A DNA stretch of 64,000 nucleotides. It comes from Peronospora farinosa (lineage: Eukaryota; Oomycota; Peronosporomycetes; Peronosporales; Peronosporaceae). Both the position numbers and the translations under genes were made by a program. Under the pieces are notes generated by a model. It ran no database searches. It saw only the letters and a program-made list of their open reading frames with translations, and had not been told where the DNA came from. Positions 1-64,000 of the stretch are shown here, in pieces. The number at the start of each line of letters is the position of its first letter. Positions within the stretch are counted from its first letter, which is position 1. The stretch covers positions 62,001-126,000 of the forward strand of contig CANTFK010000129.1 of NCBI GenBank assembly GCA_947646735.1, written 5' to 3'.

Positions 1-2170
1 CAACTTTCCCCTACGTGACCCAGCATTTAACAATGAAATGATGGACTTGACTCTGCAGAAGCAATTTGACACATTCGAGGAGTTGCTCGGTGATTCTCAC
101 CCAGCACTGCGAGTTGCAGCAATTGAAGGTGTGTCGAAGGTACTGTCCGTGTACTGGGAGCTACTTCCCGCCGAGACGATTCGGTGCTTCATCTCAAAGC
201 TTGTGGTGGACCTTGTGAACGACGCGTCCTCGAGCACTGTTCGTGCAGCAGTGTTTCAAGGTGTTCAATTTATCTTAGACAACCATAACTCCCACTCCAT
301 TCTAAAGCCGCTGTTGCCCATGGTAAGATGACATCATTCTGAGCTGGCAAAGGTCAAGCCAACTAATGTGTTGTTGCGTGATGTACAGCTGGCGCCTTTA
401 ATCAATGATCGCAATGAGAAAGTTCGTGCTGAGTTTGGTGCTCTGTTGGTCCGAATCAAGAGCATTAGGAACTTGCACTTCTACGATGTTGTTCCAGTGA
501 ACGATTTGCTTTGCCGTATGGTAATGGACCGCGGTAGTCCTCTTGCGTGTAAGCAACTTGTGTCTCTATTCTTAAATTCGTATTTCCCTCAAAGCGTGGG
601 CGGATCCTCGCAAGTTGCTCGGTGCCTCGCACTCGTGAGAAAGAACCCAGAAGCCGCAATGGTTTTTTACGCCAACGTAGCTGAGCATGTGTCTGCCGGG
701 TCAGTCTGCAAGCTGGCTGCTCTCTTGCTTCGCTGCTCTTTGAACTTTGTGTCTCGACGTTTGAAACAGCCGCAAGAATCCGAAGACGAGGACGATGAAG
801 ACGACGATAATGAGGAGGAAAGTTTTAGCGTGGTCGGCCAGGTTGTCGTATTGGAGATTATCGGCAATCTTCTTAAGAGTGTACGTGTTAAGATTATGGG
901 TGACGATCGCTACTCTGAGTGCAAGGGCTTTTTGCGTGAGCAACTGAACATTGAGTCACTCGAAGCGCTACTTCTTGCTTATAGCGAAGACCGTACATAC
1001 AATCCAGAAGCTCTCAGTTCAATCTGGAGAATTATTGGCTACCTGGGCAATTTGTCCGGGGGCGTCTTACTGAAGCGACTGGTGGAAAACCTCATGAAGA
1101 TGAACGAGGCTTCTAACAGGAAGCTATTGGAGTCGATGGTTGATTGCATGGTGCAATGGGAGCAGCTCCCGTTCTTGGTATCAAAGTTGGTGAAGGTCCT
1201 TAAACAGTGGAGAAAGACCAAACTTTGCTCTGACACGGCCGGGTTAAATCCAAAGAAGTCAAAGGTTGCATTAAACCCGGTCGTAGCACTCGGTACAATC
1301 GAGTATATTGTTCAGCTGCCTACAGTGAAAAGCCTCTATACTTTGGTGCAACCTATAGTAGAGGAGCTCGAGCAATGCATCGACCCTTTTCTCGAGCTTG
1401 GCGCCGACAAAATTGTAGAAGTGTATAAGGCTCACTCGCTCAGCTTCGTGCGCTTAGTGGAAGTGTACGCGAAAGTTTTGGTGATGGCTGAGTGCGCACG
1501 CGTAAATGACGAAACATCGCTGCTAGCTGTAAAGTCATCGAAGCGGTTGAAGAAGGACGATCTTCGTGACTTGCAACCGTCGGAGGTTTTCACACCGCCG
1601 AAGTCGCTAAGCTCACTTTTTGTCTGGCTCGCTCGTCTCATGCTTGACTTGCGAAAGGAGGTAGAGCAGACGACGGCTCACGGAAAGAAGCGTCGGCGAG
1701 GCAAAAACATTGCACAAGACCAGCTTTCTCCTCAAAAGGAACTGTGTAGTCGTTGGCGCAATTTGTTCTCCCTCGTGTCCTTACTATCAGCCGAGTGTGT
1801 TGCGTTTGCTCTTGAGCGAACACATCGGCTGCAGAACGGCCCTGTCGCCGACTTTGTCGACGCGTACGTGGATACACTGTGCGAAACGCTGCGGGACATG
1901 AAGTTCTTCGAACGCACTGCGTTCTACCACGCTGGTCAGCTCGTCCATTTGCTCGTAGGTGCTAGAGTGAAAGCTGTCAAATCTACGAGGGCTCAAGTAG
2001 CTGACCTTGTTCCCTCGCTTGAGCACTGGGCTAGCACATTACAGCAAACATTGGAAAGCGTGCACGAGAAAGAGCGAGACAAGTGCGACGACCTGTGGCC
2101 AGTCGTCAGTGCCTCCTTTGGCGTGCAGTGCGATGTGGAGCCACCAGCATGTTCGCAGACCGTAGCGTAA
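1..2170 (+). CDS. NCAPG2: Condensin II complex subunit G2, partial (3' part)
   Basis: HEAT-repeat subunit of condensin II, which compacts and resolves mitotic chromosomes in the nucleus. The frame is open from base 2, so the 5' end lies outside the window. Exons are <1..322 and 389..2170; the 66-bp intron (GTAAGA...TACAG) is phase 0. The joined protein follows the animal G2 pattern: a segment about death of HEAT repeats around a conserved tryptophan (VYWELLP), then NDRNEKVRAEFGALLVRIK, then an acidic run (EDEDDEDDDNEEE) about 140 residues into exon 2. A basic stretch (GKKRRRGK) sits near the C-terminus and could be a nuclear signal. The next gene is convergent. Family assignment is from remembered similarity to animal NCAPG2 and is fairly firm. 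Confidence 0.85.
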
Positions 2171-2583
2171 GTAGAAAATAATTGCTTCTAATGTACAGGG
2201 ATCGTGAAAGGTTTGATTCCTTAAAATGTTCACCGGTGTCAACATCTTTCTCACTGAAATGGCTTTCATAGTGGATGTCTTAATAACTACGCTGCACGAC
2301 CTCGGTTTGTGTAACGAGTCTACCAGTTACTTTCCGCGTTAAGCGAAAAAGTTAGGCAATGGCAGGATAGTCAATATGCAAGGCTGCATAAGCATACTTC
2401 GTTATTATCGCAGTAATGTCATGTATACTATTTGTAGATCAATAATATATTTGGTGACGAGGATGAAACATACCGTCGTGAAGATCCCGCCTTATAGATA
2501 AGATACAGTACTTTCGCATTTACGCTAGCGCAGTGGCAAAGCACTTGTGTAACAATACGCCAGGGGCACATTGACTTTTGAGT
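2171..2583. other. Convergent intergenic spacer
   Basis: A 413-bp gap between the 3' ends of NCAPG2 and the kinase. It is AT-rich with no convincing ORF; nothing recognised beyond presumed 3' untranslated sequence. Confidence 0.5.
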
Positions 2584-3618
2584 TCATTGTTGCCAATGAC
2601 CTGAGCTTGCTTGTTCTTTTCCGCCTCTGATAATAATTTTTTGGGATTCACCCCCTTGCCGGTAAAGCGGCCAAGCGACCGCGCGCGCTGCCGAGTATCT
2701 TGACTTCTTGTGACTGTTATACGTGGCACAAAGTCCTGTGGCTGCAGGTCCATTGTCCACAATAGGCAACGCCAGATGCGACTCCAGCTCTGCAAGCGGC
2801 GAACGCTTAGCCGGGTCAACTACCAGCATCTTCCTCAATAGATCCAGCACCACCTTCCTTCCGTGCACATCCACCTCATCCTTTTCCAGCAGATAATCCA
2901 CGCCAAAATCCTCCAAGAGCCTGAATCGAGCATCCTTCCGTAATGGTTCACGGAATGGATACCGGGCTGCCACCATAGCATACAGCATCACCCCTAGCGC
3001 CCACACATCGGCCATCTTTGGATCGTACTCTCCCAATTGTCCCTCTTGATACGTTAGTGCTGCACTAACTTCTGGAGCCATGTACCTAAGTTTTCCGACG
3101 GGTTTTACAGCTATTTTGCCTTGACATTGTGTCGCCAAGCCAAAGTCCGTAATGTAGCAACAGTCCCTCTCGTCCACTAACACGTTTTCCAATGACAAGT
3201 CACGATGTGCAATGTCATTTGCATGGAGAAACGCTGCACCTCGCAGCATCTGCACAAAATAGTGCAGTACATTAATTGGTTGGCCAGCCGCTCGTTTCGT
3301 GTTGAGCACATCGAGCAGCTCGCCTTGTTGGCAAAACTTAAGTACAAGCAAGACGGCTTCATCCTCCATGATACAGTCACGTAATGGCAACACATTTGGG
3401 TGGCCGCCTAGCAATTGCACGCGAAGATTCGTCTTAATTTCCGTCAAAAGGTCCTCCTCCACTGCGCGCTCCGAGCTCTTGGAACGCTGACGCGCAGCGA
3501 AGCGCAACTCCATGCGTTTGACAGCCACACACTCGCCTGTAGGCAAATGACGCCATTTTTGCACGCACCCAAAGAGGGCCGGCGCAAGCGTTTCCAGTGG
3601 TTCGTATTGGCTGAGCAT
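2584..3618 (-). CDS. Serine/threonine protein kinase
   Basis: Single-exon kinase of 344 residues. The catalytic domain covers about residues 8-285: VAVK lysine K34, HRDLSLEN loop (catalytic D140, N145), DFG (D158-G160), activation-segment end APE, and DVWALGVMLY in helix F. Two oddities are visible: the glycine-rich loop is degenerate (LAPALFGCV, only one of the usual glycines), and the HRD loop has Ser where most kinases have Lys (HRDLS). All metal and catalytic residues remain, so activity is likely. The C-terminal tail of about 55 residues is basic and has no domain I recognise. HRDLS-type kinases are common in oomycetes as I remember; substrate and pathway are unknown. Confidence 0.85.
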   Translation of the reverse strand: MLSQYEPLETLAPALFGCVQKWRHLPTGECVAVKRMELRFAARQRSKSSERAVEEDLLTEIKTNLRVQLLGGHPNVLPLRDCIMEDEAVLLVLKFCQQGELLDVLNTKRAAGQPINVLHYFVQMLRGAAFLHANDIAHRDLSLENVLVDERDCCYITDFGLATQCQGKIAVKPVGKLRYMAPEVSAALTYQEGQLGEYDPKMADVWALGVMLYAMVAARYPFREPLRKDARFRLLEDFGVDYLLEKDEVDVHGRKVVLDLLRKMLVVDPAKRSPLAELESHLALPIVDNGPAATGLCATYNSHKKSRYSAARAVAWPLYRQGGESQKIIIRGGKEQASSGHWQQ

Positions 3619-6600
3619 GTGGACGATAAAGGACTTGACTGTTGAAAAACTTTTTCCAGAATGAAATTTTTTTGGAGTTTTTTTTTAGAATGGAAGGGGT
3701 ACTTCAAGAGGCATTCGGTACCATTTTTATCCTGAAACTACTTGTCGCAGGACATTCATTCTGAAGCCGATAGATGCGGCGTTATATTTTAAAAGAGGAT
3801 TGACGTTTATAGAGAGATGCTTGCAATAAATCTCGTGGTCAGTAAAGGTCGCGATCGGGTTGACAATAACTTGGTAAGTGAGATAAATGGTACTTGTCAC
3901 TTGGTGCTTGCTCTTAAGTGCATGGCTACTACTGCAGTAGCCGATTACAGTACATTTACAAACTGCTACAAGGTCAGCGGATACAGTTCATGAAGCTACT
4001 GAATCTTGACAGGGACTGGCCTTGATGGACACTAGCGGGAAAACCTGAAGTTTCTGCGTAAACAATGTCTCCGCTTTGATGAACGGACAACTTTAGCTTC
4101 CCAAATAAATGTTTGTAGTATCAAGTGATGGGTACAAAAGGTGCGGCTATCGTCTCAATTGACCAGCTCCATCTAAGACTGGTCAGGGTGCTTACAGGCT
4201 CCTTCCTCGTGATATCGCCTGTCTGCAGGAAAATTTTAGGCCGATCCAACGTCTTAACACAAGGACATCATCTTTGATTACTTGAGGTGCGACAATACGT
4301 TGTTTGTATTCGTTAGCTAATAAATGGGCTTTCAAGTCCGGGACATAACGGAGGCGTGTGTCAATAGTGATGTTCACAATCAGCTGCTAGCCTTTCGCTT
4401 GCTCGCTTCAATAAGGGCCACAACCAAAGTGGGTGCTCGTCGACCTGCGACGTGAGGTTGCAATTATACGATGATGGACTATGGTGCGATTGACTACAGC
4501 GTACCATGTCCTATGATTATAGATTCTTACTTCCCAATTTGAGCCTAAGAGCAACAACGGCCAAGCGACGAAGGCATCCAAGGGTCCGCTTGCCTTTGGC
4601 GGGAAGCCCCTCGTCATAAGGCCAAGGTTGAAGGAAAGAGGCCTTCTCTTCGCAGCGTGCGAACCCCGGCACGACTTTTCGACGTGTAGGGCTCGTCGAT
4701 AACGCATCGAACAGGCATTAACAAGTTCCTTCCCTTTTCCGTTCGTCGCCTCCTAATCGCCAGCTAGTTCGTCGAGCGCAACTTTTGGTCCCGCGAGCGA
4801 ACTCCTCTTGAACGTATGATGTTCGTTCCCGATTCTGACCGGAGCTGCAGTGTCTGGGATCAGTCAGGCTGGCCCGTCTAAGAAAGCCGGTTTGGTACCC
4901 GGCCTCACTTTCAAGACGCCACCTGCCCTCTGCAGGTGCTCGGGTCCCACGTGCCTTTTTGGAGTGTCCCCCTTGAAACTTGTCGGGTTGAGCCAGCAGA
5001 ATGAGCTAGTGAAGAGGCGAATGGCATAGTCATGGGAGAAAAGGAGGTGATACTTCCCCACAGACATATCTTGAATAATCATAAAATAAAATCTAGACGT
5101 CTGATCAACATCATAATTTCAGATCTCTAAACTTATTAGAAAACTATCAAACTTTCACATTAGAAGCTGAGCGGATGGTCTTCCTCCAATAACGTATTAA
5201 CTTATGGTACGCTAATTAGACATATATAACCGTAACGGAGCTTAAAACTTTTTCGGGTTATCGCTTACATAATAAATAAAATAAGGTGCATTGAGCTAAA
5301 TTACTGGACAAAACTTCTATAACCTAACGGAGGTAATAGATAATGGCAGTAGACAATTTGCGTCTCCCTCAAGAAATATAACCAGAAAAGGTGATTTAAG
5401 CCATTAATACCCTCATTAACGATATGCACGCTAGTAGCTCTGTGAAATCGGACCATTCTCCTGCTCGACCATCGAATAGCGTACGATACGTTTACAAGGA
5501 TATTTTTAATAGCTACAGGAAGTGATCTTTTAAAATACGGCCGTGGTGTCCGCTTGCTTCGTTGCTCTATTCGTTGCGATGGAATATACATGCGTTGACA
5601 ATTTAATCAAGACACTAAGGCTATCGGTCTATAAAAGTCAGGAGAGGGTGGTGACGAAACATCAGCGACTGACGTCAGCGACTCAACTCGCAACGAGATT
5701 CGTGAACAGAGTATTGATTCTCAACGTGATCGTGCTGCCAACCGTGTTGTTCTCTGCGGCAGTTGCCACCATGAGCAGAGCAACAGCTAAAAAACCTTTA
5801 GAAGCAATTCTTGTACAGCATGGAGCTCAGTCGCCATAACATTAATCTAGCGCTAATGCATACGCTCAAAGACGCGAAAGGAGTCGGCTTGGCCTCCATA
5901 CTGATTGCATGCAAGACGCAGCAGGTGAAACATGCTATACTCTGGCTCATCCAACGCGAAGACATTTATTTTCTGGCCTGGCAGACATGACTTTCTGCGG
6001 AGCAACGTAGGACTGGACAGCAAGAGTGTCATTGCGCCAAGAAAGAGGACGACTGCTTCAAGATCGCAGGATTTTCGGAAACACTCGTTAGCAGTTGATC
6101 AGAGAAGGCTTCCTCAGCTGGTGTCATTGCCCAAGGTATAAGTGAAAAGTGGTCAAAAAGCTCCACCACCATTCTTCGGCGTCGTCCAGCTGATCGCCTC
6201 CGATACCAGGCTTTCGAGCCCCGTTGAATACTGCTGCTGCCTACCCTCAGGGTCCGGCAGTGTTAGGCTGGCTCACGTACTCTTGGGCGACCATCCCATG
6301 GGTTGTGGATCAGTATGGGAACGTATTAACATTACGGTAGTACGACAAGATTTAGCCCTGAACTATAGCGGAACTGCATCGGATTGGGGATCGAACGTAC
6401 TCCTTTGTCATTACGTCGGCAGGCGCGACCACGCATCAACAAGTCAAGCTGCGACACGTGCTTCTAACTCACAAAACAGTCAGGTTGGTGAGTTTATTAT
6501 CAACCTATGTTACATATTCACGCGTGCAGTTAGATAATATTTTACAGGACATGTTCAACACAAGTCCCGATGCTGTGGCAAAGCCAGTGATCTCTATTGC

Positions 6601-6710
6601 TTGATATGAACAAACGAGAGCATCTTTTGTTCTGGATGTCGTCAGCAATGTTTATCCTGATGCTTCAAAACGCTGGGTCTGTTGTTTCGACCTCTGCGCT
6701 CTCTTCCCAT
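3619..6710. other. Gene-poor region, no supported gene
   Basis: About 3.1 kb between the kinase and the DDT-domain gene. Open frames exist (for example 5543-5839 and 6142-6537 on +), but they show no domain, no repeated residue pattern and no splice-supported extension. A TATA-like run (tataaaag) lies near 5631. The region may hold decayed mobile-element or gene sequence; I recognise no specific family. Confidence 0.4.
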
Positions 6711-6859
6711 CTACTTCTTGCCACACCTCGTCTGCATGGCGCTGACGATACTGCGCTCCCGAGCTTCCTCCTGTATCTCGCGTCCATCTTGAGCTACCTG
6801 CTCAAGCTTTTCTTCTTCCATTATTTTTTTCAGTTCGGCGCGAACGACGTCTCTCTCGC

Positions 6860-8832
6860 TCACTGGGCTTCTTCTCTCTCTACCTCTTCACGATGCAAGC
6901 GGCGTGCCTCCCGCTCGGCATTGCGCACGTCCTTCTCAGCTTCACGACCAACCTTATGCAGCAACTCAGCGCGCTTCATCTCTTCAATTTCCTCCATAGA
7001 GAGTTCCTTCTGCTGTTCCAGTTCCTCTTGGTGCTTTTCCATTTTCACCAGCTGCTTTACTTGAAGACGCAGCGAACGCTTGCGTGGAATCACCTCAAGA
7101 ACTGCTAAGCGATTGGCCTTCTCCAGTTGCCGTGTCCGCGCTTCGTCCTCATCCTCAATCTGCTCTATGATAACCTCTAGATGATCCAACAGTTCTTGCT
7201 CGCCTCGAATTTTACGTCCACGAATTGTTTTCATCGCTTTAAGCATAGAGCGAAATGCGTTATCTCCCTTAGCCCAGAGTGCCCATTGTTGCGTCTCCTT
7301 ATCTAATCTATACAATCGCCGCTCTTCGTAGAACTGCGGGAAAAAATAATACAGGTTTCCAGCACGGTCATTGCCGAGTGGCTCGATGCGTAAATCGTCA
7401 TCTTCCATCTGGCGCATATATTCACTGTGCCACCATCAACAAAAACATTAGTACGGCATATAACCACATTGTATGAGAAAGATATCATCTACAGTCCGTA
7501 TTAAACAAAATAGCACAAAGAAGTACGTACGTGTTGACAGGGTCATCCACCACGGCCTCGCACAAATTTAGCAGAATCTTGCATCGCAGCTCGATCGACA
7601 AATCTGCATATGACTGGTGCTGTGAATCAATCGAATAATATTTGATATTGCAGAGTCGTGTCAGCGTTCCTAGCCCCGTGTCCAAAATCTCGATAGAAGT
7701 ACTTACCTTCAAAGGGCAGACCATGCCAAGCGTTTCAAGACGAGTCCTCAGGATATCGAGTGTCAGCCACTCATCGTCCGAAAGTTCTACATCCACCTGC
7801 TCATCCGTATCGTTGCTCGAGTGACTACGATTATCATCATCCTCATCTTGCGAAAACGTATCCGGAAGTCGCTCACCAGCTTTGCGCAGTAGCGCGTACC
7901 ACTTGTCATACATATCGAGGTAGTACATACGCAGCTGTTTGTTCCACCACTCATACTTGAGTCCAATTCCAGCACTCAAACAAGCTCGTTCACTTTTTTT
8001 CAGCAAGAGTTTTGTGAAAACATCTTCCAATATTGAACTATCCTCGGGCTTCAGCAATGCTGCTTCATATTCAAGCAACGTATTTGAGAAATGCAGTGTC
8101 AGAGGACTTTGCAATAACCAGAGAATATGGCACGCTGCCGGCAGTTCCCACTGCGACCTCAAGGTGCTCAACTCATCAAAATCAATGTTTGTGTGGTTCC
8201 ACTCCGCTCCCGTCTCCACGAAAAACGGTAGAGACAGTGGCGAATTCTCCTTCCTTTTATCGTCCTGTGTCCGCACCTTTCGTTTAGGTGCAGCTCTTGG
8301 CTTGACCTTAGCGGCGGTCTTTTTCTTCCCTTGTGTCTTTGAGTTAGTTGTAGCTATTCCAGCAAGTGTTGAGCATTTCCTTGTTGACTTCTTGGCCGAC
8401 GACATGGCTACACCATTCACCTTCACATCTACCTTATCCTCCATCAATGTCTGGTTCTCTAAAGCCTCGACACCGATCTTTTTCCCGTCTAAAAGACATC
8501 ATAAATAACAATTCAGCAAGTCAATAACAGCATCGATTACGACGTTCACAAGAGCATGAAAAATACACCAAAATATTGGGCTACAAGGAACTACCTCGTT
8601 CTACATTAAAATGGTCGTATTTTATGCCATTATTGATCGGCAAAGTGACATCTTCCCCTTCCACGATTGCATGCGACCTATGGTCGTCTCTTTCGAGCAA
8701 TTCGCTACGTACTGAGACCGCATCTTCGCTCACCATATCCACTGAGGTCTTGAGCTTCTTTACTTGCCCTTTAACATCCTCAGACTTGAACGATGTGGAC
8801 GAGATGCGCTTGAGTGTATCACTACGGGCCAT
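6860..8832 (-). CDS. DDT/WHIM-domain chromatin remodelling protein (CECR2/BAZ-like)
   Basis: Predicted nuclear protein, 586 residues from three exons: 8832..8595, 8488..7531 and 7424..6860. Both introns are 106 bp with GT-AG ends and matching phases. Exon 2 starts with a Lys-rich low-complexity segment, then a DDT-type helical domain (RSQWELPAACHILWLLQ onward), then an acidic stretch (DEDDD). The exon 2/3 junction leads into a WHIM2-type motif (RIEPLGNDRAGNLYYFF), which in ISWI partner subunits contacts the remodeller or linker DNA. The C-terminus is a long charged coiled coil. The stop at 6860 falls within the coiled coil, and coil-like sequence continues in another frame to 6711. Family role is inferred from CECR2/ACF1-like proteins. 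Confidence 0.8.
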
Positions 8833-9003
8833 GGCGTCGGTTGGTTTGGTTATTTTTTCAAATGGTATAAGAAAAAAACATTACGACCGAAAATTTATCA
8901 AATGTGACCAATCAATGAGCAGAATACAATATACAAACCCCAAAATTTTGACAATAGTCTATCGTAACAAAATACCGTTGATATACTGTAATAATAACAA
9001 CGT

Positions 9004-11475
9004 CTATCTAAATGTAGCACTTCTTGGCATATGATGCATCTTCTTGACTTGAGCGTTAGACTCATTCGACTTCTTCGACTTCTTTCCCTTGTCCTTCATG
9101 GCCATAAACGGATTATATCCTGCCTGTTTTTTCTTGTATCCATGCCCTCCGTTTCGACCCTTGTCCTCGTCCTTTTTCAATTGGAATTTTGCTGCTGTAA
9201 TCTCATTGCTGGCTGTGGCGTAGTCAAAGCCCTGGAAACCACTCGTGACTTCCATGTCATTATCTTTCTTGTCCTTCTGCAGAAACGACTGGACACGCTC
9301 TTTGACTTGAGAGGCTGCAGACGTGTTCACGGGTGTTGTTTTTTGCCTCTTCGATCGGTTCGACATGTGATAGGTCTCCGAAATGGACTGCGGCATTTTT
9401 GGCTTGGTATCATCAGCAGTACTTTCGTCCTTGCTTAGGATCTGAGACAGAGATGTACGTTGAATGACTGGACTCTTGACTCGCTCGCTCTCGGCAATTG
9501 TAAACATTGTGCTTGCAACCATAGCATTCACCTTCTCGAGAAGCGTGGTGGCTGCTGTCTCGGAGTTGACAAGAGTTTCTGACGAAATGTTGCCTCCAAG
9601 AGCCATAGGCTTGGCATTGCTAGAGAATACAGATCCATTCAAAGCTGCGTCAATATTCGTGACGCCAGCTTTACGCTGGCCACTTTTCCAAGGAGCGAAA
9701 GCAGCACGTCCGACACGCTTCAAGCTCGACGAAGACACAAGCTGTTCTTCTCCATCCTCGTTCCAAATCTTTCTTGTTGGCTTGGCTATAACAACATGTT
9801 TAGGGACTTGCTGTGCCTTTGACTCTTCTTCGGCAAGTTTTGTCTTCTCAGCGACGATCAATTTTGTTATCTGAAGCGCGTGCTTACGAATAAGCGGAGG
9901 CACAGGGTGGCAAGCACGGAATAGTTCATCAGATCGTACAGGCAAGTGCTTCGTAAGCTTCATTAGCACGTGGTTCGGCATCACATAGGCTACCGATTCG
10001 TCTTCCTGACGAGCGACGCGGTCGCGCCACACGTAAAGAGCTATGATCACACGTTTCTGAAGATCAGACAGAACGCGGATGTTCACTGTTCCCTTGAGCT
10101 TTTCACCGACTGCTAGAGCATCCTCCTCTGTGACCTGAGGCTTCTCATACACCTGCAGACAGAGCTGATTCGAGTTCTGTAGTGTCTGGAAAAGCAGGCT
10201 CTCACAAGACTTTGCCCCAGCCTGCAGAAGTTCTTTCTTAAGACGGTCGTAGATGAACAACAAGTAGCGCGTATCCTCGCGCGCATACTTGACCATGTTC
10301 TTGTCTAGTGGACGAGTGCGCCAGTCTGCGAGCTGATACTGCTTATCGGCGTCGACATTGCAGTGACGTTTAAGCATGTAAGCCAAGGAGAAGCGGGGAT
10401 ACTGTAGCAGACGTGCCGCGCGGCCCGTGTCAAACAGATTGACAACGTACAAACCCAAATCGCGCTGCAGCCACAGAATATCCATGTCGCTACCATGCAA
10501 CACCTTGACCTTCTCAGGGTCGCAAAAGACCTGATTCAACATCTCCAACTTGCCTCGCAGCGCCAATGTATCAACCAAAAAGTCTTCGCGTGCCGTCGAA
10601 ATCTGCATCAGACACGTAAGCCCCATGTAGGACCTGTAGCTATGGTGTTCCAAATCCACCGCAATCGCACGAGTTTCAGCAGCAGTGAGCGACTTCATCA
10701 TCTGCACCAGTTTCTCTTCCGAATCCACCCACATATACGTAGCCTCTTCTAGCTCTACTTTCTCATAAGGCGTTTCCGATACTTCCAACTGCCATGGCGC
10801 ATACTTGAGTCCCTTAATCTCGTGAAAATATGGATGACACAACCCCGTCTCATCCTCTTCCTCTTCCACCAATGCAACTGTAGCTCCACCATTTAGAGCA
10901 TGTACTTTTTCCCGTAATTTCGACACAAAAGGTGCGTCCGTGTTGTCAATTTTGTCATCAAATTGATCCTGTGGCTTAGCCTGTGCTCCTCGTGTCATTG
11001 TCTTGTCCCCACGTCCTTCCTTCTGCTTAAACTTGTTCTTCTTGGTCTTCTCAAACCCATGAGGTTTATTCTCTAGTGGTCGTAACTGTCTCGTGTCCTT
11101 TAAAGTCTCGGTCTCACCATTCACAAAACGTATCAAATGTTTCGATGCTTCATCGAGCAGCATGTCGGCGTAATCTGTGACATGTGCAGTCGGCTCTGGT
11201 CCATCAAAAAGGTCCATTGTCTCGTCTTCACACCTGTTGCTTTCCACTCCCTTCTCTCGATCCGTTTGGTCATTTTGTTGCCATTTAGTCAATTGTCGCA
11301 CAAGTGTTTCGACTTTGGCCCCAGACTTCGTAGAAAGTGCTTTAAAGTCGGTATTAAATTGCATGTGAAAGTGAAACCCGTCGTCTTCCGATGGAATGGC
11401 ATTCGAAGCTTTAACAGACTGTAAGACCTTGCGATACAAGCCGTTTACAAAAACGGTAGCATCAGTTTCCTCCAT
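9004..11475 (-). CDS. RRP6: Nuclear exosome 3'-5' exonuclease RRP6/EXOSC10
   Basis: Distributive 3'-5' exoribonuclease of the nuclear exosome, acting in rRNA, snoRNA and surveillance RNA trimming. 823 residues, single exon. The N-terminal region resembles the PMC2NT domain that binds RRP47/C1D. The DEDDy nuclease is complete: D274 and E276 (VDLEHHSYRSY), D332 (SDMDILWLQRDLG), Y397 and D401 (YAREDTRYLL). An HRDC domain follows at about residues 455-540 (LQKRVIIALYVWRDRVARQ...). The C-terminal tail is Lys-rich and suits nucleolar targeting. Length and domain order match EXOSC10. It is followed head-to-head by the PPR-CDIN1 gene, with 217 bp between start codons. Confidence 0.95.
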   Translation of the reverse strand: MEETDATVFVNGLYRKVLQSVKASNAIPSEDDGFHFHMQFNTDFKALSTKSGAKVETLVRQLTKWQQNDQTDREKGVESNRCEDETMDLFDGPEPTAHVTDYADMLLDEASKHLIRFVNGETETLKDTRQLRPLENKPHGFEKTKKNKFKQKEGRGDKTMTRGAQAKPQDQFDDKIDNTDAPFVSKLREKVHALNGGATVALVEEEEDETGLCHPYFHEIKGLKYAPWQLEVSETPYEKVELEEATYMWVDSEEKLVQMMKSLTAAETRAIAVDLEHHSYRSYMGLTCLMQISTAREDFLVDTLALRGKLEMLNQVFCDPEKVKVLHGSDMDILWLQRDLGLYVVNLFDTGRAARLLQYPRFSLAYMLKRHCNVDADKQYQLADWRTRPLDKNMVKYAREDTRYLLFIYDRLKKELLQAGAKSCESLLFQTLQNSNQLCLQVYEKPQVTEEDALAVGEKLKGTVNIRVLSDLQKRVIIALYVWRDRVARQEDESVAYVMPNHVLMKLTKHLPVRSDELFRACHPVPPLIRKHALQITKLIVAEKTKLAEEESKAQQVPKHVVIAKPTRKIWNEDGEEQLVSSSSLKRVGRAAFAPWKSGQRKAGVTNIDAALNGSVFSSNAKPMALGGNISSETLVNSETAATTLLEKVNAMVASTMFTIAESERVKSPVIQRTSLSQILSKDESTADDTKPKMPQSISETYHMSNRSKRQKTTPVNTSAASQVKERVQSFLQKDKKDNDMEVTSGFQGFDYATASNEITAAKFQLKKDEDKGRNGGHGYKKKQAGYNPFMAMKDKGKKSKKSNESNAQVKKMHHMPRSATFR

Positions 11476-11692
11476 AACCAGTAATAATAGTAAATGATTC
11501 CCCTTCTGAGGTCCATAGACATTAAAATTACCTCTTTATTCATATGTATTCTTAATTATAGTAGAAATGAAACGGTATAGGATCTAACAAAACCCCTGTA
11601 TACCTTCATACATTGTCAAACTTGATTGTTTAGTGTTCAAACCACCTTCAAGCGACCTTACCAAACGTTCGACCCATGCTGACCAGTCGAAT

Positions 11693-14194
11693 ATGATGCT
11701 CATTAGGTCATCGTACGATGCTGCTCGTCGTCTTGGACTGTTTGCTCCCGTCCATTTGTCTCGGAATCGTCCGATTGTGTTTCATCAGTCGCTTGACTTT
11801 CGCTTTACATCCACGCAGACTACAGCCGTGACTTGTTCTTCCATTGATAAGACGGTCCTTCCCAATACCCCCATTCCATTGAAACGTCGTAAGAATAAAG
11901 TAGCCAAGAAAAAAGTCTCTGCTCTTGCTGCTTCTACTGTCGCTACAAAAGATGTAGAGACATTGATACCGAAGAAAAAGGTCAAGAGCAAGCACAAGCC
12001 ACGAAAACTCATGTCGCAGAAGCAGATTGAAGAAGAAATGCTGGCAAGAGCAATGAAAGAAGACGCCGAGACAAGTGCAAGTGCAAGTGCTACCGGGACG
12101 GTATTGGATACGGTCCCAGTGACTGTATCGGATACGGTTCCAGTGACTGTATCTGGTACGAAGAAGAGTAAACAGAATTATGCTCAGTCTACGGACAAAA
12201 CAAATGGATCTAAAGCTATGGAGACTCCAGTCGTGCCATTGAAAGAGCCAATGCCATTACAAAACCTCAAGACTGAGAAAATTACAATGACGTTGCAGGA
12301 AATTGCAGCATTGCAAAAGACGCTACCGAGTAAAAAGGAAATTGCAGCACTGATTACAAAGCTCCGACGTGTGTCGTTTGATAACGCACATACATTGTTT
12401 GATCTGTATCGAAACTTTGGTAATCCGTACTTGGACGAGAATTTTCTCACGCCAGGTGTGTTGGCGTGTTGTGAGGCGAAGAAACCAGCTGAAGGGATTC
12501 GTATTGTTCGTGATATGCTCAATCAAGGACGCAAGGTAGATGAGTCTACATTGCGGACTTTGTTGACTGCGTGTGACGAGGCGTCGGCTGCTGCGGAAGT
12601 CATTGAGCTTTGGTATCTAATGGAACAAGCTGGGATGAAACTGGAGCTAGCTGACTACAACCGCTTCTTAGACATTTGTTACCGCCAAGAATATCTGGAT
12701 GGTGCCATTAAGGTGCTAAAGGAGCTTCGTCTACACCGTTCCATTTCAGTGCACACGTACATGCACTGGCTGCTGCGTGCGTCAATTGTGTGGCGATCGG
12801 ACGCATTCTTTGACATCCTGATGGAAATGCGTCTTTCGGAAGTTGAGCCAGAGATCATGTCGCTCACGTCACTCGAATCAGGACGCAAAGACCGTGCATT
12901 GACGGTGATGGAAGGAGTGCGTGCTGTTGGGCTAGATCCGTGCTTTGCAATGTCGTCGGTATTCTCGTCTATGCAGTCGTCTGTTTACCGCAATGGACCG
13001 AGCTACATGGCATTGACGTCGAAGGATATTAAGATTGCACGGGAAAAGTTTGGTGACCTCACACCGATCGAGCAAGAATGGCCTGTGACTCCAATCCCGC
13101 AAGTGTTGGAAACTCAGGCAGCAGGACTGATCCTGCAGCAAGAAACGTTTCGCCGGCTGAAGCGACAGCAAGTGAACCGCATCGATGCACTCCTGCAGAT
13201 GTTGCCTATCACAGCCAACATGACTATTAACTTGCGCAAGCAACTCTTGCGCATGTCGTTGCTGGTAAATACGCATCGTGTTCGTCGTGACAGAGAAACT
13301 ATCTGTAGGGAATACGACAGTGGACGTAGCCTCATTGAGCTGTCGACCGTACACAATTACCCTCCAGTATCGCTTATGCGAGTTATCCTTCGTGCAAAGG
13401 GCAAGAACCAGATTGAGATCAAGGTATATGGGGCTTCTCGATATGATACTGTGGAGTCTCGTTTAACTTTCTAAACGTGTTTCTGTGTAGAATGCGCTGG
13501 CGAGACCTGCCGTGAACCTGTCAAAGCGCGATCAGCATGAATTGCGTAAGGCTATCGAATACGACAGTATTCACAAAAGTGATCCATTCATTGGTGCACC
13601 AAAGTACAATGCTGACTCGTTAGAAAAGGCCATTGAGCATTATTTGAAGGCCAAGGGGATCCGCCTCAAGTACGTTGTCTATCTATCGAGCAATCATGTA
13701 AGTAGCCTCAAAATGAAGGTACTAACGTATTGTATTTTTCCTTGGCATGCAGGACCCAAAGTGAGTTATGCACGGATCAAATTGCAAGTCACGGGCGTCG
13801 CGTCATTTCTCCGGATATTTTGCTTTTGGATCCTGTAATCATTAACGGCGTGCCGATTCGATGGATCGATGCCAAGAATTATTACGGAGCTCATATTGTA
13901 AGCAAACGGTTGATTTCAACCCAGCTTGCAAATTACGTCAAAGAATGGGGTCCTGGTGCCATTGTGTTTGGAATGGGCTACAGCGACATGTTTTCGCTAC
14001 CAGGTGTCATTTGTTTGGATACGACACCGTTTCCAAAGACACGCAAGGAAGCTGCCAAGATTCGCATCAAGTCGTTTTTGTATTCGTGTCTCAATGTTTT
14101 TCGCTGGAAGAAGCATTTGGGCAGTGAATTGACCAAGAAATACCCTGGTATTGAAGACGATGCGTCGATAAAATCGTCAACTCCGTCGTCATGA
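11693..14194 (+). CDS. Mitochondrial-type PPR protein fused to CDIN1 (C15orf41)-like nuclease
   Basis: 783 residues from three exons: 11693..13423, 13491..13669 and 13753..14194 (introns 67 and 83 bp; phases 0 and 2). I chose the ATG at 11693 because the upstream in-frame codon is GTG and the sequence from 11693 looks like a mitochondrial presequence (MMLIRSSYDAARRLGLF: Arg-rich, no acids before Asp9). Then come Lys-rich low complexity and short repeats (TVPVTVSDTVPVTVSG), a PPR-like helical array at about residues 270-420, and from about 510 a region matching CDIN1: a helix-turn-helix segment (LSTVHNYPPVSLMRVILRAKG) and a PD-(D/E)XK core with P657-D658 and D676-A-K678 (SPDILLL...WIDAK). Human CDIN1 binds codanin-1 and has no PPR part, to my knowledge. 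Substrate is unknown. Confidence 0.8.
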
Positions 14195-14421
14195 ACCTCG
14201 TAGTAGAATATCTGAGACTATAACCGATAGAGAGACTTCACTACATCCAATTTTTTACGTAATGCTACGTATCGAGGCAAAAATATCCATGTAAAGCTCC
14301 AGATTTTGTACGCGGATAATTTACAATTGTAACAAAATTATCCGTTAGGATCTTTTTGGCCACGTAAAATCCATGGTATTTGCTTTCAAAAGATAAAAAA
14401 TAAATTGCGTAATATATTTCC

Positions 14422-16268
14422 ATGATCTCGCATCATCAACGTCCACCACGCAGTTGGTTCTATTTAGTTGAATGTCTACGAGATCCTCCACGGAGTGACT
14501 TTGCATTTGTACCACACCAGTACATCTTGGCGCCACTAGATCTTTTAAATGGATCAGATCTGTCTCCTAGCGATGAAAACACTCCCATTAATTCTCGGTC
14601 TCTGTTTTAAAAAAATATCTTTTTTTCACATTTATGGATTTTTTTGTTTTTTTTTCTTTCTGACATAAGACTATTTTTATTTGTATTTTTTATTACTATA
14701 GACCTGATTATCGTCATAATAAAAAACGACTTGCCAGTCAATGGAATACATTTTTTGCACTCCATCTCCTTACCATGGGGGCTGCAAGTGTAGCATGTGC
14801 ATGGTTAACATTATTCCCAATCTCTCCAAGAAGATTATACAATATGCAAGTGGATATTTTTCAAGCTAGACACGAACATGCCGAGTTTTTCTTTCACTCG
14901 TGTTTAAATCTGGGTACGGTACTTGGAGCTGCTGTTGCTGGTTACTCTGGTGACCGATTGGGTCGAGCAGGGACATTGGAACTCGCAGCAATCCCATTTC
15001 TATTGGGTTCAATGCTCATTGGTGTCGCATTTGGAGAACTTACAGTCTTAATTGGACGGTATCTACTTGGTACAGCAGCTGGGATGATCCATGTCATTGT
15101 ACCGGTCTATTTAGCTGAGTTAAGTGCTGCACATACACGCGGTCGAGTCATTTGTGTGCAAAATTTCTTTTCGATGCTTGGACGGATTAGCTACGCGGCA
15201 CTTGGAGCACTCTTTATGTATCTAAGTCGACAGTATCTCGGCTTTAATCTTAGTGAATGGAAAATGCTTGCGCTCGCGGGGCTTGTGCCTGCGTTGATAC
15301 TGTTGCTGTTGGCGCAAAAGCTTCCTGATTCACCCACGTGGCTCATTGCACGTCACGACGATCGGGAAGCTGCTTTTGACGTGCTATTGAAACTATTTAA
15401 TCGAGATGAACAAGTTGCAGAGGACGAGACCAATGCTATCATTCACGCACAAGTACTCGCAGCGACAGAGAGGCGCCATCACGGCGCATTCTTTCGCCCC
15501 GTACTTCTTTGCGCGGCGCTCTTTACACTAAGTGCTGTGAGTGCATTCCTTCTCCAGCCACAAATTGCGCCAACGCTTGCTGAAGCTAGTAGCAGGGGTG
15601 TTGGGGGGATTCACACCAATGCTTCGTTCGTCCTTACAATTTTTGGCGTTACTGTCAAAGGTACGGAAGAAGGTCTGATTGCTGTCACTATGGCTGTTGC
15701 ATTAGCTGCTGCGGTGGGTGTAGTGGCGTGTTTCTACTTTGTTGATACCAGAGGACGGCTTGTAGTGCTGCAGTGTGGATGTTGCTTGGTGGCATTAGCT
15801 TGTGCTTTTCTAATGGTGTCCATCTCCCGAAATGCGCATCTAGTGAAAGCCGATGGCGTAGCACTTAGCGACTTGGGTTGGGCGGCCATGCTGCTGGCCA
15901 ATGCTAGCCATCAGCTCAGCCTCGGTGTTATTCCCGTGATTATGGTCAGTGAGCTTTTTGCAGTGAAGCAGCGAATGGGCGCTGTGAGTCTCGTCATGAT
16001 GTGGGAAGCAATTGTGAACATCGGACTTGCTCACGCGCTATCAATGCTTCGCGAGTCCGTCCCATGTCCAGTGTCAGTGTTTAGCATCTGCGTCGGTATC
16101 GTCATGGCATGTAATATCGCCGGAGTTGTCTTGTCCTGGTGGTACATTCCCGAAACTAGCAGACGTAGTCTCCAAGACATTGAAGCTATTTTATGTGGAT
16201 GGCATCCTGCTACTCCTCGCCGTAACAATTCTTCACACGTTTGGCTTGAGTATGGAAGCAGCGATTGA
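14422..16268 (+). CDS. MFS sugar transporter (SLC2-like)
   Basis: Major-facilitator transporter, 580 residues from two exons: 14422..14597 and 14702..16268. The 104-bp intron has an unusual GTCTCT donor but an AG acceptor behind a long T-rich tract, and the phases agree. About twelve hydrophobic helices are present. Sugar-porter signatures: GDRLGRAGTLE after TM2, GRYLLGTAAGMIHVIVPVYLAE with a following RGR, PDSPTWLIA before the central loop, and a closing IPETSRRSLQDIE. The substrate is probably a hexose or related polyol but cannot be fixed from sequence. An alternative start at 14775 would lose the N-terminal cytosolic segment, so the spliced model is preferred. The last 59 bp of the CDS overlap the HIT gene on the other strand. 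Confidence 0.8.
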
Positions 16269-17013
16269 CAAGTGAGTAAGAGCCCAACTTACAAGTTTGG
16301 ATTACATTGCAAATAAATAAATGCCTATAGACTCTTCCAGTGTCTGGCGGTCCCCCTCCAAAAGTCTCAGACGAGCTCGATGACGATTCTTCTCCGTTGT
16401 TAGAAGTTTCATCTTGTTGGACTCCACCTGCTATCTCGTCCAGTCTTGCCATAACCTGCTCATACGAGCGACACCACCACGATTCAGTGCGATACTTGAG
16501 ACGTCCGTACCACGTTAAACTGCGCATGTCATCGTGGAATGCATGCATATGCACGTGGTCAATGCTATTAAATGGCGGCAAATGGAACGAGTAGCGAACA
16601 CGCTTCTCATCTGTATCACCATCACGACGATGTTCAAGTTCCTGTGGCTGCTCTCCAATGTCTTCCATCTCAAACTCTTGGGTCATCATTGCTTCAGCTA
16701 CACGGTGCATCCGTGCAAGTAATCCCCGATGTTTTGCAGCCAGTAGATTCACATTCCGAATATGAGCACGAGGTACAATAAGTACATGACTGGCAACAAC
16801 CGGACGTAGTGGACGAAAGACAACCACGTGATCATCTTGGTATAAAAACGGCTCCGACTTTGTCCGTGCAATTTCACAAAAGCGACAGCTCCGGACTTGA
16901 CCGTCACGATGATATCGAACGCCTTTGCGCTTAGGAAAGACTATAAGCTTTAGACGTGGTGATACCAACACATTGTTCGATCGTCGCGTGAAGCTTGAGC
17001 TACTTCGGTCCAT
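16210..17013 (-). CDS. HIT-domain protein, HINT3-like adenosine phosphoramidase
   Basis: Predicted nucleoside phosphoramidase of the HINT/HIT superfamily, 267 residues. After a basic N-terminus come CRFCEI (two Cys, HINT3-like), the beta strands around VVASHVLIVPRAHIRNV, then FHLPPFNSIDHVHMHAF with the HxHxH triad supplying the catalytic histidine, and a Trp-rich tail (RTESWWCRSYEQVMARL) that matches animal HINT3. A Ser-rich tail (GEESSSSSSE) follows. The ATG at 17013 was chosen as the nearest start to the domain; the frame stays open upstream to 17391 but that part is low-complexity. The 3' end runs 59 bp into the convergent transporter CDS. A GTAAGT at 16292-16287 could be an alternative donor that would avoid the overlap. 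Confidence 0.75.
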   Translation of the reverse strand: MDRSSSSFTRRSNNVLVSPRLKLIVFPKRKGVRYHRDGQVRSCRFCEIARTKSEPFLYQDDHVVVFRPLRPVVASHVLIVPRAHIRNVNLLAAKHRGLLARMHRVAEAMMTQEFEMEDIGEQPQELEHRRDGDTDEKRVRYSFHLPPFNSIDHVHMHAFHDDMRSLTWYGRLKYRTESWWCRSYEQVMARLDEIAGGVQQDETSNNGEESSSSSSETFGGGPPDTGRVYRHLFICNVIQTCKLGSYSLVNRCFHTQAKRVKNCYGEE

Positions 17014-17497
17014 AATTCCTGCACCTACTTGATCGACCGACTCCTCTCTTTGCTCAAGTGGATTTGCACTTATGAACCTGAGGCTGAGCTTGCCCTCAAG
17101 CAAAAGCAATGAGAGGGGTCTTACATTATCTCCACGTCTCACGTTTCGATTGAGAGGGGGACGATTGTCTCGTCGCAGAAAAAAAAAGGTTTTATCTCGA
17201 AGCATTTTATCATATTTATAGTCAAATATGAGAGTGAGCAACGGGATTTTTTTCTTCGTATGGACCAATGTGGTTCGATAAAATATCATAAAGTGTGTGT
17301 GTTTATGTAAATCAAAAGGATCAAAAGGAATTCCGCAACGTTTCTTTTTTTTGCTACATGGAATAATATCTACTTTCGATGTTATTTTCATTGTTGTTGT
17401 TGTTGTTTTTCTGTATCAAGCTATAGAATCAAATAAAAATCCAAGGAGGTTATGCGTTTTCCAATAAACAAAAAAAAGTTTACTCCTTTTTTTCGCA
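17014..17497. other. Spacer upstream of the HIT gene
   Basis: 484 bp between the HIT start and the DUS3 stop, both on the minus strand. AT-rich with homopolymer runs and a short (GTT)n-like tract near 17391-17407. It presumably holds the HIT promoter and the DUS3 3' UTR; no separate gene is supported. Confidence 0.5.
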
Positions 17498-19632
17498 TCA
17501 ATCCGTACTTTGATACGCATTTGCTCGATGTTTAGGTACAAATTGAAAATCATTTGGCACACGACCCAGTAACATTTCAGAAATCTGGACCCAATCACTT
17601 GCTTGATCACTGGCCATTAAAGTCTCAAGAGCATTGCGTCCATAATAAGATGATGGACGGTCATTAATTCGCTGAGGAAGAGATTCCAATAAACCCACAG
17701 GAATGTACCGACATAAGAACGATTGCCACTCGAGCAAATACCGACGTGTCCGATTAACGCCCTTTTGATCAGAACCCCAATGTTCAAGACCAAAACGAAC
17801 AAACTCTTGGAGCAACTCGAATCGTTCCGAGGCGGAAATGTCCCAATGACGGCGCTCTTTGATCTCAGTGGGAAGCCACGGCTTGATGAGTGCACCGCGT
17901 GCAAGCATACAAGTGTCCAGCTTGCCATTTTGCAAGTGGTCATCAAATTCTTGGTACGAAAGAACATCACCGCCACCAATGAATTGCACGTGAGACAACT
18001 CGTGGGCATCATCAATGCTGCCTTGTTGTGCATCACTGCACTGAAAAATGTAATCCCAGTCAGCATTCTTTGTGTACCGCTGCAACCTTGAACGGCCGTG
18101 CACTGTAATGGCGTCAATGGATTGTGTCGCACGGAGCTGAAAATCCGCAGTAACTACTGCAGCGTTCACGTACGCCTGAGACGCACGCACAGACTGCAGC
18201 TTGGGCACTAACTTGTGAGCCGTCAGCTGTTTGTCGCTCCATCCCGTGCGAAGCTTTACGGTAAGCCCTGGAGTGTTCACGGTACCACCCGTACGCACAC
18301 GGGTACCGAGCTCTAGTCCGGTCAAGGCACCAGATACGACCTCAAGCAGCCGAGGCGGACGGGTCATCAATGCCGATCCAGCGCCAGAGCGACACACGAT
18401 ATCGATGGGGCAACCCATGTTAATGTCGACGAAATCCACATCCGTCTCGCGAGCAAGAAGCTCGCACACACGGGCCATCTGGTCGCTATACGAGCCCGCG
18501 AGCTGTACACCAAAGACATCTTCACTCTTGTGACGTCGCAGCAATGCCCACTCTGACTGTTGAGCCTTCAGCAGGTTTGTAGCCATTGCCATCTCACCGC
18601 ATGTAATATCGGCACCGGTTTGCTTTAGCAATCGACGGAACGGCAAGTTGCCCACGGTAGTAAGCGGAGCAATGTAAATTTTCCGCTTAAAGTCAACGGG
18701 TTTTCGTTCCGCGAGCAATGGACTCTCAGCAGCAGGCTCTATATTGACATCTTCAGACGCAGACTCTGTTTTCACAATATCTGCAGACTTCAATTGTACG
18801 GGTTGAAAAGCCGACAGCAAAGTCTCTGGATCTGCCATTTCGTTACTATCAGTAGTACCAATGATTGTTACGGAAGAAGCGTCGCCTTTCATCTCGACCT
18901 CTTTCTTTTGATCACTTGGCTGCGAGCGTTTACAATCGTTCTTCTTACTTTTCTTCATCTGCTGTTTTGACTGGAAGTCGTACGTATCCTTACGCAGCTT
19001 CAGCCTCAAATCATGGCTCAGATCGTTCACCTCATTGCCCTGCATCTCTGCATAATCTTCACGCTTCACATTACGATAAGTATCATCCACTTTCTCAATG
19101 TGTGAGTTGGCAAACCGACAAGCTACACCGTAGCGACAGTAGCCCATGGCATCAAACACTGGACAGCGCTCGCCCAGATCCTTTGGTTTGCGCTTCATGT
19201 AATCATTAATATCATGGCTAAACTTGCAACTGTCACCAAAGTGACAGCCTTCCCCAGAGGCCACAGGACGGCACAACATATCTGCCGGGTCTTGTACGGC
19301 ATCCACCGGACGCTTTTTAAAGGTTCCACCGCGTTTCTTCTGGCCACGATCGCGGTCATCCTTTGTATCGTTTCCATCCTTTGCATCACTAGCTTCCTTA
19401 GTAGCTTTTGACACTGATTTGGGCTTCAAGAACCTAAGAAACGGTATCATGTAGTGTTAGTGGATAAAGTTTTTTTGAGAGTGATAAATGTTCATATTGT
19501 CGGCAGTACGAACGCTTTCTTGATCGGAGCTTCACCAGGACGTCGTTCATGTACTGGCACTTTAATTGAGACGGGTATCGCGGTGGTTAAAGTCTCTGGG
19601 ATCGCAAGAGATGACGTCACGAGCTGCTCCAT
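17498..19632 (-). CDS. DUS3: tRNA-dihydrouridine(47) synthase 3
   Basis: Flavin enzyme that reduces a uridine of the tRNA variable loop (U47 in yeast and human) to dihydrouridine. 684 residues from two exons: 19632..19514 and 19433..17498. The 80-bp intron has a GTTCGT donor, and phase 2 joining gives APIKKAFLKPK, matching the APIK segment of animal DUS3L; this supports the upstream ATG. Two CCCH zinc fingers follow (CRPVASGEGCHFGDSCKFSH and CPVFDAMGYCRYGVACRF), then the FMN barrel from YIAPLTTVGNLPFRRL, the active-site cysteine in NMGCPID, and substrate-side motifs GLTVKLRTGW and ITVHGRSR. Domain order and length fit DUS3L. It lies in tandem with an NSUN2-like gene. Confidence 0.92.
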
Positions 19633-19751
19633 CTCAACTAATGATTGAATGGACACGAAACGACGAAGTTAAAACAATATTGAGTATTAAAATACAATAA
19701 TTGCAAAACTTTATGTAGTCAACAATAATTGTTTCCAGTACACGAGGATGA

Positions 19752-21998
19752 TCACTCGTCTTCAAACTCAAATGAACTGTAGCCATCTTCGTTCTCTCCA
19801 TCTGCATCATTGAGCTCCTCTAACAATGCTTTAATACGTGCAATTGCTGCAGGAGATGACACGATTGAGCACGAATTGTGCCGTTTCACAGCTGTTAGCA
19901 CGATATCTCGATCACCTGTTTGAGCAGGTTCCATGTCATCCAGCACCACAGCAAAGCTACCCTCGGTCATGTCAGCTAGCTGCTCACGAGCGTGTTTTCC
20001 AGCATTCTTTAGCCACATTTCGCGTGATTCCAACAAAGATGTAAACTCATCTTGCGGCAAGCTCAACACCCGAGCATTCATCTCAGGTAGCAATGCTCGA
20101 GCCCCATCATCGGTAAGCTTATCGGATACGGTCTCTGCTCCAGTTCCAGGTTTTAGCACAAACACGCCAGCGTGATAGATACTTAACCGTCCACGAAGCT
20201 GACAAGTCACGAGCTTTGCAGCTGCAGGCGTCACCACGTGAACTGCACCATGTTGACGAGCCATACCGGTGCGCTCCAGAAATGTTGAATTGCTACGAAG
20301 TCCGAAGAATGACCGAATTGATGACAAGTGCTTCTTGTCAATGGTGGCAAAACACCCAAACGGCTTTTCAGCTTTCACTTGCTTTTTGTTCTTGGACGTA
20401 GCTGTCTTGGCCTTGGTTTTCGGTGGAGGAGGTGGGGCAGGTCCTACAGCAGCAGAAACACAAACGGTTTCACGAACCTTACGAATGACTGCGAGAAAGA
20501 GTCCGTGAGTATCGTTGTGATGAGGCAACACACGGACACAGCGCTCGAGGTGCATCTCATCACGCTCTTCAGATGTCGGGGGCCACATGGACGGACGGAG
20601 ACGATGCCGCTGATGCTCTGGAGCATCGTTCCAAGACGCTACGTCAAGAACGTCCCACTTGGTTGTGCCATGCGAGCGCTGCAGTCCTTTTAGAACCTCG
20701 TTGGTATCAACAAGTTCCAGCGCACCCTTCGAGTGGCGAAGCAGCTCAGCTATCACTGCCTCGTCCTCGATCGGGCTCAGCGATCGTGTGCTGTACAGCA
20801 ACACACCACCAGTACGTAGTAGAGCAAGAGCATGTTCCACTAGGCCCACTTGGCTGGGATGGCGTGCCAGCGCTTGCTCAGGACTCCACGTACGCCACTT
20901 CTCCGGAAGCTTGCGAATCAGACCATCTCCAGAGCACGGAGCACAGCAAATGACACGGTCAAACAGAGCATCAGCATCCTCCGGAGTAGGGAACTCCTCT
21001 GGTTTATGTGTCGTCACGATAAGCTCGCGCGCAAGTGGCAGTGTTCGCGTCAAATTCCGTACCGCTGACGCCGCTGCCGTGGTGTCGCGTTCATTTACAA
21101 CTAGCAAGCTTGTTGCATTGGATCTGGCCTCAATTCCAGCACTAGCGGGAGAGAAAGGACACAGATACTCCTTCACAATAGGAGCACGATGTTCACCACC
21201 ACCGCAAAGATCCAGAATGCGTTGACCAGGCTGGATATCCAAAAACGCCGGTAGCACAGTAGCAGCAGGGTCTTGTCGGAGAAGTGTACCCAGTGATCCT
21301 TGAGCACGCACATACGTACTAAGCGGTCGCAGTTCTTCCATCTTTCGAAATGTCTTGCTATCCACCGACAGTTTCCACAATCTTTTCTCTGGAGCCCACG
21401 GCTCAGGTGCAAATTGTACTTGCATCTCACCACCTCCCACAGGCGTTGGCACTGTCACTTTCTTCAGATTAAAGTCCAGCTCCAATGTCCCTGTCACGAT
21501 TTCACTCAAACTCGTATAATTCCCATTGACACGCAGATGCACCGGTAGCGGCTCTCTCAAGCATGCCAAGAAGCGTGCAAACTCATCACTTTCGAGACCC
21601 AAACAACGTCCATAGAACGTCTCAAAAGCACAATTCTCTCGGTCAAATTTACGCCACACGATCTTCTCGGCCTTCTCTTCTCTATATCTCTTCTTTCGCT
21701 GGTCCACAGCATACTGCTCCGCATCTGCACGCGCCCGTTTGCCCATCTGTTTCTTCTCCAAGTCCTTCACAAAGTCGCTTACTTTATCTCCATCCTCTAG
21801 CGACGGTAGCGGGATGACCACCGATCGATTCGTATCGTCCAACGAGTCCAAGTCGCTGTCATCAAATCTCTGTTCCTGACGCTTCGGAGACGTTCTAGAG
21901 CTTGAAACAAGAGATCCAGTATAACAAGATGCAGTCACTTCTCCCGCTTGCGTTCGTTTCTTTGCACGACGTGTCGTAGCGCGGCTATTCCCACCCAT
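19752..21998 (-). CDS. NSUN2-like RNA m5C methyltransferase homologue, probably catalytically dead
   Basis: 748 residues, single exon, with the length and layout of NSUN2 (tRNA/mRNA cytosine-5 methyltransferase): a Lys/Arg-rich N-terminus, FETFYGRCLGL..., a Rossmann methyltransferase core, and a C-terminal PUA-like region. Key residues differ from the active family. Motif I reads LDLCGGGEHRAP (C265 onward) in place of LDxCAAPGxKT. Motif IV keeps the release cysteine (APCSGDG, C355). Motif VI reads YSTRSLSPIEDE, so the nucleophile cysteine (C321 in human NSUN2) is R405, codon CGA at 20786-20784. A role in RNA binding or as an inactive partner is inferred. It diverges from the giant USP gene across a 208-bp spacer. 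Confidence 0.8.
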   Translation of the reverse strand: MGGNSRATTRRAKKRTQAGEVTASCYTGSLVSSSRTSPKRQEQRFDDSDLDSLDDTNRSVVIPLPSLEDGDKVSDFVKDLEKKQMGKRARADAEQYAVDQRKKRYREEKAEKIVWRKFDRENCAFETFYGRCLGLESDEFARFLACLREPLPVHLRVNGNYTSLSEIVTGTLELDFNLKKVTVPTPVGGGEMQVQFAPEPWAPEKRLWKLSVDSKTFRKMEELRPLSTYVRAQGSLGTLLRQDPAATVLPAFLDIQPGQRILDLCGGGEHRAPIVKEYLCPFSPASAGIEARSNATSLLVVNERDTTAAASAVRNLTRTLPLARELIVTTHKPEEFPTPEDADALFDRVICCAPCSGDGLIRKLPEKWRTWSPEQALARHPSQVGLVEHALALLRTGGVLLYSTRSLSPIEDEAVIAELLRHSKGALELVDTNEVLKGLQRSHGTTKWDVLDVASWNDAPEHQRHRLRPSMWPPTSEERDEMHLERCVRVLPHHNDTHGLFLAVIRKVRETVCVSAAVGPAPPPPPKTKAKTATSKNKKQVKAEKPFGCFATIDKKHLSSIRSFFGLRSNSTFLERTGMARQHGAVHVVTPAAAKLVTCQLRGRLSIYHAGVFVLKPGTGAETVSDKLTDDGARALLPEMNARVLSLPQDEFTSLLESREMWLKNAGKHAREQLADMTEGSFAVVLDDMEPAQTGDRDIVLTAVKRHNSCSIVSSPAAIARIKALLEELNDADGENEDGYSSFEFEDE

Positions 21999-22117
21999 AA
22001 CACGTCGTCGGAATCAGACACTTGATCGATCACTTTGGACGACTGGTCTGTAGATTATCACGAGAGAAGTACCGTAAACCTTTAAAACCTAATACTCCAT
22101 CCGTATTTCATCCAATC

Positions 22118-22130
22118 GTTCATTTTCATT
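22118..22130 (+). promoter_or_regulatory. Candidate oomycete initiator (INR)
   Basis: The segment GTTCATTTTCATT fits the YTCAYTYY core of the oomycete initiator and lies 76-88 bp before the USP start codon, in the 208-bp divergent spacer with the NSUN2-like gene. It is one short match in a T-rich setting, so the call is tentative. Confidence 0.4.
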
Positions 22131-22206
22131 GTATGTGATCTTTTCGACCAATTAAATGACAGGATCTATCTTAAGGGAGAACTTTATAGAAATATTCTAA
22201 CAAAGT

Positions 22207-25200
22207 ATGGACGTAATGACGGAGCATTTCCGTGCTCTAGTAAGCGCTTGTGTGGCTATAAATGCCGCTGCAGTGGCCTCCACAGACGTTGAGGACATTG
22301 CTACTTGCATACAGAATATTGATGCATCACTGGGCTTGACCACAGAGCAGCGACGTTATTGGGACGTCATCGGTGAGGAGGCCCTCTCATTGGTCAAAGA
22401 TCTGGCGTTATTATTGGCTAGTACCAACATTTCGACCAATCAACTGCTGAGTCTATTGCGCGTGTTGTTACTTCACCCGTCACTTCACTGTTCCGGCCTC
22501 GTGCGATTGGTGCAAATGACATTTCAAGGGCTTAAAGTGACCAAGCGCTGGGACGCTTTAGATGCTGTTTCGACGCACTTATTGGACGCAATATACGCTA
22601 AAATACTGCAGAAAGACACACGAGATCAAGCGTTACAGTTTTACATCCAAGTTCTTGCCGGGTTTCAGCATTCAGCTGAATTGTACGAGAAAAATGTGAC
22701 AAAAATTGTCAAATTAGCGGAATTATTCAGTGCAGAAGACAGTGATGAGAACAAGAAGCTTGTGCATCCATTACTAGTGCTGTGTGCTGCTCTGGAACAT
22801 TGCCATCGAGGCTATGAAGCTGAAGCCATGACGCTTCGTCGAGCCATGCGAGCAAATTTAGGGTCTCATGTGGCTCGACCTACAGCTGCTGAAGCTGAGA
22901 GACTGCTGAGAGCTAGTGCGTGGATACTTCCACCGGAACAATTAGATGCTATGTTTCCTTCTATTGAAGGAAAATGGGTCGTGGACGAGTTTACTAGTGA
23001 TCAACATGTTAATGGAGGTCCTGTCAATGGTGGCTCGGTGTTGTTGAAAAAGACAACGAACTGCTTTGCATATGAAATGAAGGCGACGATGATAGACCCT
23101 AAATTGAAGCACACGTTAGAGCTAACAGGATGTTTATTCCAGCAAATGCCAGAGATGCAAGTATTGTTATCACATCCTGAGACGATCGAAGCTTCCACAT
23201 GGGAACTTGAGGGACATTGGAGACAATTGCATGACGAAAACACTCCTGCAACAGCAATTGCACCGATGGGTTCGATTTCAGTGCCGACTTGGGACTGTCG
23301 AGCTTGTACGATGAACAACGAGGGTAGTGTCACAAAGTGCGCGACGTGCGGAACAGAGCGACCAGCGGATACTAGTGTCCTAACAATTCCCAACAGTAGC
23401 AAAGGAAGCAACCCTGCGCCGTTTTTAGCAGTATTTAGCTCGGATTTGTCATTTATGCGAATGAGATGGTCGCGTGGCGAGCAGCAAGGAGTATGGCTTG
23501 CACGAAAACAGGTTATTGATACTTCTTTTGACCTTGCAACGTCGCTAGTAGCCGCAAATAATGCAATGATGGATTCTGCCGACTTACCAGCTTTTGTTTT
23601 TTCTCCAGAAGGCAACCCAGCCAGTACTTTGGTGCTGGAGCGAACATTGATATCAACATCAGATCAAACTGAGTTTACTGTTCAAGTGTGGATATGCCCG
23701 AAATGTTTGCCTTCAGCAGACGAAACTCAAGTCGTGCTGGCTAATGACCATGATTTTGAACTATTATTGACAAGCGCCGGATATTTGGTGTGGCAGATAG
23801 CTGGAGGGCGATATGCTGTAACGTCTCGCGACACTGTGCAATTTGACGTGTTTTGCCACGTGACACTTTCATTTGGTCAAGATAGGATGGTGCTTCTGGT
23901 CAATGACTTGGTGGCAGGTGAAACTGCAAAAATTGATGAGGCCGGTCCTTCTGCCCCAGGAGCGTCCCTGCTAACTATCGGTGGCAGCTTCGAAAGCTGT
24001 GATTTAAACGAAAAAGAAAAAGCGCCGAGCTGTTTCTATGGTCAGATACTCGATTTGCGCATTTGGTCGACGCAGCTCTCCAAACTTGATGAAAATTGGA
24101 GCATTTGGAATGCATTAACTGGTCGAGAAGGGCATCTTGTGGGATATTACCCGCTTGTTGGTGATTCTGAGCGGTTATTGATGGATCTATCGAAATATCA
24201 AAACCATGCTTGCGTCTTCGCAGGGTATCAATCAGCTGATGGTATCCATGATGCAGAAATATTATCGGTTCATAATTTTGCTCCTGCAACCCCAGCAGAC
24301 ACTATCCCCGTGAAAAATGCACTTGCTGTATCCCTGGGAAGCGATTTTCTCGGTAGTGGCAAGTTTTCTCTACCCGACGGCTCAAGTGAAGGAGCATGCG
24401 GACTTCGAGTTGATTGCGGTGAGTGTGGGGCCGCTTTATGGCGCCAGAATGCTGTTTGTATCGCGAGCGGCTTTCAGTCAGTGCTATCAATTGCACCCCC
24501 AGCCTCAGGTGAAAATTCGTCTTTGCGTAAAACCGTCGTATTTGCACTATGTGAAGCCACTTTCTGGGATTTTGTTCCGCTGTTGTCTGAAGCAACACGT
24601 GTTGCTGGTGATGATGGGGGCTCATCACTTCAGCATTTCGATGGCTCTGCAGTGTTGATCAATGTTAGCTCCGATGTTGTAGCCCCGGGGATTCTATTAT
24701 ACGAGTTGGGGCTGAACATTTGGTCGAAAAAGCAGGGCAATCCTTTGTCCCGCGTATTTTGTGTTGCTGGGGGGCCTTCTACCTCTCCGTCCGATATCCA
24801 AGTTAAGTACGAGCTACCAGCGCGTGTTTTATCAGTTGCTATCGGCGGCGTTGGCGTGGTGTTCGAAGTTGCGGTAGATCTTGAGCTTGCACTTCGTATG
24901 GAGCCAGGCGGTCCGGTCCGCGCAGGTTTAATTTTTCCTGCGCACAAGGGCTCATCTAGCCCACAAACCACAACGGGGTTGATGAAGTGGACATTCGAAT
25001 CGATCCATACGAACTTGCTAAATGACGGCGCGACTTCAGTTTTGGGACAAGTTTATTCTTCTCTTCAACGAGAAGGCTCAAATGGCGACAGTTGTACAAT
25101 GAACAGTGAGAATGAGACCACTATGTGCACCCGGTTAAGCACAGATGGCAGTGCCATTGCACAAGAATCATATGGGTGTCAAACGTGCAATTTGGTGCAT

Positions 25201-28200
25201 GGTTATAGCATTTGTCGGGTCTGTGCTGCCGTATGCCACGAAGATCACGAGCTAATTGCGCTAGGCGTGACCACGACAGCTTGCGCTTGCCATGTCCGTG
25301 GTACTGGGCTTTGCCAATGCAACAGTGCTATTCTAGCCTCGGATTTTCTTAAGCTTAACCGACCAGTGAACGCATCTTTATGGAAATGCAGCAAGTGCAC
25401 AGTGGTCAACAGTATAGACCTCAAGCAATGCAGTGTTTGTGGCAACAATGCGCCTGAGCTGAATGCTGATGCCAGTTCTACAGCATCAGAGTCTACCTCC
25501 AGAGCATTAGCGCTGGCCAAACAGTCAAAGCCTGTGGTGGATTGGTCGTGCGAAGCGTGCACAATGTTCAATAATGCGACTGCAACGACATGCTCCGTTT
25601 GTGACACCCCGCGAGCGAAGCAAGCTGAACCTGAAGTTGCCGAAGTCAATAAAGAGAACAAACCTGACAACGGACTCACTACTCTTTACTACGCGGCGGA
25701 AGATGCAGCAAAACAAGATCACCCAATGGCGATACAACCTATTGGCTCTTGGAATTGCTCGGCATGCACGATGGAAAACCAGGCTTCAGATGCAACTTGC
25801 TACATGTGCGCAACGGTACGAGAGATTCCTATTGCTGCTGCCGTAGACTCCTCCGAAGTGGTGCTTGCCTTGCCTCCTCCTAAGATTGATGCTACGCCTA
25901 CGTCTTCTCCGATGAGTATGGATATGGATGGAGAGAATCGAGCGGCTACTTCTATACCTGCCGTGGATTTGCTTGCTTCTAAGCTTAAAAATGTGAAGTA
26001 TCTGGACGAGTACAAGCGCACGGCAGCTCTCGCATCCAGCCATCTGGTCGAAATTGACATCAGGAACGACTCGGTGTGGGAAACAACTGGAGGCAAGATG
26101 CATGTTGTGCTCGGTAACAGTTTTGTGGGTGAGTATATACGCGGAACCTACGTGGAGAAGGATGGAAAACTGAGTGGACTTGCTCGACTGACGGAGGAAG
26201 GAACATGGAAACTTGATGGAAGGTTTAAGAAAGCTAGCCAATCTCAATCTAATGCATGTACGCTTTACTGGGACAAAACAGCCTCTCGGTTCGACGGGAA
26301 ATGGTATCGTGGCGATGGGTCGGGTGACTGGAAGTGTCTTGCATCTCCCTACGCATCGGACTTTCGTGGACTAGCCCCGACAGACCCGGTGAAAAAGCCG
26401 AATGAGCTTCAGCCGTATTACGCCGGTATGGTGAACATGAAGCAGAATTTGACAAACGTGTGCTACCAGAACAGTTTCCTTCAAACTCTTTACATGACTC
26501 AAGACTTCCGACGCTTAATACTATCATGCGATGCTCAAAAGTACTCGGCACCGTATGCAGATAACGGAACGAGAGGTGAAAACGTTGTAGCAACGGTCCA
26601 AGATCTCTTTGCTCAGATGACTTCTTCGCAGAGGCCTTACCTGTCCACGCACGCACTACAGCGATGCTTACCTGCCGAGTATAAAAACGGACGTCAGCAA
26701 GACACCTCGGACTTCGCGCATTTCCTGATTGAGTCTCTTAGCCAACAATTGAGCCAGCATGAAGACACTTCGGACGACATCCCATCAATTTTTGGTGGTT
26801 ATCAAGCAACTATTTTGGCGTGCAAGACGTGCGGCAAAAAATCAGTCAATCGGGAATACTTTTGGGAATTGTTGCTAAACATGATTGATCTTCGTTATAC
26901 CCCTATCACCAGCATTTCCGCAGTGAGCGGATCTTCGATGGATATCCATACCCCAGAGGGCTACGAACGCTTGAACACTGATTTGAACAAGGATCGCACG
27001 GGCGCACCATATGTGTATTTGTGCGTAAAGAGATGTCCAGAACGTGCGACTACCGATAGTTCGATGGGGGTTGATAGCGAACGAGACATGGCAATTACGG
27101 AACTGGTGGTAAAGGTTGCATTAAGTACCGACCCTAAGCCTTTTGTGTCAGGATTTGAGCGTGTCGAGCTAGATCTTAATGTTGGCGGTGGTGCTACTGC
27201 TGGCGTAAAGAAGCAAGTCTATCTGTTTTTCCGCCGCGAGCCGAATGGATCGCCCATTACTGATCTGCAAGTGATCTATGGCAACGAGTCTATTCCCGAT
27301 GGATTCAAGCAAATCCAAGTGGACCTTAACCAGGGCGAAGGCTGTAAGGCATACTTGTGCTATCGTTGCGATATGCCAATCACGGATTTGAAAATCGTCA
27401 ACAGTGGAATACCGGGATATCGAATGCTGGATCATCTACTAAATATTAGCCATGAAGATGCGGTAAAACAGTATCTGGCACTAAAAGTTGGGGGAAATGA
27501 ACCTTGTCTGACCGACTTAAAACTTGTCGAAGGCAGTGCTGTGTCTGCATACGAGGTACAAGGATGGCAGTCAATCGGAAGTCCACTCTCTTCAGTACCA
27601 CTTACTGAGCCTTCTACAGATAGCGAGCCATTTGTACCAGCACAGCTAATGATTCGTCGTGGCCATGGTAACCCCATTTTTGCTATCGATGTATTCCGTG
27701 CGCCCCGCCAGGTACCTAAGTACAATGACTACGAGGTAATCGAGCTTTTCCCAGATGAAAGCTCTTTTACGGATGCTGTTGCACGATTTAAGGGTGACTG
27801 GATGGGGACGGAAGAAACAGACCGCGGGCGGAGGGCGGTGCGGATGCGCTCTGTATCCGAGTCAATACTGGATGCGTTACTTGTGAAGGGAGTATTAGAC
27901 GATAAGGGGGAGCTGTCTTGCATTGCAACTCGCGTTTCGACATGGTCGGACTCGATTGCAGCAGGATCTGCCGCAGCCGCGGAGTCTGTTGTACCTGCTG
28001 ATCTCTCTTCGGATGGAGGTGTGAGTAGCAACGTTGCTCCTAGCGTATATCGTGTGTTAGGTTCTTGGAAGAACGCAAAGGTGCCAAATGCACAACTTGT
28101 CGATGTGGAGTTGCGGCCTGCACCCAATGGTGTAAGCGATGCTCTGGATACTGCGGGAGATATGTCGTCACAAGGAGCACCAGCTCGATCGTATATTATT

Positions 28201-30409
28201 ACTGGAACAATTGGAGATGGAAGAGGAAGACCTATTGTGATTCATGGCATTCAGATTTCGAGAATGTGTAAGACTAAATGGCCAATCTCGCAAATTATAA
28301 TCTTACGTGGCGACGAGCGCGTACCAGAAGGTGTCCAGGTTGTTCGAGAGACATGTTCTGGTCGCTCAGGAAATTTGCTGGCTCAGACCGCGTCACCCCA
28401 CACGTTGTATGTAGCCTTAAAACGTGAGGAGGCACCGGTCGGCGGCTACATTACGGACATCTGCGTAATTTACGGCGAGATTGATGCTGTCCCGGAACAC
28501 TACACATGTATTGACACAACACCAGCGGGGTATTCTGCAAACTTGAACGACGGCACATCGGGCGTGCCTGTTTTCATTTGTTTCAGAAGGAGTGGCGGTG
28601 CTGAAGTAGCAGACAGTGAAAATGCTGCGTCGAAGAGTTTGATGGATCTCACATTAATGTGGACTACGGGCGCACGGCCTGACACACTTCCAGCTGGGTT
28701 TACAAAAATTCAGCACACTCCTCTGGGTATGGAAGCTAACTTGAACCAAGGTACTACTGGTGTGGCAATTCACATTTGCTTCTCGAAATGTGAGACAAAG
28801 AATGTTGTCAAGCCACTAGACAACCCTCTAAACGGGGAATACGAAATCACGAGCTCCCCATTACCAGCGTTTGGTCGATTCCTCAGTCTTTCGGTCGTAG
28901 AAGATTTAGAAGACGCTCGATTGGTGGAGGGCAACTTTGGTGTCGTCCTGCATGCTCAGCTAAGTGGATCGATGAGTGGAGTTATGTTCACCTCAAAGCA
29001 CCAACAGGCGGTGAACGAAAAGAATCACACCATTGTTGGTGCGTGGAAGATTGAGGGCCTAATGGCCGGCGGAGTTGGCGCAAATATCAACGATTTCGTG
29101 CCGGCAAGCTACCCATTCGAGTTGACCCTGAATGAGACAGGTACAGAGCTGGATGGGTGGTGGAGTGGTGTAGAGGGCTCTCTTAGCAGTGTTTTTAAAC
29201 CTGCTGCCTCGGCTATCACATTGAGCAGTGGCGGACCTTCAAGCAGTGAAGTAGTGTCCGGTTCGATTCCTGCTGTAACCGGCGGCAGGTGGAAACTCAT
29301 TAAGAACTCATACGTACACGTGGCATTCAAGAAGGACTACAGCACCGAATGGCAAGATGGTCAGCTTGTTTTCTCGGAGCGTGTATGGCGCCACGACATT
29401 GAGTCTATGTTGTCGCGATTCGTCGCTACGCGCACGTTGGGAGGCGATAATGCGCTTTCATGTAGCGTCTGTCAGCGCAAAACTGAGTCGCGGACGCACA
29501 CAGTAATCTTTGAGCCACCAGAGCACCTAATTATTACTCTGAAACGCATGTTTTACGATTGGAGCCAGCAGAAAGCGTGCAAGTGTCTGCATGACGTACG
29601 ATTCCCTGCGCTATTGACACTGCCGTCGCTTTCTCCCGAAGAAGAGGTTGCCATTTATGATGCAGAGAGTGGTGACGCTTCATGCGCAAAACAGCAGAAT
29701 GTGTCACGTCATTATGGTCTATATGGAGTGCTTGTTCACTCGGGGCTTACAGCTAATTCAGGGCACTATTACAGTTTCTGTCGGAAGAGTGATGAAAGCA
29801 CGCGTCAAATGCATTTGGAGGACTCACCTCTTTCTCCATGGATTAAGTTCAATGATACGAAGGTCGAGCGCTCCAATTGGAAAGAGATTAATCGACTGGT
29901 GACTAGCACTGTGTCGGACACGGTTTATCTGCTGCTTTACAAGAAGCTTTCGTATGAGCCAGCGTCCTCGAACAGTGACGGAAACCAAGATGCGAGTGCT
30001 GCAGAGGGCGTGAGCTGTGACGACGAAGAGGCCATGTTGCTGGCCAAGGCCATGGCACTATCCATGTCGGCGGCTAAGCACAACCAACCTCGACAAACTG
30101 AAGAGGCAGAAAGCAAGGACGTTTCCAACGACCTGGATGGTGAGGATCTATCAGTATTATCGACCAGCACAGTGACCAAGACGCTGCTCAAAAAGGTATG
30201 CCGGTTTTAGAGATTGTGAACGCTGATTGATGGCATTACTAAAGCTTGATTGTGTGCTCTTGTAGATTGAAGAAGAGAACGCGGCGTTTTTGCATGATTC
30301 GGTGGCAGCAACTTCCAGCACGCTCCATGCCGATAATTTGCACACGCTTCTTATGTTACGCCACTCGCTGCCGTTGCATCTGCGTGCGCTGTTGGATGGT
30401 GTCTGCTAA
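22207..30409 (+). CDS. Giant ubiquitin-specific protease with NZF fingers, UBR-like finger and beta-prism repeats
   Basis: 2710 residues from exons 22207..30195 and 30266..30409 (70-bp phase-0 intron). Order: helical N-terminus; NZF finger (W362); LamG/ConA-like domain at about 490-640; UBR-box-like cluster at about 990-1040 (CQTCNLVHGYSICRVCAAVC...CQC); three more NZF fingers (W1059, W1113, W1182); a first USP half with the Cys box (TNVCYQNSFLQ, C1419); about 1000 inserted residues rich in MABP-like repeats (ITDL.., VYLCVKR-type strands, ending in INDF..); then a zinc-ribbon CxxC pair and the His box (GHYYSF, H2520) with D2550 in KFNDTKV. A UIM-like helix (EEAMLLAKAMALSMSAA) follows. It should cleave ubiquitin chains; NZF and UIM bind ubiquitin and a UBR box reads N-degrons. 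Substrate and location are unknown. Confidence 0.85.
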
Positions 30410-30532
30410 TAAAAGGCTTGTCATTTATATTCATTCATCTAGGTGCAATAGAGGGCTTTCAAGAAGAGGTATGCATTCGTTTCCGTTATCGCTATCTGGG
30501 ACCCTCAGCATGAATGGCACGGCTAAAACAAC

Positions 30533-30586
30533 AAGCTACGGATGCTGTATGCAGTTTCAAAGCTACGGATGCTGTATGCAGGTTCA
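30533..30586. repeat. 27-bp tandem duplication
   Basis: Two adjacent copies (30533-30559 and 30560-30586) starting AAGCTACGGATGCTG, differing at one base. They lie in the 277-bp spacer between the convergent USP and F-box genes and do not belong to either CDS. Confidence 0.85.
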
Positions 30587-30686
30587 AAGCCGTAAACATT
30601 TTATACACAAGTCAAGGAGAAGAAACATGCGGCTGCAAACCAAGAGACGAGCTGCCTGAACCAGAGCAGCAGCCGAGTCGGATCTT

Positions 30687-31835
30687 TTACGCTGCTGCAG
30701 CGACGATAGCGTGGCGTTTGAACACACCAGTCTGTTCGCCTTGTGCCTGCTCCCATCTCGCCAATTTACTGCGGTAAGTCTGAATGAGAAACTTGAGGGC
30801 CGTGGGTCCACCAATAACAGTCTCAAACTTGTCTCGGCTACGTAGATCCAGCAGCGTGAGTTCAGGCAGCCCCTCCGAGATAAAAAGCACCGACTTCGAC
30901 GTGAGTTTCATGCAGCCCCAAAGACGCAGCTCCTTGAGACGCGTCATCGAAGCGGCCACCTGCATAATGGCAGCATCGCTCAGTCGCGAGCACTGTGACA
31001 GATTCAGCGAGCGAAGCCCCGGCAGAAATTTACAAAGTGACCGTACGCCTTCATCCGAGACCTTGTAACAATAGCGCAAGTTCAAGTCCTTGAGTTGCGG
31101 CAGGTGTGAAGCAATTGCTGCCACCATCTTGTCGTCCACCTTGTGTGCATAACGCAAATTCAGTCTCTCGAGTTGCGAGCAGTGCTGTACGACATGGGCA
31201 ATCGCAGCATTTTCCACATTATGACACCCCCACAAACTCAAATCACGAAGTTGCGTGCACTGTGCAATGCCGCAAACATCTTCCCCGCTTACTGTATGGC
31301 AACCCAACAAGTCTAGGACCCGCAACGAGGTCGCGTTCTTGCTCAAAAACTTCTTCAGCGCCTGGCGATCCACTGCCATATCTCGGAATCTCAATTCTCG
31401 CAAATTTCCACACATGTCTGCAACAAGTCCAAGAGCTTCTGCATCCATCGATGAACATCGACTGAGCTCCAAGACCTTGAGAGATGATAACGCCGCCTGA
31501 GCACCTGAGCTTTTCAGCACCGAAGCGTCAAATCCTTCACAACTGGCTAGACGAAGCTCCATCAGTCCTGTAGGCGTCGAATGCTTTAACATTGCTGTCC
31601 AAAAGCCCTTGGACTCGTTCTTGTACTTGCAATTGCAAAGATACTCCGTCTTGTTCTTACAAGCCTCACACTGTCTGCAATAGGACACCACAGACAACGA
31701 TAAAGGTTCACGATGGAGCAACTCGTTGTTACTACTTAGCAGTGCAAACTGCTCTCTGATGGTTAAAAAATCCAGCACCTGACGAAGATTCTCACTGGCG
31801 AGAGTTTCCAAGCCGCTGCGTGTCATGTAGGACAT
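30687..31835 (-). CDS. F-box/LRR protein (AMN1/FBXL-type)
   Basis: 382 residues, single exon. A degenerate F-box-like helix pair starts the protein (LETLASENLRQVLDFLTIREQFALLSS), followed by a Cys-rich insert (CRQCEACKNKTEYLCNCKY) that may bind zinc. Then come about nine cysteine-containing leucine-rich repeats of the LxxLxLxxCxxLTDxAL type (for example LRDLSLWGCHNVENAAI and LKDLNLRYCYKVSDEGV). Proteins of this kind act as substrate receptors of SCF ubiquitin ligases, with the LRR solenoid holding the target; that role is inferred. The Cys-rich insert is not typical of FBXL proteins. The gene converges on the ubiquitin protease, placing ubiquitin addition and removal genes side by side, perhaps by chance. 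Confidence 0.82.
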   Translation of the reverse strand: MSYMTRSGLETLASENLRQVLDFLTIREQFALLSSNNELLHREPLSLSVVSYCRQCEACKNKTEYLCNCKYKNESKGFWTAMLKHSTPTGLMELRLASCEGFDASVLKSSGAQAALSSLKVLELSRCSSMDAEALGLVADMCGNLRELRFRDMAVDRQALKKFLSKNATSLRVLDLLGCHTVSGEDVCGIAQCTQLRDLSLWGCHNVENAAIAHVVQHCSQLERLNLRYAHKVDDKMVAAIASHLPQLKDLNLRYCYKVSDEGVRSLCKFLPGLRSLNLSQCSRLSDAAIMQVAASMTRLKELRLWGCMKLTSKSVLFISEGLPELTLLDLRSRDKFETVIGGPTALKFLIQTYRSKLARWEQAQGEQTGVFKRHAIVAAAA

Positions 31836-33072
31836 GGTCGTCTCAAGGACGAGATGTCGATGGACTTTACTAAAAGGAAGAAGCTTATTCTGTTAACCAA
31901 AAGGCTGTCCGAATTTCGTGCGAGCGTTGATTAATCCACTGATGCTGTGGGCAGTCTTTCAGCATTCCTTGGGCTGCGTCGACGGAGAAAAGTAGACAGC
32001 GGCTTGCGCTTTTGTTGTAGTAAATAGAAGCAGGGAGAAGACGAAAGAGGGGTAGACGCGGCAAATGTAAGGACTCACGTGCACGAAAGAAGAAAGGGGG
32101 GGGAGATGAGGGAGATTGAACGCTACGATGGACTCGAGAACCAACTGGAGATTGTAGCAGATGGTGCAAAATTCAGGAATGAAAGTCGAACGGGATAGTA
32201 AGTGTTGGCAGGAAGGATTACGCGTAAAGACACTTTGCTTTGCTTTGCTAACACAAATGCAGACTGGGACGAGACCTTGAAAAAGGTTTTACGATCATGA
32301 GCAGACTGGAGTGGAAAAACCGTTGGCGCTTCTTGATGCACAAAGGCTACAAAATTATACCGTTAGCTTGTCAAAGACGTTGGATCCCATAGGATACGTG
32401 CGACAGTGACAATGGACGATGCGACAGTCGCAATGAACGATGCGACAGTCGCAATGGACGATTCAAATCTCTGTGAGTTTAATGCACTGCAAGGCAAGAA
32501 GTGGTATTGATTCGAATTTGAGGACTTTTACGATCGTCTTGACGGGGACGACAAAAGGAGCTGATGGGGTTTGACCCCCCTCGCAACGGTCCTGCAAGTA
32601 GACCACTGTATTCGATGTAGACTTCACCGAAAGGGCACGCACTTGATAGAATGATACCGTCTGTGCATGTTTAGATGAGCGTAAAAACGTTACCACAATA
32701 ACCTGAATGGAGGATACTCGATTGTATGCCATCATGTTGACACTTCTGGAGGCTATCCGACACCTCGTCATTGAAATGTAGACGCGAATGTCGTCCTACA
32801 TCGCTCCCTTCGTCTACAGCACTGACTAACCCTTCCAGCCACAATGCAAATCCATCCATCCCATACATCATCTATCCAATCTCATCGTAATCAGAAGTTA
32901 CAATTCCCATTTTGTCGGTCGAGAAACACCCCACCCACACGATCTCGTTGATTGCAATTCAGCACATGACGAAACCAACGGAAAACAAAGTCATACGAAA
33001 ACTTTCAGTCGTCTGCCGCACACAATCTGTACTTCTCCTTGACCCACACGCACAATTCCATATTTTCTCAAT
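31836..33072. other. Divergent spacer between F-box and IQ genes
   Basis: 1.24 kb with no supported gene. It must hold the 5' regions of both flanking genes. It contains the 21-bp triple repeat listed separately and C- and G-rich runs near 32090-32110. Confidence 0.5.
32401..32463. repeat. 21-bp tandem repeat, three units
   Basis: Three consecutive 21-bp units (32401-32421, 32422-32442, 32443-32463) on the pattern CGACAGTCGCAATGGACGATG. Units 2 and 3 each span a perfect small palindrome GCGAC-A-GTCGC; unit 1 has one changed arm base. It lies about 610 bp before the IQ gene start. Confidence 0.85.
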
Positions 33073-34269
33073 ATGTCACCAAGTGTCCGTCCCGCGCGTC
33101 GTCCGAGTGAAGATATTCGCGTATTGAAACAGCCCGCTACTGCTTCTTCTTTTAACACCAAGCAGCTTCAACGAGACAAATTGGAACAAGAGCGCGACCT
33201 GGAAATGCCAGGCACGCCGCCTATAGTCGGACAAAGTCGTCGAATGTGGGGCGAAGCGACCCCGAAACAGACCGAAGCGCGGCGACTCGCAGAGCAGGAA
33301 AAGCTGCAGCCCGCAGATCAACATGTGGCGCGTCACGCTGCCGCTCTCATCATGCAACGACTTGTGCGTTGTTTTCTGGCTCGAACAAAGTTATTTATGC
33401 GTCGTAGTGCTGTCGGACGCCCTGTGGAGCTACAGATCACGGGGGTGCAACGTCTTGAGCTGCTTTTTGACTACCGGACCATCTTATCGGTCTATTGCAA
33501 CGTACGCGTGCTTAAAAAACCATTCGGACCCTTCATGTTCCACTTTTCCACAAATAAATGCACTAAGGTGACCCTGCCTACATGGGAGGACAGGTTCTAC
33601 ATCCCCATGTTGTCCAGCAAGTGTGACATTGTCACGACATTGATCGGCGTCACCAAAACAGGTGGGTTACGGTTCTTAGGTCAAGCAATTATACCGATGG
33701 AGCCCGGATGGGAAAACAAGACAAAGATTTGTGCACCGCTGGCAAAATGGAAGTTTCCCGTGGACGAGTGTGTCGTGGGACTGCACCGCTTCTCAAAGGG
33801 CACGATGGAGCTGGAAATTAAGCCCATTTCGTCTCGGATGCCGTGCAAATCGGGCCAGTTTTTTATGACGCCGCCTGTTATCACGCCGGCGAGACAGCCG
33901 TTCTCGTTTTGGACTAGAAAAGTGTCGAGCAATGCGTCGTTGACTTCTCCGGCACCAGTGACACCTAGAAAGACGCCATCGAGCGATTTGTCTTTGCGGA
34001 AGACGCTGGTGACGCGTTGGGGCGTTCTCACGGACACAAGTTTCCTCCTCTTTGACAATACGACTGCCGAGCTACTGGTTAGTTTGGACCTGGCCAAGTT
34101 GCAAATCGTCAAGTCCAGTACGCAGCCCAAGAACGACCCGAGTCGACCATTTCCCTTGAAGATGTACGCCAAGGGCAGTATGTACGTGCTGTATGTATCG
34201 AGTTACGCACAGCAGCAGTTGTGGGAATACAAGATCAACCTGCGTCGACGTGCATCACTGATTCCGTAA
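33073..34269 (+). CDS. IQ-motif protein with C2-like and PH-like regions
   Basis: 398 residues, single exon; ATG at 33073 lies just after a T-rich leader. About residues 88-107 form an IQ-like calmodulin-binding helix (LIMQRLVRCFLARTKL). Residues of about 115-265 have the strand pattern of a C2-like domain (VELQITGVQRLELL..., KWKFPVDECVVGLHRF), and about 310-395 look like a PH-type fold ending in a Trp-containing helix (QQQLWEYKINLRRR). I do not know a characterised orthologue; membrane association regulated by calcium/calmodulin is only inferred from the parts. This is the intact parent of the broken copies at 59590-60526 and 54662-54800 (minus), and of fragments near 38673-38735 and 63055-63150. 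Confidence 0.7.
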   Translation: MSPSVRPARRPSEDIRVLKQPATASSFNTKQLQRDKLEQERDLEMPGTPPIVGQSRRMWGEATPKQTEARRLAEQEKLQPADQHVARHAAALIMQRLVRCFLARTKLFMRRSAVGRPVELQITGVQRLELLFDYRTILSVYCNVRVLKKPFGPFMFHFSTNKCTKVTLPTWEDRFYIPMLSSKCDIVTTLIGVTKTGGLRFLGQAIIPMEPGWENKTKICAPLAKWKFPVDECVVGLHRFSKGTMELEIKPISSRMPCKSGQFFMTPPVITPARQPFSFWTRKVSSNASLTSPAPVTPRKTPSSDLSLRKTLVTRWGVLTDTSFLLFDNTTAELLVSLDLAKLQIVKSSTQPKNDPSRPFPLKMYAKGSMYVLYVSSYAQQQLWEYKINLRRRASLIP

Positions 34270-35700
34270 GCGAAAACAAGACTACAGGCTTCGGTCGGGA
34301 ATGGTGCGTGGAATGGTTTGTGTATTTTAACGTGAGAAATAGTAACGAGTGGAACCAGTCGGCTGTGGATACGCGTGTACTGGAAGGAAACACGATTAGA
34401 AAATGATGAATTGTACTCAGTTCGCAATCTGGACTGCTGAAACGAGTTGTTGTGGTACATGCTGCCTGCGTGTGTTACACAAAACCTCATTACAGTGTTT
34501 ATCTCGCCTGCACGTACTACCAAGATAAGTGCTATCGGTTGACATCTCCGCGTCGGGGATCTTGGGTCAGCATTTTGTAAACTTGTGCGTGTCCTCCATC
34601 GCCAATCTGCTAGCGCGTTGACGAGGGACAATGCAGCGTCGGCTGTCCCAGCATTCCGCATGAGTTCGGTACTGACATCTGCTCTACGACGAAAGCAACG
34701 CTGTTTTTGTGGGGATTCATGGTTAATGAGCGTGCCTCATAGTGAGCGCATTCTTAGAGGTCCTAAGCATCAATACTTCTCAAAGCCGACGAGATATGCT
34801 CGATCGAGGCGATGCCGTAATCCGCGACCGCGCATTCTAAGTTTGCTACAATGCCGACGAGGAACGGGACGATGGAGTGGCAACGAATATGGCAAGATTA
34901 CACCGAAGCTAACCACAAGGCATGACGGTGAATAGCAGACATTTTTGCGCTGATCGTGTTGGATCGCTTTACGAGGGAGTGTCCTATCGGTCCTGTATCA
35001 GAGGCCGATAATCAGCATCCTCTTGCAATGGATACAGCAACGTTTTTGCTGTGCATGCATCCTGAACAACTACCATTGCTTGCATGTTAGCATCGTCCGT
35101 TGGGCTAGGAAAGGATCTGGATGGAATACCCGATTAGAACGACGCAGTAGTGGATTTGTCGTGATGATCGCAGGTCCTTCTATTTGCGAGTGGATTCTTT
35201 GTTCAAAGCACACACTTCGTTTGCTCTGCTACATGGAGATCCAAAGCAGACGAAAGCGAGAGGTGTGGAAGAGAATGGAGCAGGAAGATTACAATGCTAA
35301 TGAAAGTGAGATGATAAGTTGAATGAAGCCAGTGAGGAGTATATCTGTTGGACCTGATAGAAGCCATCCGATCTCAACACAGTCACTAAGAAGATGAATT
35401 CGTGGTGAAAGGGTTTACTTGGTGTTGCAAGTATTCACCTAGAGTGCAGTTGCGGAACGCAAATACGAGCAAAACATTGTCAGCAGCGGCTTTGATTACC
35501 TTCCGGATTCTTGAAAAAGACAGTGAGTGGTGCCGTTCGTGAATATCGTAAATGTGTAAAACCTTGTGCATCGATAGCTTTGCTGGAATTCATTTTGGTG
35601 GTGACTTTTCGAACTCGCGGTGTCCGCAGAAACAATTTCGCTAAAATGGGTGGTGCTCGTACGAATTTGCGTAAAGCGTTAAAGATGAAGAGCCATCTGA
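34270..35700 (+). repeat. Duplicated non-coding module, copy 1, with copia-like remnant
   Basis: This stretch follows the IQ gene and recurs in reverse orientation at 53240-54700 and 58330-59585, apart from small indels. Within it, 35100-35230 encodes a broken piece resembling the start of Ty1/copia RNase H (ERRSSGFVVMIAGPSICEW; family pattern RxSxSGxVxxLxGxPIxWxSK), so the module includes a dead copia fragment. No intact gene is present. Confidence 0.75.
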
Positions 35701-36989
35701 AAGCTGCGTATCGAGATACCACACGTGTCTTCGTTTCGACCATATTTGCTAAGACCACGCATCATGGCAGCGCCACAGTGTCAGGGTGTGTGTCTGCATT
35801 CTAAAATAGTCCGAACCTCGTCAGCTGCCACCTATTCTATACGTGATGCGGTTCTGATACAGCCAGCGCCGGCAGCGGTTCTTCTCTCACCAGCGACGGC
35901 GCTAGCTTTTACGTCAGCATCGACAGTGCCACCTACACCGGTACTAGCGGCTCCACCGCTGCACCTCAGCTCACATCGCCACCGACAATAGCAAATCAAA
36001 CCAAAGAAAGCACTCCTTCACGCTCATCTACTGCTGATGCTGTGAATTGATACCATGTTCCATCCGGGAGAAGGGCAAAGTTTGAAAGGTGAAGAAGTCG
36101 CCGGTGCTGCTGAGAAAGGAGAAATATCGAGCGACCATCGGTGTAGGAAAGAACATGGGCCCGACGCTGATGCATTCGGATCGTCTAGTAGGTAGATGCT
36201 GGGCCTGAAGAACAGTGCCTCCCGTACTCACGGAGCTGCATAAGCGTCGACTGAGCAAGAAGCCTCAGGAGGGCAGCAAGGCCTCGAAGATGCGAAGCTG
36301 TTGAAGGCTGAGGTGCTGCAGTAAAGCAGGATCCTGCCAAGATTCTGCTCACGGTTCCTGTGTGCACGCAGGAAGGAGGGGTATTCCGCCTTTGGCTTTC
36401 TTCCGCTGCATTGAATGGAACTGCCGAGATGTGCGCATTCATACAAACGAAATAGGCAGGCGATGTAATGAGATGTTTTACAACGTTGCATCGAATAACT
36501 CATCTAATGATAGGGTAGTTAATCTGGTTTGCCATGGATGGAGTTGCAAAGAGGAATTGACGACAAAGCCAAGTCTATAAGTGTTGCATGGACTTAACAA
36601 GACAAGCTCACATTCATTAGCAGTGAAGCGGTTGCTTGTAAAACTGTTGAGCTTGCAATTCCCATTAATTGTCGCACGCAGCATTACCAATATCCGCTTC
36701 ATGTCCAAGATTGTGGTGCCAAAACACAGTCGGCCCAGCATCACATAGACGACGCAGCGTCATCATTGTGCTGTGCCGACACCAGCCGTAACTACATTGT
36801 GAACAACTTTATCGTGCAATGTCCGTGACGGTCTCAACCTGTATGCTGCTGCAACTCTCAGTAGTCACAAGTAATTCAGGGCTTGCAAAGATTCTCTTTA
36901 GTTTAAGGAAGCCCAGACAAAGTTAGGTGTCCACGACTTGTTACTGGAAAGTCGTCCGCGTGCCAAGCACTTTCTCGGCTGGACTCTCG
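35701..36989. other. Gene-poor sequence upstream of the RXLR gene
   Basis: No supported gene. The part at about 36600-36990 has a diverged copy in the same orientation at 56910-57320, with shared blocks such as GACAAAGTTAGGTGTCCACG. Open frames here are interrupted and I recognise no domain. Confidence 0.5.
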
Positions 36990-37114
36990 CTTGCACAATT
37001 CCATCCACTTAGACTCCCGCACGAGCTTTCCCGACTGGTTTTCAAGTGGTCGATTTGATTTGCATATAAACCTATTGATCGTCGCTCGTCGTAGTGACGA
37101 GAATGCTTCGTGCC

Positions 37115-37130
37115 TTCTCACTTTGTTATT
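37115..37130 (+). promoter_or_regulatory. Candidate INR upstream of RXLR gene 1
   Basis: TTCTCACTTTGTTATT contains CTCACTTT, a fit to the oomycete initiator core YTCAYTYY, about 50 bp before the ATG. The same CTTCTCACTTTGTT block is kept before the second RXLR copy (about 56337-56350 on the minus strand), while the bases just after it differ. Confidence 0.45.
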
Positions 37131-37169
37131 TGCTTCCAGCTCTTCAGTACTACATTGACTCCATTGAAA

Positions 37170-38369
37170 ATGGCCTGCTCGATTAAGAAAGTAAAGCATC
37201 TCTTCTGGTACATGGTGCTAGTAACAGTTGTTGTGCTGATATGGAGTCCACAGACTATGGTAAAGATGATGGTCGCTTCGCAGCATGCACCGAAAAACAC
37301 ACGAGAGAATCGACAATTAAGGCCAAGCTCATCTACATCGGAGGAAGGTAACGGCGATGACGAAGAAAGAGTGCGTGTTCCTGATTTAAACCTCCCGGCT
37401 CTGCCCGATAATTTATTAAACGTATTGAAGATTAAACCTGAAGTTGACGGGAAGCTGATCCCTAAAGTTGGCGACAATTTTAAGGCTACGATTCCTGAAG
37501 TTGACGAGAACGTGAAAAGCCTGCTCAAGAGCACCCGTTTGCTCGAATGGGTCAACTCTATGGGACATACGACTAAGGAGGAGTATATAGATGCTGCCAT
37601 AGTGAAGCTTACAGAACTTGTAACTAAGAACGGGAAAGAGATGGTGGCTAGCATGTTAAAGGCCGCAAAGAATGACCCAGCTACGAAACAAATTGCCGCA
37701 AATTTGGAAAGAATTTTGGTGCTGAGTCACGAACTCAATGAGGACGCTTTTAAAATGTTATCAGTTGGCCAGGCTGATCTACGCGCATTTTTGGCCAGTC
37801 CGTTACTCAAAAACTATCTCGAGCTTCATTTGCAGCTAACAGGCGATTTTTCACTTGGGCCATTGGTAACTATGTTATTGGAGCACTACAGTGACGCAGC
37901 GCTAGCGAAAAAGCTTCTTGAGGTGCATTCAAAAGATGCAGCGGCAGAAATGGCAGAAGAGGTGTCGACTTACCATACGGATCATTGGGAAAATACATCT
38001 AGTGGCGAGATTCTCTTTGAACGTCTGGGGCTGAAAAAAGCAGGCATCCATATGGTCGACAGCCCAGTGTGGGACACGTGGGCCATGTATATGGCGATGC
38101 GAAAGGGCATAAATAAGTTTGCAGAACCCGACCTTGCCGAAGTAGCTATCCCAGTGCTGCGAAAGAACTTTCATGACAAGGTTTTACTCGATTGGTTTAA
38201 TGCTGCTAAAACTGACGCAGGGGTAACGCGTGCCGGATTTTTAAAGACGGCGCTTGATGAAGCAAGAACGGCGGAAGGCAAAGCACCGTTGACGATAAGT
38301 AAGCGAAAGGGAATTGACAACGAATTACTAGTGCCGACGAAGCGCCAACGTATCGACGATGGTCAGTAG
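37170..38369 (+). CDS. RXLR-dEER effector 1, WY-type
   Basis: 399 residues, single exon. The ATG at 37170 matches the start of the paralogue at 56296. A basic N-terminus leads to a hydrophobic signal segment (residues 10-26), then RQLR at 48-51 and DEER at 64-67, which is canonical effector spacing. From about residue 120 the helical C-terminal part has WY-like repeats (LLEWVNSMGH..., then SPVWDTWAMYMAM...). The end is basic (KRKGIDN... and TKRQR), a likely nuclear localisation signal. The protein is expected to be secreted and taken into host cells; its target is unknown. The long hydrophobic stretch could be read as a membrane anchor if it is not cleaved. Confidence 0.88.
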   Translation: MACSIKKVKHLFWYMVLVTVVVLIWSPQTMVKMMVASQHAPKNTRENRQLRPSSSTSEEGNGDDEERVRVPDLNLPALPDNLLNVLKIKPEVDGKLIPKVGDNFKATIPEVDENVKSLLKSTRLLEWVNSMGHTTKEEYIDAAIVKLTELVTKNGKEMVASMLKAAKNDPATKQIAANLERILVLSHELNEDAFKMLSVGQADLRAFLASPLLKNYLELHLQLTGDFSLGPLVTMLLEHYSDAALAKKLLEVHSKDAAAEMAEEVSTYHTDHWENTSSGEILFERLGLKKAGIHMVDSPVWDTWAMYMAMRKGINKFAEPDLAEVAIPVLRKNFHDKVLLDWFNAAKTDAGVTRAGFLKTALDEARTAEGKAPLTISKRKGIDNELLVPTKRQRIDDGQ

Positions 38370-38905
38370 GAGGGACTACAAACCGGTAGCTGGATGAGGC
38401 GCCTTACATCAACCTGTTCAATACGAAACGTGCGACATAGTATGCTCTGTACAACAAGCTGAAGAAAAATGCTGGACGACTTACAAGTCACAGGTTGGAA
38501 TTGAAGTTTGGGTCTTATTCAAGCGTCGATGATGTTGTTGGATACCAAGGACAGAAGAATGAGGTGTTTTGGGTGTAGAGTTTCCATCTTTCAATAGCTT
38601 TTTCTCTAATTGATTGAGTTTGACCGAACCTTATTGAAATGTAGTCTAAGCAATGTTTGGACTACATTTCACGACGTTCATCGGCGTCACCAATACAGGT
38701 GGGTTTTGCGGTTCTTAGGAGAGACAATTGTGGAACTAAAATTGTGTCTCGCATTGATGACAATGATGTTGTTTGTCTTTGGATTGAATCGAGTAGGTTC
38801 ATTTTAAAGCCGATACGTTTGTTTGAATGTCTAAGTGACAAATACTTACATTTTAAACGAGCAAATGCGAATGGTAATCGCTTACCCGCTTCTGCCTCCG
38901 TAGTT
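38370..38905. other. Spacer with RXLR 3' flank and IQ-gene fragment
   Basis: The first 240 bp are shared, inverted, with 54950-55180, downstream of the second RXLR gene. At 38673-38735 a 60-bp stretch matches the IQ gene near 33640-33700 (CATCGGCGTCACCAATACAG...). No gene is supported. Confidence 0.65.
38673..38735 (+). pseudogene. Fragment of the IQ/C2/PH-like gene
   Basis: Reads as the IGVTxTGG...VL segment of the IQ gene with a frame break. It sits just after the RXLR gene, in the same relative place as the longer fragment beside the second RXLR gene, so it marks the edge of the duplicated block. Confidence 0.7.
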
Positions 38906-41797
38906 TTACACTACATGTGCACGAATATCGCTTGTTGCGTCATCATTTTCCAAAGCATCAAGCGGGTGCATCGGCATCGTGATGAATAATTGCTTCATTT
39001 TGCGCTGGAAGCGTCGAGCATAAGGCTTTGGTGGGATCGCAGAAACACCACTTTGCGACTTTCGCAACACACGCACCTTGTAGGCACGCTCAATCTGCTT
39101 CGTGACTGTCCACTCCTGCAAAATATCTACCAGGCCGAAATAGTACTTGCTCGGGCCAGAAACCTGGTGTGCGTTGTATGCGTGACTATCAGGGTACACA
39201 ACTCGCTCGACGGGAGCCGGGTCCGGCGAAAGATCAGAGAGATAGGTTTCACTGGAAGCATCGGAAGATTCGGACGGCCTCGTGTCTTCGGATATGATAT
39301 CATCCTCGTTTGTAGAGTGGCGATTCTCGTACAAATTAGGGAGAAAATCGACATCACTTCTTTGCTCATGCGTGTCATCGCAGTGCACAGTGAGTTCCAC
39401 CGACTTTCGACGCGAGATTCCTTGCTTGTATTCCGTTGTGATAGTAAAATACGAGTAGTGCGTGCCAATAAGAAGACTGTAGTCCATGATGCCGGCGCTG
39501 GCGAGGTAGTTACTATCACGAGTAAGTTGCGTCACAAGCTTTGCCGCTGCACCGGGCTCCAGTTTCAGCCGTTTCTTCAAATCATTGTCTCGTAGAGTAG
39601 TGTCGGGGTAGTGCTCTTCGCCGGGCAAAAAGCATGGCTCTCCAGGAGCACCTCCGAATGTAAAGAACCTGTTGCACTTTGAACAGCGATACTTCTCACC
39701 CAAAACGCACGCAGGGGCATTACGATCTACCCAAGATCCCTTGATATCGTATCTGCGATGAATGACTTCCGTTGTGCTCAAAAAGTTTCCCATCACGATG
39801 AAATAAAAAATCTGACCGTACATCTTCATAGCATGAAAACCGAAGAAACGAGGCAAGAGCGTTCCTGGATTCCACTTAAGGTAGCGTAGATAAGTAGGCA
39901 GCAATCTAAGCAGCACATCCTTTTCCTTCGACGTAGTGCTCTTGACCAAATATTTGCGGTCGCAAGTGTTAAAAACGAAAGCGCCACTTCGGCCTTCGCT
40001 AATCCGCTCATTAATCGTGGAACGGAACGCGAAGATGTATTCGGCATCATTGACACCATACAGTTGGCGAATGGATGCAAACACACGCGGCTGGAAATCG
40101 TAGAACTGCATTTCCGTCAAAGCCATGGGCATGAACGTGAAGCGCATATTGCTAGGATTGTCACGTGGTTCCTCGACAACTCGCACTGTTGAGTTTCTCA
40201 TTTCGCGCAACATCGGCATTGACCTCGGAGGCATCGTCATCGACCCCACACTTTCGCTGATTGACGCGGACATCAGCAGCTGCCTCATTCTTCGTTGAGG
40301 AGATCGTTGCCAATCCATTTGAAACGTGTGGTTGTTTCCATTTTCTCGCCGCATTCGGTGATGGTGCTGTATCGACTCAATAATGCCATTCGTTGCCATG
40401 TAAATCATCTGCTTCCGCAATGCCACATTAAGCTGCGGATTCATTAGTCTCTCTTCATGCTTGTTTGAATCGTCAGGATTGTTGCATGCCTCAATACACT
40501 CAAAACTATCATTACTACGAGTACACGACCCTTGCATCACCGATCCATTCTCCAAAAGTAACGGGAACGTCAAATCTGCAGGGTCATCGGGATTTATCGA
40601 AGGAAAATACGGCGCATTGACAACAATCCAGACGATAATGTTGACACACCCACGGGAGGCGTGCAGAAATGCACTCAGGTCGATAAGCTCTTTAAACAGA
40701 GTCTTTCCCAGCACGGACTTTACTGTTGCAGTATTCGCCATCGCAAAGAGACAGATCATCAGGAACGACCACGAGATGAATACTGCGCATGTAAGCATTC
40801 CGTTGGACAGTACACGACGTCGCACTTCAAACGTCTCTTCCAATCCACGACGTAATCGGCTTCGAACATACACCATGCATGCGAGACCGAAGATCAGATA
40901 CACGACAACACACGCGTGATACAGGATCCACTGATGCCAGAAAAAGCCCGGCATGTCTGTATTGTGGTGGAACCAGATAAACCGCTGCTCACTGTCATTG
41001 GCAGCTTTCACGCAGTCTGGGTTTTTATCGTCCATTGTAATGCATTCAGCCTCTGCATCACCGAGAGACCACAGCACAAACCCACACACAATACCACTCA
41101 GCACCGAGTAGAACCAATAGACTCTAAAATTGTGCGAGTACGACGTGAACGGATTTGTAATAGACTGCACCATGTCAATGGGAATAGCAAAGAACCAAAA
41201 CTCGCCTGCAATCAACAGAGCTTGCGTGACCGCAGCGATGCGGAACGGCAGCGCGACAGAGTCCGAGAGCTCGGTCACGCAGTACTCCGCCACATAAATC
41301 ATGGCCAATAACAAATCCACTAGACTTTTACTAAAGATAAGTGGATTCGGGTGTGCCCGTACTGCAGGACTCATGAGAAATGCCACGATGATCACCAGCG
41401 TAAAGGCTCCGGAAGCAATAGCTCCAAGAAACAAGTACTCGTCTGCACTGTAGCTCCCGACCAATGCAATGGTAGAGCACGCAATACCCACCAATACTAG
41501 AAGACCTGCAATTGCCACCACAAGACCGGAACATGGCCCTGCAATGAACGCTCGGAAGCAATTGCACAAGGATAACAAGCATTTTCTATAGTGACAAGGT
41601 CTTTGACTTTTACGTTGTTGTCTGTCGTCAAACTTGGAAAACTGGTCACTAGAGCAAAGATATTTGGCGCAGAAGGAGGTAAAATTAGCACAACATGAGT
41701 TAAAAGAACTAGTAAATGACAAGATAGAAGACATAACATACGCGTTTCTATTACGTAAGAGCGCATCGGTCTCAGAAGCGAGTTTTGGATGCCTCAT
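38906..41797 (-). CDS. GPCR-PIPK bigram protein (7TM receptor fused to phosphatidylinositol phosphate kinase)
   Basis: 963 residues if read through. The N-terminal half has about seven hydrophobic helices between about residues 70 and 410 (starting FIAGPCSGLVVAIAGLL, ending CVNIIVWIVV), with a loop motif LRRGLEETFEVRRRVLSNG. The C-terminal half is a PIP kinase: RYDIKGSW (K686), a zinc-ribbon-like CSKCNRFF insert, IMDYSLLIG (D772), an acidic variable insert, and the closing YYFGLVDILQEW. This fusion is known from oomycetes and Dictyostelium, where it is thought to couple a receptor directly to PIP2 synthesis. A GTATGT...TATAG segment at 41741-41586 (156 bp, in frame) is probably an intron; removing it gives 911 residues. 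The plasma or internal membrane is the likely site. Confidence 0.9.
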   Translation of the reverse strand: MRHPKLASETDALLRNRNAYVMSSILSFTSSFNSCCANFTSFCAKYLCSSDQFSKFDDRQQRKSQRPCHYRKCLLSLCNCFRAFIAGPCSGLVVAIAGLLVLVGIACSTIALVGSYSADEYLFLGAIASGAFTLVIIVAFLMSPAVRAHPNPLIFSKSLVDLLLAMIYVAEYCVTELSDSVALPFRIAAVTQALLIAGEFWFFAIPIDMVQSITNPFTSYSHNFRVYWFYSVLSGIVCGFVLWSLGDAEAECITMDDKNPDCVKAANDSEQRFIWFHHNTDMPGFFWHQWILYHACVVVYLIFGLACMVYVRSRLRRGLEETFEVRRRVLSNGMLTCAVFISWSFLMICLFAMANTATVKSVLGKTLFKELIDLSAFLHASRGCVNIIVWIVVNAPYFPSINPDDPADLTFPLLLENGSVMQGSCTRSNDSFECIEACNNPDDSNKHEERLMNPQLNVALRKQMIYMATNGIIESIQHHHRMRRENGNNHTFQMDWQRSPQRRMRQLLMSASISESVGSMTMPPRSMPMLREMRNSTVRVVEEPRDNPSNMRFTFMPMALTEMQFYDFQPRVFASIRQLYGVNDAEYIFAFRSTINERISEGRSGAFVFNTCDRKYLVKSTTSKEKDVLLRLLPTYLRYLKWNPGTLLPRFFGFHAMKMYGQIFYFIVMGNFLSTTEVIHRRYDIKGSWVDRNAPACVLGEKYRCSKCNRFFTFGGAPGEPCFLPGEEHYPDTTLRDNDLKKRLKLEPGAAAKLVTQLTRDSNYLASAGIMDYSLLIGTHYSYFTITTEYKQGISRRKSVELTVHCDDTHEQRSDVDFLPNLYENRHSTNEDDIISEDTRPSESSDASSETYLSDLSPDPAPVERVVYPDSHAYNAHQVSGPSKYYFGLVDILQEWTVTKQIERAYKVRVLRKSQSGVSAIPPKPYARRFQRKMKQLFITMPMHPLDALENDDATSDIRAHVV

Positions 41798-42240
41798 TTA
41801 AATAAACAAGAGTGCCGCTTCAGGCTTTTGAGGAATGCCAACCCGTGACAAGTAGCTTTAGGTGGTTCAGATGTACCACTTGAATGGTACAAGGACGCGA
41901 AAGTTTTGTACGAAATGTAAAAGTTGAACTTGTTGCGTGACGTGAAAGATGGCTACTTTTTGGTGACTACTAGTTTACCAAGGTGGACAAGATTAGTGCC
42001 CGCATTTTTGTCTGGGCGTTTTGCAATATCAGTAGGGGTTTTATTAAGTCCTGGTAGTAATTTGCTCGGCAGAAAACTTGAATACGGCAGACCCTCGTTC
42101 CCGACGGAATTTAAGCCTCTTCACAGAACTCCGTGCTGCCTACCATTGCACGCACCATAAAGCAGACGACGTTTCTCGTATTTAGGGTAGGAAGCATATC
42201 AGCTCGTATTTAGGGTAGGAAGCATATCAGCTCGTTCGTT
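41798..42240. other. Spacer before transporter pseudogene
   Basis: Holds the GPCR-PIPK 5' flank and the 28-bp tandem duplication; no other gene recognised. Confidence 0.5.
42175..42230. repeat. 28-bp tandem duplication
   Basis: Two identical adjacent copies beginning CTCGTATTTAGGGTAGG, at 42175-42202 and 42203-42230, immediately before the transporter pseudogene. Confidence 0.9.
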
Positions 42241-43366
42241 GTGCTAAACTTAAAGCAGTTACTTTGGCCTCGGGGAACTTGCCAGAAAGTGCACGACCTG
42301 CAGCAAAGCATTAAGGATAGCGTGAAAAAGGAAGACCTGCATACAGACAGCTATACTGAAGTAAAAACAACACCTGATGGCACCGCTGAACCGCTAGATG
42401 GGGGTGCCGTGCGTCCAGTTGGTTTTGTCCAAGCTGACCACCAGCCGGGACCACATGGGTCTGCTCTTTCCATTTGCCGCCGTCGGTCTCCTCTACGGCA
42501 TGCTTCCCAAAACGATTTACCCGTTTAGGAAGCAGTGCCTCAATTGTAGCGGCACGCAGGTTGCCGCTGCCAAGGAGCTGGTCGTTCTTCCTTCAAGATC
42601 GTTTACGGTATCATATCCGACTGTTTTCCTATTTGGGAGTACCGTTGTCGTCTATGTATGGTGATCGTGTTTATCGTTGTTGGGCTACTTGCATTGGAGT
42701 GCTGCTGATCATAGCTTCTTTGACAATTGGCCGGCCATACTACGCTAACCTTTGCAAACCGTGAAGTCGTATCAGCTGACTACATACCGAAAATCAATTA
42801 ACGCATCAATTACGATGCTACTAGCCAAGGCGCCAAGTACGTTGTCCTCATGTGCTTTGCTGCGTTCGGCTACGTCTTGTCCGACGTGTGCTCAACCAGA
42901 TTCGTGTGCAAGTTGGCCCAACAGGAGCCCATGGCAAAGTGTGGAAAGACTCAGCCGGCAATCTACACAGTTTGCACGACTCTGGTGCTTAACGGTGAGC
43001 TTTTGATGGTGGGCTTCTGCTTCAATGTCAAGAAATATGGTGGTAAACTATAACTCCTTGCTTCACTTTTTAAAGCTGATGATTATTATGGTTGTGTTGA
43101 CGACTCCTGCCGTCCTTATGACCTATAACTTCATCAAGAAAGAGACAACTGAACGTGCGAACATTCGCAAGTATATCGGAGAGCTCTGGGACTCGCTGTA
43201 CAAGCGCGTGGTATACCAGGTCATTGCGCACCATTTTTTCGCTGGCATCTTCTCTGACATTTCGTACACGGCAAGCTCACCGGTGCAGTCATATCTCTTG
43301 GGCGTGACTCCAATCAACAACATGCTACACGACGTTATCGGTACACTTGTGTTTCATGAGTGGTAG
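42241..43366 (+). pseudogene. Folate-biopterin transporter (BT1 family) pseudogene
   Basis: Pieces of the oomycete-expanded BT1/FBT transporter family appear in order but in changing frames: the N-terminal TPDGTAEPLDGGAVR, then GLLFPFAAVGLLYGMLP-type helix 1, a KELVVLP segment, then MCFAAFGYVLSDVC, the QPAIYTVCTTLVLNGELL segment, and ISYTASSPVQSYLLGVTPIN near the end. At least three frame shifts or stops separate them, and the C-terminal half of the family is missing after LVFHEW. It therefore cannot make a full carrier. An intact relative presumably exists elsewhere in the genome. Confidence 0.75.
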
Positions 43367-43759
43367 TGTGGTCACATCCAATTATGGTCTATGGTCTTAT
43401 GACTACGAGGATCAGCCTTGACAGCACTATAGTGACTAATGTCACCGCGACAAGGTCTTCGTGATTTTTTTGTAAGCTCATCTTGCAGCGAGTAACTTGT
43501 GATCTAATCCAATAGCTTTTCAATGTCAAGTGAAGTAGTTTACTTGTTTCACGCTTAATCTGAAAAAACGTGCCAATGATGGTAAGCAGTGGTTCGAGAT
43601 TCTAGCAAGACAGAGAGCGTCAAAAACACATCACACTAGTGGTGAGACAGATCGAGTTGGTGCTCCTAGTACCTGCCTTTGGATGCCTAACACTGCTCCC
43701 ATTTTAGCGCACCATAACAAAACTGAAGCGTCGTCTACATACTTTGACGTTAACGCAGA
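43367..43759. other. Spacer between transporter pseudogene and PP2C 3' end
   Basis: 393 bp; no ORF or repeat of note. Nothing recognised. Confidence 0.5.
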
Positions 43760-45050
<1,291 letters not shown>

Positions 45051-45171
45051 TTTTTAGGTACTTTTTTGTTAAAAGTCCGTTTTTTTCGTTCCCTTTTTCT
45101 GTTGATACCAATAGAAATGTTTAAAATGATTGCATCGTTTCTAACTGTTGAATCTACCCATACCCGTCCAC

Positions 45172-45501
45172 ATGGGTCGTCCACGAATTAGTATCGGCGC
45201 TGTGGCGCTATCGGCCGTCACGGGCATGACGGTGGCTGCCGTGTCTATGATGGCATACGTTCGCTTCCAGCGCCCACAGGAATTCGCAGACGCCAGCATC
45301 CGCATGACGCACCCGGAGCTGTCGAATGATTTTAATCGCAAGTGGGGCCTCTTTGGCACAGGCCTCATTGACTCGGTGCCGCAGAGTTTAAAGAACTTGT
45401 TTGACGCGCCGGACATGGCCGCGCGCTACGAGCAACATAAGAAGAAACGGGAGCAGCAGATTCGCCAGACGCTGGAAGATTTGCGTCCCAAGGGCAAGTA
45501 A
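45172..45501 (+). CDS. Small single-pass membrane protein, unknown
   Basis: 109 residues from the ATG at 45172 (the frame extends to 45148 without an ATG). A hydrophobic helix lies at about residues 7-26 (IGAVALSAVTGMTVAAVSMM), followed by a soluble part and a charged C-terminal helix (ARYEQHKKKREQQIRQ). Size and layout suit a mitochondrial inner-membrane or assembly protein, but I do not recognise the family and assign no function. It is divergent from the PP2C gene. Confidence 0.65.
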   Translation: MGRPRISIGAVALSAVTGMTVAAVSMMAYVRFQRPQEFADASIRMTHPELSNDFNRKWGLFGTGLIDSVPQSLKNLFDAPDMAARYEQHKKKREQQIRQTLEDLRPKGK

Positions 45502-45701
45502 ACAGATGCAGTTTACCGCGATAACGCTCTTTTGAGTATTCCTATGATGCAGGGCTTGGCTCAACTTGACACACAAAAGGAGCTAATAGTGAATATAACG
45601 TTGAAAAACTGACACCAGTCTTGACAGCAAAGTCCCATGTATTCAACATGTTGTTATGGAAATTATCGACCAGAGTTGTAGAGAGATAGCTAGCACTATA
45701 T

Positions 45702-46322
45702 CTACGATCGGTAGCGACGCAGCGACAGCGTGTTGCGACGCTTCCAGTTTTGACGGAAGGACGAACCGATGATCTTGTTGGCACGGTGGCCACGTTTGCG
45801 CAAACCACGACCCTGGCGACCAGCCGACGTGAGACCACGCTGCTGGCGGCCCTTCTGCACAGCCTTAGCGATCCAGTTGATACGGGGGTCACGACGGATG
45901 ACTTTGTGCGAGTAGTCTACCATAATAATTTCGAAGTACTTGTACGTCGCATCCTGGTTGACCCAGTACGAGTTAAGAACGCGCAGGTTCGTAAACTTGT
46001 TGCCGGCGCGCTCCTCGGCCACGGAACGTAGGTTGCGCTCAAACTTAAGCTCATTGATACCGTGGTGCTTGGGCTTACCATACACAATACCCTTCGAATT
46101 CGGGCGCTTGCGGCCACCACGACGCACGGCAACACGTACGATCACGAAGCCCTGCTTAGCCTTATATCCGAGACGTCGAGCCTTGTCTACACGGGTGGGT
46201 CCATTCACGCGGTGGATGACCGGCAGTTGGCGGTACTCCCAAGCACGTACACGCAGCAGAAAGCGCAGCACATCCGACTGTTTGCGCTTCCAAAGCTCTT
46301 CGAGGTACTTATAAGCTCCCAT
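45702..46322 (-). CDS. RPL15: 60S ribosomal protein L15 (eL15)
   Basis: Component of the cytosolic large ribosomal subunit, 206 residues (usual length 204), single exon. It starts [18 protein letters not shown] and contains the family blocks [64 protein letters not shown] and RDPRINWI, then a basic tail ([11 protein letters not shown]). No unusual residues were seen. It is divergent from the enoyl-CoA hydratase gene across 184 bp. Confidence 0.97.
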
Positions 46323-46506
46323 ACTTTAACGACTTTGCTAAATGAAATGTTCTAATACAAAATGGTGACCAGCGTCGTGCACCTCAGCCATTCATCTGAA
46401 GCGAACTGGTACATGCTTCACGGGAACCGGTAAGATTCGGTTTATACAAATACTACAAGCCATTACCGGTTCTACCGTATTTTAATTTAAATTTCGGTTT
46501 TTTTGG

Positions 46507-47551
46507 ATGCGCTTACTTGAAGTTGATTTAACCACTTCCTTATCGACGAATATGCTGATGACGGCACTAAAATCATGCCGTTTAGCGCTTCAAGTTCGCT
46601 GGCTAAGTACAGGCACGAAAGCGACGCAGTTTAAAGTGGAGATGCTAAACGGTAAGGATGCAGGCATTGCGCTCTTCACGATGGATCGCCCCGAGGCACG
46701 CAACGCACTGGGTCGTCAGTTCATGGCCGAGTTCCGCCATGCACTGGATCAGGTCCGATATGACCCTAAAGTCCGCGTTGTGATCATGCGAAGTGCTGTT
46801 CCTAAAGTGTTTTGCGCGGGTGCAGATCTGAAGGAACGTCTGGGTATGACACCACAGGAGGTGAGATGAAATCCCAGATGATGAACGCGTGACTGGGATA
46901 TCAAAGCTAATGCCCTATTGTTCGTACTTATGTAGGCAGCGGCAACTTCCCGTAGTTATCGTACGGGGTTTACTGACCTGGAGCAACTTCCAATGCCGAC
47001 AATTGCTGCCATAGAAGGAGCAGCCCTTGGTGGAGGGATGGAGATTGCACTTGCCTGTGACCTCCGCATTGCTGGAGCCAAGGCGATCCTTGGTTTCCCT
47101 GAAACGTCCCTGGCAATCCTTCCTGGAGCTGGTGGTACCCAACGTGCAGCTCGGTTGATCGGTATGACAGCTTTTGTCCTGAGAGACTCGTAATAATGTT
47201 TGCTTATCTTTATCTTGGTGACGCACAGGAATTTCAAAGGCCAAGGAGCTCATCTTCACGAGCCGTCGTCTAGACTCCGAAGCTGCCGAGAAGATTGGTC
47301 TTGTTGATTACGCTGTACCTGAAGGAAAGTCCTACGACAAGGCACTGGCGATTGCACGTGAGATCCTGCCCAATGGACCTCTTGGCGTCCGCATGGCGAA
47401 GGAAGCGATAATGAGAGGTTATGAAGTGGATATTTCCTCTGGTATGGCTATCGAGAATGCCTGTTACGCGCAGGTGATCCCGACCAAAGACCGCATTGAA
47501 GGATTACTGGCTTTTAAGGAGAAGCGCAAGCCGCAGTACTCGGGCGAATAA
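46507..47551 (+). CDS. AUH: Enoyl-CoA hydratase, AUH-type (methylglutaconyl-CoA hydratase)
   Basis: 300 residues from three exons: 46507..46860, 46936..47161 and 47229..47551 (introns 75 and 67 bp; phases 0 and 1). It probably hydrates 3-methylglutaconyl-CoA in mitochondrial leucine breakdown. A presequence is visible ([16 protein letters not shown]); the ATG at 46552 would give a more typical one and may be the real start. The crotonase fold shows [11 protein letters not shown] (oxyanion-hole Ala-Gly), [17 protein letters not shown] with the second oxyanion Gly and the acidic residues near it, and [18 protein letters not shown] with catalytic Glu. The C-terminus ([18 protein letters not shown]) matches human AUH closely, which favours AUH over other crotonases. 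Confidence 0.9.
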
Positions 47552-47750
47552 AAGCAGCGACCCACATGACGTTGTGCAGTATAAAGCCGTTTTGGTGCAG
47601 CGCAAAAAATTTGTGTTATGTTGAATACACCACATGATGTGCGATCTGATGATTAGCCGATGTGAATTTTAACCAATGCGCTTTGAGTAAATCGTGACTG
47701 ACACTAACAGACCCCTCAATCCTTAGACAAGCAGGATACGTCGGTACGCG

Positions 47751-48603
47751 ATGGCATCTGGAGACAAGCATGAACTCAACGAGCCTTGGGCTATATGGGA
47801 GCAGCGTGAACAAGGGAAGAACATGTCATATGCTGACAAACTTTTTAAACTCTGCACTTTCAGCACCGTTGAAGAGTTCTGGGGCTACTGGAACAATATT
47901 CCATCACCCAGGTGAATTGACTGTTAATTATTGGCCTTTAGTTTGCAATATTGACGTGTTGATGTCATCTAATGTATGGTGTAAATGGCTAAAATTTCAA
48001 TAGTCAGGCGCTATTCGACGGTTTTACTCGAAAGAAATTCGCAGATCGAACAGTGGAGGGGTTTGCTGTCTTTAAGGACGGCATTGTGCCCGAGTGGGAG
48101 GATCCGGAGAACAAAAATGGTGGCGAGTGGTCCATTCGGAAAGGTATAAACAATGGAGTCTTGTATTATAGTCCTGTGTGACGATAATCAGTGTAAGTAA
48201 CGGCGTTGCGCTGATGAATTTGCTTTTGCTAGAGGTGGGGGCGGAGGAGCTGGATGAGTTCTGGGAAAAGCTAGTGCTAGGTGCCATTGGTGAACTGATG
48301 GACCCGGGCAATGAAGTAACAGGTGTTCGAGTCATCCACAAGGTAATGTATGTCGCTGTCGCAGATGGACACCTGTGTTGGCACCTGGGCTAACATATTT
48401 GCTACTGTTGATTGCACTTATAGAATAACACGAAGGATAGAAAGGATTTGGGTAACAACTACCGCTTTGAGATCTGGCTTCGTGGCGCTAGCCGCGCCGC
48501 GGCCGATGAGATCCGCAACAAGACCCTCGAGGTTGTCAATTCGGGTAGTTTGGGTGCACCGTGGGTGTCTAATGAATTTTCGTACAAGAAGCACTTTGTG
48601 TAG
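47751..48603 (+). CDS. eIF4E-family cap-binding protein, non-canonical class
   Basis: 196 residues from four exons: 47751..47911, 48004..48143, 48233..48342 and 48424..48603; introns are 81-92 bp with GT-AG ends and matching phases. Family marks: EPWAIWEQ, TVEEFWGYWNNI, FKDGIVPEWEDPENKNGGEW, then DEFWEKLVLGAIGE and NNYRFEIWLRG. The cap-stacking Trp102 of human eIF4E is kept (PEWED). By alignment, the Trp56 position is Tyr (NMSYADK), while a Trp is kept near position 46. That pattern fits the 4EHP or class III members that bind cap more weakly and can repress translation; this is inference. The gene could still serve as a general initiation factor. Confidence 0.88.
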
Positions 48604-48898
48604 CGGGTAGCAGACCGTGTGCATGCGATATCCCATGGACGACAATGCACTCCTGCGATAAAATGTGCGACGGAAGTGCACACTGGTAAGCGTGTCGTGC
48701 TAACAACAACCTAAAAGTCTAGCAGGGAGTGTCCAGCGTCTTAACAATGATGCAGTTTACAATGAGACGATGTCTAAGGATAAAAGGAATGAATGCAATA
48801 TAAAGTAGAGGCCAGGTGTTATTACGAACTTAATCCGAACTTGGACCAAACCTAGGTCGAACTTAGCGTTCATTTGACACTTTCAAACTTCATCGACC

Positions 48899-49549
48899 AT
48901 GGCCGAGAAAGTGAAGATGCTTTTTTCGAATGCACCTCCGGACGCACTTGAGTACATAAACTTTTACTTTTTAGTTGCAAGTATATTATCGGACTAATTC
49001 TATATATGGTATGTGTGATACAGGAATCTGCTGTCGTCACGGCGCAAGCTCTTGTACGGGTTATTCGCCTTTGGACCTGGGACTATATTAGGACTGTACC
49101 TGTACTCTGTGAAAAAGCGGATGCAACGGGAGAACGGTGTCATGCGTCGGGAAATGGTAGAAAGTGAGCTGAATGACGTCCAGGAACGATATGACAAGGA
49201 TTTGGTGCTGGCCAATGCTGTCCAAGAAATACGTGACCGTCTCCGACGACTGGAGGAAGAGGCTATTGTTAGTAGACAGAACACTGCGACGGTGGCAACC
49301 GCTGCCAGTAGTAAAGCGGATAAAGTGAAGATGCAGCCACGTAAGGAGATGTCACCTCCAAGTGAGAGCAAGATTGAAGTGGCATTGGCTGTGCTCAAGT
49401 CCAACGAGAAGTCGGATGACCAAAAGGCAGGGTCCTTGCTTAGTAGACCTACGTCGTCGGTTGGAGGCTCACAAGGACGCAGAGACCAACGTCATCAAGA
49501 AAGGCTACAGCAGGATGTTGCAGCGCACATTGCCAAGCAGAAAGAGTGA
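48899..49549 (+). CDS. Small membrane/coiled-coil protein, unknown
   Basis: 192 residues from exons 48899..48951 and 49024..49549 (72-bp intron; phase 2). MAEKVKMLFSNAPPDALE leads to a hydrophobic helix (LLYGLFAFGPGTILGLYLYSV), then a charged coiled coil (MRREMVESELNDVQERYD..., ending IRDRLRRLEEEA) and a disordered Ser/Lys/Gln-rich tail. One membrane pass with the coil exposed is likely. I recognise no family. Without the short first exon the ORF would lack its start, which supports the spliced model. Confidence 0.7.
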
Positions 49550-50942
49550 ATGAAATAGTGGACGCTGGGCAACACCAAACAAAAATGGGTACAACAGTTC
49601 GACATACCACAGGTTGCCACTCCTCGCAAGCCGTTTGATACAACCAGCATTTTTTTGAGCCCGAATCCAAAACCTCCATTTGCGACACCTTTGCCAAGTC
49701 CGTTTCCAGCTCCTTTAGTCGCGATACCTAGATCATTTGAAGCACGAGTGTGACTTGAGCCGACTTGTCCTTGTCGATCTGAATCGGGCATTAGTGGATA
49801 TTACCACCTCAGCGCAGCCGTGAGTTTCAGTGGAATTATCCACTGAATCTCAAGGCTGCGCTGAGCATCATCTCGCCCAGTCTACAACTCTAACACTAAT
49901 CCAGCGCATTCGTGCTTTTGGCGGACCTAGTGGAACTTGCCACCCCTCAAGTGTTTCCACGACCAGCGTAGTCGTTGGAATGCATTTCGATTTCACTGCG
50001 ACAGGTTTGTTCCTGCCGTCAATCCGTTCATCCGACGTTTAAACAGCGCCGTGATCCCTAAGCGATTGTTTCGTCGCTAGACCTCTTGTGTCACCCGAGC
50101 TCTCCACCACCAGGAACCCGATGCTCGTGCCGCGCATGAGAAACGTCCTGTGCCTAGCGCTGCTGGCTGCTTTCGAGCTTTGTGCTCACGACGCAGGGGT
50201 TACCCTTACGTCGTGACCAGGAGCTCCGACTGCAAGGTGTTTTTGCGGTAGCAGCACACGTCGATGACGATAACCACTGTAACGGTTGAGGCAATAATGC
50301 TCACCCTACTCGACTTCGTCGAACTTCAAGGAGCCATTGGGAATCGTAGCTTACTGCAGAAATTAAAGAGCGAAACCAGCATTCCCCCGGGTAAGTCAGA
50401 TGACCAAGATAGACAGAAATGTATTTTTGGTGCCAAAGTACAAGATAAATTGCACGGATGACGTTACTTGAGCTGTAGTGTTAGCGATTGAATTGAGGAT
50501 GTTGGCATTGCTGTGGTAGATACAAACAGTACCGTGTCTTTGACATGTGCATTGGCAAAAGCACAAGCTTTGCACCGCTGTGTGTGCATTGTCGGGATAA
50601 AAGCTGCATTGAAATTGAGGTTATCTCTAAGAATCCTGATCTCTTCTAATGACAATGTCACCTTGGTGTTGTTTCCAATGTAAAGGACGAAAAGTGAAAC
50701 GAGGGGACACCAGGGTCGCCGGACACACGACACGAAAATTTTCATATCACGATCACGTCCTTCTACCCGTGCTGCTGTGGCATCGTGTGCGTCAAAGACC
50801 GAACAGTCAGACTAAATGCGTCGCGTACATTTGCTTGTATATAAACGTTTACATACATATATGTTCATATCCTCACTGTCGACTGTGCACAATCGACATT
50901 TGTACATTTCCAGCCAAATACGTCAGTCCTGTCCGAAAGCTA
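49550..50942. other. Intergenic region with hairpin and possible decayed secreted-protein start
   Basis: 1.4 kb. It holds the long palindrome at 49808-49865 and, at 50121-50216, a 31-codon frame (MLVPRMRNVLCLALLAAFEL...) that looks like a signal peptide followed by an early stop. The frame feeding the next CDS extends upstream to 50649, but that part has no domain and is taken as untranslated. Confidence 0.45.
49808..49865. repeat. Long near-perfect palindrome (hairpin)
   Basis: Arms of 27 bp (49808-49834 and 49839-49865; left arm CTCAGCGCAGCCGTGAGTTT) pair at 25 of 27 positions around a 4-base centre (ATTA). This could be a rho-independent-like hairpin only by shape; in a eukaryote it is more likely a foldback element remnant. 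Confidence 0.8.
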
Positions 50943-51671
50943 ATGCCATTCCTGCACGTGATCCTGCGTAGCGCGACGGACCTCCCGTCCAGCGACTCTT
51001 GCTTTGTCGGTGGCAAGAGCGACCCGTACGTGATCTTCAAGCTCAACGGTACCACGCACCGCAGTCTGTGCATTAAGAACGAGTTGAACCCAGTGTGGGA
51101 CCCTCCAGAGCACTACGTATTTCCTGTAACCGACGCCTCGAGCTCGGTGCTTACCGTGGAAGTCTTTGACATGGATACAATGAATGCAGACGACCTGCTG
51201 GGCATTCTTAAAGTGCCTGTGGCCAAGTTTGCAGACGAGATGGAGGTTTCAACGCTCGAGAACTACCCGCTCTCGTTGGAGAGCGAGTTCGCTGGCCAGA
51301 AGCGCAATAGTACACTGCTATTGGAGATATGTCTCAAACAAGTGGACGACCAACGCGTGTACATGTGGGAAAACGAGAGCTGGTCCATTGGGAGCGGGTG
51401 GAAACCCACCAATTCGTCGGATCGACGTCAGTGGTCGTCGTACGACGATTCGGCTACCTCGTCTATGTTTATTGAAGTGGCGCCACGTGCGCCAGCCAAT
51501 ATGACAGATGCAGGCTGGCAGTATTGCTCTACTCGTGGAGATGAACAGGGCTGGTCGTATGCCAAAACGTTTGGAGGTCCCTGGACGCCCAAGAAACCGG
51601 TATTTAGCTTTGTCAGACGTCGCTTGTGGGAAAACACATTTGAACGTGAAATTGACTCCAAGTTGAGTTGA
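50943..51671 (+). CDS. C2-domain plus dysferlin-domain protein
   Basis: 242 residues from the ATG at 50943, which starts exactly at the first C2 strand (MPFLHVILRSATDLPSSD). The C2 domain (about 1-125) keeps the calcium-site acids seen in GKSDPYVIFKLNG and FDMDTMNADDLLG. The second half has dysferlin-domain features: YMWENESWSIGSGW and GWQYCSTRGDEQGWSYAKTF...RRRLWENTF, with paired Trp and Arg residues that form the stacked core. Such small C2-DysF proteins are expected to bind membranes in a calcium-dependent way, possibly in trafficking or repair. The exact role is unknown. A TATA-like stretch (TGTATATAAACG) lies about 100 bp before the ATG. Confidence 0.82.
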   Translation: MPFLHVILRSATDLPSSDSCFVGGKSDPYVIFKLNGTTHRSLCIKNELNPVWDPPEHYVFPVTDASSSVLTVEVFDMDTMNADDLLGILKVPVAKFADEMEVSTLENYPLSLESEFAGQKRNSTLLLEICLKQVDDQRVYMWENESWSIGSGWKPTNSSDRRQWSSYDDSATSSMFIEVAPRAPANMTDAGWQYCSTRGDEQGWSYAKTFGGPWTPKKPVFSFVRRRLWENTFEREIDSKLS

Positions 51672-53239
51672 TTTGAATGAAGTCAACCCGAAGTCAACTT
51701 CACGTTCAAAAAGGTCTTTGATGACGACATTGCAAGCATGTCATTAAAGACCATCGCTTGCAGTCTGGTGGAGAGTAAGCTTCACCCAGTGAATACATTG
51801 TGATACATATTATCTCGACTGGTGCGTTTTGTTTTGTTGTTTCAAAAGATCGGTCTGATAGTGTGTTATCGGCAGTGTTGAACTCTTTTCGAAGTCATGC
51901 CGTTGCAGCCATCTGAGGTCGGAAGTGAAACTCGCATCGACGATCCTGATATCACCAAGACGAGTAGTGATTAGTATGAGGGCATTTGAGATAGTAATGA
52001 CAGTAGCACTTTGTAGTGAGTGATAGAGTAAGAGAGGACGTTGCTGCTACCGGTGACACGCACTGCGTCTTGCTTGGCATTTTCGGCTCTTAATAAACCT
52101 ACTTAGTCGCGTTCACAGTCTATCGGCTGAATCGCGTCGTGCTGTGTTCTGCCATAGCTGCCGACACAGGTGTCACGCTTGTCGCCAAGAAGGACATTAC
52201 CATTCTAATATTCTGCGGTGTCGTTTCAAAGATAACCGCAAAATTGTCATGACCGGCCGAAGCCATACTAATCGAGCCATATTCCTACCGCACGCAAATT
52301 GTTATCGACATTTCGCTTATCGCGCTCTCCTGGTTAATTGTTGTCAACCCCTTACCGATGATAATGCCGGTTGATTTCCATTTGGCAGTAACTTTGTCAC
52401 GAGCATAACATTTGTAAGTGCAATTCATGCCGGCCGACAGTGCTAACAATCGTTCGTTGAAGGTTTGCAAAGAGATTTAATTTCTTGTGGCCGACGGTGA
52501 TTACAAGCTCAAGCATACATCCCGCAAGATGACGATGGGTGTGGATCTATTAACAAGTTGATGCTAACACTAACTCGAGAAGATGACCAACAGCTGCTGA
52601 AGCTGCTGAGGGTATTGATGACCATGTTGTATCCAATAGTACTACTAAAAGCACCTCTCGTCGACACTTTGCTCGAAGACATGAGTTTCATAGCGCAATG
52701 ATGCAAAACATCAGGTAATCTGGATGTGAAGTTTAACGGTACGCGCTTACTCAATGCAACCAGTGACGACCTCGCGATGAACATGTGAAGATTCACAGAC
52801 TTGCTGAAGGCTCGAGGTACACCAAGAACTGTTACATGGAAGAGGAATTTAAAAATCTAATCCGACGGTCTCTAGCACCGACGATCGATGAGATAGATAA
52901 GGACAATACGGCACTACTGCGATACCTGACCCCTGTTGGAAGTGGTCGGGGGGGTTCATTCTGCCACGATAATAACTTCGTTTAGTAAGCACAGCTTCGT
53001 ATTCAGAGTGAGATGCAACCAACGCAGCCGCCCGCACAGTCACTTCTCAAAGTCCGCTACTACTTTTGCTACAATGTCTACTACTCGAAAGACCTTAGAA
53101 GCAAATGGAGGGATAATGACATATGCCAATAAACTTGGATAATTTATCTTGCGAAAATGTTACGCAGTGGCAAGAGATCGACTAGAAAGATAACGCGGTG
53201 GTGCATTATTCCACAATTTCTGATATCATTCCTTGGCTC
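51672..53239. other. Gene-poor region, possible LTR-like remnant
   Basis: No supported gene. Around 52080-52110 a TTAATAAACC signal within a T-rich, promoter-like stretch could be the end of a solo LTR, but I could not find its partner or target-site duplication. Short open frames elsewhere show no domain. Confidence 0.35.
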
Positions 53240-54770
53240 TTCAACTGGGACGCTTTACGCAAATTCGTACGAGCACCACCCATTTAGCGAAATTGTTTCT
53301 GCCGACACCGCGAATTCGGAATTCCGCCACCAAAATGAATTCCAGCAAAGCTATCGATGCACGAGGTTTTACATGTTTACGATATTCACGAACGGCACCA
53401 CTGTCTACTTCAAGAGTCCGGAAGGTAATCATAGCCGCTGCTGACAATTTTTGCTCGTATTTGAGTTCCGCATCTGCACTCTAGGTGATTACTTGCAACA
53501 CCAAGTAAACCCTTTCATCACGAATTCATCTTCTTAGTGACTGTGTTGAGATCGGAAGGCTTCTTCCAGGTCCAACAGAGATATACTTTTCACTGGCTTC
53601 ATTCAACTTATCATCTCACTTTCATTAGCATTGTAATCTTCCTGCTCCATTCTTCACATTCTCGCTTTCGTCTGCTTTGGATCTCCATGTAGCAGAGCAA
53701 ACGAAGTGTGTGCTTTGAACAAAGAATCCACTTGCAAATACAAGGGCCTGCAATCATCACGACAAATCCACTACTGCGTCGTTCTAATCGGGTATTCCAT
53801 CCAGATCCTTTCCTAGCCCAACGGACGATGCTAACGTGCAAGCAATGGTAGTTGTTCAGGATGCATGCACAGCAAAAACGTTGCTGTATCCCTTGCAAGA
53901 GAATGCTGATTATCGGCCTCTGATACAGGACGGATAGGACACTCCCTCGTAAAGCGATCCAACATGATCAGCGCAAAAATGTCTGCTATTCACCGTCATG
54001 CCTTGTGGTTAGCTTCGTTGTAATCTTGCCATATTCTTTGCCGCTCCGTCGTCCCGTTCCTCGTCGGCATTGTAGCAAACTTAAAATGCGCGGTCGTGGA
54101 TTACGGCATCGCCTCGATCGAGCATATCTCGTCGGCTTTGAGAAGTATTGATGCTTAGGACCTCTAAGAATGCGCTCACTATGAGGCGCTCTCGTTAGCC
54201 ATGGATTCACGCAAGAACAGCGTTGCTTTCGTCGTGGAGAAGATACCAGTCATGCAAAATTCTGGTACACTTTTGCTAGCCGACGCTGCATTGTCCCTCG
54301 TCAACGCGCTAACAAGATGCCGATGGAGGACACGCACAAGTTTACAAAATGCTGACCCAAGATTCCCGATGCGGAGATGTCAACTGATATCACTTATCCT
54401 GGTAAGTACATCTAGGCAAGATAAACACTGTAATGAGGTTTTGTGTAACACACGCAGGCAGCATGTACCACGACAACTCGTTCCAGCAGTCCAGATTGCG
54501 AACTGAGTACAATTCATCATTTTCCAGTCGTGTTCTCTTCCAGTACACGCGTACCCACAGCCGACTGGTTCAACTCGTTGCTATATCTCACGTTGAAATG
54601 CACAAACCATTTCACATACCAATCCCGACCGAAGCCCGTAGTCTTGTTTTCGCTTACGGAATCAGTTTGGTCTTGTATTCCCACGACTGCTGCTGTACGT
54701 AACTCGATACATACAGCACGTACATACTACCCTTGCGTAAATCTTCAAGGGGAAGGGGTGACTCGGCCAG
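53240..54770 (-). repeat. Duplicated module, copy 2 (reverse)
   Basis: Reverse-orientation copy of 34.2-35.7 kb, including the copia-like RNase H remnant (53611-53898, ERRSSGFVVMIAGP again) and, at 54662-54760, the IQ-gene C-terminal end (HPFPLKIYA...) with frame breaks. A jump near 54770 joins this to a small piece from the IQ-helix region, showing an internal deletion. Confidence 0.75.
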
Positions 54771-54949
54771 GAATAAACGCACAAGTCGTTGCAAGAGCAG
54801 CAGCCAGTATCATTGGTATAGCCGGCTGGAATCAAGATGTGACGTAAAGGTTGTTTAGAGGACCAAGTGATATGCAATTTACATAGTAAATTCGTTTCAA
54901 AAAGGTTTAGTCAAGACACGTTTGTGCTGGAAGCAATGACAACTCAAAC

Positions 54950-55180
54950 AATTAGAGAAAAACTATTGAAAAATGGAAAATCTACACCTAAAAGCCTCAT
55001 TCTTCTGTCCTTGGTATCCAACAACATCACCGACCCTTGAATAAGACCCAAACTTCTATATCCAACCCGTGACTTTTATGCATTTTTCTTCAGCTTGTTG
55101 TCCAAAGCATACTACGTCGCACGTTTCGTATTGACTAGGTTGATGTAAATCCTCGTCCGAATACCCGTTCGTAGTTCCTC
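54950..55180 (-). repeat. 3' flank of RXLR gene 2, shared with RXLR gene 1
   Basis: Reverse copy of 38370-38600; shared blocks include GGATACCAAGGACAGAAGAA. It shows that duplication covered more than the coding region. Confidence 0.75.
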
Positions 55181-56296
55181 CTATTGACCATCATCTTTTC
55201 GTTGGCGCTTGGACGGCGCTAGTGCTTCGTCGTCGTTTTGCTGGCCCTTTATCGCTTTTTTATTAAATTTTTCTGTAAGCGCCGTTTCGAAAAAATCGGC
55301 ACGTATCTTCCCTTCGACAGTTGTAGCAGCCTTGAAACGCTGGACTAGAACATCGTCGTCAAAGTGCTTCCTCAGCACTTTGACCAGCTTTGGTATTGGA
55401 ATTCCTTTGAAGTCGTCCAGCATCGCCATATACAAGATCCACGCGTCCCACCGCGGGCTGTCAAACATTTGGACGCCTTCTTCTTTGATCTCAAGAAGCT
55501 CAAAGACAAAGTCACCACTATATTTTTCTTCTTTCCAGATCAACATCTGATACATCGCCAAGCATTTTGCCGTTCCCTCCGCAGCCTTGTTGTTTTGCGC
55601 CACAACAAGCTTTTCTGTTAGCTGTGGTCCAGTGTTATACTTCGATAACTCCTGAAACAACGGCGGTAATGGGGATTTATTCTTTCGTTGTCGATAGATG
55701 TTCATCCAGGTTTTCAGAAACGGACTCGCCAAAAATGTGGTTACATCCAAGCTGTCAGGTATTTTAAGAAGGTCTTCCGTAGTTTTTGTATCAATATAAT
55801 TCTGCATCAGAGCAATTTTTTCCAACCTTTCGGCAAAATAACCCGTCGCTTGGTCGTTCTTTGCGGCCGCCAGCATGCTGAGCACTTCTTTTTCTCCGTA
55901 TTTAGATGTAAGTTCTGAAAGCTTGGCTGATCCAGAATCTACAAAGTCGTTGTACGTCAATTTGTTTAGAGAGTTGGCCCACTCCAGCCAACCGGCACTC
56001 TCGGCCAAGTTTTTGGTGTTCTCGTCAATTTCAGCCACAAGCTTCTCGTCATTATTCAATGCTTTGATTATATTCGCGGGATGAGGCGGCGCCATTCTTT
56101 CTTCGTCACCGCCGTTAACTTCCTCCTTCATGTATGAGCTTGGCCTCAATCGGCGATTCTCTCGTGCGTTTTTCGGTGCATGCTGCGAAGCGACGATTAT
56201 CGTTACCATAGTCTGTGGACTCCATATCAGTACGACAGCTGTTACTAGCACAATGTACCAGAATAGATGCTTAACCTTGTGGATCGTGCAGGACAT
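55181..56296 (-). CDS. RXLR-dEER effector 2, WY-type (paralogue of effector 1)
   Basis: 371 residues, single exon, ATG at 56296 in the same context as gene 1. The N-terminal 70 residues are nearly the same as in gene 1: hydrophobic signal segment, RRLR at 48-51, DEER at 64-67. The C-terminal region is much more diverged and 28 residues shorter overall, but keeps the WY-like pattern (GWLEWANSLNKLTYNDF..., SPRWDAWILYMAM...) and a basic tail (SKRQRKDDGQ). Conserved targeting region with a fast-changing effector part is typical of RXLR evolution. Host target and avirulence role are unknown. Confidence 0.88.
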   Translation of the reverse strand: MSCTIHKVKHLFWYIVLVTAVVLIWSPQTMVTIIVASQHAPKNARENRRLRPSSYMKEEVNGGDEERMAPPHPANIIKALNNDEKLVAEIDENTKNLAESAGWLEWANSLNKLTYNDFVDSGSAKLSELTSKYGEKEVLSMLAAAKNDQATGYFAERLEKIALMQNYIDTKTTEDLLKIPDSLDVTTFLASPFLKTWMNIYRQRKNKSPLPPLFQELSKYNTGPQLTEKLVVAQNNKAAEGTAKCLAMYQMLIWKEEKYSGDFVFELLEIKEEGVQMFDSPRWDAWILYMAMLDDFKGIPIPKLVKVLRKHFDDDVLVQRFKAATTVEGKIRADFFETALTEKFNKKAIKGQQNDDEALAPSKRQRKDDGQ

Positions 56297-58329
56297 TCTC
56301 AATGGAGTCAATGTAGCACTGAAGAGCTGAAAACAAAGTGAGAAGGTACGAAGTATCCTCGTTACTACGAAGAGCGACGACCAATACATTTTTATGCAAA
56401 TTAAATCGACCACTAGAAAGCCACTTAAAAGTTTGGAATTGTGCAACCACCGGTCAATGATACAGACGTGAGGTGCTGCTTGGAGTATGCATGTCGTTTT
56501 AAGCTTACTTTTTGTGTTGGTTAGCTTGTTATCGTCTTAGAACTCACAATTGCATTTGCGAATCGATCTTGTTTAACTGCTTACGCCATGCGTATAAGTT
56601 TTCTTTCACGTAGCTGAAAAGGCAGTAGCAAATAGAATTGGTTGCTCCCACCGATAGATGCAATTCGTAGACGGTGTTTCCAATCTTAGTTCAAGTGCTT
56701 GAACTAGCTCCGTGCAGGAAGTCATGAACGTCAACAGGGCGGATCAGATCTTCCCTACTTCAGCAGAAACAGTACGAAGATCGACTACAAGTCTGTGTCA
56801 ATATCCGCATCTGTTGTTGTCTAAATTGCAGTATTAATTTGACCCTGCCTGACATTGCGACGCATTGACAAAGGACTTGACGACAGAGGCTCCAAGTGCA
56901 GCATTCACTCAACAAGCAAGACTAGATTTCATTAGCGAGAAGCGCTTGCTTGCAAAACTGTTGAGCTTACAATTTCCATTAAGTTGTCGCACGCAGCATT
57001 ACCAATTTCCGCTTCATGTCCAAGATTACGGTGCCGGGATACGGTCGTGCCCAGCATCACATAGACGATGCAGCCTAATCATTTTGCTGTGCCGACACCA
57101 CGCGTAGGTACATAGTGAAAACAACTTCATACCTCGCGGTGTCGTTGACGGTCCCAACTTCTGTACTCCTATAACTCCTAATAGCCACGGGTGGTTCGGG
57201 CTCGCATATGTTCTCTTAATCTCTACGAAGGCCAGACAAAGTTAGGTGTCCACGACTTTTACCGGATGGTCGTCCGCAAACCATGCCAGGCACTTTCTCT
57301 GCTGGACTTTCGCTTGCGGTCTATTGTCGTCGCCCCTCGTCCCTTATATCTCTCTCCCAATACAAGCCAGTGAAACTTTGATCTGGGGAAAGATTCAGCT
57401 CCAACTGAGGGTGCAAGGCGGCCACAGCTATCTGCATGTTACGACATATTTATATCCGAACCGAGAGGGCAGTCCGGCGTTCATAGACGTGCTGCCAGCC
57501 GTAGGCAATGCCTGGACCCTCCAGCGTTGCTAGTGTGATTAACTACCTACCAGAGATCTTGCACTAACCAGTAAACAGACAGTCTGTTCTCTCTTTCTCT
57601 CCCTTATGTCTCTCCTAATTGCCAGAAATGCGTCGAAGAACGACGATGTGTTGTCGCACAGGAACCAAAACATTTGGAGATTAAGAAACAGTGCTAGCCA
57701 CTGACAGAGATCCTTGACTCGAGCGGAGCCACCAGAACGCCCGTGTGCTCGTCCTTCTACAGCGCGAGCAACAGCACAGCATCCTCCAGCTCGCACCCAC
57801 GGACTTGTACACGCAGCACTCGAACCTTTCGTCGATATGTCACCGCTTCAGGTCGACGGTCTCTAAAGCTCTCAACCTTTTGGATGATCTATCGCTCGCT
57901 GCTTTTCTATGCTCATGTTTCGCGGCGTATTTGTGCAAATCAGCGCCCAGACGACATTCGATGAGATCTTACGGACTGGTGTGAAATCCGATACTATAAA
58001 TAAATTATAAGCTTGGTGACACTCACCCTATCGTCAATCTTTTGTCGCTGCTTCTCGATTGCATCGACTTGTCATCTTAACATTCGCTAGCTCGTTGCTT
58101 TGCTACAGACTTGATGCAAAATACAATAAGCACTCAACTTACGCCGGAGCCCTCATCTGCGAGCTTAGTCACTCTCCTGACAAAAAATTAGCCAAGCTGC
58201 AGCAACGCGTTCGCAGTTTGTGCGGGATAAAGATGCTGTCAACTGTGTTTTGCAAAAAGGATAAGGAATGGGCTTTCCTTCTTGTGCCTAGCCTTGGGCT
58301 ATCGATGCACAAGGTATTTATACGTTTGC
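56297..58329. other. Upstream region of RXLR gene 2
   Basis: 56297-56470 is the inverted match to the leader of RXLR gene 1. 56910-57320 matches 36600-36990 in direct orientation. The frame at 57745-57984 is open but has no recognisable domain. No gene is supported. Confidence 0.45.
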
Positions 58330-59585
58330 AATATTCACGAACGGTATCACTGTCTACTTCAAGAGTCCGGAAGGTAATCATAGCCGCTGCTGACAATTTT
58401 TGCTCGTATTTGAGTTCCGCATCTGCACTCTAGGTGATTACTTGCAACACCAAGTAAACCCTTTCGCCATGAATTCATCTTCTTAGTGACTGTGTTCAGA
58501 TCGGAAGGCTTCTTCCAGGTCCAACAGATATACTTTTCACTGGCTTCATTCAACTTATCATCTCACTTTCATTAGCATTGTAATCTTCCTGCTCCATTCT
58601 CTTCCACACCTCTCGCTTTCGTCTGCTTTGGATCTCCATGTAGCAGAGCACTTTGAACAAAGAATCCACTTGCAAATACAAGGGCCTGCAATCATCACGA
58701 CAAATCCACTACTGCGTCGTTCTAATCGGGTATTCCATCCAGATCCTTTCCTAGCCCAACGGACGATGCTAACGTGCAAGCAATGGTAGTTGTTCAGGAT
58801 GCATGCACAGCAAAAACGTTGCTGTATCCCTTGCAAGAGAATGCTGATTATCGGCCTCTGATACAGGACGGATAGGACACTCCCTCGTAAAGCGATCCAA
58901 CATGATCAGCGCAAAAATGTCTGCTATTCACCGTCATGCCTTGTGGTTAGCTTCGTTGTAATCTTGCCATATATACTTTGCCGCTCCGTCGTCCCGTTTC
59001 TCGTCGGCATTGCAGCAAACTTAAAATGCTCGGTCGTGGATTACGGCATCGCCGTGATCGAGCATATCTCGTCGGCTCTGAGAAGTATTGATGCTTAGGA
59101 CCTCTAAGAATGCGCTCACTATGAGGCGCTCTCGTTAGCCATGGATTCACGCAAGAACAGCATTGCTTTCGTCGTGGAGAAGATACCAGTCATGCAAAAT
59201 TCTGGTACACTTTTGCTAGCCGACGCTGCATTGTCCCTCGTCAACGCGCTAACAAGATGCCGATGGAGGACACGTACAAGTTTACAAAATGCTGACCCAA
59301 GATTCCCGATGCGGAGATGTCAACTGATATCACTTATCCTGGTAGTACATGCAGGCAAGATAAACACTGTAATGAGGTTTTGTGCAATACACGCAGATTC
59401 TACAGCGACAACTCGTTTCAGCAGTCCAGATTGCGAATTGAGTACAATTCATCATTTTCCAGTCGTGTTTCTCTTCCAGTACACGCGTACCCACAGCCGA
59501 CTGGTTTTACTCGTTACTATTTCTCACGTTAAAATACACAAACCATTCCACGCACCATTCCCGACCGAGCCCGTAGTCTTGTTTT
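58330..59585 (-). repeat. Duplicated module, copy 3 (reverse)
   Basis: Reverse copy of 34.27-35.5 kb and closely similar to copy 2, with the copia-like remnant at 58558-58836. It adjoins the broken IQ gene directly, as in copy 1. Confidence 0.75.
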
Positions 59586-59589
59586 CGCT

Positions 59590-60526
59590 TACGGAATCAG
59601 TGATGCACGTCGACGCAGGATGATCTTGTATTCCCACAACTGCTGCTGTGCGTAACTCGATACATACAGCACGTACATACTGCCCTTTGGCGTACATCTT
59701 CAAGGGAAATGGTCGACTCGGGTCGTTCTTGGGCTGCGTACTGGACTTGACGATTTGCAACTTAGCCAGGTCCAAACTAACCAGTAGCTCGGCAGTCGTG
59801 TCGTCAAAGAGGAGGAAACTTGTGTCCGTGAGAACGCCCCAACGCGTCACCAGCGTCTTCCGCAAAGACGAATCGCTTGATGGCCTTTTTTTAGGTGTCA
59901 CTGGTGCCGTAGAAGTCAACGACGCATTGCTCGACACTTTTCTAGTTCAACACGAGAACGGTTGTTTCGCTCGCATGATACAGGCGGCGCCATGAGAAAT
60001 TGGCCCGATTTGCACGGCATCCGAGACGAAATGGGCTTAATTTTCAGCTCCATCGTGCCCTTTGTGAAGCAGTACAGTCTCACGACACACTCGTTACTGG
60101 AAACTTCCATTTTGCCAGCGGTGCACAAATCTTTGTCTTGTTTTCCCATCCGGGCTCCATCGGTATAATTGCTTGTCCTAAGAACCGCAACCCACCTGTA
60201 TTGGTGACGCCGATAAATGTCGTGACAATGTCACACTTGCTGGACAACATGGGGATGTAGAACCTGTCCTTCCATGTAGGCAGGGTCACCTTAGTGCATT
60301 TGTTCGTGGCAAAGTGGAACATGAAGGGTCCGAATGGCTTTTTGACACACGCGAACGTTGCAATACACCGATAAGATGGTCCGGTAGTCAAAAAGCAGCT
60401 CAAGACGTTGCACCCCCCGTGATCTGTAGCTCCACAGGGCGTCCGACGGCACTAAGACGCATGGATAACTTCGTTCGAGATGTCAGGAAACAGCACACAA
60501 GTCGTTGCATGACGAGAGTGGCAGCG
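59590..60526 (-). pseudogene. Broken copy of the IQ/C2/PH-like gene
   Basis: Matches the intact gene's region 33331-34265 in reverse orientation, but its first 85 codons or so are absent and the frame changes at least twice: PH-like part at 59524-59937, middle at 59916-60149, C2-like part at 60080-60403. Similarity within each piece is high (for example TRWGVLTDTSFLLFD and KWKFPV), suggesting a fairly recent copy. Confidence 0.85.
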
Positions 60527-61185
60527 TCTACGATGGATGCTCATCATGGATATTACTGTGATTAAACTCCTCTTACAATTGTTAGCGCTATAAGAGATAA
60601 GCCCATTAAAATTCACATTTTCATCGGGCGACTTCAAAAAGCTGCTAGACGAAGCTGCGTGTGGGTGGAGAGATCTCTTAAGCACAAAATGAAGGTGTGA
60701 ATAAACCTTGTAATCATTTTTGTATTGAAACCGTGTAATACGCAAATGAATACAAGGTTTATTCCTCCATTCTTCCATTTCTCTAACCATTTGTAACTTT
60801 CGACCTACATGTACCGGTAAGATTTATTTATTTTGTAGTAAATCTACCTAAGTAGCAATAAAAATGTGGTTTAAAAACTAAACATGACGAAATAGCTGAT
60901 ATAATGATAATCTAGTTTTACTTTGATATGTAGAAAACTAGTATAAGGACTGGATTATTCCAAGAAGTGATACATGTGCTTTTAGTACTACATCTTTTCT
61001 TGTAGCATGTGTATCAATTATCTGCAGTGATGTGGCTTCTTGTTTCATAGATTTGTTTTGAATTGTATCTCGACTGCCGGGCAGGTGCAATCGACTTTTG
61101 TCTCCTATACCAGTACTTCTGCCTTCTATGGCCGCCCGGTCTGGCTGACTACTACGTACATGTACACGAAGCTACTGCATCGTAA
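60527..61185. repeat. Left inverted-repeat arm and spacer beside DnaJ gene
   Basis: About 60440-60870 is the reverse complement of 62690-63150. It includes a small foldback at about 60697-60764 whose two 28-bp halves (GAATAAACCTTG...) pair at about 25 positions. From 60870 to 61185 the sequence is AT-rich and holds the DnaJ 3' flank; no gene seen. Confidence 0.7.
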
Positions 61186-62371
61186 TCAATAGCGCCGCGT
61201 TCGCCGAAGTCTACGCAGCTCGTCACAGGGTGGCATCTTCATCTCCAATGCTTTACGCATGGCAGACTCTCGGTCTTCACTACGAGAGTTGCGAGCACGG
61301 TAGATCATCCGTTTCTGGCGCAGCTTTATGTTTTCACAATTCTCGGCAAGCCTTGACACATGCGCCTGCTCCACCATTTGCTCGACTCGTTTGAGATCGC
61401 GCCAGTCGGTCGTGTACCGCTGTTCAAAATCGCGCTCTACATAGTATGGAATACCCTTCACCACATTCGCCATTTGTGTCGTGCGCTGCACGTTGAATTG
61501 CTGTGTCGGGTTTAAACTGAATGGCATCTCCGGGTTCGCCGGAATCGATAATAACGACATGATGAAGATCAGCAGCAGCGGCAAGAACTGGGTCAAAGTC
61601 GCCATGCCACCACGTGGTACCTGTTGCTGTCGGTGATCTTGCTGTGGTTGCGGCGGTCGTCCACGTGGACGGTAGCCACCACCACCAAAAAACATGTTGA
61701 AAATCTCTTCCGGTGTAATGTCATCGTCCTGGCCGTATCTGCGTCCCTGGTGTTGCTGTTGCTGCACAGGTGCATCATCACCATATCGGCTATAATGTGC
61801 ACGCTTGTCGGGGTCGCTCAAAACTGCAAACGCTTTTCCAACAGCCTTAAACGCATCCTCTGCTCCTGGGGCACTGTTCTTGTCCGGATGCAGCTTCAGC
61901 GCCAACTACACAACCATCACCACAACATCAACACCACAGAAAGCCGACCAGACAATTGCATTATCATCTTACCTTGCGATAAGCCTTTTTTATCTCGCTC
62001 TCCGTTGCAGTTTGTTGCACTGCCAGCACTTCATAGTGAGTCTTGCACGCCTTAATCTTCCGTACCATCTGGGCCTGATCCGCTGTATACGGTCGCGAAG
62101 GCTCCGTCGAAGGAGATCTTAATGGAGCATTAGCTCGAGTTGTTCGATGACGCACTCTTGCAGTCGAAGCTGGTGACGTCGGCTGTGCACTGGGTATCGA
62201 GGCCTTCTCCAGCTCTGCCTTGGCACGATCGCGCATTGCCTCCACACCCGCCAGCGGATACATGCGGTGCGACTTGTCAAAGAACTTGACTGCCTTTTCC
62301 CAATCTCCGAGCCGTAGAAACTTCTTTCCGATCTCAAGGCATTTCTCAGCCTCCCCTTTATTCATCTCCAT
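61186..62371 (-). CDS. ER-membrane J-domain protein, DNAJB12/DNAJB14-like
   Basis: Hsp70 co-chaperone, 372 residues from exons 62371..61973 and 61905..61186 (67-bp phase-0 intron). The N-terminal helices (KCLEIGKKFLRLGDWEKAVKFFDKS) are the TPR-like segment of DNAJB12/14. The J-domain (about 110-175) starts THYEVLAVQQTATESEIKKAY, and the HPD motif lies just after the splice junction (LALKLHPDKN). A Gly/Gln-rich linker leads to one hydrophobic helix (FLPLLLIFIMSLLSIP) and a C-terminal DUF1977-type region (YYVERDFEQRYTTDWRDLKRVEQMVE). Animal relatives sit in the ER with the J-domain in the cytosol and help ER-associated degradation; the same is inferred here. Confidence 0.9.
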
Positions 62372-62421
62372 ACTATAAGTCCGTCTGATTTGAAGCTCGT
62401 AGCAAAGTGAATACTACGGCT

Positions 62422-62526
62422 ATGGACGTGAAAGTTGCACTTACAGATACAAAAGACGCAGAAGAAAATATAAACGTCACTAGTAGCGTTAATAGCGAGC
62501 AGATGCAGCCAAGGAGCGTCGACGAG
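62422..62526 (+). CDS. Orphan first exon of an interrupted or very long gene
   Basis: An ATG-led frame of 35 codons (MDVKVALTDTKDAEENINV..., ending SVDE) stops at a strong GTAAGG donor. It starts 50 bp from the DnaJ start codon on the other strand, as a divergent partner. No matching next exon is visible; the following sequence is the inverted-repeat arm and then a gypsy element. The downstream exons may lie beyond the window or have been lost. Confidence 0.4.
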
Positions 62527-62689
62527 GTAAGGGCACGTGAGCACCACTTGTCAATTAAATGGAGGCTATTATATTAAGAGACTGTATCGACTTTTCAGGG
62601 GTTATGTTTTTAAGAACGAAATGTATTTGACAGGGTATAGAATGAGAAAAAAGTGCTTATATTTGGGACTTTTGATGAAAAAATCTAAA

Positions 62690-63150
62690 GTTTTGCCTTA
62701 AAACCACATTTTTATTGCTTCCAAGTGACATAGGTAAATTCTCCAGTGCGATTGTTATATATTACACTACCATAAAATGAATGAATCTTACCGTTACATG
62801 AAGTCGAAAGTTACAAATGGTTTAAGAAATGGAAGAATGGAGGAATAAACCTTGTAATCATTTGCGTATTACACGGTTTATTCACACCTTCATTTTGTGC
62901 TTAAGAGATCTCTCCACCCACACGCAGCTTCGTCTAGCAGCTTTTTGAAGTCGCCCGATGAATATGTGAATTTTGGATGGGCTTATCTTTTATAGCGCTA
63001 ACAATTGTAAGAGGAGTTTAATCACAGTAATATCCATGATGAGCATCCATCGTAGACGCTGCCACTCTCGTCATGAAACGACTTGTGTGCTGTTTCCTGG
63101 CATCTCGAACAAAGCTATCCATACATCTTAGTGCTGTCGGACGCTCTTCA
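62690..63150 (+). repeat. Right inverted-repeat arm with IQ-gene fragment
   Basis: Reverse complement of about 60440-60870, with a 23-bp deletion in the small foldback. At 63055-63150 it contains the IQ-helix part of the IQ gene (CGACTTGTGTGCTGTTTCCT). Together with the left arm it encloses the DnaJ gene and the orphan exon. Confidence 0.8.
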
Positions 63151-63247
63151 TCTGTATACCCTGTTCAATGGAGGAAGAGGTGATGTAGATGGTGAGGTTG
63201 ACCTTGAGGCCCTCCCATCTTAAAATGCTCTCTTAGAGCTAGACGAA

Positions 63248-64000
63248 ATGTCTGTGGATGAATTTCATCAAGCCTTGAAGGCTGGTGATCTTTCCGATGT
63301 GGTGGTCATTCGACCTAACCTCGAGCTGAACTCATCCTCGCTTGTCGATGAGACAGTCCTTGAACATACAAAGGCGGCACTTAGTGCACGTAGTGGAGCA
63401 TCTATTCTGAAGAACCCTTCTGATCCCTACTTTCCCTTAGCAAAGAAGTTTCAGGACGTGGTGTGCCACGATCCACCGTCGGTTCTACCACCTGATAGGG
63501 GTGTACGTCATGAGATTGACTTGGTTCCTGGAACCAAATACTGTGTATTACGGAAGTGGCCTTTACCCAAAGAACAGTGTGACGTCATTGACGAGTTCTT
63601 TCGTGCAAAGCACGCGGCGGGCATGGTGCGTGAGAGCAAATCTCCGCACTCTACACCCACTTTCTGTGTTAAGAAACCGAATGGTAAATGGCGTATCGTT
63701 CATGCTTATAATAAGCTCAATGCAGCCACTATACCTGCACAGACGCCAATACCCAGAAAGGATGTTCTTCAGAACAATTATGTCGGTTGTACCATGTATA
63801 GTGCGCTAGACTTTGTCGATGGTTATTACCAATTGCTTATGCGAGCTAGCGATATTCCGCTTACTGATGTTAGTACTCCGAGTGGTATGCTCTGGGAGTG
63901 GTTGGTGATGCCCCAGGGGCTATCTGATGCTCCGGTTACGTTTAACCGTTTGGTAACGCAATTGTTTCGACCCCATCGAAGTTATGCACAGACGTACTTT
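63248..64000 (+). mobile_element. Ty3/gypsy retrotransposon pol (reverse transcriptase), partial
   Basis: An open frame of 251 codons runs from the ATG at 63248 ([13 protein letters not shown]) to the window edge. It encodes the region before and inside the reverse transcriptase: [31 protein letters not shown] (first catalytic Asp) and [16 protein letters not shown]. The YxDD motif would fall just beyond the window. No stop or frameshift is seen, so the element may be young. LTR and gag are not visible upstream within 100 bp, where IQ-fragment sequence starts. Confidence 0.88.

Follow-up and report, generated by a model that had tools for sequence, protein, structure and literature searches.

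An oomycete gene joining a PPR region to a CDIN1-type PD-(D/E)XK nuclease part behind a presequence-like N-terminus

The window, the whole 64,000-nucleotide stretch of DNA analysed here, carries on its forward strand a gene that joins a PPR region to a CDIN1-type nuclease part; this fusion is real and is a single gene. Removal of two introns (13424-13490 and 13670-13752, both GT..AG) yields one open frame of 783 amino acids (aa), with splice junctions at residues 577 and 637 and a start codon preceded by an in-frame stop upstream. A sequence-only reading of the locus had described one spliced gene with an Arg-rich presequence-like start, a PPR-type array, an HTH-type segment and CDIN1-type nuclease residues. 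All of these are present, and the coordinates, both introns and the residue numbers that it gave were recovered as stated when we derived them again. The gene and its parts are listed here by window position.

11693-14194, forward strand: PPR-CDIN1 fusion gene, exons 11693-13423, 13491-13669 and 13753-14194 (open spliced frame, full-length orthologues)
11693-11827, forward strand: presequence-like N-terminus, aa 1-45 (by composition: 6 Arg, 0 Lys, 2 Asp, 0 Glu)
11828-12268, forward strand: Lys-rich stretch of low conservation, aa 46-192 (modelled in P0003 largely with low confidence, as disordered)
12332-12835, forward strand: PPR region (PPR_3, PDB profile search, AF2 model of P0003, structure matches)
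12845-13159, forward strand: conserved linker, aa 385-489 (alignments of fusions)
13160-13423, forward strand: N-terminal half of the CDIN1 part, helical and of HTH type, aa 490-577 (aligns with stand-alone CDIN1), its last 8 residues falling in exon 2 (to 13514)
13424-13490, forward strand: intron 1, GT..AG, phase 0
13521-14023, forward strand: TPD / PD-(D/E)XK nuclease domain, aa 588-727 (PF14811), split by intron 2
13623-13625, forward strand: E622, predicted helix-1 metal-binding Glu (33/33; 25/25 in a separate alignment)
13670-13752, forward strand: intron 2, GT..AG
13811-13816, forward strand: P657-D658, PD motif (33/33)
13868-13876, forward strand: D676-A677-K678, (D/E)XK motif (D and K, 33/33)

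Twenty-six donor/acceptor combinations leave the frame of the gene open, and exactly one of them, the splicing given above, gives a gapless alignment with the C-terminal region of P0003, an orthologue. At the position of intron 1, 11 of 15 partial ORFs read into the intron, three pass uninterrupted and one, P0032, stops before it in a differing gene model. The ORFs P0020, P0022 and P0023, on contigs of 8.4-17.6 kb, lack intron 1 and stay open from the N-terminus as far as the residue that corresponds to aa 637, and two separate genes are therefore untenable there; P0020 and P0023 end at the position of intron 2, while P0022 continues five residues further. Run-on models of this gene do occur, taking in the downstream transporter in P0001 and TAP42 and COX7a in P0018, and would favour the view that annotation merged two separate genes. 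We nonetheless reject such a join, whose probability we consider very small, on the evidence of the intron-free ORFs, the alignment of the conserved linker that connects the halves, the sole gapless splicing among the 26, and the 31 protein clusters that cover both halves.

Several genes for RNA-acting proteins cluster near the fusion gene. An Rrp6/EXOSC10-like gene (9004-11475, reverse strand), with DNA_pol_A_exo1, HRDC and PMC2NT above cut-off, stands head to head with it with 217 bases between the start codons, and the two genes, both RNA-related, possibly share a promoter. A transporter-like (MFS) gene lies downstream (14775-16268, forward strand), followed by a DUS3L-type dihydrouridine synthase (17498-19450, reverse strand) and an RsmB/NSUN-type RNA methyltransferase (19752-21998, reverse strand). 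The transporter is joined to the fusion in the Peronospora effusa model P0001 (1350 aa), the P. cinnamomi fusion P0002 (783 aa) goes under the name ‘major facilitator superfamily’ with TPD as its only listed Pfam domain, and the Lagenidium model P0018 extends into COX7a and TAP42 domains; these oddities look like annotation run-ons. No Rfam match was found around the fusion gene (8000-17500).

The same fusion is found in other oomycetes. With residues 220-765 as query, 7997 candidates were scored and 44 proteins came back. Of these, 29 (P0001-P0019, P0025-P0030 and P0040-P0043) contain TPD and cover 97-100% of the query in the alignment; the remaining 15 are partial. Together with P0045 and P0046, 31 protein clusters cover both halves, five of them from Aphanomyces astaci, and the 11 named genera are Peronospora, Phytophthora, Peronosclerospora, Plasmopara, Nothophytophthora, Globisporangium, Lagenidium, Pythium, Saprolegnia, Aphanomyces and Achlya. 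P0001, from P. effusa, is 100% identical (rounded) over residues 220-765, and most of its few differences are N-terminal; this agreement places the window in P. effusa or something very near to it. No named non-oomycete with the fusion was found in searches that each scored ∼8000 candidates. Similarly, no prokaryotic or viral relative was confirmed in one scan of genome contigs and two of viral contigs, of which the genome-contig scan and one viral scan used two linker peptide patterns only and are blind to stand-alone CDIN1 relatives. The layout had been called new, and this holds within the literature that we searched (most subscription papers fall outside it), where no work joining PPR with CDIN1/C15orf41 was found, though the proteins already sit in databases, many of them auto-named CDAN1-interacting nuclease 1.

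The PPR region consists of five predicted helical hairpins (aa 214-242, 249-277, 284-312, 319-348 and 353-381), and has high pLDDT in the AF2 model of P0003 (window aa = P0003 minus 10). In the window protein, PPR_3 (PF13812) matches aa 270-329 above cut-off (27.1 bits versus 25, E 4.5e-6), and PPR_2 (25.1, cut-off 30) and PPR_long (14.5, cut-off 27) fall below theirs; the absence of PPR hits, which would have spoken against the array, is thus not what the profile search returned. A profile of 34 relatives searched against the PDB matches PPR10 (1e-13) and the PPR domain of PRORP1 (4e-5), and PPR_3 and PPR_2 each match 29 of the 34 relatives at E 1 or below. When ten relatives were rescanned, none had a PPR match above the Pfam cut-off and nine had a sub-threshold one, so the PPR assignment in the relatives rests on homology; in P0045, no PPR profile matched at E 0.1. 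With the register set by eye, position 5 varies (T/I/V, R/H/L, N/Q, M/L), and a conserved canonical position 5/35 code is absent from the PPR region of the fusions. Sequence-specific reading of RNA is doubtful because the position-5 residues vary, but the missing code would lower the case for that kind of reading only, since structural PPR proteins may also lack it.

Conservation is greater in the linker than in the PPR region that precedes it. When P0045 and P0046, the fused relatives furthest from the window protein, are compared with it, the linker is 50% identical and the nuclease domain 51%, with 47% for the HTH-type half and 27% for the PPR region; the linker is therefore about as constrained as the nuclease domain, and the PPR region is less conserved than either the linker or the CDIN1 part. 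The stretch that contains the first hairpin (aa 193-247) is 24 and 27% identical to P0045 and P0046, respectively. The core block of the linker, SLTSLESGRKDRALTVMEGVRAVGLDPCFAM (aa 390-420, 12860-12952), is nearly invariant in 15 aligned oomycete fusions. By eye, this block looks like a PPR with its first helix replaced.

The C-terminal part of the protein belongs to the CDIN1 family and retains the residues expected of a nuclease. TPD (PF14811) scores 97.9 bits in the window protein (E 5.9e-28), far over its cut-off of 27, and is matched in 26 of the 34 aligned members; the other eight are ORFs that stop short of a full domain. The residues that mark the PD-(D/E)XK superfamily (helix-1 E, PD and (D/E)XK) are all present, and E622, P657, D658, D676 and K678 are each retained in all 33 proteins compared (the window protein, the 31 fused clusters and P0047, an unfused relative). 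Structure matches of the nuclease half include many DNA enzymes, which are also the PDB's main holdings of this fold. Foldseek with the P0047 model gave no significant match, and nuclease folds appeared only among its further matches, beside RPB5 and other chains.

A single further TPD gene was found in the same genome; it encodes a stand-alone CDIN1 of 313 aa that starts MDEEE under the chosen splicing. The fusion and this protein share 23% identity (BLASTP 3e-14, fusion aa 497-743 against aa 12-293), and against a profile built over the fused CDIN1 part from 28 of the 34 rows the stand-alone protein reaches 61.1 bits, compared to 9.8 for the best of 2000 shuffles. By these matches, in which the homology covers the HTH-type half as well, the fusion is a paralogue of the stand-alone CDIN1. 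The sequence-only reading had also raised the case of relatives in which the CDIN1 part stands alone. The relatives carry the fusion, with one exception, P0047 (461 aa), which has a Lys-rich start that is not presequence-like. P0047 matches P0046 at 4.7e-40, the window protein at 1.5e-34 and the stand-alone paralogue at 2.7e-13, and its two matches in this genome both lie inside the fusion gene. Since P0047 is closer to the fusion than to the stand-alone CDIN1, the fused type looks to be an old subfamily of CDIN1, one that once occurred, or still occurs, without the fusion; alternatively, P0047 could be an incomplete gene model. A Codanin-1_C profile had no match in the genome, where the controls were equally silent.

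The N-terminus was judged by its composition, compared among the orthologues themselves. Among 26 N-termini (the window protein and 25 relatives), 23 have a net charge of at least +4 in the first 45 residues, the exceptions being P0010, P0045 and P0046, and 16 have no acidic residue there; the window protein has two Asp. Stretches such as RFTST, RLNST and RALST resemble mitochondrial processing sites. This composition is consistent with mitochondrial import, and is not proof of it. Conservation across aa 1-192 is low, identity being 34% to P0003, 38% to P0006, 27% to P0016 and 7-11% to P0025, P0045 and P0046.

Taken together, the PPR region, the presequence-like start and the intact nuclease residues point to mitochondrial RNA as the likely target of directed cleavage or trimming. 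We therefore propose, with about even confidence, that the gene encodes an oomycete nuclease that would be imported into mitochondria and directed by its PPR region to cleave or trim mitochondrial RNA. The nuclear-encoded protein would enter the mitochondrion, where the PPR region and the conserved linker would dock on a mitochondrial RNA, probably on a structured or protein-bound element, and docking would place the CDIN1-type PD-(D/E)XK domain at the site of cleavage or trimming, in much the same way as PRORP places its NYN nuclease by means of its PPR domain. The protein had earlier been called an RNA-guided nuclease, a term that we drop: nothing points to a guide RNA, and at most the PPR part of the protein itself would guide. 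As the genome yielded a single RAP match, a job like that of RAP proteins, for instance maturing transcript junctions without tRNAs, is possible by analogy; such maturation is among the roles given for RAP proteins in the part of PMC9181182 on which we draw. More tentatively, and well short of even confidence, oomycetes may have evolved an independent PPR-plus-nuclease RNase, and the CDIN1 family, including the human protein, may consist of RNases that need a targeting partner, which in humans would be codanin-1.

Three features count against directed cleavage of RNA: the degenerate PPR part, the DNA-type relatives of the fold, and the failure to detect activity of human CDIN1, RNA substrates included. 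If the nuclease fold only binds RNA, the protein might be a non-cleaving factor in the assembly or stability of the mitoribosome or of mitochondrial RNAs, a role for which the RAP proteins that sit in the Toxoplasma mitoribosome offer a parallel. We consider this unlikely, although it heads the alternatives, in that all 33 proteins compared keep the catalytic residues, which binding alone would not need. Also unlikely, and ranked after it, is a mitochondrial DNA nuclease, in which the CDIN1 part would resolve or repair mtDNA or R-loops and the PPR part would bring it to nucleoids, to nascent transcripts or to single strands. The fusion retains the HTH-type half, many of the structure matches are DNA enzymes (subject to the bias of the PDB for this fold), and PPR arrays, on the other side, chiefly bind RNA. 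Human C15ORF41 is described, in the excerpted text of PMC7261414, as similar to archaeal Holliday-junction (Hjc-type) resolvases and the DNA-repair PD-(D/E)XK superfamily, and the HTH-type half and this likeness would fit DNA equally well. However, the same text states that nuclease activity was not detected on either the DNA or the RNA substrates assayed, and the portion of PMC13370696 used here states that no CDIN1 activity had been published to date.

A location outside mitochondria, with the protein acting on nuclear or cytosolic RNA or DNA as CDIN1 does, seems improbable. Mitochondrial localisation is read from sequence composition, a nuclear signal could sit in the Lys-rich stretch and the unfused P0047 starts Lys-rich, but the N-terminal composition is shared across orthologues. 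Compared to these alternatives, PPR-directed cleavage or trimming of mitochondrial RNA is the reading that we prefer.

Mutation of human CDIN1 causes congenital dyserythropoietic anaemia type I. Human CDIN1 is a predicted nuclease, and the natural fusion of a CDIN1 relative with an array of the RNA-binding type and a presequence-like start points to a substrate class, RNA. The fusion also offers a self-contained protein in which RNA could be tested as a CDIN1 substrate, and it would add to PRORP and RAP proteins another example of organellar helical repeats combined with a nuclease fold.

In its nuclease part, the protein is most directly compared to CDIN1/C15orf41 (PF14811), with which it shares full-length homology, including the HTH-type half, and the PD and D/E-X-K motifs; the fusion adds the PPR region and the presequence-like start, both of which the stand-alone CDIN1 of its own genome is without. 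With P-class mitochondrial PPR proteins, including the mitoribosomal rPPRs, it has PPR hairpins in common, and its start resembles their presequence, but its code positions are degenerate, and P-class mitochondrial PPR proteins are not known to carry a PD-(D/E)XK domain.

The likeness in build to PRORP, which the sequence-only reading had pointed out, is borne out. PRORP has a presequence and the fusion, by composition, a presequence-like start, both have about five PPR hairpins and a different nuclease at the C-terminus, and the PPR part of the fusion matches the PRORP1 PPR domain. The nuclease of PRORP is of NYN type, whereas that of the fusion is of PD-(D/E)XK type, and the PRORP nuclease domain PF16953 has no match in the fusion protein at E 10. 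Two PRORP genes are present in the genome (L004 and L005, with matches on C29 and C42), one at L005 1120-3180 (reverse strand) with a 686-aa ORF and a presequence-like N-terminus, and a second in which the PPR-type and nuclease ORFs are separate. The fusion is thus probably not RNase P, and a role in replacing it is unlikely. PRORP appears to have taken the place of the RNA enzyme in all stramenopile compartments, according to the part of the review PMC10941002 that we cite.

RAP proteins (FASTKD4 and the apicomplexan RAPs) likewise combine helical repeats with a C-terminal domain of PD-(D/E)XK fold, and are mainly predicted to be organellar, in the excerpts used of PMC9181182 and PMC8190603. 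The fusion has a CDIN1-family domain in place of RAP, and we rejected membership among RAP proteins, as no RAP domain (PF08373) matches the fusion protein at E 10. The single RAP match found in the genome (29.8 bits) is at L009 1447-2322 (reverse strand), on C263, and a sequence search through this ORF, meant to show whether 9g6k_Li is a RAP protein, gave one unrelated weak match only. The plan of helical repeats plus nuclease is known from PRORP and RAP, and we have not found a CDIN1-family nuclease described in that role elsewhere. Judged by its domain matches, the fusion resembles RAP and PRORP proteins in build and belongs to neither.
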